Shown in pieces: positions 1-41,631 of a stretch of 41,631 nucleotides of DNA. The stretch's first letter is position 1; each line of letters opens with the position of its first letter. This stretch comes from Flavobacteriales bacterium (GTDB lineage: Bacteria > Bacteroidota > Bacteroidia > Flavobacteriales_D > Sanyastnellaceae). A program made the position numbers and the translations under genes. The notes beneath the pieces were generated by a model that saw nothing but the letters and a program-made list of their open reading frames with translations, was not told the origin of the DNA and made no database searches. The stretch is from assembly GCA_029245065.1 (NCBI GenBank), contig JAQWQB010000135.1, positions 1 to 41,631 on the forward strand, written 5' to 3'.

Positions 1-404
1 TCCACATTGGTAATAACACCAACAGTACCATCATCTCCAAAGGAATTTCTGCCGGAAAATCGCAGAACAGCTACCGCGGATTGGTGCAAATCAACAAGAC
101 CGCACACAATGCGCGAAACTTCAGCCAGTGTGATTCATTGCTGATGACAGACACCAGCGGTGCCCATACCTTCCCTTACATCGAAGTGAAGAACAAATCT
201 GCCAAAGTAGAACACGAAGCAACGACCTCGAAGATTGGGGAAGACCAAATCTTTTACTGCTTGCAACGTGGACTAGACGAGGAGAAAGCTATTTCACTCA
301 TCGTTAACGGATATGCAAAAGACGTGCTCAATAAACTGCCAATGGAATTCGCAGTGGAAGCACAGAAATTGTTGGCCATTTCACTAGAAGGGTCAGTAGG
401 ATAA
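1..404 (+). CDS. sufB: SufB, Fe-S cluster scaffold subunit (3' end only)
   Basis: C-terminal ~134 residues of SufB; the gene begins before the window and the reading frame starts at base 3. SufB with SufC and SufD forms the cytoplasmic SufBC2D scaffold on which Fe-S clusters are assembled. The visible part has the typical SufB end: the beta-helix stretch '[14 protein letters not shown]', the segment '[10 protein letters not shown]', then '[20 protein letters not shown]' and the helical tail ending in 'ISLEGSVG'. The identity is supported by the sufC and sufD genes directly downstream. The gap to sufC is 43 bases and no terminator is seen, so they are probably co-transcribed. Confidence 0.95.
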
Positions 405-447
405 ATCAAGAACTCAATTCGGCCACGGGCCAACAACGATAATACGT

Positions 448-1200
448 ATGCTTAAGATCAACGATCTACACGCCTCAATTGAAGACAACGAAATCCTTCG
501 CGGTCTCAGTTTAGAAGTTAAACCTGGAGAAGTTCACGCCATCATGGGCCCGAACGGATCTGGTAAAAGTACGCTTGCAAGTGTACTGGCAGGAAATGAA
601 GACTATGAAGTAACAGGCGGTTCGGCTGAACTAGACGGCAAAGACCTGCTCGACATGGGAACGGAAGACCGTGCTCGTGAAGGACTGTTCCTTGCTTTTC
701 AGTACCCAGTTGAAATCCCTGGAGTGAGTAACATCAACTTCTTGAGAGCTGCTTTGAAAGACATCCGCGAATACCGCAACTTGGCACCCTTGAGTGCAAG
801 CGATTTCTTGAAGCTCGTGAAAGAGAAGTCGGCACTGGTTGAGTTGGATGGAAAACTCACCAACCGTTCGGTAAACGAAGGATTCTCTGGTGGAGAGAAA
901 AAACGAAACGAAATCTTTCAAATGGCCATGTTGGAGCCCAAATTGGCCATCTTGGATGAGACCGATTCAGGATTGGACATCGATGCCTTGAAAGTGGTAG
1001 CACACGGGGTCAACACCATGCGCAGCCCAGAACGTTCGTTCATTGTGATTACCCACTACCAGCGTTTGTTGGATTACATCGTTCCTGATTTCGTTCACGT
1101 GCTCTACAAAGGACGCATTGTGAAGTCTGGAACAAAAGAATTGGCCCTGGAGCTCGAAGAGAAAGGGTACGATTGGATCAAAGAAGAAGTAACTGCATAA
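448..1200 (+). CDS. sufC: SufC, ABC-type ATPase of the SUF system
   Basis: 250-residue cytoplasmic ATPase that drives conformational change in the SufBCD scaffold. Walker [10 protein letters not shown] lies at residues 34-42, the family-typical ABC signature SGGEKKRNE is around residue 147, and Walker B with the catalytic Glu is in [12 protein letters not shown]. It has no membrane segments, as expected for SufC rather than a transporter ATPase. Length is normal for the family (about 250). ATG start; no Shine-Dalgarno is visible, as is usual in Bacteroidota. sufD begins 9 bases after its stop. Confidence 0.97.
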
Positions 1201-1209
1201 CAAGATACC

Positions 1210-2496
1210 ATGGAAGTGCTAAGCGCAACCGATCAAAAGAAAGAGGCCTTTTTAAAAGGTATTGCTGCAGCTTGTGAAACGCCGCTGAGCATGGGAGCTA
1301 CCCAGCTTCGCGAAGCAGCTATGGCAACCCTTGAAAGCCAACCTGTTCCTACTACTCGCTCAGAAGCGTGGAAGTACACGCGTGTGACGCGTCTCATTGG
1401 TAAAACATGGAACAAGGGCGAAGCGCAAGAAAATGCCACTGAGTACTTCGTCCCAGAAGTAAACGGATGGAACATTGTCTTCGTCAACGGCCAATTTGAT
1501 GCCGCACAAAGCACCATGCCTGACGCTGCCGGATTGACCGTGATGACCATGGCCGATGCATTGAAAGCAGGAAAACTAGACGCCCAGTGGGGATCGCTCA
1601 CGCAGCAACAATCAGATTGGTTCGAGGCATTGAACATGGCCTTCGCCACAGATGGGTTGTACATTCATTTGGAAGCAAAAACAGCCATTGACCGTCCGAT
1701 TTACCTCTTGCACCTGACCACCGGCGATGCTACGGCAGTTGTATCCCGTAATTTTATTCAGGTCGAAAAAGGCGCCAACCTCACCGTTGTGCAACACGCC
1801 GTTTCTGCTGAAGGAACAAGTGCCTACGTGAACATCGTTAACGAACACTTCGTTGCCGATAACGCGCAATTCAACTTCGAGAAGATCCAAGACGAAGCAG
1901 GCGAAATCTACCACCACAGCACAGAGTGGGCAGAACAAACCCGCGATAGCCGATACGACATTCGCAGCATTACCCTCCAAGGACATTGGGTGAGAAACAA
2001 CCTGAACATCCGCGTGAACGGTGAAAACTGCGGCACCAATCTTTATGGCTCTTACATGCCAAACGGGAAGGAGCATATTGACAACCACACCATGGTTGAC
2101 CACTTGATTCCGCATTGCGAGTCAAACGAAGTGTACAAAGGCATTGTGAATGATAAGTCGACTGCGGTATTCAACGGCAAGGTTTTCGTTCGTCCTGATG
2201 CACAGAAAACCAACGCCTTCCAGCAAAATGCCAACATTGTGTTGAGCGATGATGCCGAGATGTACTCCAAGCCAGAATTGGAAATTTATGCAGACGATGT
2301 GAAGTGCAGCCACGGTTCTACCACAGGGCAGTTTGACGAAGAAGCGGTGTACTACTTGCGCGCCAGAGGAATTGGTGAACAAAGTGCACGCATGCTCTTG
2401 GTGCAAGCCTTTGTTGCTGATGTGATGGATGCCATTTCCAACGATGCCCTGCGCGATTACTGCTTGAACAAACTTCAGGAAAGAGCCAGCGCATGA
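1210..2496 (+). CDS. sufD: SufD, Fe-S assembly scaffold subunit
   Basis: 428-residue SufB/SufD-family protein. It has the N-terminal helical region with the family motif 'RSEAWKYTRV' near residues 50-60, the central beta-helix, and the conserved C-terminal core with 'VKCSHGSTTGQFDEEAVYYLRARGI' (His in CSHG is a conserved SufD position). It partners SufB and SufC and is implicated in iron entry to the scaffold. The stop overlaps the ATG of the next gene (ATGA), implying translational coupling to the methyltransferase. Confidence 0.95.
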   Translation: MEVLSATDQKKEAFLKGIAAACETPLSMGATQLREAAMATLESQPVPTTRSEAWKYTRVTRLIGKTWNKGEAQENATEYFVPEVNGWNIVFVNGQFDAAQSTMPDAAGLTVMTMADALKAGKLDAQWGSLTQQQSDWFEALNMAFATDGLYIHLEAKTAIDRPIYLLHLTTGDATAVVSRNFIQVEKGANLTVVQHAVSAEGTSAYVNIVNEHFVADNAQFNFEKIQDEAGEIYHHSTEWAEQTRDSRYDIRSITLQGHWVRNNLNIRVNGENCGTNLYGSYMPNGKEHIDNHTMVDHLIPHCESNEVYKGIVNDKSTAVFNGKVFVRPDAQKTNAFQQNANIVLSDDAEMYSKPELEIYADDVKCSHGSTTGQFDEEAVYYLRARGIGEQSARMLLVQAFVADVMDAISNDALRDYCLNKLQERASA

Positions 2497-3230
2497 CCGA
2501 TCAGCTCCGGAGACTTGATCAATGGTTATTGGAACGCGACCTCGTCACATCACGAACACGCGCTGAAGCCATTATCAAAGAAGGAGGAGTAACGGTGAAC
2601 GGAAGCGTTGTGGTTAGGCCGGGAAAGAAATTTGCCGAGCAAGACCACATTGAATTGATCAAAGAGCCCATGCCATGGGTTTCACGCGGCGCACTCAAAT
2701 TGGTGGGCGCATTGGATGCATGGAACATTGATGTGACCAATCACCACTGCTTGGATGTAGGCGCCTCTACCGGAGGTTTTACTGAAGTACTGCTCTCACG
2801 TGGAGCAACCCATGTAGTAGCTGTTGATACGGGTACTGCGCAACTTGCGGCCAGCCTTATACAAGACGGCAGGGTGTTGAACTTGGAAAAAACCAACATC
2901 AAGGCCGTTACCGAAGAGCAACTTGAACACCCCATTGAGACAGCGGTTGTAGATGTGTCGTTCGTGAGCCTGTCGCAAATATTGCCTGAAATTGACCGAC
3001 TCACTGCTTCGCCCCTCTCCCTCATTGCCTTGGTAAAACCACAGTTTGAGGTAGGCAGGGAATTGGTAGGAAAGAATGGCATTGTGCGGAAAGAAGCTGC
3101 CCGCCAAAGCGCTTTGAAGAAAGTGATAAAATTGGCCAAAGAACTCGGTTTCACCTTGAACGGAAGCATCGATTCTCCTATCCAAGGGGGCGATGGAAAC
3201 CATGAATACTTGATTTACTTACAGAAATGA
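2493..3230 (+). CDS. tlyA: TlyA-family rRNA 2'-O-methyltransferase (S4 + FtsJ domains)
   Basis: 245 residues. An N-terminal S4 RNA-binding domain (residues ~3-60, with 'RLDQWLLERDLVTSRTRAEAIIKEG') is followed by 'PWVSRGALKL' and a Rossmann methyltransferase domain whose SAM-binding loop is LDVGASTGGFTE (residues ~87-98). 'LVKPQFEVGRELVGKNGIVR' near the C-terminus is typical. The family methylates ribose 2'-OH positions in 16S/23S rRNA; hemolysin names are historical. It starts inside the sufD stop (ATGA) and ends inside the sufS start (ATGA), so it is embedded in the SUF operon with coupled translation on both sides. The link to Fe-S assembly is unexplained. Confidence 0.9.
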   Translation: MTDQLRRLDQWLLERDLVTSRTRAEAIIKEGGVTVNGSVVVRPGKKFAEQDHIELIKEPMPWVSRGALKLVGALDAWNIDVTNHHCLDVGASTGGFTEVLLSRGATHVVAVDTGTAQLAASLIQDGRVLNLEKTNIKAVTEEQLEHPIETAVVDVSFVSLSQILPEIDRLTASPLSLIALVKPQFEVGRELVGKNGIVRKEAARQSALKKVIKLAKELGFTLNGSIDSPIQGGDGNHEYLIYLQK

Positions 3231-4462
3231 TTGAGACCACAGAGCAGTACGATACTGAGCGCATCAGACGCGATTTCCCGATCTTGAACCAATACGTGAA
3301 TGACCGTCCGCTTATTTATTTTGACAACGCCGCCAGCAGTCAAAAACCCATTCCTGTGATTGAAAGTTTGCGTGAGTATTACACGCACTACCATTCCAAC
3401 ATCCACCGAGGGGTGCACCATTTGGCGCAATTGGCCACCGAAGGCTATGAAGCCGCGCGCACCAAGGTGAAAAACCACCTGAACGCGAGCAAGCGCGAGG
3501 AAATCATCTTTACTTATGGCACCACAGACGGCATCAATTTGGTGGCGCAAGCGTGGGGTCGGGCGAACATTGCTGCGGGAGACATCATACTCATTTCTGC
3601 GTTGGAACACCATTCCAACATGGTTCCATGGCAGCAAGTAGCGCAAGAGAAAGGCGCTTCTATTGAAGTCATTCCTATTGATGACCATGGCACCCTGGAC
3701 CAAGAGGCCTATGCACAACTATTGGCCAAAAAGCCCAAGCTAGTAGCGTTCAACCACGTGTCCAACGCACTTGGCACGATTAATCCGGCCAAAGAAATGA
3801 TTGCCGCGGCACATGCTGCAGGGGCCATCACCTTATTAGATGGGGCGCAAGCCATTCCCCACCTGAAAGTAGATGTAAAGGACTTGGGTTGCGACTTCTA
3901 CGCCTTCTCAGGACACAAAGCCTACGGCCCAACCGGTACAGGCGTCTTGTACGGAAAAGAAGCGCTCTTAGAGGCCATGCCTCCTTGGCGTGGAGGAGGC
4001 GAAATGATTGCCAGCGTGAGCTATACAGAATCTACTTACAATGCCTTGCCGTATAAGTTTGAGGCCGGCACCCCCAATATTGCAGATACCATTGCCTTGG
4101 GCGTAGCCATAGACTACCTCAATGAATTGGGCGTAGAAAACATCGCGGCCCACGAACACGAATTGACCACGTATGCCACGGAGCAGATGATGAACATCCC
4201 CGACATGCGCATCATTGGGCAATCGCCAGACAAAGCCGGCGTCATCTCTTTCTTGGTGGGCGAAATCCATCCGTTTGACCTCGGCACCTTGTTAGACAAA
4301 CTGGGAATAGCCGTGCGCACAGGCCACCACTGCACAGAACCGTTGATGAACAGACTGGGCATTCCCGGCACCATTCGCGCCTCTTTTGCTGCCTACAACA
4401 CCAAGCGTGAAATAGACCAGTTTATGGTTTCGTTGGAACGTTGTGTGGGGATGTTGTCTTAA
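3227..4462 (+). CDS. sufS: SufS, PLP-dependent cysteine desulfurase
   Basis: 411-residue class V aminotransferase fold. The PLP-binding Lys is in 'FSGHKAYGPTGTG' (about residue 231), 'ALEHHSNMVPW' carries the His that stacks on PLP, and the persulfide-forming Cys is in 'VRTGHHCTEPLM' (about residue 369), followed by 'IRASFAAYNTKREID'. This short catalytic loop marks the group II (SufS) type rather than IscS. It mobilises sulfur from L-cysteine for the SufBCD scaffold. Its sulfur-accepting partner SufE is not next to it but is found at 38294-38719. It is the last gene of this operon. Confidence 0.96.
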   Translation: MIETTEQYDTERIRRDFPILNQYVNDRPLIYFDNAASSQKPIPVIESLREYYTHYHSNIHRGVHHLAQLATEGYEAARTKVKNHLNASKREEIIFTYGTTDGINLVAQAWGRANIAAGDIILISALEHHSNMVPWQQVAQEKGASIEVIPIDDHGTLDQEAYAQLLAKKPKLVAFNHVSNALGTINPAKEMIAAAHAAGAITLLDGAQAIPHLKVDVKDLGCDFYAFSGHKAYGPTGTGVLYGKEALLEAMPPWRGGGEMIASVSYTESTYNALPYKFEAGTPNIADTIALGVAIDYLNELGVENIAAHEHELTTYATEQMMNIPDMRIIGQSPDKAGVISFLVGEIHPFDLGTLLDKLGIAVRTGHHCTEPLMNRLGIPGTIRASFAAYNTKREIDQFMVSLERCVGMLS

Positions 4463-4478
4463 ATAGGTTTTCGCCGGG

Positions 4479-4544
4479 GTGCACGCAACCAGGACGCAAA
4501 ACAAAGACGCACGACAAAGATTCACGACAGGGACGCACGCAACC
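4479..4544. repeat. degenerate 13-bp tandem repeat downstream of sufS
   Basis: About five consecutive units of 13 bases, consensus close to GACGCACGACAAA / GACGCACGCAACC. Clear units are at 4493-4505, 4506-4518, 4519-4531 and 4532-4544; a related copy lies at about 4479-4491. GCACGCAACC occurs exactly at both ends (4481-4490 and 4535-4544). No gene is present here. It lies just past the end of the SUF operon, at the border to the accessory region. Confidence 0.7.
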
Positions 4545-4568
4545 GGGGCGTCCGTGTCTTATGGAGAT

Positions 4569-4587
4569 CCCTGAGCCTGTCGAAGGG
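4569..4587. repeat. REP-like palindrome, family 1 (CCCTGAGCCTGTCGAAGGG)
   Basis: Imperfect palindrome with CCCT..AGGG arms around a GAGCCTGTCG core. A variant (CCCTGAGGCGCTCGAAGGG) lies at 9752-9770 and a related family at 4632-4656 and 9837-9855. The pattern resembles the small palindromic repeats scattered between genes in many bacteria. Confidence 0.6.
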
Positions 4588-4631
4588 TTGGTGAATCATA
4601 GATCACGGTAGTTAATAGTTGGAGATACCTC

Positions 4632-4656
4632 GGCACTTCGATAAACTCAGCCACCC
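4632..4656. repeat. REP-like element, family 2, reverse orientation
   Basis: Its reverse complement contains CTGAGTTTATCGAAGTGC, matching 9839-9856 exactly over that stretch. It sits 44 bases after the family 1 element and in opposite orientation, so the two may form a composite of two facing palindromes. No transposase is encoded in the window. Confidence 0.6.
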
Positions 4657-4686
4657 AACCCAACAATTGAAATTTCTTGACCCCCA

Positions 4687-7130
4687 CTACCTCAACAACA
4701 GCACCTGCCCTTTCTCACGAAAAAACGCACCTGCATTCCTCCCTTCAATCAACCACGTATAAACGCCTTCATTCGCATAGTGCGCTCCGCCTTTCACATC
4801 TCCTACCCACGCAGTGTTCACATCAGTGGTTTCAAATATTTGCTCTCCCCACCTATTGAAAATCACCAAGTGGTACTCTTTCCATGGACAGCGCAAAACG
4901 GGCAGGAATTGGTCGTTGAGGTTGTCAGCGTTGGGGGTGAAGGAATTGGGGACGAATAGTTGCGCTGGATAACAATCACATGCGTTGGCTTCATTGGCTA
5001 TGGTGAATTCTTGTTCACCACACGCCTCGGTTTGAAAGGAAATGGAATAGGTTTGGTCAGCCTCGTGTTCGTCTAGGGTAAATTCGTGGATTCCATTGCT
5101 GTATAAATACTGTTCTAATTCTTCCATACACAAGGTACTAGGAACATTCACAATCGCTTCGTACCAATCTGGAGCTACGACCGTAAACTGAACACTTTGA
5201 GCACATCCCGCGGTTTGAGCTTCGAGTGTTAGTTCAAATGAATCTCCTTGTTGAACGTCGAATTCAAAAATTGGAAGGTTACCATCAAACCAAACAGCAA
5301 CACTATCCAGAGGTATTGTTTCAGAATTGCAGGAAATAATTGTTTCATTGACGTCTAATAGGGTTTCCAATTGATCAACCATCATATGGAGTTCTGCACT
5401 ACCACAACTATTACCTAATAGCCCAATAAACTCTTCATTTGAATGCATTACAATTGTGTTTCCTAACAAACCCTCTTGTGAATCAGAAAAAACAACTTCC
5501 TCAAAAGTTAATTCCAAAACAGCATTTGGACAAATAGCAGTGTCCAGATAGAAAGGAGCAGGAGGCTCCAGTACCTCAAAAGAGTATACCGTATTAAGTA
5601 AGCACTCATTGTCATTTACAATACAATGGAGTTCAAAACTTGGTGCCAAACTACTGTCAATTGGTATGATTACGTCTTCATTTATAAACACCATGTCTTC
5701 AAATAAATATTCTATTTCAAAGTCAGACTCATTGTCGAACTCCAAGGACAATGTATCATTAAGGCAGATCGTTTCTGGAATTTCTATTGAATAAGATAAA
5801 TCACATGGGATATTGCAGTTTGTATAGGTCGTACCCAATGTGATCGTATCCATTTGCAATGGATAATTATACATCGGCGGCATGGGATTAGCCTGTAATG
5901 AAATACTCTGGAATACCACGTTCTGAGGCTCTAATAACTCGTAACTTATTTCGTAATCACAATGATTGACCGCCTCGTTATTGAAGTGGATAAGTGAACC
6001 CGACGTTAGCCCTTCTCCATTTTGGACTGACTTAACTATCAAAGACACACCGTTTCCTTCAAAACTCAAACCGACACCAGATACATCAGATACATATTCA
6101 TTTGCGTTAGGCAGAGATGAGAATTGTGCCATAGTATTTCCAGCGGTATCCAATTTCCAAATAATAGTTTTGGAAATGGAATCTTCGTATTGATTCCCTA
6201 AGACTAGGAAAGACTCTTCGTCGAGAATTACAACATCCGTAAGTTTCACACTGTGACTACTTGTTGATCTCCGACACCAATTAATCTCGTTCAAATCAGC
6301 AGAAATTCCCAGCACCCATGCCTAGGTGCCAATGAACATTGATGAAGTATAACCAACAACCACTAAGGTCTCTCCGACAAGTTTTGTAGAGAAAAACAAC
6401 TCGGTGTCATTTGAGGTGAAGACCAACTCCTCCTCAAACTGACCGTCAGAGTTTAATTTTATTATAAGTCCATGATGGGTGTCATCAAATGATTCGGTAT
6501 TGCCACACACGACTATACTGCCACCTATTTTACTAATTCCATAAAAGTGTTCGTTATCTGGTCCGCCGTAATGAAAAGACCAAATCACATCCCCTTCAGG
6601 GTTAATTTTTTGAACATACCCATCGGTAGAACCAAAAGAAATACTTGTGGTAGAACCACAAACGAGGATGTCTCCATTTTCAACTTCAAGAATATCTCTT
6701 GGAGTGTCATGATTGTTTAGAGAGATAAATTGCCTCGACCATATGAGTTCCCCTTCAGACGATAGTTTACTATAAAATATATCCCTTGCCGATGTTATGG
6801 ACTCTTGTGAATAACCTACAACGAATAATGTGGAATCGGACAAATACTTTATCACAACGTTTTTACCTGAATCAATCGATTCGGTGCCAATAACTTTTGA
6901 CCAAATTAGATTTTCATCAGAATCTAATTTCGTTATCAACACATCGTCTTGACCTAAAGGTCCATCTCCTATTGTCCCGGCAATGTAACGTTTAGTTCTT
7001 CATCGTAAGTTATCGAATGTAATTCAACTCCAGAATATCCATTTTCAGAGAAAATTTCTAGTTCAGAGTTTTGACCATATACCACTTTGAGCAACGAAAA
7101 TATCGTTACCGCGACAAAGAAGACTTTCAT
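4687..7130 (-). pseudogene. broken T9SS-exported beta-propeller-like protein with type B sorting domain
   Basis: One gene in three pieces. It opens with ATG at 7130 and a good signal peptide (MKVFFVAVTIFSLLKVVYGQ). Near base 7003 the frame is lost: the sequence reads CTAAACGTTAC, and one more A in the A-run would restore 'ELKRYIAGTIGDGPLGQDDVLITKLDSD'. It then runs in frame to an in-frame TAG at 6324-6322, after which the same frame continues 'AWVLGISADLNEINW' to the TAG at 4687. The middle has repeated propeller-like strands such as 'GYVQKINPEGDVIWSF'. The C-terminus has the gliding-motility-associated (CHU_C) domain: 'PNSFTPNADNLNDQF', 'LVIFNRWGEQIFETTD', 'GVYTWLIEGRNA'. ATG lies 4 bases after the stop of the glycosyltransferase gene, so it was the third gene of that unit. 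Either a decayed gene or two sequencing errors; TAG is a normal stop elsewhere in this window. Confidence 0.8.
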
Positions 7131-7134
7131 TAGT

Positions 7135-8340
7135 TTAATTGAAAGTTGAATATAACGATTTTAGTTTTATCGCTTCGCTATCCCAGGAGTGTTCTTTTCT
7201 AGAGAAATAAGCCTCTGATTCAGAAGCTTTTGACATATATAGTCTGTGATCTTCTATGATGTTCTTTAAGGCAATTGCACAGGAGCTATGCTGGCCGGCA
7301 TCAAAGTTAGGAGCATAAACACCGTTTTGTGTTATTCGCAGAAGAGGAGCCGAGTTACTAACTAGTAATGGTCTTTTGGATAAGAGTCCATGATAAAGTT
7401 TATGTGGGACTGTATTGTTGCAATGGCCGTTGCTCTTGTGAGGAATTATATTTAAGTCGGCATTTCGCATCAAATAAGGAATTGACTTCAAAGGCACGGG
7501 TGAATGAAAAAAAACTCTGTGATCAATCTTGTTTTCATTTACGAGTGTTTTTAAGTGAGCAATATTGTCTCGATGTCCAGACCCGAAAATATGTAACACA
7601 ACATTTACTGTCTCATTTCGTTCTAGTTCACCTAGAGCCAAAATAACATCATCTAACCCTCTGTGAGGACCTATACCCCCTGTATATAGTACATTGAAGG
7701 TATCCTCCTCAAAAGGCAAGTCACAAACTTCAATTTCATCAAAAAAACTGGGATCCTCCGAGTTTGTAATTATCGTTATTTTAGAGTCATCAACATTGAA
7801 TTCGCTCAAGAGCTTGTTCTTCATTTCTTCAACAACCGCTATTACATGATCCGCGTGTTCTACAGCAAAACGCTCTTTCTTTTTCCATCGACCAGAGTTA
7901 AACAACAACTTGTTCTTGAACCTTATAATCTTAGATTTCCTCCATTGAAACCAAGTATCCAAAGCTTCAGGGAAATTTTCATGCAAGTCAAGTATTAACG
8001 GTATCTCAAACCTCGATGAGATTTTATACACCGTCTTAAACTGTGGTAAATCATGAACGTGAATGATATCAAAATTTCCATTTTTCACTATTGTCCGTAG
8101 TCGATTTGACATAAATGGATCTGTTCCAAACAATGAAATTAAAATCTCCCGGAATCCTTTTGATATTTTCCTTGTAGAGGGTCCAAAAAAGAAGTTAGAA
8201 ATAAACTCATGAGTATTCTTTGAGTTTTTTGCGCACATTAAGTGAACTTCTACTTCACCCTCCAATGCAGCGATTTCTTTTTGGACTCTAACATCCATTG
8301 GATAAGTTCCATCTAAAACGAAAAGCACTCTTTTTATCAT
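7135..8340 (-). CDS. glycosyltransferase, GT4 family
   Basis: 401 residues. The N-terminal half has a GT-B Rossmann start (MIKRVLFVLDGTYPMDVRVQKE) and 'FDIIHVHDLPQFKT'. The C-terminal half has 'FNVLYTGGIGPHRGLDDVILAL' and 'ADLNIIPHKSNGHCNNTVPHKLYHGLLSKRPLLVSN', the donor-binding region of GT4 enzymes. Substrates cannot be told; surface polysaccharide or glycoprotein assembly is likely. It follows the upstream glycosyltransferase gene by 3 bases and precedes the broken T9SS gene by 4 bases. It is clearly richer in A/T than the neighbouring glycosyltransferase, which suggests a different history. Confidence 0.85.
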   Translation of the reverse strand: MIKRVLFVLDGTYPMDVRVQKEIAALEGEVEVHLMCAKNSKNTHEFISNFFFGPSTRKISKGFREILISLFGTDPFMSNRLRTIVKNGNFDIIHVHDLPQFKTVYKISSRFEIPLILDLHENFPEALDTWFQWRKSKIIRFKNKLLFNSGRWKKKERFAVEHADHVIAVVEEMKNKLLSEFNVDDSKITIITNSEDPSFFDEIEVCDLPFEEDTFNVLYTGGIGPHRGLDDVILALGELERNETVNVVLHIFGSGHRDNIAHLKTLVNENKIDHRVFFHSPVPLKSIPYLMRNADLNIIPHKSNGHCNNTVPHKLYHGLLSKRPLLVSNSAPLLRITQNGVYAPNFDAGQHSSCAIALKNIIEDHRLYMSKASESEAYFSRKEHSWDSEAIKLKSLYSTFN

Positions 8341-8343
8341 TTC

Positions 8344-9654
8344 CTAACCCTCAATAACCCCCACCAACTTCTTGCACAACGCTTCCCTGCTGTAAGCCTC
8401 GGCATTGCCTGTGGCATGGGTGGTTTTCAGTGCAAAGATATGTTCTTTCGTTACGTGGTCCCAATGCACGGCGGCGCCAGCGCCCACTTTTTGTAGCAAG
8501 AGGTCCAGGTCGCCAGCTGGTGGGCCTACCGCTAATACCGGACGTTGTGCTACCAAGTACTCAAATACCTTTCCCGTTAAAATGCCCTTCGCATTCTTGC
8601 TGCGGTTCACCACCAAGAGCAAGGCATGACTGGTACGTTGCGCCTGCATGACCTCATCATGGGGTAAGTAGGGAATGTGTACCAAGCGATCAGCAATGCC
8701 GGCCTCCTCCATGCTGGTGCGCACCGAATGGTCCATGGTGCCTACCACCTTAATGCGCAATTTCTCTTTTAAATACGGGTCTTCGGCACACGCCTCAGCA
8801 ATGGCCTTCCACAAGGTGGGCACATTGCGGGCCGGCGAAAAACTACCTATGTGGGCCAAGGTGAAAAACTCATCCAAGGCCACGGGCGCTTGCGCGGCCA
8901 CGTCCAAGGCATCAAACCCATTGGGAATGGTGATGACCTTGTCGCCATGGTTTTTTCTGCCTGGCTGCACCGGCGTAGTCAATAGGCGTTCATTGAACTC
9001 ATGCTGCATGGTAGCCCCTATCACCAGCACCTTGTCTGCCCAAGACAGCACTTCTTTTTCCAAGCGTTTGTGCTTGGCATCTGAACGCTTGGTGAGTTGA
9101 AGGTCGCTGTAAAAGTCAATGTTCGTCCACGGATCACGGAAATCAGCAATCCACTTCACACCCAATTTCTTGCGCAAGCCTAAACCAATGAGGTGCATGC
9201 TATGCGGCGGCCCGGTGGTAATAATGGCATCTACCGGATAGTCTTTTAAATACTTTTCCAAGTACTTGATGCTGGGCTTGATCCAAAACTTACGCGCATC
9301 GGGAATAAAGAAGTTCCCCCTGATCCAGCGCATGGCCATCTCTACCTTTCCGGGCTTCTCCTTCTCACTCAAAAACCCCGTGTTGATGTTGTCATCTTGC
9401 TTCATGCCCACCAGCGCCTTGTAAATGCTGTACGGTTCAAGAATCTTTCGGGTAATGACTTCAGCCTCTGGCGGAATGTCGGCCAGCAAGCTTTCATCTA
9501 CACTGGGCATCTCTGGGTTGGAAGGGGTGTAAATCACCGGCTGCCATCCGTTTTGAGGTAGGTACTTGGCGAATTTCAGCCAGCGTTGCACACCGCTTCC
9601 TCCGGCAGGCGGCCAGTAGTAGGTGATGATTAAGACACGTTTGAGTGCGGGCAT
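8344..9654 (-). CDS. glycosyltransferase, GT4-like family
   Basis: 436 residues from the ATG at 9654 (a TTG two codons upstream falls inside the promoter motif and is unlikely). GT-B fold signs: 'KRVLIITYYWPPAGGSGVQRWLKFAKYL' at the N-terminus, 'DAIITTGPPHSMHLIGLGL', 'KWIADFRDPWTNIDFY', and a C-terminal donor domain with 'HIGSFSPARNVPTLWKAIAEA' and 'GKVFEYLVAQRPVLAVGP'. This arrangement is common in Bacteroidota exopolysaccharide loci. First gene of a minus-strand unit with the GT4 gene at 7135-8340 and the broken T9SS gene. TACCTTTG lies 3 bases before the ATG, implying a leaderless message. Confidence 0.85.
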   Translation of the reverse strand: MPALKRVLIITYYWPPAGGSGVQRWLKFAKYLPQNGWQPVIYTPSNPEMPSVDESLLADIPPEAEVITRKILEPYSIYKALVGMKQDDNINTGFLSEKEKPGKVEMAMRWIRGNFFIPDARKFWIKPSIKYLEKYLKDYPVDAIITTGPPHSMHLIGLGLRKKLGVKWIADFRDPWTNIDFYSDLQLTKRSDAKHKRLEKEVLSWADKVLVIGATMQHEFNERLLTTPVQPGRKNHGDKVITIPNGFDALDVAAQAPVALDEFFTLAHIGSFSPARNVPTLWKAIAEACAEDPYLKEKLRIKVVGTMDHSVRTSMEEAGIADRLVHIPYLPHDEVMQAQRTSHALLLVVNRSKNAKGILTGKVFEYLVAQRPVLAVGPPAGDLDLLLQKVGAGAAVHWDHVTKEHIFALKTTHATGNAEAYSREALCKKLVGVIEG

Positions 9655-9657
9655 GTG

Positions 9658-9665
9658 CAAAGGTA
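9658..9665 (-). promoter_or_regulatory. -7 promoter element TACCTTTG for the glycosyltransferase unit
   Basis: Exact TAnnTTTG element of Bacteroidota housekeeping promoters on the minus strand, only 3 bases (CAC) before the ATG at 9654. Transcription would begin at or next to the start codon. Confidence 0.6.
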
Positions 9666-9687
9666 TGAAAGGAAGGGATAATTGCAG

Positions 9688-9707
9688 GGTCGGCTAACCA
9701 GCCGACC
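9688..9707. repeat. perfect inverted repeat GGTCGGCT-AACC-AGCCGACC
   Basis: 8-bp perfect stem with a 4-base loop, upstream of the divergent glycosyltransferase promoter. It is followed by TTATTAATTAAAAA rather than a clean T-run, so it is a weak terminator candidate at best. Confidence 0.55.
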
Positions 9708-9730
9708 TTATTAATTAAAAAGTGTTTCTT

Positions 9731-9779
9731 TCCACCTTTTTTCTTCACGGTCCCTGAGGCGCTCGAAGGGAAAGGTGGA
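9731..9779. repeat. long REP-like hairpin containing a family 1 palindrome
   Basis: Outer arms TCCACCTTT (9731-9739) and AAAGGTGGA (9771-9779) are exact reverse complements; they enclose TCCCTGAGGCGCTCGAAGGGA (9751-9771), itself an imperfect palindrome related to the element at 4569-4587. Confidence 0.65.
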
Positions 9780-9836
9780 GCCATCCTTCCATAAAGTCAA
9801 GAACCTTTCTAAAAGGTATGGTCACTGAGACTAGGT

Positions 9837-9855
9837 CACTGAGTTTATCGAAGTG
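9837..9855. repeat. REP-like element, family 2 (CACTGAGTTTATCGAAGTG)
   Basis: Imperfect palindrome with CACT..AGTG arms. It shares CTGAGTTTATCGAAGTGC with the inverse of 4632-4656. It lies immediately downstream of the coding-like remnant on the minus strand. Confidence 0.6.
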
Positions 9856-9858
9856 CTA

Positions 9859-10029
9859 TTAGAATGCAAACTCACCTTGGTCACCCTTGATGGTATTATT
9901 CATCGCCCTCAGCCAAGGCTTAAACACTGCATTCAAATGACGGAGTTTCAGTGTGAAATTGCACGGGTCACGTGATAAGGTCAGGCCTGTAGGATGAATC
10001 AACGGGTTGGATGATTTGAAACGCTTCGT
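9859..10029 (-). pseudogene. possible 3' remnant of a lost gene (57 codons, no start)
   Basis: An open minus-strand frame between a TGA (10032-10030) and a TAA (9861-9859) translates to a protein-like stretch including 'TLSRDPCNFTLKLRHLNAVF' and 'MNNTIKGDQGEFAF', with no usable start codon. I do not recognise the family. It may be the C-terminal scrap of a deleted gene; chance openness cannot be excluded. Confidence 0.25.
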
Positions 10030-10049
10030 TCATTCCTTCCATAGAAGCA

Positions 10050-10541
10050 CTACTGCACTTCAAACTCAACCAACTCCCACTTCCCATCCATTAAATCCAG
10101 GTTTTCGCAAGAAATAAGCCCAATTCCTTGGCCCATTTGGTAACGGTATCGGTTGCCTTCACAGGGGTTTAAGGAGAAAATTGGTCCTGAAATGGTGAAT
10201 GTATTTACGTTGTTGAAACTCAAAATTTCAACATTGGAAACATCTTCCACGAAATTTAGATCATCGCCGTTGCCAAGATCTAAGCACCAACCGTTAAAAC
10301 TGAGGTCAGTATATAGTGGTAAGAAAAAATTCGAATTCTGAATTGAATTCACCAGCCCATTATCTTGGTAATCTGTTCGTGACATCCATACTCTTCGCTT
10401 TTCGCATCCGCCATTGAGCCACGATCCATTTTGAGTTTCCTCCTGGTAAAACGCGAAATCGGCATTTTCAAATGTTCTAGACATTCGAGTGAAATAACCT
10501 GCTTCTTTATCCCCATTTAAAATGACAAAATGTTCATACAC
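10050..10541 (-). CDS. uncharacterised protein, probably 5'-truncated or mis-started
   Basis: 163 codons from a GTG. The coding-like frame continues upstream without an ATG ('TNIITITLERDTFTVYEHF') until a TAA near 10592, so the start is uncertain and a signal peptide or lipoprotein leader one might expect is missing. The body is rich in Phe, Asn and Asp, with four Cys ('GGCEKRR', 'GWCLDLGNG', 'NPCEGNRY', 'ISCENLDL'), and ends 'DGKWELVEFEVQ', which resembles small lipocalin-like exported proteins, but this is only an impression. It is divergent from the 10622 gene; the loss of its 5' end would fit the damage seen in its neighbours. Confidence 0.45.
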   Translation of the reverse strand: MYEHFVILNGDKEAGYFTRMSRTFENADFAFYQEETQNGSWLNGGCEKRRVWMSRTDYQDNGLVNSIQNSNFFLPLYTDLSFNGWCLDLGNGDDLNFVEDVSNVEILSFNNVNTFTISGPIFSLNPCEGNRYRYQMGQGIGLISCENLDLMDGKWELVEFEVQ

Positions 10542-10574
10542 CGTAAACGTATCTCGCTCCAGAGTGATGGTAAT

Positions 10575-10582
10575 TATATTTG
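10575..10582 (+). promoter_or_regulatory. -7 promoter element TATATTTG
   Basis: Exact TAnnTTTG match, 39 bases before the ATG of the broken T9SS gene at 10622. Confidence 0.5.
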
Positions 10583-10621
10583 TACCTTAGTTATTGATAG
10601 TCAGCTTACTTCAACTGTAAA

Positions 10622-11965
10622 ATGGATCGTTCAAAAATAATCCCAGTTCTTCTTACTCCACTTTTGCTCATCGGCCTATTTTTTCAAGCTGATGGACAAA
10701 CGTGGAGTAAAACCTTCTCTGAAATTGAAGTCGGTTCTGGAAACAGCACGCGGATTATGGTTTCTGAGAATGATGAAATTTTCATTGATGAAGTGCAAGT
10801 GATGTTGCCAAACCAAGTAGCTCGGATTCGTAAAATAGACGCTTTTGATGGAGCAGAAATAGGTTCAAACACACTTGAATTGCCCTTGACAACAATTTAT
10901 TACTCTCAACGAGGTAGCAGCGATTTATCTGAAGATGGATTGGTGAGCGCCTATTCAAGCTCAAGGTAACTCCACAATTTTTAGAACACTCAACTTAAAC
11001 CTTGAGTTAACTCATGAGATTATAATATAACAGGAAGAAATATTGAAGTCAGTGACGACAATCATATTTTGATCTCAGCCTTATACTATGACCCTGATAC
11101 ATTTGCGGAATGCAGTTTTCTAGCTTTTGATGATGATCGTCTTATTATCCTATGTGACCCAGAAGGAAATGAAGTTTGGCGTTATGATGGAGATGAAAAT
11201 TGTCAATACGATAATTTTCCAAAAGCCATTTTCACAAGCACCAATGAAATCATCGTGGGATGTGGAGATTACGATCCTGATTTCGACCCGCCCTTTGAAC
11301 ACCAAGAAGGATTCTATATCCCTACGGTTTCTAAACTAAACATGGATGGCGAAGAACTATGGAGCGTTCCAATAGGAGAGCATGGTATTTCTGCTTCAGT
11401 TTTTTCGGTTGTTGAAACAGAAGAAGGTGACTTCGTTGCCGTTGGAACTCGTTTTAGCCTTGTAGGCGGACAATGGGAAGGTTTCGTAGCCAAAATATCT
11501 AGTGAGGGTGCAATCCTCTGGAATCATAACTATCGTTATGAACCAGATAGGCCAAGTAGATTGCATGATGTAGCAATATTGTCAGACGGGCGAATTGCCT
11601 GCAGTGGTCTAGCAGAAATTTCGGTCGGAAATAATGCTAGAGAAAGCTGGGTTATGGTTCTGGACCAAGACGGTTGTCTAGAAGAAGATTGTGGAACTGC
11701 CGTAAATGAAAACCCTGAGTCCCCATTTAGCATCTACCCCAACCCTGCCACCAACCAACTCAACCTCTCGTGGTCAACAACTATCCACGGAAAAGCATTG
11801 GTCCGAATGACTACACTAGCGGGCAAAATAGTGCTTGAAGAAGAAACCACCACCTCACAACAACACACCATTGACACATCAGCTTTAGCGGAAGGATTTT
11901 ACCTGCTCACCGTACAAATGAATAACCAGTGGTACGTTGAGAAAGTAGTGGTGAGAGGAGAGTAA
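10622..11965 (+). pseudogene. frameshifted T9SS-exported propeller-like protein, type A sorting domain
   Basis: Signal peptide at the start (IIPVLLTPLLLIGLFFQADGQ). The reading frame ends at TAA 10967, but coding text continues in the next frame from 10962 ('QGNSTIFRTLNLNLELTHEI') and returns to the original frame at about 11028 ('ITGRNIEVSDDNHILISALY'), running to 11965. Thus one +1 and one -1 indel about 65 bases apart, with stops in the shifted interval. The body has propeller-like strands ('FVAKISSEGAILWNHNYRY') similar in style to the broken gene at 4687-7130. The C-terminus is a T9SS type A sorting domain: 'FSIYPNPATNQLNLSW' to 'GFYLLTVQMNNQWYVEKVVV'. Ribosomes would stop after 115 residues, so the product as read is not exported with its tail. 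Confidence 0.8.
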
Positions 11966-12012
11966 GGAGTTTGGAGTAGGTGCAGAAAGAGAATAGTAAA
12001 GAGTGAAACGTA

Positions 12013-12038
12013 TCCGCCGTAGCTTTAGCGAAGGCGGA
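12013..12038. repeat. REP-like hairpin TCCGCC...GGCGGA
   Basis: Perfect 6-bp arms TCCGCC (12013-12018) and GGCGGA (12033-12038) around GTAGCTTTAGCGAA, whose inner AGCTTTAGCG also folds partly. Located just after the broken T9SS gene. Confidence 0.6.
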
Positions 12039-12050
12039 GAGTTTTTGTAG

Positions 12051-12157
12051 CCACGAGCCTAGCTCGTGGTACGTTAAGAGAACAGAGTCTTGAGTAGGGA
12101 GTCTTGAGTACGGAGTTTCGAGTAGAACGTTATTGTAGCCACCAGTCTAGCTCGTGG
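12051..12157. repeat. two copies of a GTAGCCAC..CTCGTGG hairpin
   Basis: Copy one CCACGAGCCTAGCTCGTGG (12051-12069) is a perfect 7-bp stem with a 5-base loop. Copy two CCACCAGTCTAGCTCGTGG (12139-12157) has lost pairing at two positions. Both are preceded by TTGTAG and followed by TA. Between them lies the GAGTCTTGAGTA near-tandem block. Confidence 0.6.
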
Positions 12158-12193
12158 TATCACGACGTACATACCCAACGTTTATTCATTGAA

Positions 12194-12238
12194 TTGCAAT
12201 CGCCGAAGCTTTGCGCAAGCAAAGCGTAGGCGATGCAA
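12194..12238. repeat. long palindrome ATCGCC..GCTTTG..CAAAGC..GGCGAT
   Basis: Arms TTGC-ATCGCC and GGCGAT-GCAA flank an inner perfect pair GCTTTG/CAAAGC with loop CGCAAG. The inner and outer helices are separated by a small internal loop (GAA/GTA). Confidence 0.65.
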
Positions 12239-12345
12239 CCTTTTCCCCCTTCCCCTAGTTTTCAATCTGTGCGGTATAAAACCCGCTCAAGAAATCATGA
12301 AAATCATCACGGATTTCTAGCTTTCCAAGGATTACCAATCCTAAA

Positions 12346-12378
12346 TTGCTGCGAACCGATTGATTTTTAATACCTTCT
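12346..12378 (+). promoter_or_regulatory. candidate promoter TTG-N22-TACCTTCT
   Basis: TTG at 12346-12348 and TACCTTCT at 12371-12378, spacing 22, 26 bases before the ATG at 12405. The -7 element differs from TAnnTTTG at the last two positions. Confidence 0.4.
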
Positions 12379-12404
12379 ATCGCAATTTGAAAACTTTTAA
12401 ACCC

Positions 12405-15400
12405 ATGAGAATACTTTCCGCTCTCTTTGCAGTTATGCTGTCCCTGGTGTCAGTTACTGCCTCATCACAATTCCTGTGTGACAACACAGAAGTAATTGTG
12501 ACCCTCGAAACTGGCAATTGGGCCAGTGAAATCGACTTCACCATCAATGATGAATTCGGTAATCCCCTTCTAACATTTTCTGATCTTGGAATTAACCTAG
12601 AGAATAACTCAGTCTACACGGCTGTTTTGTGCTTGGATCCAGGATGTTACAACATCAGCATGATTGACCTGTTCGGTGACGGATGGAACGGTGCTGAAAT
12701 CACTGTTTCTTATTTAGATGTGGTGTTAGCCCTTGGAGGACTGTTGGAAGGAGAGTATGGAGAAGTTGGGTTCGGTGTGCTAACAGATGATTGTGGTGAA
12801 GTAACCATCCCTGGATGTACAGATCAAGAAGCATTGAACTTTGAGCCGTGGGCTACAGAAGACGATGGCTCTTGTGAATACGCGTTCTCTTGTGAAGAGG
12901 GTGTTCAGGCCATGATGTACGTATGTACATTCTCAAATGGCGAAGAAGTAAGCATCAACGTATTGGACGACGAAGGGAACTCTGTTTTTTCAGTTGAAAA
13001 CCAAACGTCTTCAATTGTTTACTACGATCTATGCTTAGAAGAAGGCATCTGCTACACAGTAGAAATGTCGAACAGCGAAGGAAACAATGGATGGTACAAC
13101 GGTTACTTCTGGGTAACAGTTGATGGTGTTCAAATCATTGAAGACGAATTGGACGCAGACGCTTCTGAAGGCGTAACATACATGTCTATCGACGGAAGCT
13201 GTCCATCTTACGGATGTACAGATCCTGAAGCATTGAACTACGACGGTGACGCCAACGAAGACGATGGCTCATGCGAATACCCTGAGGCATGTGACGATAA
13301 CCTAGTTATCTCTAGCATTTTCACAGGAACATTCGGAGGAGAAATTGAATGGCAATTGGTTGACGCTGATAACAACGTGGTATTTGAAGGTGGTGAGTAC
13401 GCTTCGAACGAAACGTACACAGACTACGCATGTATTGCAGATGGTTGCTATACATTGGTCATGATTGACACCTTCGGCGACGGATGGAACGGTGGCGAAA
13501 TCGAATTGAGCATTGGTGGTGAGACCATCGCTGTTGGCTCTTTCGAAACAGGCGTCCTAAGTCTATTGACCGTTTCTATTAATAGCGACGATTGCGAAGA
13601 AATTATTCTTGGATGTACTGATCCAGAAGCATTGAACTACAATGCAGATGCAGAATTTGATGACGGTTCTTGTGAATACCCAATTCTAGGGTGTATGGAT
13701 GAAGCAGCATTGAACTACAACCCTTGGGCAAACGAAGACGACGGTTCTTGTGAATACCCAATTGAATGCGAAGAAGGTACTGTGCTAGCGCAAGTGTACA
13801 TCTGCACATTCGGTGGCGGTGAAAACGTTGCCATGGAAATCGTTGATAGCGAAGGAAACATTGTGTTCAGTCAATTTGACCTGAACAACGGACAAATAGC
13901 ATATTTCGACGTTTGCCTTGATCCTGAGATGTGTTACACCGTAAACATGTACAACACGGCTGATGAAGGCGGATGGTACGGTGGATACTACTGGATCAAC
14001 ATCGACGGTGTTCAAGTAAGCACTGACGATTTGGATGATGACCTCATCTTCGAACAAGTATACTTCGGAGACGGATGTCCGAACCCAGGTTGCATGGATC
14101 CAGACGCATTGAACTATGACGAAGATGCCAACGAAGAAGACGGTTCTTGCGAATACCCTGAAGAGTGTGACGCCAACCTAATTGCAGTGAATACCACAAC
14201 AGGAACGTTCGGTGGTGAAATGACATGGGAAATTGCAGACAATGAAGGCACCGTTGTAATGACAGGTGGCGGATATGCTTCCAACTCAGATTACACTGAT
14301 TATACCTGTCTTGAAGACGGATGTTACTCTGTATTCTTGTATGATTCATTCGGTGACGGTTGGGATTCTGGATTCATGGAAATTACCATGGACGGTGAAA
14401 CGCTATTGATTGCAACTATTGATCAAGGAGATTTCGCGGTAGCAACACTTCCTCTCAACTCTGACGATTGTGCAGAAATTGTGAGCGGTTGTACCAACCC
14501 TGAAGCCTTGAACTACAATCCAGAAGCACAGTATGATGATGGTTCTTGTATCTATCCTATCTACGGATGTATGGATGAAGAAGCACTGAACTACAATCCG
14601 TGGGCAAACACAGACGATGGTTCTTGCCAGTACCCAATTGAATGTGACGCCAACACGGTGATGATTACAACATTCGGTGGTACGTTCCCTGGTGAAATTT
14701 CTTGGGAAGTGATTGATGATGAAGGAAATGTTGACGCTGCATTCGGAATGCAGTATGGTGACAGTCTTTTCTCTGCTCAAGCTGTTTGTCTAGAAGACGG
14801 ATGCTACACCATGGTGATGTACGATTCATTCGGCGACGGATGGAACGGCGGTTTCGTAGAGTTGATGATGGACGGAGTCTACATTGCAGGCGGTACATTT
14901 GAAACAGGCGACATGAGTGCCTTTACGTTCGGTATCAATACAGATGATTGCGAAGGCATTATCACTGGTTGTACTGATCCAGAAGCATTGAACTACAATG
15001 AAGAAGCTGAGTACGATGATGGTTCTTGTGAATACCTAATCCTAGGTTGTACAGACCCTGCAGCACTTAACTACAACTACTACGCAAATGAAGACGATGG
15101 TTCTTGTATCTATCCACTCGAGTGCGAAGACGGATTGGTACTTGCCCAAGTGTACGTATGCACATTCTCTAACGGAGATGACGTGGCCATGGACATTGTA
15201 GACGAAGAAGGAAACGTAGTGTTTGAAGCTGATGGATTGGGCGATGTGGCCATTGCATACTTCGATGTATGCCTGGATCCTGATATGTGCTACACAGTGA
15301 ACATGAGCAACACTGCTGGAAACGGCGGATGGTACGGTGGTTACTACTGGATCAATTTTGGTGGTGAGCAAATCAGCACAGAGTCATTGGATCAGGACGC

Positions 15401-16229
15401 AACCAATGAATCAGTTAACTTCTCTATCAACGGAACATGTGAAGACGAAATCGTATTCGGCTGTACAGATGAAGAAGCAATAAACTACAACGAAGATGCT
15501 GACGAAGACGATGGTTCTTGTGAATACGCTGAGCCGTGTGATGCGAACGAAGTATTGTTCACAGCACAAACAGGAAACTGGGCAAACGAAATCTCTTGGT
15601 CTATCTGGAACAGCGATAGTACTGAAGTGGCTTACGGAGGATTCTACGAATCAAACACCGTAATTACGGAAGACCTCTGCCTAGAAGACGGATGCTACAC
15701 GTTCAACATGTTCGACTCATTCGGTGACGGATGGAACGGTGCAATCGTAGTATTGGTGATTGATGAATTCACAGCTATCAGCTTCGAATTGACAACAGGA
15801 AGCTTTGACTCAGCGCAGTTCAGCATCAATGCAGATTGTGACGAAGAAGCGGTACTTGGGTGCACTGATCCAGAAGCATTGAACTTCAACTTCAACGCAA
15901 CAGAAGATGATGGTTCTTGTATCTACCCAGGTATCTACGAAGATCCAATGTACATGTGGACAGATCACGAAACAGCAATTGAGTTTGGATTGGCTCCAAA
16001 CCCATCTGACAACTTCGTATTCTTGACATTCAATCAAATCAATCCAACTGAGCGCCTTACGGTTGATATTTATGACGCTGTTGGAAGATTGGTACTTACG
16101 AAGGATTTCGGTCTAAACCTTGAGTACTTCACAACAGACATGAACCTAGAATCACTTGAAAGTGGTGCTTACATGGTTGTTGTTACCAATGGTACTTCTA
16201 CGACTACTGAACGCTTGATCAAGCAGTAA
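12405..16229 (+). CDS. large modular secreted protein with 11 Gly-Cys/DDGSC repeats and T9SS type A sorting domain
   Basis: 1274 residues from ATG 12405; a TTG at 12360 would put 15 residues before the signal peptide (MRILSALFAVMLSLVSVTASS) and is not used. Two module types of ~90-110 residues alternate: five 'FGDGW' modules (A) and three 'GWY(N/G)GY(F/Y)W' modules (B), each with paired Cys. They are joined by eleven ~24-residue linkers of the form GCTDPEALNY...A..DDGSCEYP. Order: A-r-B-r-A-rr-B-r-A-rr-A-rr-B-r-A-r-CTD. The acidic linkers, with two Cys and an Asp/Glu cluster, look like disulfide-stapled metal-binding loops (inferred). The tail 'FGLAPNPSDNFVFLTFNQ' to 'TTTERLIKQ' is a T9SS type A domain, so the protein is exported to the surface or medium. 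Codon use is regular and favours a few codons, consistent with high expression. Role unknown; adhesion or matrix is plausible. Confidence 0.85.
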   Translation: MRILSALFAVMLSLVSVTASSQFLCDNTEVIVTLETGNWASEIDFTINDEFGNPLLTFSDLGINLENNSVYTAVLCLDPGCYNISMIDLFGDGWNGAEITVSYLDVVLALGGLLEGEYGEVGFGVLTDDCGEVTIPGCTDQEALNFEPWATEDDGSCEYAFSCEEGVQAMMYVCTFSNGEEVSINVLDDEGNSVFSVENQTSSIVYYDLCLEEGICYTVEMSNSEGNNGWYNGYFWVTVDGVQIIEDELDADASEGVTYMSIDGSCPSYGCTDPEALNYDGDANEDDGSCEYPEACDDNLVISSIFTGTFGGEIEWQLVDADNNVVFEGGEYASNETYTDYACIADGCYTLVMIDTFGDGWNGGEIELSIGGETIAVGSFETGVLSLLTVSINSDDCEEIILGCTDPEALNYNADAEFDDGSCEYPILGCMDEAALNYNPWANEDDGSCEYPIECEEGTVLAQVYICTFGGGENVAMEIVDSEGNIVFSQFDLNNGQIAYFDVCLDPEMCYTVNMYNTADEGGWYGGYYWINIDGVQVSTDDLDDDLIFEQVYFGDGCPNPGCMDPDALNYDEDANEEDGSCEYPEECDANLIAVNTTTGTFGGEMTWEIADNEGTVVMTGGGYASNSDYTDYTCLEDGCYSVFLYDSFGDGWDSGFMEITMDGETLLIATIDQGDFAVATLPLNSDDCAEIVSGCTNPEALNYNPEAQYDDGSCIYPIYGCMDEEALNYNPWANTDDGSCQYPIECDANTVMITTFGGTFPGEISWEVIDDEGNVDAAFGMQYGDSLFSAQAVCLEDGCYTMVMYDSFGDGWNGGFVELMMDGVYIAGGTFETGDMSAFTFGINTDDCEGIITGCTDPEALNYNEEAEYDDGSCEYLILGCTDPAALNYNYYANEDDGSCIYPLECEDGLVLAQVYVCTFSNGDDVAMDIVDEEGNVVFEADGLGDVAIAYFDVCLDPDMCYTVNMSNTAGNGGWYGGYYWINFGGEQISTESLDQDATNESVNFSINGTCEDEIVFGCTDEEAINYNEDADEDDGSCEYAEPCDANEVLFTAQTGNWANEISWSIWNSDSTEVAYGGFYESNTVITEDLCLEDGCYTFNMFDSFGDGWNGAIVVLVIDEFTAISFELTTGSFDSAQFSINADCDEEAVLGCTDPEALNFNFNATEDDGSCIYPGIYEDPMYMWTDHETAIEFGLAPNPSDNFVFLTFNQINPTERLTVDIYDAVGRLVLTKDFGLNLEYFTTDMNLESLESGAYMVVVTNGTSTTTERLIKQ

Positions 16230-16252
16230 CGGAAACGGAAATACACATTTTG

Positions 16253-16285
16253 AAGCGGGCTCCTAATTGGGGCCCGCTTTTTTTA
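16253..16285 (+). terminator. Rho-independent terminator of the large secreted protein gene
   Basis: Stem AAGCGGGC (16253-16260) with GCCCGCTT (16272-16279), loop of 11 bases, followed by a run of T to 16284. It is 23 bases after the stop codon. Confidence 0.85.
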
Positions 16286-16308
16286 TTTATTCCCCTTAAG
16301 CCTAGCTT

Positions 16309-17505
16309 TTGCACCTTCTTCTATACAGTCTGTTCATCGTTGTGCTCTGTATTCCTGCTTCGGCACAAGATACCTACCTCGATAGCATCAATGTATTGCT
16401 AGCGTCCAACCCTGGAGAGGAACGTACCGCAGAATTACTTTGGGATGCCGCGTATTACACCTTGGATATCGACGAGACGTATACAAGACAGTATACAGAG
16501 CCCTTGTTGGAACTTCCAACCATTAAAGCAGATAGCACCCTACTAATTGAAGCGTTACGAGTACAGTCTGATGCGGATAGGTGGACCGGAAAATACACCA
16601 AGGGTATCGAAAATTTTAAGACGTGTTATGACTACTACACACGTATGCAAGACACCACGAACATCATTTTCTGCGCCAATCATTTAGGCAGCATGAAGGT
16701 GTTTATGGGCTACAACCAAGAGGCACAGAAATACATCTTTGAAGTGTATGACCTCACCAAGGCTCAAGGAGATCCTGCCGAGATTGGTCATGCCACCAAC
16801 GGACTAGCCATTTTCTACACTAACATCGGTCAAGACGACAAAGGAATTGAGCGTTACATAGAGGCACTTGAAATTTTTGAGGAGGTGCAAGACACCATCG
16901 GTCAAGGCAGACTAGACACCTTGCTAAACTACCCCCGCGGATTAGGCTTTCACTTTGATTTCATGGGCTACCTACGTTCAGAACAAGGCAGGCATGAAGA
17001 AGCATATGAGATGTACACTACTGCACTCACCATTCGAAAAGAGCTTCCTAGCAATTACAACATCAGTGAGTCGCGGGTTTGTGTTGCCTCATCACTCTTC
17101 GAACTGGGCCGATATGACGAAGCCATTCAACAAGCACAAATCATACTTGATGAAGAGCGCATTCAACTGCACTTGGACATTGAAGACGTAGAGATTGATG
17201 TAGATACGCTGGTACCTCTCGGGCTCATCATCAACGAACTCGTTACCAACTCGCTCAAGTATGCTTTCCCAGGAGAGCGCTTAGGCAAGTTGAACATCAA
17301 CTTACGTGAAGAAGCTGAACGCCTCAAACTCACCGTAACTGATGATGGGGTGGGCTATGACAAAACCACCACCAAGCAAAGTTCGTTTGGCAACAAGCTC
17401 ATCGCCTCCTTGACCAAGCAACTCAAGGGAGAAATGACCGCCTTGGCCACCAGCGGCACCGAAGTCAGCATTGCTTTCAAGCAATACAAGCTATCCCGCC
17501 GCTAA
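16309..17505 (+). pseudogene. TPR sensor histidine kinase with internal deletion (no membrane segment, no H-box)
   Basis: 398 codons from a TTG. Signal peptide-like start (LLLYSLFIVVLCIPASAQ), then TPR-type helices to about residue 283 ('GRYDEAIQQAQIILDEER'). This runs directly into the end of a HisKA_2-type kinase: 'IQLHLDIEDVEIDVDTLVPL', the N-box 'GLIINELVTNSLKYAFP', G1 'VTDDGVGYD' and the C-terminal strands. Full members have further TPRs, a transmembrane helix and a 'HHRVKNNLQ' phospho-acceptor domain between these parts; all are missing. 'LDEER' fits both sides, so an in-frame deletion at a short homology is likely. The product would be exported with its ATPase domain outside the membrane and without a His to phosphorylate, hence probably non-functional. 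The TTG overlaps TAGCTTTTG, a promoter-like motif, so the real start may also be lost. Confidence 0.65.
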
Positions 17506-17551
17506 AAAAGGGCGCCCCGCCTGCGTGCGTCCTGTCAAAAGAGAAGATTCG

Positions 17552-17559
17552 TACCTTCA
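17552..17559 (+). promoter_or_regulatory. -7 promoter-like element TACCTTCA, 4 bases before ATG
   Basis: Near match to TAnnTTTG placed directly before the ATG at 17564. It supports that ATG as the start and suggests a leaderless message. Confidence 0.45.
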
Positions 17560-17563
17560 CACC

Positions 17564-20500
17564 ATGCGCCTCTCGCACTGTGCTATGTTAATCCTCCTGC
17601 TCTTGGCTTCCTGTTCCGAAGTCGAAAGGCCGTTGCCTGCAACATTATTTGAATACCTCGAAGCGCCCGAAACAGGAGTTACCTTCCAAAACGAAATCAA
17701 CGAACGGGTTGGTCGGAACGTTGGAACCTATGATTACATGTACAACGGTGGCGGCGTGGCCATCGTAGACCTGAACAACGACGGTCTTCCAGATCTCGTG
17801 TTTTGTGGCAACGATGTGCCTTCGGAAATTTACCAGAACAACGGTGATTTTCAATTCGAAAACAAGACCGAAAACAGCGGAGTGCATCACGGTGGTTGGA
17901 CCACCGGAGTGACCATCGTAGACATCAACCAAGACGGACTTCAAGACATCTATTTTTCGCGTAGCGGACCTGATTTCAAGATAGAAACGACGACCAACCT
18001 GCTGTACATCAACCAAGGCGATTTTACGTTCACAGAAGAAGCGAAGAACTACGGCATCAACGACAGAGGCCTCTCTAGCCAGTCAGTGTTTTTCGATAAA
18101 GATGCAGATGGCGACCTAGATCTGCTGGTATTGAATCACAGTGTGCGCAATTGGGCCAACCGTCCTTCAGAATGGCTACAACACGAACGCACCTTATCGG
18201 AATTAAGCAGGGAACGCTACCTCAACAAGTGGTACGAGCGCACTTCGCCCACCTCCTTTGAAGAAATGGCTCCCTCTTCTTTTTCAAGGGAGAGCGTGCC
18301 CACTCCTGGTTTCAGTCTGAGCGCAAGTATTGCCGATTTCGACAACAATCAAAAGCCAGGCATTTTCATCACCAACGACTTCTTCATCCAAGATCAATTG
18401 TACGCTTCAGGCAAAAATGGATGGCGAAATAAGATCAAAGAGAAGTTCCATCACACCAGTTTCTACTCCATGGGTTCTGATGCCGCCGACTTCAACAATG
18501 ATGGACTAGTAGATCTCATGGTGGCAGACATGAGTCCCAGTGATCACATCAGAAGCAAAGTGCTGATGCCTGCCATGGACACCGCCCAATTTCGCTACCT
18601 GGAACGCATGCATTTTATGGGCCAATTCATGTTCAATGCCTTGTACATGAACGCGGGAGACGGTGCCATGAGCGACATTGCGCAACTGGCCGGAGTAGCA
18701 CAAACGGATTGGAGTTGGGCACCCCTATTTGCCGACTTAGACAACGACGGTTGGAAAGACTTATACGTCACCAACGGCGTCTACCGAGCGGTTACCAACA
18801 ATGATTGGCGAAAAGAAGTGGTGGAGGCCATCAATGCAGATTCACTCACGCAAGAATTGTACTACCAGTTACTTCTTGACGCACCCCAAACACCCATGGT
18901 CAACGCGGTCTTCAAAAACACTACTGGCCTCCAATTTAGCGACCAAGCAAGCGAATGGGGCTTGACCCAACCGACGTTTTCACAAGGGTTGGCCATGGGC
19001 GATTTAGACCAAGACGGCGATCTTGACATTGTCACCAATAACCTCGGCCAGCCCGCTTCCATCATTCGCAATACGGCTGCAGACCGAGGAAACAATTTCA
19101 TCCGAATCACCTTAGAAAACCCTGAAGTTGACGGGGCAAAAGTGACCATTTGGGCCAATGGTAAGCAACAACTTCAAGAATACCGCTTCACCCGAGGGTA
19201 CCAAAGTTTTTCAGAGCCGGTGCTCCATTTCGGCTTGGGAACAGCCACCACCGTTGATAGCATCCGCGTAGTTTGGCCAAACGGCGAACGAACCCGTCAT
19301 GACCAGCTGGCCATCAACCAACGACATAGCTTGCAGAAAACATCGCCCATCGCCACTGCCAAAGACAAGATACCAACAGAATTAACTTATTGGAATATTG
19401 GAATGGCATTTCAAGGTCTGAGTCCAACGCACCGAGAGAATAACTTTGACGACTTTAAGAAAGAGCAACTGCTTCCGCACCGCACGTCTGCCATGGGACC
19501 GGGGCTTGCCGTGGCAGATATCAATGGAGACGGACTAGATGATGTTTTCTTAGGCGGGGCGAAAGGGCAAGCTTCACAAATCAGGATTCAAACCGCCAAT
19601 GGGTTTTTCCAGCCCATGGTGCAAAATGTCTTCCAGCAAGAACGTGATGGCGAGGTGCTTGGTGCGGCATTTTTTGATTTCGACCAAGATGGAGACCAAG
19701 ATCTTTACGTGGCTAGAGGTGGCGGAGGTGATGTAGAGGAAACGCCTGAATTATGGCAAGACTTGCTGTATGTGAATGACGGCCAAGGCAGCTTTTCGGT
19801 CTCAACGTCACTCCCATCCATGCCTCATTCAACACAGGCCATTGTAACCTTCGACTTCGACCAAGACGGCGACCTTGACGTCTTTGTAGGAGGAAGAAAC
19901 ACGCCAGGTCTTTACCCGTTCGGCACGCGAAGTTTTCTCTTGCGCAACGAAGCGGGAACATTCACAGATGCAACGGAAGATTGTGCGCCTTGGCTGCTAA
20001 ATTCGAACATGATCACAGATGCCGTTTGGCTTCAGAACACCACCTATCCCTTGCTAATTGTTGTGGGCGAATGGATGGAGCCCCAAGCGCTTGAGCTTAG
20101 AAATACGGAATCGGGCTATTCGTTGGTTCCATTGACCATAGACGCCTTTGTCAATCAAAGTGGGTGGTGGCACAGCATCAATCACCTCGAGGTCAATGAC
20201 GAAGAGCTAATTGTGTTGGGGAACCATGGACTCAACACCAAGTTCCATCCAACTCGTCAAAAACCGCTGCACCTCTATGCGGGCGATTTCGATCAAAATG
20301 GCGTGTCAGACATTGTGTTGAGCAAGCACTACCAAGGACAGTTGGTGCCCATTCGGGGGCTGGCCTGCAGCAGCGGTCAGATTCCCGATATCAAAGAGCG
20401 CTTCCCTACGTATGAAGCCTTTGCCGAAGCCGACCTCGCTTCCATTCTAGGGATCGATGACTTGGAGGAAGTGCAATCGTTCATCGCCACTACATTCGAA

Positions 20501-20851
20501 AGTGGGTTCATCCGTCTCAAAGATGGAAGACTAACTGACTTCGAACCCTTTCCTATGAATGCACAAGTCTCTCCCATTATGGACGCCATTGCAATTGATA
20601 ACGATGTGATCGTTTCAGGGAACCTCTTTACCACGGAAATTGAGACGGTTCCAAATGACGCCGGATTTGGTACTGTTTTGCGCTTTGATCTCGGAGGGCT
20701 GACGGTTCATAGCCCAATCTTCTCTGGTGTATTCCTGCCTCAAGATGTGCGCAAGATGCGGGCCATCAACCTGTCTTCAGAACAGATTCCCGGATTTGTT
20801 GCAGCAACTAACAACGGGGAAGTCGAGATTATAATGAAGGGGCAAGAATAA
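17564..20851 (+). CDS. large FG-GAP/VCBS and ASPIC-domain lipoprotein
   Basis: 1095 residues from ATG 17564; the open frame extends 31 codons upstream but overlaps the preceding gene and lacks a leader. The start MRLSHCAMLILLLLASCSE is a lipoprotein signal with lipobox LLASC. FG-GAP/VCBS repeats with calcium-loop motifs ('VDLNNDGLPDLVF', 'VDINQDGLQDIYF', 'DFNNDGLVDLMVAD', 'LDNDGWKDLYVTNG', 'DLDQDGDLDIVTNN') fill residues ~55-505. An ASPIC/UnbV domain follows (~510-580, 'VRVVWPNGE'-like 'IRVVWPNGERTRHDQL'), and a second propeller begins at 'GLAVADINGDGLDDVFLGG'. It has no T9SS tail, so it is likely anchored in the outer membrane by lipid. The ligand is unknown; such proteins often sit beside surface polymer-use genes, but none is recognised here. 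Confidence 0.85.
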   Translation: MRLSHCAMLILLLLASCSEVERPLPATLFEYLEAPETGVTFQNEINERVGRNVGTYDYMYNGGGVAIVDLNNDGLPDLVFCGNDVPSEIYQNNGDFQFENKTENSGVHHGGWTTGVTIVDINQDGLQDIYFSRSGPDFKIETTTNLLYINQGDFTFTEEAKNYGINDRGLSSQSVFFDKDADGDLDLLVLNHSVRNWANRPSEWLQHERTLSELSRERYLNKWYERTSPTSFEEMAPSSFSRESVPTPGFSLSASIADFDNNQKPGIFITNDFFIQDQLYASGKNGWRNKIKEKFHHTSFYSMGSDAADFNNDGLVDLMVADMSPSDHIRSKVLMPAMDTAQFRYLERMHFMGQFMFNALYMNAGDGAMSDIAQLAGVAQTDWSWAPLFADLDNDGWKDLYVTNGVYRAVTNNDWRKEVVEAINADSLTQELYYQLLLDAPQTPMVNAVFKNTTGLQFSDQASEWGLTQPTFSQGLAMGDLDQDGDLDIVTNNLGQPASIIRNTAADRGNNFIRITLENPEVDGAKVTIWANGKQQLQEYRFTRGYQSFSEPVLHFGLGTATTVDSIRVVWPNGERTRHDQLAINQRHSLQKTSPIATAKDKIPTELTYWNIGMAFQGLSPTHRENNFDDFKKEQLLPHRTSAMGPGLAVADINGDGLDDVFLGGAKGQASQIRIQTANGFFQPMVQNVFQQERDGEVLGAAFFDFDQDGDQDLYVARGGGGDVEETPELWQDLLYVNDGQGSFSVSTSLPSMPHSTQAIVTFDFDQDGDLDVFVGGRNTPGLYPFGTRSFLLRNEAGTFTDATEDCAPWLLNSNMITDAVWLQNTTYPLLIVVGEWMEPQALELRNTESGYSLVPLTIDAFVNQSGWWHSINHLEVNDEELIVLGNHGLNTKFHPTRQKPLHLYAGDFDQNGVSDIVLSKHYQGQLVPIRGLACSSGQIPDIKERFPTYEAFAEADLASILGIDDLEEVQSFIATTFESGFIRLKDGRLTDFEPFPMNAQVSPIMDAIAIDNDVIVSGNLFTTEIETVPNDAGFGTVLRFDLGGLTVHSPIFSGVFLPQDVRKMRAINLSSEQIPGFVAATNNGEVEIIMKGQE

Positions 20852-20982
20852 CAAGTGGACTTCCAAGTAAAAGACGAAATCAAATCACCGTTCTGGTCGA
20901 AGAATCAGTGAAGCGCACCAACTACTCATTGGTTCAAAGGCATGCAGTTCATCGTTTCTATTTTCGCTTAAAACAGAGAAAA

Positions 20983-21996
20983 ATGAAACATACGCTACTC
21001 TTTTCTAGCTTCTTCTTGACCTTGATCTCTTGGGCTCAGCCAACCATTACTCAAGCAGACTTAACCCCTGTTATTGGTAGTTCAGCCTTGGTAGATTCCG
21101 TCAACTATGTAGACCTCTCGGAGATGACCGGGCCGAACCAGACCTGGGACCTTTCAGACCTTCAACCCATTGGAGAAACCTTAACTTACAATTGGGTCAA
21201 CCCAGCAGATGCGCCTGGCGGGGAAGATTTTCCCATTGCGAACTACGCTGTTGAGGTAGACTTCTTGAGCTTTTTCTACGACATCAGTGGGAATGAGTAC
21301 AACGAAGTAGGGTACTACTTAGAATTTCAAGGAGCCACAGCCATTGAAACCTTCAGCGACGCAGCGGTGAGATACACTTTCCCACTAACGTATGGCACTA
21401 CGGGTAGCGATGACTACACCAGTAATACTAGTTTTTCCCTTGGTTTTGAAATTGAATCAAACGGACAACTAAACGGGGAAGTAGAAGGATACGGTACGGC
21501 AATTCTTCCATTTGGAACCTTCACCGATGTGTTATTACTACATGTAAATGACTTCACGGAAGACGCACAGAGCGTTGGAGGAACAACTTTTCTGACCACA
21601 CTTGAAAATGAAATCTATGTGTTGTACAAAGCTGGAAACCCATTGCCTTTGGCCATCTTCGAAGAAATCATCACTACTGATTTCATTGGTAATGTGGAAG
21701 TAGATTATGGAGGTACCACTTTCAATAGCCAAGGAGGCATGAATACCCAAGAAGAAACAGCTGCTGAATTGCGTGTTTATCCGAACCCTGTTTCGAACAT
21801 CTTGAACGTAGATCTAACGGGAAAAAGTGTCGACGAACTAACGTTGTGGACAGTGGACGGGCGAATGGTTAACAACTTTTCAGTGCGGAACCCCGGTCTT
21901 ATGCAATTAGAAATGAGTGCATTAAACGCCGGCATGTACATCCTGCATGCACGTGGAGAAAATGAGCTTTATACCGCTTGCATTAGCGTGAAATAA
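20983..21996 (+). CDS. T9SS-exported protein of unknown function, type A sorting domain
   Basis: 338 codons (337 residues) from ATG 20983; the frame is open 25 codons further upstream but the signal peptide (MKHTLLFSSFFLTLISWAQ) fixes the start, with a purine-rich AGAGAAAA before it. The mature part starts 'PTITQADLTPVIGSSALVDS' and has 'MTGPNQTWDLSDL', a layout I have seen in exported Bacteroidota proteins without assigned function. Tail 'LRVYPNPVSNILNVDLTG' to 'GMYILHARGENELYTACISV' is a type A T9SS sorting domain. TATTTTCG at 20959-20966 could be its -7 element. Confidence 0.75.
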   Translation: MKHTLLFSSFFLTLISWAQPTITQADLTPVIGSSALVDSVNYVDLSEMTGPNQTWDLSDLQPIGETLTYNWVNPADAPGGEDFPIANYAVEVDFLSFFYDISGNEYNEVGYYLEFQGATAIETFSDAAVRYTFPLTYGTTGSDDYTSNTSFSLGFEIESNGQLNGEVEGYGTAILPFGTFTDVLLLHVNDFTEDAQSVGGTTFLTTLENEIYVLYKAGNPLPLAIFEEIITTDFIGNVEVDYGGTTFNSQGGMNTQEETAAELRVYPNPVSNILNVDLTGKSVDELTLWTVDGRMVNNFSVRNPGLMQLEMSALNAGMYILHARGENELYTACISVK

Positions 21997-22086
21997 GTCC
22001 CAATTTTATACCAGAATTAGGAAATGGATCGTGCAGATTTGCTTTCGTTTCCGCAATTGATGCGCGATCTGTTCCCTGGTTTTTTA

Positions 22087-22117
22087 TCAAAAAAAAAGAG
22101 CAACCGTTGTCGCTCTT
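22087..22117 (-). terminator. Rho-independent terminator of the KAS III gene
   Basis: On the minus strand, stem AAGAGC (22117-22112) and GCTCTT (22101-22096) is followed by a run of T extending to about 22089. It lies about 70 bases after the stop of the 22188-23264 gene. Confidence 0.75.
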
Positions 22118-22187
22118 CTTCTTGCAGTAACAGAAAGGGTAAAATAACCTAGTTAACCAAAAACCAATATTCTCCTTTCTCGCAATG

Positions 22188-23264
22188 TCATAGTTTGTAA
22201 ACAAAGGCATTGATGCTCATTCCTGCGCCTACAGACGCAAACACCACATGATTCCCTTGTTGCAATGAATGTCCGGCCATTTCGCCCTTCATTACCATGT
22301 CCCACAGTGTAGGTACCGTAGCCACAGAGCTATTGCCCAATTTATGGATAGACATAGGCATGAAGTCAGCAGGTACATCACGCATTCCAAATTTTCGGAA
22401 CAAACGCTTCGTAATGGCTGCATCCATCTTTTCGTTGGCTTGATGCAAGAACATCATATTGATATCGTTCAAATGCAATCCGGCCTTCTCAATTGTTTGC
22501 GCAATAGCAGCTGGAACGTGTTCCAATGCATACTCGTAAATCTTTCGCCCCTTCATTTTGATTAATCCGGTATGATCAACCGCCGGGTTATTCGATTTTC
22601 CAGAAGCCAAGAAGTTCAACTCTTCTTGGGTGTGCGCAACCGTATTGAAGGCAAGCACTCCTCTTCGTTCTGATTCTTCACGTGTTTCCAACACCGCAGC
22701 ACCAGCACCATCGGCAAAAATCATGGCGTCACGGTCAAAAGGGTCCACTACTCGAGACAGTGTTTCGCACCCTACTACCAAACTCTTGCTTCCGCTTCCG
22801 GCTTGCATGAACAAATGGGCTTGGATGCACCCTTGCACCCATCCTGGGCAACCAAAAATCACATCGTATGGCACACAACCGGGATTCTCAATGCCCAATT
22901 TATGCTTGATCCTAGCACCGATACTTGGCATAATATCAGACCTGCGATTGCTCGCTTCAACATCACCGTAGTTATGCGCCGTAATTAGATGGTCAATCTC
23001 TTCTTTAGAAGCCCCAGAGGCCTCCAATGCTTTCTTACAAGCATCTGCTCCTAAATCTGAAGTGTAGACGCCAACAGGTGCATACCTTCTTCCAGCAATG
23101 CCCGTAATGGCCTCAAACTTCGACGTAATTTCTTCTCCAGGTTTGTCGATGTACGTTCCGTCTGGCTCGTAAAATTCATTCTTTTCAAATGCACTATTCG
23201 GCACCTCTTCACTTGGAATGTGCGAGCCGGCTCCGGTAATGAGGGTGTTGATGAATGTTGACAT
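22188..23264 (-). CDS. 3-oxoacyl-ACP synthase III (KAS III) family protein
   Basis: 358 residues, thiolase fold, cytoplasmic. The catalytic triad of KAS III enzymes is complete: Cys139 in 'VIFGCPGWVQG', His274 in 'MMFLHQANEKM' and Asn311 in 'HKLGNSSVATVP'. 'FADGAGAAVLE' and the C-terminal 'FASVGAGMSINAFVYKL' are also typical. Length is slightly above housekeeping FabH (~320-335) because of an N-terminal insertion ('FEKNEFYEPDGTYIDKPGEE'), so this may be a paralogue that condenses a special acyl starter rather than the main FabH. No fatty-acid genes are adjacent; it is a single-gene unit with its own terminator. Confidence 0.88.
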   Translation of the reverse strand: MSTFINTLITGAGSHIPSEEVPNSAFEKNEFYEPDGTYIDKPGEEITSKFEAITGIAGRRYAPVGVYTSDLGADACKKALEASGASKEEIDHLITAHNYGDVEASNRRSDIMPSIGARIKHKLGIENPGCVPYDVIFGCPGWVQGCIQAHLFMQAGSGSKSLVVGCETLSRVVDPFDRDAMIFADGAGAAVLETREESERRGVLAFNTVAHTQEELNFLASGKSNNPAVDHTGLIKMKGRKIYEYALEHVPAAIAQTIEKAGLHLNDINMMFLHQANEKMDAAITKRLFRKFGMRDVPADFMPMSIHKLGNSSVATVPTLWDMVMKGEMAGHSLQQGNHVVFASVGAGMSINAFVYKL

Positions 23265-23376
23265 ACCTTGTTTTCTTATTCAAAGTTGAGAAGGAGTTTC
23301 CAGTAAAACGAAGTCAACACACAAAGGGAATATGATTTATAACTCGCACCTCTTCGCTTAAAACCCTTTATTCACT

Positions 23377-23384
23377 TACCTTTA
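23377..23384 (+). promoter_or_regulatory. -7 promoter-like element TACCTTTA
   Basis: One mismatch to TAnnTTTG. It is 4 bases before GTG (23389) and 7 bases before ATG (23392), so little or no leader would be transcribed. Confidence 0.5.
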
Positions 23385-23391
23385 CATCGTG

Positions 23392-24936
23392 ATGGATACG
23401 ATTTATAACGCACCAAATGAACTAGATGAGTTGCTTATTTCTCTTGAAAAAAGAGAGAAAAAGGCGTTCAAGCTCTACATCAAACAATTTGGCGATCCCG
23501 CATCCTTGAAGTTTGTCCAGCTGTACAACATCCTCCTCAAGCACCCTTCCTGCCCGTCCAGCGAAATCACTAAGATCAATCCAGCGCTAAAGAAGGCGCA
23601 AATTCCCAATCTCCGGGCAGAGCTCTTGAAGCACTTACTGGAGTCGTTACGGTATGCTTCACAAGTTGGATTACCTGAAGCGGAAATTCGAAGAACAATG
23701 GACTACGCCGGCTTACTGTTCGAAAGAGGAATGATTCATCATGCGGTTCGAAAAGTGAAAAAAGCCAGGAAACTAGCCGAAAAACATGACCTGTTGGAGC
23801 TCTTGTTCGAAATTGCTCAACGGGAAAAACTGGTTGAACTCTACTTTTCACTTGACTTGAAGATCGACGAAGCAACCGAATTGCGCACCATCATGGACGG
23901 TGCTGCGAAAGAAGCCAGGGTAGGCGGTTCCTATGCGGGCTTAGCCCTTGAACTGAGGGCGCTCTACCTTAAAAATGGATTCGCCCGAAGCAAAGAGGAA
24001 TTCGACGAAGTGAATGTGTTCTTTCAAGACCGTCTTCCTAAAAAGGGCGAAGTCAAATCGCACTTTCAACGGCTTCACTACCACCGCAGTCACTTTTGGT
24101 TGAACTACATCCTCCAAGATTTTAAGAAGTGCTACCGGCATACAGCCACCGCCATACGCATCATGTCAACCAGGGAAATAAAGCACCAGCAGATCTCGCT
24201 TCTCAAATTTCACGATGCGCATTTGAATAGCTTGTTCCGAATGAATCAGCCCGAGCGATTTACAGCGCACATGCACGCTTTTGAAGCGCTTCAACACCAG
24301 TTAACGGGTAAACAAGCAAAATGGCTTTGGCAGCGCTATCACACAGGACATCAATTCAATGAGCGATTTCTTTACGGTAGGTTCAAGGGCGCCGAAGCCA
24401 TGGTTCATTCGGCAAAAGAGCAGATTGCACCCCTTGAAAGCTATACCAATACACTGAGCTTAAAATACAAGATGGCTTGCCTGCTTTTTGGCGAAGGTGC
24501 CTTCAATACGGCATTGAAACAGCTCAATGAAATTTTGCACTTGGAAGACGTCAGTAGGCGAAAAGACATCCACCGTTTCGCCCGAATCCTAAAACTGGCA
24601 ACATTACTCGAGTTGGAAGATTGGGAAACCTTGTTCGACCTTGTCCCCTCAACCTACCAATACCTTGTCCGGGTGCGAGATTACAATGAATTTCAACGCG
24701 TATTGCTCCAATTTCTGGGCAGCATGGCCCGCCGAAATAAACTTCCCGATCACAACGACTGGGTCCACCTCAAAGAACAAATGGAAACCGTGATTCGAAA
24801 TCCATTCCAACGAAGGCCCTTTTTCTACTTCGATATCATCTCTTGGCTTGAGTCTAAAATCACACACCGTTCCGTTGCTGAAATAATTCAACAACGCGGA
24901 TTAGGGCATGCCGAAGCGCTGAAAGGTCTTTCCTGA
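23392..24936 (+). CDS. uncharacterised helical protein (TPR-like)
   Basis: 514 residues from ATG 23392 (GTG at 23389 is an equally near alternative). Cytoplasmic: no signal peptide or membrane helix. Almost entirely predicted helix, rich in Leu, Lys, Arg and His, starting 'LDELLISLEKREKKAFKLYI' and with repeated helix-turn-helix pairs such as 'HHAVRKVKKARKLAEKHDLL' and 'ALKQLNEILHLEDVSRRKDI' that resemble TPR/solenoid repeats. I do not recognise the family. It ends 'RSVAEIIQQRGLGHAEALKG'. It stands alone between its own promoter-like element and a terminator-like hairpin. A scaffold or regulatory role is a guess only. Confidence 0.75.
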   Translation: MDTIYNAPNELDELLISLEKREKKAFKLYIKQFGDPASLKFVQLYNILLKHPSCPSSEITKINPALKKAQIPNLRAELLKHLLESLRYASQVGLPEAEIRRTMDYAGLLFERGMIHHAVRKVKKARKLAEKHDLLELLFEIAQREKLVELYFSLDLKIDEATELRTIMDGAAKEARVGGSYAGLALELRALYLKNGFARSKEEFDEVNVFFQDRLPKKGEVKSHFQRLHYHRSHFWLNYILQDFKKCYRHTATAIRIMSTREIKHQQISLLKFHDAHLNSLFRMNQPERFTAHMHAFEALQHQLTGKQAKWLWQRYHTGHQFNERFLYGRFKGAEAMVHSAKEQIAPLESYTNTLSLKYKMACLLFGEGAFNTALKQLNEILHLEDVSRRKDIHRFARILKLATLLELEDWETLFDLVPSTYQYLVRVRDYNEFQRVLLQFLGSMARRNKLPDHNDWVHLKEQMETVIRNPFQRRPFFYFDIISWLESKITHRSVAEIIQQRGLGHAEALKGLS

Positions 24937-24960
24937 AAATGTGTATTTGATACACTTTTG
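24937..24960 (+). terminator. hairpin GTGTAT-TTG-ATACAC with T-run, possible terminator or operator
   Basis: Perfect 6-bp arms (24941-24946 and 24950-24955), extended by AAAA before and TTTT after. It directly follows the stop of the helical protein gene, and is followed by a second inverted repeat that touches the next promoter. Confidence 0.5.
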
Positions 24961-24962
24961 TG

Positions 24963-24992
24963 AACACCTTACACATCAAGGTGTTATCTTTG
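24963..24992 (+). promoter_or_regulatory. inverted repeat AACACCTT/AAGGTGTT abutting -7 element TATCTTTG
   Basis: Arms 24963-24970 and 24978-24985 (7-base spacer); the last base of the right arm is the first T of TATCTTTG (24985-24992), an exact TAnnTTTG element 13 bases before the ATG at 25006. The geometry would suit an operator bound by a dimeric regulator. Confidence 0.5.
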
Positions 24993-25005
24993 GGATAGGA
25001 CGCTC

Positions 25006-26616
25006 ATGAAAAATTTTCTGTTACTTCTAAGCATTGCATTCGCCTCAACGTTGATCGCGCAAGAACCTGTTTTCATTGACGGGTCTCCTGCCGTTAACGG
25101 AGAAAGCACATCTTCCAACTATTCCTCGGCCATTGTGGACGTGAATCAAGATGGTTGGGAAGACATTTACATTGGATCCAAAAACCAACCCAACAAGCTT
25201 TTCATCAACAACGGAGATGGCACTTTCACCAACTTGGCAGCTGAATACGGATTGGACTATGCCGGGAACACCTACACTGCTGTTTGGGCTGACTTTGACA
25301 ACGACGGTGACCCTGACTGTTTCCTCGGGAACTTCAACGAACCAAACGCTCTTTTCGAAAACCTTGGAAATGGCATATTCGTCAATGTGGCTGAAGAACT
25401 AGGAATTGCGGGGAATGGTAAGACGCGGTGCGCAACTACTGCAGATGTCAACCAAGATGGGTACTTAGACATTTACGTTATCAACCTCACTGAACACAAC
25501 GAGTTCTACCTGAGCGATGGCGCTGGTGGATACATAGACCACTACTTTCCTTCTGGGGCAATTGACTCACTCATAGGCATGGGCGCCGCATTTTTCGACA
25601 GTGATAACGACGGTGACCAAGATTTATACCTCTTGCACGACGCGTATCAAATCAACAAGCTCTTCATCAATGATGGTGATGGAAACTTCGTAAACAATGC
25701 CTTTTCTCTTGGAGCAGCGCACGGGGGCGAAGGAATGGGGGTAGACATTACCGACTTTAACCACGACGGTTGGATGGACATCTACATCACCAACAACTAC
25801 GACGGTAACGTCTTACTCATCAATGATGGCGATGGAAGCTACACGGACATCTCCGAAGAAGCAGGAGTTGTTGACAACGGAATGGGTTGGGGTGTAGCCT
25901 TTACAGACTACAACCATGATGGTCACAAAGACCTGTACATGGCCAATAATTATGCTTTTAGCACCTTCCCAAATGTGCTTTACAGCAACCAAGGCGACAG
26001 TACGTTTCAGCAAGTAGGACAAGGCACCATTCTAGATTCTCCGAGTGCTGGAGCAGGAATTGCCGTGGGTGACCTTGATTTGAATGGAACAGAAGACATC
26101 GTAGTTGCGAATACACTTGGTGGAACAAGTGTTGGTATTGAGCTATTTTGGAACGAAACCATCGGAAACAACTGGGTTGCCATTACCCTGGAGGGAACCA
26201 TCTCAAACAGAGACGCTTTTGGCAGTCGAGTTAAGCTGTATTCAGAAAACTTCACCCAAACAGACGAGCTCCTTTCCGCAAGCGGCTATTCTCAGATGAA
26301 TAGCAAGAAATTGAACTTTGGATTGGAACAAGATGCGGTAGTAGATTCGTTGGTCATTAGGTGGCCGAATGGGCTGGTTGAATCGTATTACGATTTGGAT
26401 ATAAATCAGGAGCACCATTTTGTGGAAGGAGCCATTTCGTTGAACACCGCAGATGGAGACCTTGATGGTAACCTTGGTCTTAACATCATGGACCTGCTTG
26501 CCCTGCTCCAAGAGTTTGGTTGTACCGACTTGGATTGCCTGTCTGACCTCACCGGGGATGGCAATGTTACAACAGCCGACTTACTCTACTTGCTCGCTTT
26601 GTATGACTTGTTATGA
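25006..26616 (+). CDS. secreted FG-GAP/VCBS-ASPIC protein with dockerin-like C-terminus
   Basis: 536 residues. Signal peptide MKNFLLLLSIAFASTLIAQ; FG-GAP/VCBS propeller (~residues 25-370) with repeated calcium loops such as 'VDVNQDGWEDIYIGS', 'DFDNDGDPDCFLGNF', 'DVNQDGYLDIYVIN', 'DSDNDGDQDLYLLH', 'DFNHDGWMDIYITNN'; ASPIC/UnbV domain ~386-465 ('DSLVIRWPNGLVESYYDLD'). The last ~55 residues hold two dockerin-like calcium helices: 'GDLDGNLGLNIMDLLALLQE' and 'LTGDGNVTTADLLYLLALYD'. No T9SS type A or B tail is visible, so either the dockerin-like end substitutes for it or the protein stays in the periplasm. It shares the FG-GAP + ASPIC architecture with the lipoprotein at 17564-20851. Confidence 0.85.
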   Translation: MKNFLLLLSIAFASTLIAQEPVFIDGSPAVNGESTSSNYSSAIVDVNQDGWEDIYIGSKNQPNKLFINNGDGTFTNLAAEYGLDYAGNTYTAVWADFDNDGDPDCFLGNFNEPNALFENLGNGIFVNVAEELGIAGNGKTRCATTADVNQDGYLDIYVINLTEHNEFYLSDGAGGYIDHYFPSGAIDSLIGMGAAFFDSDNDGDQDLYLLHDAYQINKLFINDGDGNFVNNAFSLGAAHGGEGMGVDITDFNHDGWMDIYITNNYDGNVLLINDGDGSYTDISEEAGVVDNGMGWGVAFTDYNHDGHKDLYMANNYAFSTFPNVLYSNQGDSTFQQVGQGTILDSPSAGAGIAVGDLDLNGTEDIVVANTLGGTSVGIELFWNETIGNNWVAITLEGTISNRDAFGSRVKLYSENFTQTDELLSASGYSQMNSKKLNFGLEQDAVVDSLVIRWPNGLVESYYDLDINQEHHFVEGAISLNTADGDLDGNLGLNIMDLLALLQEFGCTDLDCLSDLTGDGNVTTADLLYLLALYDLL

Positions 26617-26634
26617 TGCTGTAGGCTATTTTAG

Positions 26635-26642
26635 TATCTTTC
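26635..26642 (+). promoter_or_regulatory. -7 promoter-like element TATCTTTC, 4 bases before ATG
   Basis: One mismatch to TAnnTTTG, in the 30-base gap between the FG-GAP gene and the hydrolase gene. It implies a separate, leaderless message for the hydrolase. Confidence 0.5.
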
Positions 26643-26646
26643 AGCC

Positions 26647-28269
26647 ATGCTTAAACATTTCATGACCCTTTCGGTTGCTTGCTTAGCAACCATTCTCTCC
26701 TCAGCTCAAACGGCAGAACTTCTTGAAAGCTACACCATTGAAGACATTGAAAACATCGTGTCTGCCTTTGGATTTCCGGACGGGCTTATTGAGCTAACGT
26801 ACGAAGTAGATGTCTACAAAATCACTTACGAAACGTTGCACCCCAACGGTGAAATGGTGGTGGCAACAGGAGCCTTGTGCTTGCCATCTGGCGTAGTTTG
26901 TCCGTTACCACTTTCAAGCTACCAACACGGAACCGTAGCATTGAAAACGAACGTTCCTTCCCATTTGAACAGTGAAACCAACTTAGGCGTGTTGTACGCC
27001 AGTTCAGGCTTTGCTACTACGATGCCCGACTTTATAGGCCTGGGCGATTCCCCAGGGATGCACCTCTATGTGCACGCAGACTCTGAAGCTTCTGCTAGTT
27101 TTGACCTTATTCAAGCAGCTGAAGGCATGCAAGAAGAATTGGGGTTCAACCTAGACGGACAACTTTTCCTCTGGGGATATTCGCAAGGTGGTCATGCTAC
27201 ATTGGCACTGCAACGGTTAATTGAAACAGAATACTCTGAAGAATACACCATCACAGCTTCGGCTCCCATGAGCGGACCTTATGATGTTTCTGGTGTTCAA
27301 GCAGAGTACCTGACGGGAGATGAAGCCTACCCTACTCCAGGCTACTTGCCGTATGTTGTTCTTAGTTATCAAGAAGTCTACGGGACCCTTTACGAAGAGT
27401 TAGAAGATGTTTTCTTACCGGAATATGCGGCTATTATTCCAGACCTTTTTGACGGAACGGTATCCATGGGAGCAATCAACGCAAGCTTCCCAAGCATTCC
27501 TTCCCAATGCCTATTGCCCGAAGTTTTTGAAGCATTCGAGTCTGACCCTGAACACCCTATTCGTGTGGCGCTTGAAGACAACGACCTGTATAACTGGACA
27601 CCAACGGCACCAACCAACTTGTACTACTGCGAAGGAGACGATCAGGTGTCGTATTTGAATGCAATTGTAGCATTGGAGGCCTTTGTAGAAAATGGATCAA
27701 CGAGTGTTGACGCATTAAACGGTGGTGATTTTGATCACGGAGGCTGTGCTCCCCTAGCAATGCTTGGTGCATACAACTGGTTTAATGAACTCTATGAGCC
27801 CTACTTCGGCCCGGAAGTGAGCATCGACGTCCTTGACGAAACGGCCGAAGGAGCAGAAGACGGCTCCATCACAGTAACGGTTGAAAATGCGGAGGAAGAT
27901 TGGACCTATTCATGGTCAACAGGCGATACCGGAAATGTCTTGAACAACGTACCAATGGGAACGTATCAATACACCATCACAACCGCTGAAGGGTGCTCAA
28001 AGACTTGGGACATCGAAGTGGGGGGTGCTGTAGGAATTTCCAGTACTGAAGAGTTGACAGCTTTTCAGCTCTTTCCGCAACCTGCAACCTCGCAGTTAAC
28101 GCTCTCTAATCATGCGTTCACTACGTTAACGATTCGCGACATTTCCGGAAGAACTATGGAAACGATCAACGTGAAAGGCATTGCTATTGTTGATGTGAGT
28201 CAACTTTCATCAGGAATCTTCTTTTTCACGTTTGACGAAAAACACACTTTTCGGGTGATAAAACAGTAA
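26647..28269 (+). CDS. secreted alpha/beta hydrolase with SprB-like repeat and T9SS type A sorting domain
   Basis: 540 residues. Signal peptide MLKHFMTLSVACLATILSSAQ. The hydrolase domain (~30-385) has the nucleophile elbow GYSQGG (Ser179), a likely acid in 'YYCEGDDQVSYLNA' (Asp331 or 332) and His364 in 'GGDFDHGGCAP'. 'VVATGALCLPSG', 'LSSYQHGT' and 'TMPDFIGLGDS' resemble secretory lipase / cocaine-esterase-like exported hydrolases. Residues ~390-460 form an SprB-like repeat ('WTYSWSTGDTGNVLNNVPMG' and 'YTITTAEGCSKTW'). The end 'FQLFPQPATSQLTLSNHAF' to 'FTFDEKHTFRVIKQ' is a T9SS type A domain. An extracellular esterase or lipase is the best call. Confidence 0.85.
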   Translation: MLKHFMTLSVACLATILSSAQTAELLESYTIEDIENIVSAFGFPDGLIELTYEVDVYKITYETLHPNGEMVVATGALCLPSGVVCPLPLSSYQHGTVALKTNVPSHLNSETNLGVLYASSGFATTMPDFIGLGDSPGMHLYVHADSEASASFDLIQAAEGMQEELGFNLDGQLFLWGYSQGGHATLALQRLIETEYSEEYTITASAPMSGPYDVSGVQAEYLTGDEAYPTPGYLPYVVLSYQEVYGTLYEELEDVFLPEYAAIIPDLFDGTVSMGAINASFPSIPSQCLLPEVFEAFESDPEHPIRVALEDNDLYNWTPTAPTNLYYCEGDDQVSYLNAIVALEAFVENGSTSVDALNGGDFDHGGCAPLAMLGAYNWFNELYEPYFGPEVSIDVLDETAEGAEDGSITVTVENAEEDWTYSWSTGDTGNVLNNVPMGTYQYTITTAEGCSKTWDIEVGGAVGISSTEELTAFQLFPQPATSQLTLSNHAFTTLTIRDISGRTMETINVKGIAIVDVSQLSSGIFFFTFDEKHTFRVIKQ

Positions 28270-28614
28270 AACAGGCATTTTTAGAACGCTGCCTAACGGT
28301 TGAAATGACCTCCTTCTGTTGTTTTCGGTTCCTTTTCGCCTCTGAACTACTTGTAGAATTAGGGTTTTTGAGTGGTTCACGAAATTTTTTCCTTTCAGTG
28401 AATGTTTTTCAAAAAATCATGAATATTGCAGAGCGAATTTATGCTCATGTCACACATTGAAACAATCGTTCGGCTAACTGTGCTTCGTCTGTGGGAGCAC
28501 CTTTCCATCAAGCGAGGTGTAGCTTATCACATCAAGCTCTGAATCGGCATTTCTTATCACTGCCCTGCGCTTTCATGCGCCTACTTGTTTTTATAATCTA
28601 TTCATTCTCTTCGC
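28270..28614. other. 345-base region upstream of the polyamine operon, no gene seen
   Basis: No convincing ORF, tRNA or known riboswitch. Small inverted repeats are visible: AGGCA..TGCCT (about 28273-28294), CACCT..AGGTG around 28500-28520 and GCGC..GCGC near 28568-28581. The long leader before speA leaves room for regulation, but no element is recognised. Confidence 0.4.
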
Positions 28615-30012
28615 ATGAAAACCCAATACCGGGACCTCATTGAACAAACGTTCGATTGGCCACAAGAAGAATTTAATTCCACCAAGGGGGGTACGCTTAC
28701 CTTTCATGGCATCGATTTAATGGAGCTTGCTCAGCAGTATGGAACTCCATTAAAATTCACCTATTTACCAAAAATTGGTGAGAACATTGGTAGAGCCATA
28801 AGTTGGTTCAATTCGGCCTTTGAAAAACACAATTACGACGGTCAATACCACTACTGCTACGTTACAAAAAGTTCTCATTTCAGTTTTGTGATCGAAGAAG
28901 CGCTAAAAAACGGTGCACATCTTGAGACGTCCTCACCATTTGATTTGGACATTGTAAAGTCATTGTATAAAAAAGGTGCGATTTCAACTGATAAACGCAT
29001 CATCTGCAACGGATTTAAAAAGTCAGAATACGTAGAACGAATCAAAGATCTAGTAGATGAAGGTTTCACGAATATCATGCCTATTCTAGATAATGACAAC
29101 GAAGTGAAACTGTTTGGAGAGCACATAAAAACGCCATTAGATGTTGGAATTCGAATTGCTTCCGAAGAGGAGCCTAAGTTCGAGTTTTACACCTCCCGTT
29201 TGGGCATTGGATACCGCCGAATTCTCCCTTTCTTCAAAGAAATGAAAGAGGAAAATCCGAATCTCCAACTTAAAATGTTGCACTTTTTTGTCAATACAGG
29301 AATTCGAGATACAGCTTATTACTGGAACGAGTTACTCAAAACCATGAAGGTGTATTGCGACCTCAAACGCGTATGTCCGACGTTGGATTCGCTGAATATT
29401 GGAGGTGGGTTTCCCATCAAAAACTCGCTCGGTTTTGATTACGACTACGCCTACATTGTTGATGCCATTGTACAGCAAATACAGCGTATCTGTGAGGAGG
29501 AAAGAGTTCCAGCGCCGCATATTTACACCGAATTCGGTTCGTTCACGGTAGGAGAAAGCGGAGGAGCACTTTACAAAGTGATTCATCAAAAAGCGCAAAA
29601 CGACCGTGAAAAATGGAACATGATTGATTCATCATTCATGACAACCTTGCCAGATAGCTGGGCCATCAATCGAAAATTCATCATGTTACCGCTTAATCAC
29701 TGGGATAAAGAATATGAACGTGTCTTTTTGGGGGGACTAACGTGTGATAGCGATGACTATTACAATTCAGAGCAGCACATGAATGCCATTTATTTGCCGA
29801 CGTTCATGCGGGGTAAATCACTTTACATCGGTTTCTTCAATACCGGTGCATACCAAGAAAGTATTGGAGGATATGGAGGCGTTCACCATTGCCTGATTCC
29901 CGGGCCAAAGCATATCCTCATAGACAAGGATGAAGAAGGAAACATCTCCACTTCCGTCTTTAGCGAAGAACAGACATCTTCTGATATGTTAAACCTGTTA
30001 GGATACGAATGA
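28615..30012 (+). CDS. speA: arginine decarboxylase, fold-III PLP (alanine racemase-like)
   Basis: 465 residues. PLP-Lys in the barrel strand 'YHYCYVTKSSHFSFV' (about residue 84), glycine loop 'SLNIGGGFPIKNS', 'EFGSFTVGESGG', and the C-terminal catalytic Cys-Asp motif in 'LGGLTCDSDDYY'. Length and sequence style match the short Bacteroidota arginine decarboxylases rather than the ~630-residue enterobacterial SpeA. It converts arginine to agmatine in the cytoplasm. Assignment over other fold-III decarboxylases (carboxynorspermidine, diaminopimelate) rests on the agmatinase gene, whose ATG overlaps its stop (ATGA). Confidence 0.85.
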   Translation: MKTQYRDLIEQTFDWPQEEFNSTKGGTLTFHGIDLMELAQQYGTPLKFTYLPKIGENIGRAISWFNSAFEKHNYDGQYHYCYVTKSSHFSFVIEEALKNGAHLETSSPFDLDIVKSLYKKGAISTDKRIICNGFKKSEYVERIKDLVDEGFTNIMPILDNDNEVKLFGEHIKTPLDVGIRIASEEEPKFEFYTSRLGIGYRRILPFFKEMKEENPNLQLKMLHFFVNTGIRDTAYYWNELLKTMKVYCDLKRVCPTLDSLNIGGGFPIKNSLGFDYDYAYIVDAIVQQIQRICEEERVPAPHIYTEFGSFTVGESGGALYKVIHQKAQNDREKWNMIDSSFMTTLPDSWAINRKFIMLPLNHWDKEYERVFLGGLTCDSDDYYNSEQHMNAIYLPTFMRGKSLYIGFFNTGAYQESIGGYGGVHHCLIPGPKHILIDKDEEGNISTSVFSEEQTSSDMLNLLGYE

Positions 30013-30893
30013 TGGAAAACAACTATGCAGGAATTCCAAATGAATTTGCCTCTCAAAAGCACGCGAAGGTAGAACTCATTTGTGTACCGTACGACGGAAC
30101 GAGCACATGGGTGAAAGGTGCCGATAAAGGCCCAACAGCATTTCTAGATGCATCCGAAAACATGGAGTTATATGACATCGAATCAGGAACAGAGGTCTAT
30201 ACTGAAGGTATCTTTTTGGCGGAAAATGTAACTGAAAACAGCTCACCTGAAGAAATGACGTCTGCTGTTCGACAACGCGTAGCAGAAGCCATTTCACGCA
30301 AGAAATTAGTGACACTGTTCGGCGGTGAGCACTCTGTTTCAATTGGCGCAATACAAGCGCATGCAGAAGCTTACCCCAATTTAACGGTGCTTCAGCTAGA
30401 CGCACATGCAGATCTTCGTCCGTCATACCATGGTTCAACATGCAACCATGCTTGTGCACTCTTTTGGGCAAGTAAAAATACCAACCTGCTACAGGTGGGA
30501 ATTCGATCCATGGACAAAGAAGAGGTCGAACACATGGACTTCACGAAAACGTGGCTTGCCGAGAAATGCCACCACATGGCTGACTCAACTTGGATCAAAG
30601 AAGTGGAACAAGCTTGCACTGAAGACGTTTACATCACCATTGATCTCGACGCTTTCGACCCATCAATACTGCCCTCAACGGGCACGCCTGAACCAGGCGG
30701 GCTCCAGTGGTACCAAACCCTGGAACTATTGAAAACCATTTGCGCAACTAAAAACGTCGTCGGTTTCGACATCGTTGAACTTTGTCCCAATCCGGGCGAT
30801 AAATCGTCTGACTTCTTAGCCGCAAAATTGTACTACAAATTACTGACATACCTATTCTATTCTTCTAAAACGATTCACTATGGGAGCCATTAG
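30009..30893 (+). CDS. speB: agmatinase (ureohydrolase family)
   Basis: 294 residues. Binuclear manganese ligands of the arginase/agmatinase family are present: 'FGGEHSVSIGA', 'LQLDAHADLRPSY' (DAHAD) and 'TIDLDAFDPSILPSTGTPEP' (DxD). It hydrolyses agmatine to putrescine and urea. Starts ATGATG, with the first ATG overlapping the speA stop; the second ATG at 30012 is an alternative. Its end overlaps the next gene by 14 bases, so all three are translationally coupled. Confidence 0.92.
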   Translation: MMENNYAGIPNEFASQKHAKVELICVPYDGTSTWVKGADKGPTAFLDASENMELYDIESGTEVYTEGIFLAENVTENSSPEEMTSAVRQRVAEAISRKKLVTLFGGEHSVSIGAIQAHAEAYPNLTVLQLDAHADLRPSYHGSTCNHACALFWASKNTNLLQVGIRSMDKEEVEHMDFTKTWLAEKCHHMADSTWIKEVEQACTEDVYITIDLDAFDPSILPSTGTPEPGGLQWYQTLELLKTICATKNVVGFDIVELCPNPGDKSSDFLAAKLYYKLLTYLFYSSKTIHYGSH

Positions 30894-31848
30894 AGAGTTC
30901 ATTGATAAACACTACTTACATTTTAATGCCGCCGTTGTAAAAGATGCTGCAATAGGGTACGAAGCGCACTTAGCGAAGGGAGGAAAAATGATGATCACGT
31001 TGGCGGGCGCCATGAGCACAGCTGAACTGGGCAAGTCGTTGGCAGAAATGATTCGTCAAGGAAAAGTACACGCCATTTCTTGCACAGGAGCAAATTTAGA
31101 AGAGGATGTGATGAACCTGGTGGCGCACAGCCAGTATGAGCGTGTTCCGCATTACCGTGACCTCACTGCTGCCGATGAGCAAGCGTTGTTGGATAGAGGG
31201 TTGAACCGGGTCACTGACACCTGCATTCCTGAAGAAGAAGCGTTCCGAAGGTTAGAAGACCACATGGTTGCTCTTTGGAAAGCGGCCGAGGCGAAAGGTG
31301 AACGCTATTTACCTCATCAGTATTTCTACCAAGCCATCAATAGTGGGATCCTTGAGCAGTATTACGAAATAGACCCGAAAGACAGTTGGATGATTGCAGC
31401 AGCTGAATGCGACTTGCCTATTATTTGTCCGGGGTGGGAAGACAGCACATTAGGCAACATTTTCGCAGCGCATTGCTTGCAAGGTCACGTAAAACCGTCC
31501 ACTGTAAAATCTGGAATTGAATACATGATGTGGTTGGCTGACTGGTACACAGAAACAGCTGACAACAATGGAATTGGTTTCTTTCAGATCGGCGGTGGAA
31601 TTGCCGGTGATTTTCCAATTTGCGTAGTGCCCATGTTGCACCAAGACATGGGCCGAACAGAGGTGCCTCTGTGGGCGTACTTCTGTCAAATTTCTGATAG
31701 CACCACCAGTTTTGGGTCCTACTCTGGCGCTGTACCTAATGAGAAAATCACGTGGGGGAAACTGGGCGAAGCAACACCGAAATTCATCATTGAATCGGAC
31801 GCTACCATTGTAGCGCCCCTCGTTTTCGCCTGGATCTTAAACGCTTAA
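30880..31848 (+). CDS. deoxyhypusine synthase-family protein, probable homospermidine synthase
   Basis: 322 residues, cytoplasmic, NAD-dependent DHS fold. Seen: 'LAGAMSTAELGKSLAEMIRQ', 'ISCTGANLEEDV', 'FQIGGGIAGDFPI', 'SYSGAVPNEKITWGKLGEAT'. Lys294 in the WGK motif corresponds to the lysine that carries the aminobutyl imine in eukaryotic DHS. Bacteria have no eIF5A to modify. Placed after speA and speB with a 14-base overlap, the most economical role is transfer of an aminobutyl group onto putrescine, giving homospermidine, a polyamine reported as abundant in flavobacteria. True substrate not shown. Confidence 0.8.
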   Translation: MGAIREFIDKHYLHFNAAVVKDAAIGYEAHLAKGGKMMITLAGAMSTAELGKSLAEMIRQGKVHAISCTGANLEEDVMNLVAHSQYERVPHYRDLTAADEQALLDRGLNRVTDTCIPEEEAFRRLEDHMVALWKAAEAKGERYLPHQYFYQAINSGILEQYYEIDPKDSWMIAAAECDLPIICPGWEDSTLGNIFAAHCLQGHVKPSTVKSGIEYMMWLADWYTETADNNGIGFFQIGGGIAGDFPICVVPMLHQDMGRTEVPLWAYFCQISDSTTSFGSYSGAVPNEKITWGKLGEATPKFIIESDATIVAPLVFAWILNA

Positions 31849-31858
31849 CTCTAGTATT

Positions 31859-32146
31859 ATGAAAAGAATCATTAAAGACTACGCTACTATAACACCTCAG
31901 CAATTAGCACTTATTACAGAGGAATACCCTGAAGGGTTTGAAATAGCCGACCTCATTTATTTCAAAAAACCAGATGGTACAGCTTTTAGAGGATTGGAAG
32001 TTGTTTCAGGAGATACGATGTACTTGTTCAAGATTGATACAAAAATGCTAGAAGCCATCGACGAGCAAACAGACGACGATTATGACCTAGACACCTTTGC
32101 TGACTCAGATAACTACGAGTTTGACAACTCAGAAAATGAGGACTAA
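31859..32146 (+). CDS. small acidic protein of unknown function
   Basis: 95 residues, 10 bases after the DHS homologue, same strand, so probably the fourth gene of the polyamine operon. Residues 1-62 look folded ('MKRIIKDYATITPQQLALIT', 'GFEIADLIYFKKPDGTAFRG', 'GDTMYLFKIDTKML'). The last 30 are almost all Asp, Glu and Asn ('DEQTDDDYDLDTFADSDNYE'), a disordered acidic tail. A cationic partner such as a polyamine-enzyme or ribosomal protein is possible but unproven. Confidence 0.7.
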   Translation: MKRIIKDYATITPQQLALITEEYPEGFEIADLIYFKKPDGTAFRGLEVVSGDTMYLFKIDTKMLEAIDEQTDDDYDLDTFADSDNYEFDNSENED

Positions 32147-32311
32147 AAATATCTTTTCTCTCTTTTTTGGGCATTTCTACCAAGGTTATTCTCTTTGGCT
32201 GCGTATAGTCTAATGAAACCAAGTTTGTCCTGGCAAACTTATTATGCTGATGCTTAGGGCGACCACCTTTTTCTGGGTGTTAAGTTATCAGAATCTGTAA
32301 ATCTCAGGGTG

Positions 32312-32345
32312 AAAGACCAGCACGAAACGCACTGGTCTTTTCTAT
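32312..32345 (+). terminator. Rho-independent terminator
   Basis: Stem AAAGACCAG (32313-32321) with CTGGTCTTT (32333-32341), 11-base loop, followed by TTCTATTTCTT. It stands 170 bases after the small acidic gene, so it ends either the polyamine operon or a separate small RNA. Confidence 0.7.
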
Positions 32346-32480
32346 TTCTTGGCCTAGAAAGCAGCACTTACACTAACACTGCATATTCAATAGAAGAACG
32401 AAGAAAATGCCGAATTCATTTCACTGTTCAGCGCAATATGTGCATAAACACAGTTTCTGTGTGAATTAAATCTTAGGGTG

Positions 32481-32512
32481 TTTGTCAGATCGAGAATAAT
32501 GTAGTATCTTCG
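32481..32512 (+). promoter_or_regulatory. promoter of the rplM operon (TTTG-N20-TATCTTCG)
   Basis: -33 element TTTG at 32481-32484 and -7 element TATCTTCG at 32505-32512 (one mismatch to TAnnTTTG), spacing 20. It gives a leader of about 38 bases. The ACACAGtttCTGTGT palindrome lies 18 bases upstream of the -33 element. Confidence 0.6.
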
Positions 32513-32554
32513 CACCCCGTTTTTGGGAGCAGTAACACTCTAATATATAGTACT

Positions 32555-33004
32555 GTGGATACTTTGAGTTATAAGACCGTTTCAGCAAATAAAGAAAATG
32601 CTGACAAGAAGTGGTTGTTGATCGATGCAGAAGGTCAATCACTTGGACGTTTGGCATCAGTTGTTGCCGGATTGATCCGAGGCAAGCATAAGCCGAATTT
32701 CACCCCGCACGCTGACTGTGGAGATTACGTAATTGTAATCAATGCAGAGAAGGTGACCCTTTCTGGGAACAAGTGGGATGATAAAAAGTACATTCGTCAC
32801 ACGGGCTACCCAGGTGGTCAGCGTGTACGTACTGCAAGGGAAGTGCTTGAGCGCAAACCTGCTGATCTAGTGGAGAAGTCTGTAAAAGGAATGCTCCCGA
32901 AAAACCGTCTGGGACGTGAGCTTTTCAGAAACCTATACGTAGTTGTAGGTTCAGAGCACAAGCACGGAGCTCAGAAGCCAGAAAAATTTGAATTGAATAA
33001 ATAA
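32555..33004 (+). CDS. rplM: 50S ribosomal protein L13 (uL13)
   Basis: 149 residues from a GTG codon. The GTG start is supported by the N-terminus M(V)DTLSYKTVSANKENADKKW, which is how L13 begins in Bacteroidota. Family motifs: 'WLLIDAEGQSLGRLASVVAG', 'LIRGKHKPNFTPHADCGDYV', 'HTGYPGGQR', 'KGMLPKNRLGREL', 'LYVVVGSEHKHGAQKPE'. First gene of the rplM-rpsI-rpsB-tsf block. Confidence 0.97.
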   Translation: MDTLSYKTVSANKENADKKWLLIDAEGQSLGRLASVVAGLIRGKHKPNFTPHADCGDYVIVINAEKVTLSGNKWDDKKYIRHTGYPGGQRVRTAREVLERKPADLVEKSVKGMLPKNRLGRELFRNLYVVVGSEHKHGAQKPEKFELNK

Positions 33005-33016
33005 CCCATCAATAGA

Positions 33017-33403
33017 ATGGAGACGATAAATAAATCCGGACGTCGTAAATCAGCAGTAGCTCGTATCTACTTGTCTGAAGGAACAGGTACAGTAACTGTA
33101 AACAAGCGTGACGTCAAAGATTACTTCCCAGAAGGAGTACTTCAGTACAAAGTAAACCAACCGTTTGCTCTAACTGAAAACGAAGGAAAGTATGACGTTA
33201 AAGCGAATGTTGCAGGTGGTGGTATCACCGGACAGGCTGAAGCGATTCGTTTGGCAATTACCAAAGCATTGGTAGAAATCAACGAAGAGTACAAGCCAGC
33301 TCTTAAGGCAGAAGGTCTTACAACGCGTGACCCACGTATGGTTGAGCGTAAGAAATTCGGTCAGAAGAAAGCACGTAAGAAATTCCAGTTCTCTAAGCGT
33401 TAA
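33017..33403 (+). CDS. rpsI: 30S ribosomal protein S9 (uS9)
   Basis: 128 residues. 'GRRKSAVARIYLSEGTGTVT' at the N-terminus, 'ANVAGGGITGQAEAIRLAIT' in the middle and the hallmark tail ending in KKFQFSKR, whose terminal Lys-Arg reaches the ribosomal P site. 12 bases after rplM. Confidence 0.98.
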   Translation: METINKSGRRKSAVARIYLSEGTGTVTVNKRDVKDYFPEGVLQYKVNQPFALTENEGKYDVKANVAGGGITGQAEAIRLAITKALVEINEEYKPALKAEGLTTRDPRMVERKKFGQKKARKKFQFSKR

Positions 33404-33496
33404 TCGCTTACTGGATCAATTAATAATAAGTTTAGCATCCAAACATCCGAGATCCCACGTGGGCTACCCGGTTGTTGCTTAATTAGGAAAGTAAAC
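33404..33496 (+). promoter_or_regulatory. 93-base rpsI-rpsB spacer with a CCCACGTGGG palindrome
   Basis: The perfect 10-base palindrome CCCACGTGGG (33454-33463) lies inside CCG(33447-33449)...CGG(33469-33471). The spacing is unusually long for this block and could hold a folded leader for S2 autoregulation, which is known in other phyla; here it is inferred. Confidence 0.35.
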
Positions 33497-34294
33497 ATGT
33501 CAAAAGCAACTTTTGAAGAGCTTCTAGAAGCTGGCGTACACTTTGGCCACTTGAAGCGCAAATGGAATCCAAACATGGCTCCGTATATCTTTACCGAGCA
33601 GAAAGGAATCCACATTATCGACCTGAATAAAACAATCGTCAAGCTTGATGAAGCGGCTAGCGCCATGAAGCAGATTGCCAAGTCAGGAAAGAAAATCTTA
33701 TTCGTAGCAACAAAGAAGCAAGCGAAAGATATCGTAGCTGAACGCGTGAAGGCAGTTAACATGCCTTACGTAACAGAGCGTTGGTCTGGAGGTATGCTTA
33801 CGAACTTCTCAACAGTACGTAAAGCAATCCGTAAAATGTCTCAAATCGATAAGATGGAGACAGACGGAACGTTCAATACACTTTCAAAGCGTGAGCGTCT
33901 TCAGGTTACTCGTCAGCGTGCGAAGCTCGAAAAGAACCTCGGTTCGATTGCAGATCTTACACGTATCCCAGCGGCTATGTTCGTTGTTGACGTGAAGAAA
34001 GAGCACATTGCTGTTGCTGAAGCACGTAACCTTGGAATCCCTGTATTCGCTATGGTAGATACGAACTCTGACCCACGTCAGATTCAGTTCCCTATCCCTG
34101 CGAACGATGATGCTTCTAAGTCTATTGCAAAGGTGCTTGATTACATCACCACTGCAATTGGTGAAGGTCTTTCTGAACGTAAAACTGAAAAGGAAAAGCG
34201 TTCAGCTGAAAAGGCTCCTGCGAAAGCGGAGAAAGCTGCTCCCGCTCCTGCTAAAGAAGAGGCGAAAGCTGAAGCAAAAGAAGGAGACAAATAA
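33497..34294 (+). CDS. rpsB: 30S ribosomal protein S2 (uS2)
   Basis: 265 residues. 'LLEAGVHFGHLKRKWNPNMA', 'YIFTEQKGIHIIDLNKTI', 'ERWSGGMLTNFSTVRKAI', 'DLTRIPAAMFVVDVKKEHIA' and 'GIPVFAMVDTNSDP' are all S2 signatures. After about residue 230 it has a Lys/Ala/Glu-rich disordered tail that makes it longer than E. coli S2 (241). The weak purine run TTAGGAAAG precedes the ATG. Confidence 0.98.
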   Translation: MSKATFEELLEAGVHFGHLKRKWNPNMAPYIFTEQKGIHIIDLNKTIVKLDEAASAMKQIAKSGKKILFVATKKQAKDIVAERVKAVNMPYVTERWSGGMLTNFSTVRKAIRKMSQIDKMETDGTFNTLSKRERLQVTRQRAKLEKNLGSIADLTRIPAAMFVVDVKKEHIAVAEARNLGIPVFAMVDTNSDPRQIQFPIPANDDASKSIAKVLDYITTAIGEGLSERKTEKEKRSAEKAPAKAEKAAPAPAKEEAKAEAKEGDK

Positions 34295-34333
34295 TCTTCG
34301 CTTAACGCGAATGTCAATTAGACTTTATTCTTT

Positions 34334-34351
34334 GGTCTTTTAATTAAGACC
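34334..34351 (+). repeat. hairpin GGTCTT-TTAATT-AAGACC between rpsB and tsf
   Basis: Perfect 6-bp stem, 6-base loop, in the 84-base spacer, with no T-run after it. Possibly an RNA-processing or attenuation site setting the S2/EF-Ts ratio. Confidence 0.45.
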
Positions 34352-34378
34352 ACACATTCAAGATAAATTTTAGAAAGA

Positions 34379-35206
34379 ATGAAAATTACTGCAGCAGAAG
34401 TAAACCAGTTGCGTAAGCAGACTGGTGCAGGTATGATGGATTGCAAAAAAGCGCTTCAGGAAGCTGAAGGGAACATGGAAGCAGCCATTGAATTTCTTCG
34501 TAAGAAAGGACAAAAAGTAGCGGCTAAACGTAGTGATCGTGATGCAGCTGAAGGAGTTGTTATTGCCAAGTCTACCGCTGACGGTACACGTGGAGCAATG
34601 ATCGTTCTTAACTGTGAAACTGATTTCGTAGCTAAGAATGCTGACTTCACAAACGTAGCAAACGCTATTCTTGACACAGCTATTGAAGCTGATGCAGCTG
34701 ATCTAGATGCATTGAAAGGATTGAAATTCCCAGGGTCTGACCTGACTATCGGTGATAAAATCACTGAAGAAATCGGTCGTATCGGTGAGAAACTTGACCT
34801 TTCTGCATACGAAAAGCTAACGGCTGGTAGAGTTGTTTCTTACAATCACCCAGGTAACAAATTGGCATCTGTAGTAGCGTTCAACCAAGACGCTGGAGAT
34901 GATGTAGGACGCGATGTTGCAATGCAAGTTGCTGCAATGGCTCCTGTAGCTGTTACTCCGGACGCCATTTCTGCAGACCTTATCGCTAAGGAAAAAGAAA
35001 TTGCACGTGAACTAGCAATCCAAGAAGGCAAGCCAGAGGCTATGGCTGACAAGATTGCTGAAGGACGTATCAACAAGTGGTTCAAAGAAGCTGCTTTGTT
35101 GGAACAGCCGTTTATCAAAGACAACAAAAAGTCAATCAAACAATACCTTACAGATACTCAAGACGGTCTTACTGTTACTGAGTTCCGTCGTATTGCGCTT
35201 TCATAA
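34379..35206 (+). CDS. tsf: elongation factor Ts
   Basis: 275 residues. N-terminal UBA-like domain 'MKITAAEVNQLRKQTGAGMM' with 'DCKKALQEAEGNMEAAIEFL', then 'CETDFVAKNADFTNVA', the EF-Tu-contacting TDFV motif, and the C-terminal 'FIKDNKKSIKQYL' segment. It recharges EF-Tu with GTP. Last gene of the rplM block, with a terminator directly downstream. Confidence 0.97.
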   Translation: MKITAAEVNQLRKQTGAGMMDCKKALQEAEGNMEAAIEFLRKKGQKVAAKRSDRDAAEGVVIAKSTADGTRGAMIVLNCETDFVAKNADFTNVANAILDTAIEADAADLDALKGLKFPGSDLTIGDKITEEIGRIGEKLDLSAYEKLTAGRVVSYNHPGNKLASVVAFNQDAGDDVGRDVAMQVAAMAPVAVTPDAISADLIAKEKEIARELAIQEGKPEAMADKIAEGRINKWFKEAALLEQPFIKDNKKSIKQYLTDTQDGLTVTEFRRIALS

Positions 35207-35225
35207 GCACGACTTTAACGCATAG

Positions 35226-35253
35226 AAAAGCCTCTTTTTGAGGCTTTTTTTTT
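35226..35253 (+). terminator. Rho-independent terminator after tsf
   Basis: Stem AAGCCTC (35228-35234 region) with GAGGCTT (35240-35246), loop of five T, and a run of nine T. Separates the rplM-tsf block from pyrH. Confidence 0.88.
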
Positions 35254-35359
35254 GCCCCGTAATTTCGAAAACTTCGGTATTGCATGCCTTTCAGAACGAA
35301 TTGCAATCCATCGAAAATTTGTGCTGAAATCACCAAACTAAATTCAGATATTTGCCATA

Positions 35360-35366
35360 GAGGTGA
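35360..35366 (+). promoter_or_regulatory. unusually good Shine-Dalgarno GAGGTGA before pyrH
   Basis: GAGGTGA is a 7-base exact complement to the usual 16S 3' end (UCACCUCC), 6 bases before the pyrH ATG. No other gene in the window has such a match, and Bacteroidota ribosomes usually do not rely on it. Confidence 0.5.
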
Positions 35367-35372
35367 CCAATT

Positions 35373-36080
35373 ATGAAGTACAAACGGATTCTATTAAAAT
35401 TGAGCGGCGAAGCCCTAATGGGTGAAAAGCAGTTCGGAATTGATAACAACAGACTCAAGCAATACGCTGAAGAGATCAAAGAAATTGTTGATGCAGGGGT
35501 GGAAGTTGCTGTTGTTATTGGCGGAGGAAACATCTTCCGGGGCGTCCAAGCAGAAGCTGGAGGCATAGAGCGTACGCAAGGTGACTACATGGGAATGTTG
35601 GCCACTATGATTAACGCCATGGCATTGCAAGCTGCACTGGAACAGGCTCAGGTTACAACTAGGCTTCAATCGGCGATCGAAATGAAGCAAATTGCCGAAC
35701 CATTCATCCGTAGAAGAGCAATGCGCCACCTTGAAAAAGGACGTGTCGTTATCTTCGGTGCAGGAACTGGAAACCCATTCTTCACCACAGACTCTGCGGC
35801 TTCTTTGCGAGCCATTGAAATGGATGTAGATGTAATTCTGAAAGGAACTCGTGTAGACGGTATCTATACTGCAGACCCAGAAAAAGATCCAGAAGCAACG
35901 CGCTATAGCAGGGTGACTTTCAACGAAGTTTTCGCGAAGGGGTTGAAAGTGATGGACATGACCGCCTTCACCCTCTGCAATGAAAACAAATTGCCAATCA
36001 TTGTTTTCGATATGAATAAACCAGGCAACCTAATGCGCGTTCTAGAAGGACAAGAAATAGGTACACTGGTCGATTTCTGA
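35373..36080 (+). CDS. pyrH: UMP kinase
   Basis: 235 residues, amino-acid kinase fold. '[20 protein letters not shown]', '[15 protein letters not shown]', '[20 protein letters not shown]' and '[13 protein letters not shown]' match bacterial PyrH, the hexameric UMP kinase of pyrimidine nucleotide synthesis. The order rpsB-tsf-pyrH-frr is conserved across bacteria. It probably shares a message with frr (gap 75 bases), though a weak TATTTTAG element before frr could add a second promoter. Confidence 0.97.
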
Positions 36081-36155
36081 AAAGAAGTTCACTCCCCAAA
36101 ACAATTAACGAACCCTTAGGATTGTTATTTTAGCATAACCAACGGTGAAACCATC

Positions 36156-36719
36156 ATGAACGAAGAGGTACAAATGGCCATAGATGAGGCCAAAGAACAA
36201 ATGGAAAAAGCATTGACTCATTTGGACAGTGAGTTACGCAAAATTAGAGCAGGAAAGGCACACCCTTCAATGCTCGACTCCGTAATGGTAGACTATTATG
36301 GAAGTATGACTCCTTTGAAGCAAGTAGGCAACGTTTCTACTCCTGATGCACGTACCATTACCGTTCAAGCTTGGGAAAAACCAATGCTAGATCCCATTGC
36401 AACGGCCATCATCAATGCCAACCTGGGGCTTAATCCACAAAGCAACGGAGAGGTGATTATCATCAATGTACCTGCCCTTACTGAGGAAAGAAGACGTGAT
36501 CTTTCAAAGCGTGTACGTGCGGAAGGTGAACACGCCAAAGTTTCTATTCGTAATGGACGAAAAGATGCAAATGACTTCATTAAGTCTTCTGAAAAAGACG
36601 GACTAAGCGAAGACATGGCTAAGACTGCTGAAGCTTCTGTTCAGAACTTGACAGATGCCTACAGCAAAAAAGTAGACGAAATGCTCGATGCAAAAGAAGC
36701 AGACATCATGACTGTTTAA
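36156..36719 (+). CDS. frr: ribosome recycling factor
   Basis: 187 residues, usual length (~185). 'ALTHLDSELRKIRAGKAHPS', 'DYYGSMTPLKQVGNVSTPDA', 'LTEERRRDLSKRVRAEGEHA' and 'KVSIRNGRKDAND' are RRF signatures. With EF-G it splits post-termination ribosomes. Followed by a strong terminator. Confidence 0.97.
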   Translation: MNEEVQMAIDEAKEQMEKALTHLDSELRKIRAGKAHPSMLDSVMVDYYGSMTPLKQVGNVSTPDARTITVQAWEKPMLDPIATAIINANLGLNPQSNGEVIIINVPALTEERRRDLSKRVRAEGEHAKVSIRNGRKDANDFIKSSEKDGLSEDMAKTAEASVQNLTDAYSKKVDEMLDAKEADIMTV

Positions 36720-36740
36720 TTGCATCCCTAAAACTATTTC

Positions 36741-36777
36741 AAGGCCATTGTGAACCATCACAGTGGCCTTTTTTTAT
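36741..36777 (+). terminator. Rho-independent terminator after frr
   Basis: 12-bp stem AAGGCCATTGTG (36741-36752) / CACAGTGGCCTT (36759-36770) with one G-T pair, loop AACCAT, followed by a seven-base T-run. No T-run exists for the converging dxr transcript. Confidence 0.9.
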
Positions 36778-36782
36778 TAGAT

Positions 36783-37958
36783 CTACTTGCTTGTAACCTT
36801 AAACTGACGAGCAAAATCTCGAGCAGCCTTGTCGCTTTCGAAATAGTCCTCTAACGAAGGGTTGGCAACAAAATGAGTGGCCTGGATGGTTTCTTCCACC
36901 AGGTCGCTCATTTCTAAAAAGCCTATTTCATCTTTCAAGAATAACTCCACTGCTACTTCGTTCGCTGCGTTCAATACACAAGGGCTATTTCCTCCTTTTT
37001 CCAATGCATCAAATGCAAGCTGCAGGTTTCGAAAAGTAGAAGTATCAGCTTTCTCGAAGGTCAGTTGAGGGTAGTCCAAAAAGTTAAATCGCGGAAAGTT
37101 GTTTTTCAATCGCTCTGGAAAACCAAGCGCATATTGAATGGGCAACTTCATATCTGGTAAGCCCATTTGCGCTTTCATAGAGCCATCTTCGAACTGTGCA
37201 ATGCTGTGGATGATTGACTGCGGATGCACAATGACATCAATTTGCTCGTTTTGCAATCCAAACAACCACTTCGCTTCAATTACTTCAAGCCCTTTGTTCA
37301 TGAGACTCGCCGAATCGATGGTGATCTTCGCTCCCATTTCCCAGTTAGGGTGTTTCAGCGCTTGTGCCTTGGTAACCGTAAGGAGTTCTTCGCGTGTTCT
37401 TCCTCTAAAAGGACCACCTGAAGCGGTGAGGTAGATTTTCTCGATTGGGTTCTGCCATTCTCCTACTAAGCATTGGAAAATAGCTGAATGTTCAGAGTCT
37501 ACCGGGTAAATATTTACCGCGTTGATGCGTGCCAAATTGGTGATGTAAGCTCCAGCAACAACCAGGGTTTCTTTGTTCGCGAGGGCAATGTGTTTTCCCG
37601 CTTCGATTGCAGCAATTGTGGGCTTCAATCCGGCGAAACCAACCAATGCCGTGAGCACGATGTCAATTTCCTCCATTTCCACTACCTGCGTAAGCGCTTC
37701 TGAACCCGCATATACTTTGATATCGGCATCCCAAAGGGCGTCTCTCACCGCTTCAAAATGCGCTTCGTTACCGATTACAACTGCATTTGGCTTGAACTGT
37801 AATGCTTGTTGAATGAGCAGTTCGAAATTATTTCCTGCCGTCAACACTTCAACCACGAAGTGGTCAGGCTGTTCTTCCATTACCTCCAGCGCCTGGGTTC
37901 CAATAGAACCTGTGGAGCCTAAAATGGCAATGTGTTTTTTCTTAATCTCTTCGCTCAT
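36783..37958 (-). CDS. dxr: 1-deoxy-D-xylulose 5-phosphate reductoisomerase (IspC)
   Basis: 391 residues. NADPH-binding 'IAILGSTGSIGTQALEV' at the N-terminus, 'ALANKETLVVAG', the metal/substrate motifs 'PVDSEHSAIFQ' and 'LTASGGPFRGRTREEL', 'MGAKITIDSASLMNKGLEVI'. Catalyses the first committed step of the MEP isoprenoid pathway. Third gene of a minus-strand unit with sufE and sufT, 6 bases after sufT. Later MEP enzymes IspG and IspH carry Fe-S clusters, which may explain the association, though IspC itself does not. Confidence 0.97.
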   Translation of the reverse strand: MSEEIKKKHIAILGSTGSIGTQALEVMEEQPDHFVVEVLTAGNNFELLIQQALQFKPNAVVIGNEAHFEAVRDALWDADIKVYAGSEALTQVVEMEEIDIVLTALVGFAGLKPTIAAIEAGKHIALANKETLVVAGAYITNLARINAVNIYPVDSEHSAIFQCLVGEWQNPIEKIYLTASGGPFRGRTREELLTVTKAQALKHPNWEMGAKITIDSASLMNKGLEVIEAKWLFGLQNEQIDVIVHPQSIIHSIAQFEDGSMKAQMGLPDMKLPIQYALGFPERLKNNFPRFNFLDYPQLTFEKADTSTFRNLQLAFDALEKGGNSPCVLNAANEVAVELFLKDEIGFLEMSDLVEETIQATHFVANPSLEDYFESDKAARDFARQFKVTSK

Positions 37959-37964
37959 GTCTTC

Positions 37965-38276
37965 TTATAAAAAGCCCAATTCCAATTTTGCTTCTTCGCT
38001 CATCATGTCCTGAGACCAAGGCGGCTCGAAGGTAATTTCAACTTTAGCAGAAGAAACCCCATCAACGGAAGCTACCTTTTCTTCCACTTCCACTGGAAGT
38101 GATTCTGCTACCGGGCAAGAAGGGGATGTGAGGGTCATTTGAAGAACCGCATTCATTTCATCATCTAGCTTCACCTCGTAGATCAGTCCTAACTCGTAAA
38201 TATCTACTGGTATTTCAGGGTCGAAGATGGTCTTCAACGCTACAACGATTTGGTCCTGTAATTCGCGCTTTTTCAT
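37965..38276 (-). CDS. sufT: SufT-like DUF59/MIP18-family Fe-S maturation protein
   Basis: 103 residues. MIP18/DUF59 core: 'IFDPEIPVDIYELGLIYEV', 'VLQMTLTSPSCPVAESLPVE' with the conserved Cys in SPSCP, and 'VEITFEPPWSQDMMSEEAKL'. These proteins help deliver Fe-S clusters to target proteins. It is 17 bases downstream of sufE and 6 bases before dxr. Confidence 0.88.
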   Translation of the reverse strand: MKKRELQDQIVVALKTIFDPEIPVDIYELGLIYEVKLDDEMNAVLQMTLTSPSCPVAESLPVEVEEKVASVDGVSSAKVEITFEPPWSQDMMSEEAKLELGFL

Positions 38277-38293
38277 TCTCTTAGCTCTTCTAA

Positions 38294-38719
38294 TTAAGCT
38301 TCCTTACTCTGAAATGCTACTCCGTAAAATTTCATTTGTTTAATCATTGAAGCCAATCCATTGCTTCTTGTTGGCGAAAGGTGTTCGTGCAACCCAATAG
38401 CGTCTACGAAATGCAATTCAGCATTCGCTACATCTTGAGCGGGTTGGTCCGAAAGGATACGAATCATGAGTGCAATCATTCCTTTTGTGATAATAGCATC
38501 GCTATCGGCAGTGAAAATTACATTCCCTGAATCGCTTTTTCCAGCATTCAACCAAACCCGAGATTGACACCCTTTGATAAGGTGGTCATCATCTTTTACA
38601 TATTCTGAAATCAAGGGCAATTCCTTTCCTAACTCGATCAGATGTTCGTACTTCTGCATCCAATCTTCAAAGAGCGCAAACTCTTCAATCACCTCTTGTT
38701 GTCTTTCTTCAATCGTCAT
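38294..38719 (-). CDS. sufE: SufE, sulfur acceptor of SufS
   Basis: 141 residues from ATG 38719; a TTG at 38740 overlaps the promoter element and is rejected. The persulfide-carrying Cys51 lies in 'DDHLIKGCQSRVWL', the same position as in E. coli SufE. C-terminal 'LSPTRSNGLASMIKQMKFYG' is typical. It activates SufS and passes sulfur to SufB, so it completes the operon at 1-4462 from about 34 kb away. Confidence 0.93.
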   Translation of the reverse strand: MTIEERQQEVIEEFALFEDWMQKYEHLIELGKELPLISEYVKDDDHLIKGCQSRVWLNAGKSDSGNVIFTADSDAIITKGMIALMIRILSDQPAQDVANAELHFVDAIGLHEHLSPTRSNGLASMIKQMKFYGVAFQSKEA

Positions 38720-38737
38720 CTCGGTACTTTCGTTTTG

Positions 38738-38745
38738 CAAAGGTA
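38738..38745 (-). promoter_or_regulatory. -7 promoter element TACCTTTG for sufE-sufT-dxr
   Basis: Exact TAnnTTTG match on the minus strand, 18 bases before the sufE ATG at 38719, giving a leader of roughly 13 bases. Confidence 0.6.
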
Positions 38746-38873
38746 ATGACCCGCCGCTGAAAGAACTGTTAATTAAGCTCTTTTGTTCGCCAACATCAGC
38801 AGAGATTGGAAAGGTGATTCATTTGTAGGAGCGCAATTTCACAACTTGGCACGCCGTTTGCTTTTAACCAGTT

Positions 38874-39695
38874 ATGAAAAAACTTATCACACTTTCGGTT
38901 ATGCTAGTTGCGGGGCTCCTCGTTTCGGCACAAGCTACAAAGCCTGAAAAGGTAAGTCTAGATACCTTACCTTCTAAAGAATTAAGATCAATTGAAAACA
39001 CGGCGTTTGACGTGGGCGAAAAGCTTACCTACCGCATACATTACGGATTCGTAGACGCGGGAGAAGCCGTATTAGAGGTAAAACCATCGAAATGGAATTT
39101 CAGTGGCCGTGAAGCTTACCATGTTGTTGGCACAGGACGAAGCTTAGGCGCTTTTGATTGGGTCTTCAAAGTGAGAGACCGTTACGAGACGTACATTGAT
39201 AAGGAAGGAATTTTCCCTTACCGTTTCATTCGCGATGTAAATGAAGGTGGGTATGAAATCTATCAAGATTACCAGTTTCATCCCGAAAAGCGTGCGATGA
39301 AAACGCATGAAGAAGAAGAATTCGCTACCCCAGACTTTATTCAAGACTTGCTTTCTTCGTTCTATTATGCTAGAACACTGGACTTCAGCAATGTGAAAGA
39401 AGGCGACATGTTCGAAATTACCACCTTCGTGGATGGGGAAGTATTCCCTCTCCGAGTGAAGTTCGTGGGTAAGGAAAACATCAAGCTCAGAAAAGGGACA
39501 TTCCGCTGCATGAAATTCGTTCCTGTTATTCAGGAAGGACGTATCTGGAAAAGCGAAGACGACATGCACGTATGGATCACCGATGACGCGAACAAAATCC
39601 CCATCCTAGTGAAGTCTGAAATCCTTTTCGGATCCATCAAAATGCAGGTTGTAGAGTACGATAATTTGAAAAACCCTATCGCGAAGATTAAGTAG
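38874..39695 (+). CDS. DUF3108-domain exported protein
   Basis: 273 residues with signal peptide MKKLITLSVMLVAGLLVSAQ. The rest is one DUF3108 domain: 'AFDVGEKLTYRIHYGFVDAG', 'YHVVGTGRSLGAFDWVFKVR', 'DRYETYIDKEGIFPYRFIRD', 'RIWKSEDDMHVWITDDANKI', 'PILVKSEILFGSIKMQVVEY'. Predicted periplasmic beta-rich protein of unknown function. Followed by the dioxygenase gene at 23 bases, so probably co-transcribed. Confidence 0.85.
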   Translation: MKKLITLSVMLVAGLLVSAQATKPEKVSLDTLPSKELRSIENTAFDVGEKLTYRIHYGFVDAGEAVLEVKPSKWNFSGREAYHVVGTGRSLGAFDWVFKVRDRYETYIDKEGIFPYRFIRDVNEGGYEIYQDYQFHPEKRAMKTHEEEEFATPDFIQDLLSSFYYARTLDFSNVKEGDMFEITTFVDGEVFPLRVKFVGKENIKLRKGTFRCMKFVPVIQEGRIWKSEDDMHVWITDDANKIPILVKSEILFGSIKMQVVEYDNLKNPIAKIK

Positions 39696-39708
39696 CAATT
39701 GGTTTTCA

Positions 39709-39716
39709 TAACTTGC
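39709..39716 (+). promoter_or_regulatory. promoter-like element TAACTTGC, 2 bases before ATG
   Basis: Partial TAnnTTTG match in the gap before the dioxygenase gene; possible internal promoter with a leaderless message. Confidence 0.3.
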
Positions 39717-39718
39717 GG

Positions 39719-40708
39719 ATGTCCAAACTATCTGCAATGGAATTGAACCAATCCATCATTGAAAAGATCCAACTCTTGCAAGCGAAGTATGCTGCAATGG
39801 GACAAGATCTCGAATCGTACCTCGATGGCCTTCTGTATGCTGACTACCTAACGTATTGGGATTACATTCATGTTGATACCCTACTTAGCTTACAAAGCCC
39901 CATCACCCCTTTCCCCGATGAAGAAATCTTCATCATGTACCATCAAATTACAGAGCTCTATTTCAAACTGTCTCTGCATGAATTCAAGCAAATTGGATCG
40001 AAGCAGGAGTTGGAAGTAGGGTTTCTTGTTACCAGACTAAACCGCGTCAACAGGTATTTTGAAGCGCTAACGAAGAGCTTCGATATCATGGTAGACGGGA
40101 TGGAGCGCGAACAGTTCTTGAAATTCCGAATGTCGTTGCTTCCTGCAAGTGGATTTCAAAGTGCGCAGTACCGAATGATAGAAATCCACTCTGCCTCTTT
40201 TGAGCGTTTGGTTGACAAGGACGAGCGTGAACGCTTCCCAGAGTATTTCTCAAAAGATGACATCCCGGCGATGTATGAATACATCTACTGGAAAAAAGGA
40301 GCAACTGAACTCAGCACTGGAAAAAAGACCTTGACATTAAAGCAGTTCGAAAAGAAGTACTCAAAAGAACTCATTGAGTTGACGCAGACCTGCTATGATC
40401 AGAATGTTTGGGCAGTGGTCAAGACCTTGCCAGCAGCTGATCAAAAGAATGAGGACCTCATCAAGGCGTTAAAATGGCTAGACACCAATATTAACGTCAA
40501 TTGGCCCCTCATGCATTACAAATCAGCCGTTCGTTACTTACAAAAAAACCCAGAAGACATTGCCGCTACGGGTGGAACCAACTGGCAAAAATATCTACCC
40601 CCACGCTTCCAGAAAAGAATTTTCTTTCCATCCATTTGGTCCGAAGAAGAGCTCAATAATTGGGGCAAGGGATGGGTCGAAGAAGTGGTTTTTAACGTTA
40701 AAAAGTGA
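39719..40708 (+). CDS. kynA: tryptophan 2,3-dioxygenase family protein
   Basis: 329 residues from ATG 39719 (a TTG two codons earlier and an ATG at 39737 are alternatives). All-helical TDO fold: 'LTYWDYIHVDTLLSLQSP', 'EEIFIMYHQITELYFKLSLH', 'FRMSLLPASGFQSAQYRMIE', and near the C-terminus 'WPLMHYKSAVRYL', whose His is the likely haem ligand, then 'ATGGTNWQKYLPP'. The family opens the indole ring of tryptophan to N-formylkynurenine. No other kynurenine gene is adjacent, so pathway context is missing. Confidence 0.85.
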   Translation: MSKLSAMELNQSIIEKIQLLQAKYAAMGQDLESYLDGLLYADYLTYWDYIHVDTLLSLQSPITPFPDEEIFIMYHQITELYFKLSLHEFKQIGSKQELEVGFLVTRLNRVNRYFEALTKSFDIMVDGMEREQFLKFRMSLLPASGFQSAQYRMIEIHSASFERLVDKDERERFPEYFSKDDIPAMYEYIYWKKGATELSTGKKTLTLKQFEKKYSKELIELTQTCYDQNVWAVVKTLPAADQKNEDLIKALKWLDTNINVNWPLMHYKSAVRYLQKNPEDIAATGGTNWQKYLPPRFQKRIFFPSIWSEEELNNWGKGWVEEVVFNVKK

Positions 40709-40794
40709 AAAGGCTAGCGCGCTGACACATTTTTCAATGAAGTCAAACGTTACTTTTGAAGTGGAAGAATCTTTTTTCCGTTAAATACCTGTAA

Positions 40795-41631
40795 ATGAAA
40801 GTGATGAAGTGGTGTGGTGTTCTTGCGATTGCAAGTGCAATACTGTGCTCGTGTTCCAACGAGCCAGACAAAGTAGTTCTAGCAGCTCCTATTGAACCAG
40901 AGATTGTTGAGCCCGTTATGAAATACGGTTTCGACATGAATGAATTCCACACCGTGGAAGGCAAAATATCTTCCGGTGATGTACTTTCAAAAGTGCTCGT
41001 CCCTCTTGGGGTTAGTGCGGCCGACTTAGAAATGCTCATCAACAACGGCAAAGAGGTTTTTGATGTGCGAAAAATCAGACCAAATCATAAATGGGTATCT
41101 CTTTTCGCTAGTGATTCTGCTGCTAGTCCATCATTCTTTATTTACGAACGTACCACCAAAGATTACGTAGTGTTCTCTTTAGAAGACAGCTTAGCTGTTT
41201 GGAACGGCACTAAACCAGTGTCGTATCGTACTTTAAAATCCGAAGGTGTTATCAATAGTTCATTGTACCAAACACTTGAAGACGCCGGTGCTCCGGCTAT
41301 GCTAGCCTTGGAAATGAACAACATTTTCGCTTGGACCATTGACTTTTATCGCTTGCAAAAAGGCGATTCATTCGAAGTGGTGTACAAGGAAGAAATTGTG
41401 GAGGAACAGCCAACAGGTAACCAAGAAATTCTGGCCATCAATTTCACTCACAAAGACAGAGAGCGCAAGGCTTATTTTTACGAGAACGACACCGTTTCTG
41501 CTTATTACGATGAAAAAGGGGAGAGCTTGAAGAAGGCGTTCTTAAAAGCCCCAGTGAAGTATTCTCGCATTTCAAGTAGGTTCACGGGTAAACGTTTTCA
41601 TCCGGTATTGAAGCGCTACAAATCGCATCTT
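40795..41631 (+). CDS. lipoprotein M23-family peptidase (3' end outside window)
   Basis: 279 codons visible and open to the window edge. Lipoprotein start MKVMKWCGVLAIASAILCSCSNE with lipobox LCSC. A LysM/OapA-like N-terminal domain follows ('NEFHTVEGKISSGDVLSKVL', 'INNGKEVFDVRKIRPNHKWV'), then 'APVKYSRISSRFTGKRFHPV', which is the entry to an M23 metallopeptidase domain; the sequence stops just at the first expected zinc His ('RYKSHL'). It would cleave peptidoglycan cross-links from the outer or inner membrane. Confidence 0.85.
   Translation, partial: MKVMKWCGVLAIASAILCSCSNEPDKVVLAAPIEPEIVEPVMKYGFDMNEFHTVEGKISSGDVLSKVLVPLGVSAADLEMLINNGKEVFDVRKIRPNHKWVSLFASDSAASPSFFIYERTTKDYVVFSLEDSLAVWNGTKPVSYRTLKSEGVINSSLYQTLEDAGAPAMLALEMNNIFAWTIDFYRLQKGDSFEVVYKEEIVEEQPTGNQEILAINFTHKDRERKAYFYENDTVSAYYDEKGESLKKAFLKAPVKYSRISSRFTGKRFHPVLKRYKSHL

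What the first reader, a model, noticed from the sequence alone, without database searches (positions are those of the whole stretch)
12405..16229. 1274-residue T9SS protein built of two alternating module types stapled by eleven DDGSC linkers
The order A-r-B-r-A-rr-B-r-A-rr-A-rr-B-r-A-r-CTD is very regular. Each ~24-residue linker has two Cys (GC...GSC) around an acidic, Asn/Tyr-containing loop, which looks like a disulfide-closed metal-binding hairpin. The A modules (FGDGW) and B modules (GWYxGYYW) look like related beta-sandwiches that diverged. Copies differ in sequence, so it is an old array, yet double linkers (rr) suggest module loss or gain.
Basis: partly seen in the sequence, partly recalled or inferred. 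Interest (0 to 1): 0.6.

Follow-up and report, generated by a model that had tools for sequence, protein, structure and literature searches.

The report
Bacterial surface bead-chain with perforin-2-like linkers
A marine-type bacterium encodes an apparently exported protein made of eight small beta-sandwich beads joined by eleven two-cysteine clips; the same clip motif sits at the hinge of the animal immune protein perforin-2, and in a relative one bead unit was lost by a break inside the clips, so the clips look like both mechanical and genetic joints.

Summary
Window 12405-16229 encodes 1274 aa: A-r-B-r-A-rr-B-r-A-rr-A-rr-B-r-A-r-CTD, eleven linkers of exactly 23 aa and a type IX (T9SS) sorting tail. 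A and B are homologous 8-strand sandwiches. Linkers are predicted folded. The linker profile matches one solved protein, MPEG1/perforin-2 (E 5.8e-7; Cys-fixed shuffled control: none), in its 'EGF-like' connector. A's closest fold is calcium-dependent CBM60 (Z 8.0, borderline); B weakly resembles DUF3244. No Pfam model was listed for the linker. Two relatives of one genus (784/866 aligned residues identical) differ by one r-A-rr-B unit whose breakpoints lie inside linkers, leaving a chimeric linker. The genome holds at least 163 linkers. Viral contigs carry arrays of up to 30 linkers, a third of frames with T9SS-like tails. Most likely a T9SS-exported surface adhesin or glycan-binding stalk; export, bonds, metal and ligand are untested.

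The parts
12405..16229 (+). CDS of the 1274-aa array protein (stop included)
12405..12470 (+). probable signal peptide (residues 1-22), read by eye only
   Evidence: no signal-peptide program was run
12474..12812 (+). A module 1 (FGDGW type)
   Evidence: groups with the first A of four of six relatives, 98/96
12813..12881 (+). linker r1
12882..13211 (+). B module 1 (GWYxGYxW type); DUF3244 19.3 bits alone, cut-off 25
13212..13280 (+). linker r2
   Evidence: in the model
13281..13610 (+). A module 2; acidic triad E313, D355, D359 (E21/D63/D67 of the module)
13611..13679 (+). linker r3 (first of a pair)
13689..13757 (+). linker r4 (second of a pair)
13758..14087 (+). B module 2
14088..14156 (+). 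linker r5
14157..14486 (+). A module 3
14487..14555 (+). linker r6
14565..14633 (+). linker r7
14634..14966 (+). A module 4
14967..15035 (+). linker r8
15045..15113 (+). linker r9
15114..15458 (+). B module 3
15459..15527 (+). linker r10
15528..15857 (+). A module 5 (weak Pfam CBM60 match inside the whole protein, E 0.13, below cut-off; not listed when scanned alone)
15858..15926 (+). linker r11
15996..16220 (+). T9SS type A sorting domain (Por_Secre_tail)

Best explanation
The gene encodes a protein exported by the type IX secretion system: a chain of eight rigid beta-sandwich beads of about 110 residues held apart by 23-residue, two-cysteine mini-modules and ended by a type A sorting tail. 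Shown here by computation: the array, the predicted fold class, the homology of A and B, the sequence kinship of the linker with the connector of MPEG1/perforin-2, T9SS components in the genome, copy-number change in relatives, and one unit difference with both breakpoints inside linkers. Inferred: (1) each linker closes by its own Cys-Cys bond and acts as a short folded hinge or spacer; (2) A modules each carry one metal site, probably Ca2+ (E21, D63, D67), used directly or indirectly to bind a glycan or another surface polymer in the manner of CBM60; (3) B modules lost that site and kept an aromatic strand, so they are structural or bind by stacking; (4) the whole is a multivalent surface or secreted adhesin; (5) because linkers are alike at DNA level, recombination between them adds or drops whole modules in frame, so length and valency can change without breaking a bead.
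For: Sorting tail and machinery: (117 tails at E<=1e-5 in the genome, 150 of 154 candidates scored). Fold: r-A-rr-B-r model mean pLDDT 93.9, pTM 0.56, which fits rigid units of unsure mutual orientation; A alone pLDDT 94.4, pTM 0.85. Nearest solved folds of A: 2xfd vCBM60 Z 8.0, rmsd 2.5, 86 aligned; 2xhh Z 7.5, rmsd 2.8, 90 aligned; best other rows 6.4 (two-module model 8.3 and 7.9 against 6.7). Acidic triad: in 314 distinct A-profile hits not filtered by motif, E21 and D67 are both present in 268, both absent in 30, discordant in 16; E21 and D63 269, 30, 15; Tyr57 and Cys56 do not track E21. B: N at the D63 place in 36 of 40, W255 40 of 40, Y259 39 of 40, F260 37 of 40. Linker in MPEG1: control; [quoted passage not shown] Module loss. 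Linkers sit beside many other domains in this genome: lysyl oxidase, PKD, lamin tail, reprolysin, peptidyl-arginine deiminase, GH16, FG-GAP, SprB (16 of the 42 frames were scanned).
Against: No ligand, calcium or export experiment exists. The CBM60 match is a fold match at borderline Z (the tool warns that Z under 8 may be only a common arrangement) with 9-10% identity; Pfam CBM60 is not reached (13.2 bits against 28.2) and is not listed for 75 A modules or for the window modules alone. A rival kinship exists: DUF3244, an Ig-like sandwich, matches the whole window protein over its cut-off (31.7 against 25, best stretch in B1), though single B modules stay below it (19.3, 15.0, none); 14 of 56 B modules reach E<=0.1, best 6e-5, and DUF3244 structures also match A (4g5a Z 6.1, rmsd 2.4, 68 aligned, 18% identity). 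The triad co-loss counts related sequences, so it may reflect few events; Gly91 also tracks E21 (p 1.7e-5). Only 13 of the 42 linker- or A-bearing frames carry a PF18962 tail (searches compared by contig and frame length); some frames are cut by contig ends. Five Cys in B leave one without a partner inside the module. The unit junction is a single event.
Confidence: 0.55

Rival explanations
1. A pure spacer or scaffold: the beads bind nothing specific and the protein is a stiff stalk or coat on the cell surface; the acidic triad is a structural metal site.
For: Near-constant module size of 110-115 residues and regular spacing; linkers sit between very different domains in the genome; linker-rich arrays with few or no A modules in viral contigs; A matches PLAT/C2-like and DUF3244 Ig-like folds almost as well as CBM60, and B is weakly kin to DUF3244.
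Against: A keeps the acidic triad and W69 and B a W-Y-F/W strand, which a bare spacer would not obviously need.
Confidence: 0.28
2. The linker is the metal-binding element: a disulphide-closed acidic loop that stiffens the chain when Ca2+ is present.
For: Conserved D4, N9, D17, D18 around the loop; some other linker proteins of the genome have calcium- or metal-like neighbours (EF-hand_6 E 0.0056, below cut-off; Cu-binding_MopE).
Against: The word calcium does not occur in the two MPEG1 structure papers searched for it (PMC6989145, PMC6753088); D4, D17 or D18 is replaced by N in 4-24% of copies, by place and data set.
Confidence: 0.12
3. Arms-race protein: the array is a variable surface coat that hides or offers phage receptors, and phages encode look-alike arrays with T9SS tails to dress or block the host surface.
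For: Viral contigs carry A modules and arrays of up to 30 linkers; 33 of 91 frames end in a T9SS-like tail by pattern, and the two tested reach the Pfam cut-off; one lies next to a holin-family gene. Phage-encoded T9SS cargo has been reported (PMC7468147, passages).
Against: No phage record matched the window protein itself; no expression or infection data; in L208, L240 and L214 only 2 of 10 neighbours scanned have a PHROG match.
Confidence: 0.15
4. The linker match to MPEG1 is convergence: two short Cys-closed Asp-rich loops that look alike.
For: Only 22-23 residues; no eukaryotic sequence collection could be searched here.
Against: E 5.8e-7 with 50 natural linkers; the five PDB sequences under E 0.1 are all MPEG1 (a sixth row, a cell wall anchor protein, has E 0.71); no match up to E 10 when columns other than the two Cys are permuted.
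Confidence: 0.25

Closest known systems
MPEG1/perforin-2 'truncated EGF-like' connector (PDB 6u2j residues 332-353 of the chain; 6sb3)
   Same: Same 22-23-residue GC..D....N[FY]N..A..DDGSC pattern; lies between two folded domains; described as a small folded linker and as focal point of rotation.
   Different: One copy in an animal pore-forming protein; here eleven copies in a bacterial chain, and at least 163 in the genome.
CBM60 / CBM36 calcium-dependent carbohydrate-binding modules (2xfd, 2xhh)
   Same: Small beta-sandwich, best structural match of A (Z 8.0 and 7.5).
   Different: About 10% identity; Pfam CBM60 not reached; no CBM60 match in 247 genomes of the phylum at E<=1e-5; ligand unknown; A has conserved Cys pairs.
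DUF3244 (PF11589), Ig-like sandwich of Bacteroides proteins (4g5a, 3d33)
   Same: Whole window protein over the Pfam cut-off through B1 (31.7 against 25); 14 of 56 B modules at E<=0.1; 4g5a matches A at Z 6.1.
   Different: Single B modules stay below the cut-off; 42 of 56 B modules show no match at E<=0.1; A modules show none.
T9SS type A cargo proteins of Bacteroidota
   Same: Por_Secre_tail at the C-terminus, PorU and SprA in the genome.
   Different: The cargo body is built of a linker family for which no Pfam model was listed in the proteins scanned and of modules with at most weak Pfam matches.
Phage-encoded T9SS cargo (Cryophage, PMC7468147)
   Same: Viral genes ending in a T9SS tail (passages read).
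   Different: There an endoglucanase, a GH39 and a PA14 protein; here A modules with linker arrays.

Membership tests
T9SS type A cargo | Por_Secre_tail / TIGR04183 domain at the C-terminus over the curated cut-off | tested here: met
   49.3 bits against 27; 41.3 against 23
T9SS type A cargo | T9SS translocon and sortase in the same genome | tested here: met
   SprA TIGR04189 in two contig-end pieces, both over cut-off; PorU NF033707 1242.5 bits against 420
T9SS type A cargo | N-terminal Sec signal peptide | not tested
   seen by eye; no predictor at hand
T9SS type A cargo | actual export and tail removal | not testable with these tools
   needs proteomics
CBM60 (A module) | Pfam PF16841 over its cut-off | tested here: not met
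   13.2 bits against 28.2 in the whole protein; not listed for 75 A modules or the five window A modules alone
CBM60 (A module) | same fold | tested here: inconclusive
   best structural match, Z 8.0, rmsd 2.5, 86 aligned, but only 1.6 above unrelated rows
CBM60 (A module) | calcium-dependent glycan binding | not testable with these tools
   acidic triad co-loss is suggestive only
DUF3244 (B module) | Pfam PF11589 over its cut-off | tested here: inconclusive
   whole protein 31.7 bits against 25; single B modules 19.3, 15.0 and no match; 14 of 56 B modules at E<=0.1
EGF-like domain (linker) | match to Pfam EGF models | tested here: not met
   no EGF family listed for the window protein up to E 0.5 or for six linker-rich proteins up to E 0.01
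MPEG1 connector (linker) | significant sequence match to the MPEG1 connector | tested here: met
   E 6.4e-6 from the eleven window copies, 5.8e-7 from 50 copies; control none
MPEG1 connector (linker) | same three-dimensional structure and disulphide | not tested
   linkers predicted confidently, but no coordinates were at hand to superpose

The most novel reading that the evidence does not exclude
The 23-residue clip is a mobile, self-folding connector shared by bacteria, their phages and animals: at protein level a disulphide-locked hinge, at DNA level a recombination handle whose DDGSC-coding stretch lets whole beads be swapped or dropped in frame. Marine phages of Bacteroidota carry the same clips and A beads on T9SS-sorted proteins to remodel the host surface from outside, and the hinge of animal perforin-2 descends from the same element.
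Probability: 0.22. Interest if true: 0.82.

Novelty: new variant of a known kind. Interest (0 to 1): 0.6.

Why it matters
It gives an abundant, unnamed protein part a likely fold and kin. The linker occurs at least 163 times in one 3.2 Mb genome, no Pfam or NCBIfam model was listed for it in the proteins scanned, and yet it has a solved counterpart in perforin-2. The junction between two near relatives shows how an extracellular repeat protein can lose a whole module in frame by a break inside its linkers, which makes a general idea about modular surface proteins directly testable. The arrays in viral contigs point to a phage-host contest over the T9SS-built surface.

Tried and rejected
Literature on the motifs: searches for DDGSC (11 papers) and FGDGW (1 paper) anywhere in the text listed none that looks relevant by title; MPEG1 with EGF-like and Bacteroidetes gave 0 papers; five of six terms on T9SS cysteine-rich repeats gave 0. 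These cover open-licence PMC papers only. The primary CBM60/36 structure paper is not held and vCBM60 occurs in no held paper, so CBM60 calcium ligands were not compared.

Conserved operon: blastp of window frames against 12 of the 77 named loci shows no neighbour held in step with the array gene; the nearest to it is one L118 protein upstream of the array, which matches two window proteins at 24-30% identity. Phage origin of the window gene: no match in 50,697 phage records. Sequence kin in the PDB: none convincing for A (antibody chains at E 0.12 and above) or B (best E 0.11). PHROGs: five weak matches, best E 0.002. Pairing of a second linker Cys with a Cys downstream by covariation: not clean (own genome p 0.41; named genomes the opposite direction, p 0.0066; viral positive, p 0.0039). 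Within the linker, C16 occurs only with C8 in the own genome (29 of 29), less strictly elsewhere (28 of 45 in named loci, 1 of 24 viral).

Selection: the 70 A modules of A6 from other loci were required to contain FGDG or DGW, so invariance of D67-G68-W69 is partly built in; the count without that filter is, though aligned onto A6. Several relatives hold A-like modules without the triad. Of 41 segments, 38 were used with 2 window segments for A5; the three of 345-348 residues in L164, L166 and L171 were dropped. Linker counts come from an HMM of the eleven window copies, so remote linkers are missed; one search counts Cys in the hit plus two residues, and the stricter place-2-and-21 figures are quoted here. 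Gap survey: 21 pairs chosen by hand; 12 gaps of 15 aa or more: 3 at N-termini, 2 long ones in one pair aligned poorly at its ends, 7 inside arrays, of which 5 are 52-aa gaps (two 26-residue linker periods) in related viral contigs that are not independent; the 'junction spans linker' flag was true for 5 of 12 and is ambiguous in tandem linkers. blastp put the L092/L110 pair at 76% because its alignment ran across the gap; 784 of 866 is from mafft.

Full report
What is there. The open frame 12405-16229 (+) encodes 1274 residues. A pattern search finds eleven linkers, each exactly 23 residues, and the order A-r-B-r-A-rr-B-r-A-rr-A-rr-B-r-A-r-CTD is exactly as reported. The tail is a type A T9SS sorting domain (PF18962 49.3 bits, cut-off 27; TIGR04183). 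The genome holds PorU, SprA (in two contig-end pieces) and 117 such tails at E<=1e-5. The beginning reads as a signal peptide by eye.

Age. Linker copies differ at a mean 0.63 of synonymous and 0.19 of non-synonymous sites, A copies at 0.66-0.83 and 0.32-0.50, B copies at 0.57-0.80 and 0.24-0.38: old copies under constraint, with no recent duplication in the window. A tree of 46 modules from the window and six relatives separates A from B at 100/100 and groups the first A of the window with the first A of four of the six relatives at 98/96; 19 of its 43 inner branches have support under 80.

Fold. An AlphaFold2 model of residues 270-584 (r-A-rr-B-r; 40-row alignment) has mean pLDDT 93.9 and pTM 0.56. 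Ten-residue blocks that cover linkers score 89-95, except one of 82 that straddles a linker's end and the start of A, so linkers have a defined predicted fold; the low pTM fits beads whose mutual orientation is open. A and B show the same order of eight strands, and their profiles match with 97.9% probability. A alone gives pLDDT 94.4 and pTM 0.85. Its nearest solved folds are 2xfd (vCBM60, Z 8.0, rmsd 2.5, 86 aligned) and 2xhh (Z 7.5, rmsd 2.8, 90 aligned; its entry title, shown in the same call, speaks of calcium-dependent carbohydrate binding modules). The next rows, lipoxygenase and alpha-toxin domains (PLAT/C2-like, as I recall), reach 6.4, and a DUF3244 protein, 4g5a, reaches 6.1 with rmsd 2.4 over 68 residues at 18% identity. 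The CBM60 match is a lead, not a filing: Pfam CBM60 is not reached. Among predicted viral structures A matches, with Foldseek E 3.4e-8, a Fadolivirus protein labelled caspase and, at 7.0e-6, an uncultured virus protein with a sorting domain.

Pfam kin of the modules. DUF3244 passes its cut-off on the whole window protein (31.7 bits against 25, best stretch in B1). Scanned alone, the three B modules give 19.3, 15.0 and no match, and the five A modules none for that family. Of 56 B modules from the window and named loci, 14 match DUF3244 at E<=0.1, best 6e-5. So B may be a distant relative of that Ig-like family of unknown function; this speaks neither for nor against glycan binding, but it weakens the case for CBM60 as the one nearest family of the pair.

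The acidic site. In 314 distinct A-profile hits not filtered by motif, E21, D63 and D67 come and go together: E21/D67 both present 268, both absent 30, discordant 16; E21/D63 269, 30 and 15. Tyr57 and Cys56 do not track E21; Gly91 does, more weakly. Sequences are related, so this may be few events. B has N at the D63 place in 36 of 40 rows, no conserved D67, and conserved W255, G258, Y259 and F260. I infer one metal site in A, lost in B.

The linker. A profile of the eleven window copies matches MPEG1/perforin-2 in the PDB at E 6.4e-6; with 50 diverse copies 5.8e-7, and the five matching PDB sequences below E 0.1 are all MPEG1 (one further row, a cell wall anchor protein, has E 0.71). Keeping the two Cys and permuting the other columns leaves no match up to E 10. 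The stretch lies between the MACPF and P2 domains; passages read in PMC6989145 call the domain there truncated EGF-like and a focal point for rotation, PMC7593815 a small folded linker postulated to be EGF-like, PMC9713709 says it becomes unresolved in the pore, PMC9418332 counts it in a robust core. That the 332-353 match is part of that domain follows from its place in the chain, not from a figure I could see. The bacterial linkers match no EGF model.

Spread. At least 163 linkers lie in 42 frames (linker or A) of the 30 stretches and the window that I scanned (the genome search scored 150 of 199 candidates). In the 16 frames scanned, neighbours include lysyl oxidase, PKD, lamin-tail, reprolysin, peptidyl-arginine deiminase, GH16, FG-GAP and SprB domains. 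In a draw of 296 genomes of the phylum, 21 have a linker at E<=1e-4; eleven of these belong to one genus with a single match each, and in the one read (G273) it lies right after the signal peptide. All 101 genomes drawn from the family match the window protein somewhere at E<=0.001, though a match can be tail or linker only. No other genome of the window's genus is held.

Module loss. G011 (locus L092) and ALOHA_ZT_13 (L110; its 921-residue frame has the length of the G031 frame and was identical to it in the 200-residue stretch compared) belong to one genus by the table and share 784 of 866 aligned residues. L110 lacks one 299-residue r-A-rr-B unit. Its junction linker begins like the linker before the unit and ends like the one after it. 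Of the diagnostic bases from 300 nt before the linker to 300 nt after it, 87 of 115 before the switch match the left parent and 203 of 224 after it the right parent; the switch falls between bases 48 and 69 of the linker, the DDGSCEY-coding stretch, which is identical in the two G011 parents. As the rr-B-r stretches of the two G011 units are only 71.5% identical in DNA (565 columns), the duplication looks older than the split and L110 looks like the loser; gain by transfer in G011 is not excluded. Other relatives have ArBrArBrArBrAr, ArBrArrArArArAr and more. In 37 named-locus arrays with a B and at least three modules, some cut by contig ends, the last module is A in 36.

Viral arrays. Of these 33 end in a T9SS-like tail by pattern, 49 do not, 9 are cut; the tail reached the Pfam cut-off in both that I tested. 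One frame has 30 linkers. L188 carries two A modules, 18 linkers and a tail-like end, and is followed by a holin-family gene (5.2e-31); L214 has a ribonucleotide reductase nearby. Phage T9SS cargo has been described before (PMC7468147, passages). Synechococcus phage S-CAM3 holds linker-like sequence in a protein annotated as virion structural.

Verdict. The best reading is a T9SS-exported, multivalent surface or secreted protein whose beads may bind glycans through a metal site in A, held by hinge-like clips that also serve as recombination sites. Export, disulphides, metal and ligand remain untested.

Noticed in passing
L188:5191-8493; L240:2901-7415; L187-L264: Viral contigs encode A modules and arrays of up to 30 linkers; 33 of 91 frames end in a T9SS-like sorting tail.
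   Followed up: partly
L208, L223, L217, L227, L233, L246, L250: In five compared pairs of related viral arrays there is a gap of exactly 52 residues, two 26-residue linker periods.
   Followed up: partly
L113:2386-6144: A linker-rich bacterial protein beside an array gene carries three matches to the ALK/LTK glycine-rich domain, best known (as I recall) from animal receptors (5.7e-90).
   Followed up: no
BFVD A0A7D3UU47 (Fadolivirus FV1/VV64): A giant-virus protein labelled caspase has a predicted domain like the A module (Foldseek E 3.4e-8, TM 0.77 by query).
   Followed up: no
L273:5572-7122 (Synechococcus phage S-CAM3, NC_031906.1 36382-37932): A cyanophage virion structural protein contains linker-like sequence although its host group has no T9SS as far as I recall.
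   Followed up: no
window 13758-14087 and the other B modules: B has five Cys (an extra Cys in YVCTF, 39 of 40 rows), so one is left without a partner inside the module; it might form inter-chain bonds.
   Followed up: no
window 16309-20851: Downstream lie a TPR protein with a histidine-kinase-like ATPase domain and a 1126-aa FG-GAP/ASPIC-UnbV protein; they are not held beside the array in the 12 relatives compared, save a weak FG-GAP-type match (24%) upstream of the L118 array.
   Followed up: partly
L265:2234-3196: A protein of another genus of the class has a single linker directly after its signal peptide; eleven genomes of that genus have a one-linker frame of 328-349 residues.
   Followed up: no
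window 12882-13211: The Pfam match of B1 to DUF3244, an Ig-like family of unknown function, suggests a distant kin of the whole module pair.
   Followed up: partly
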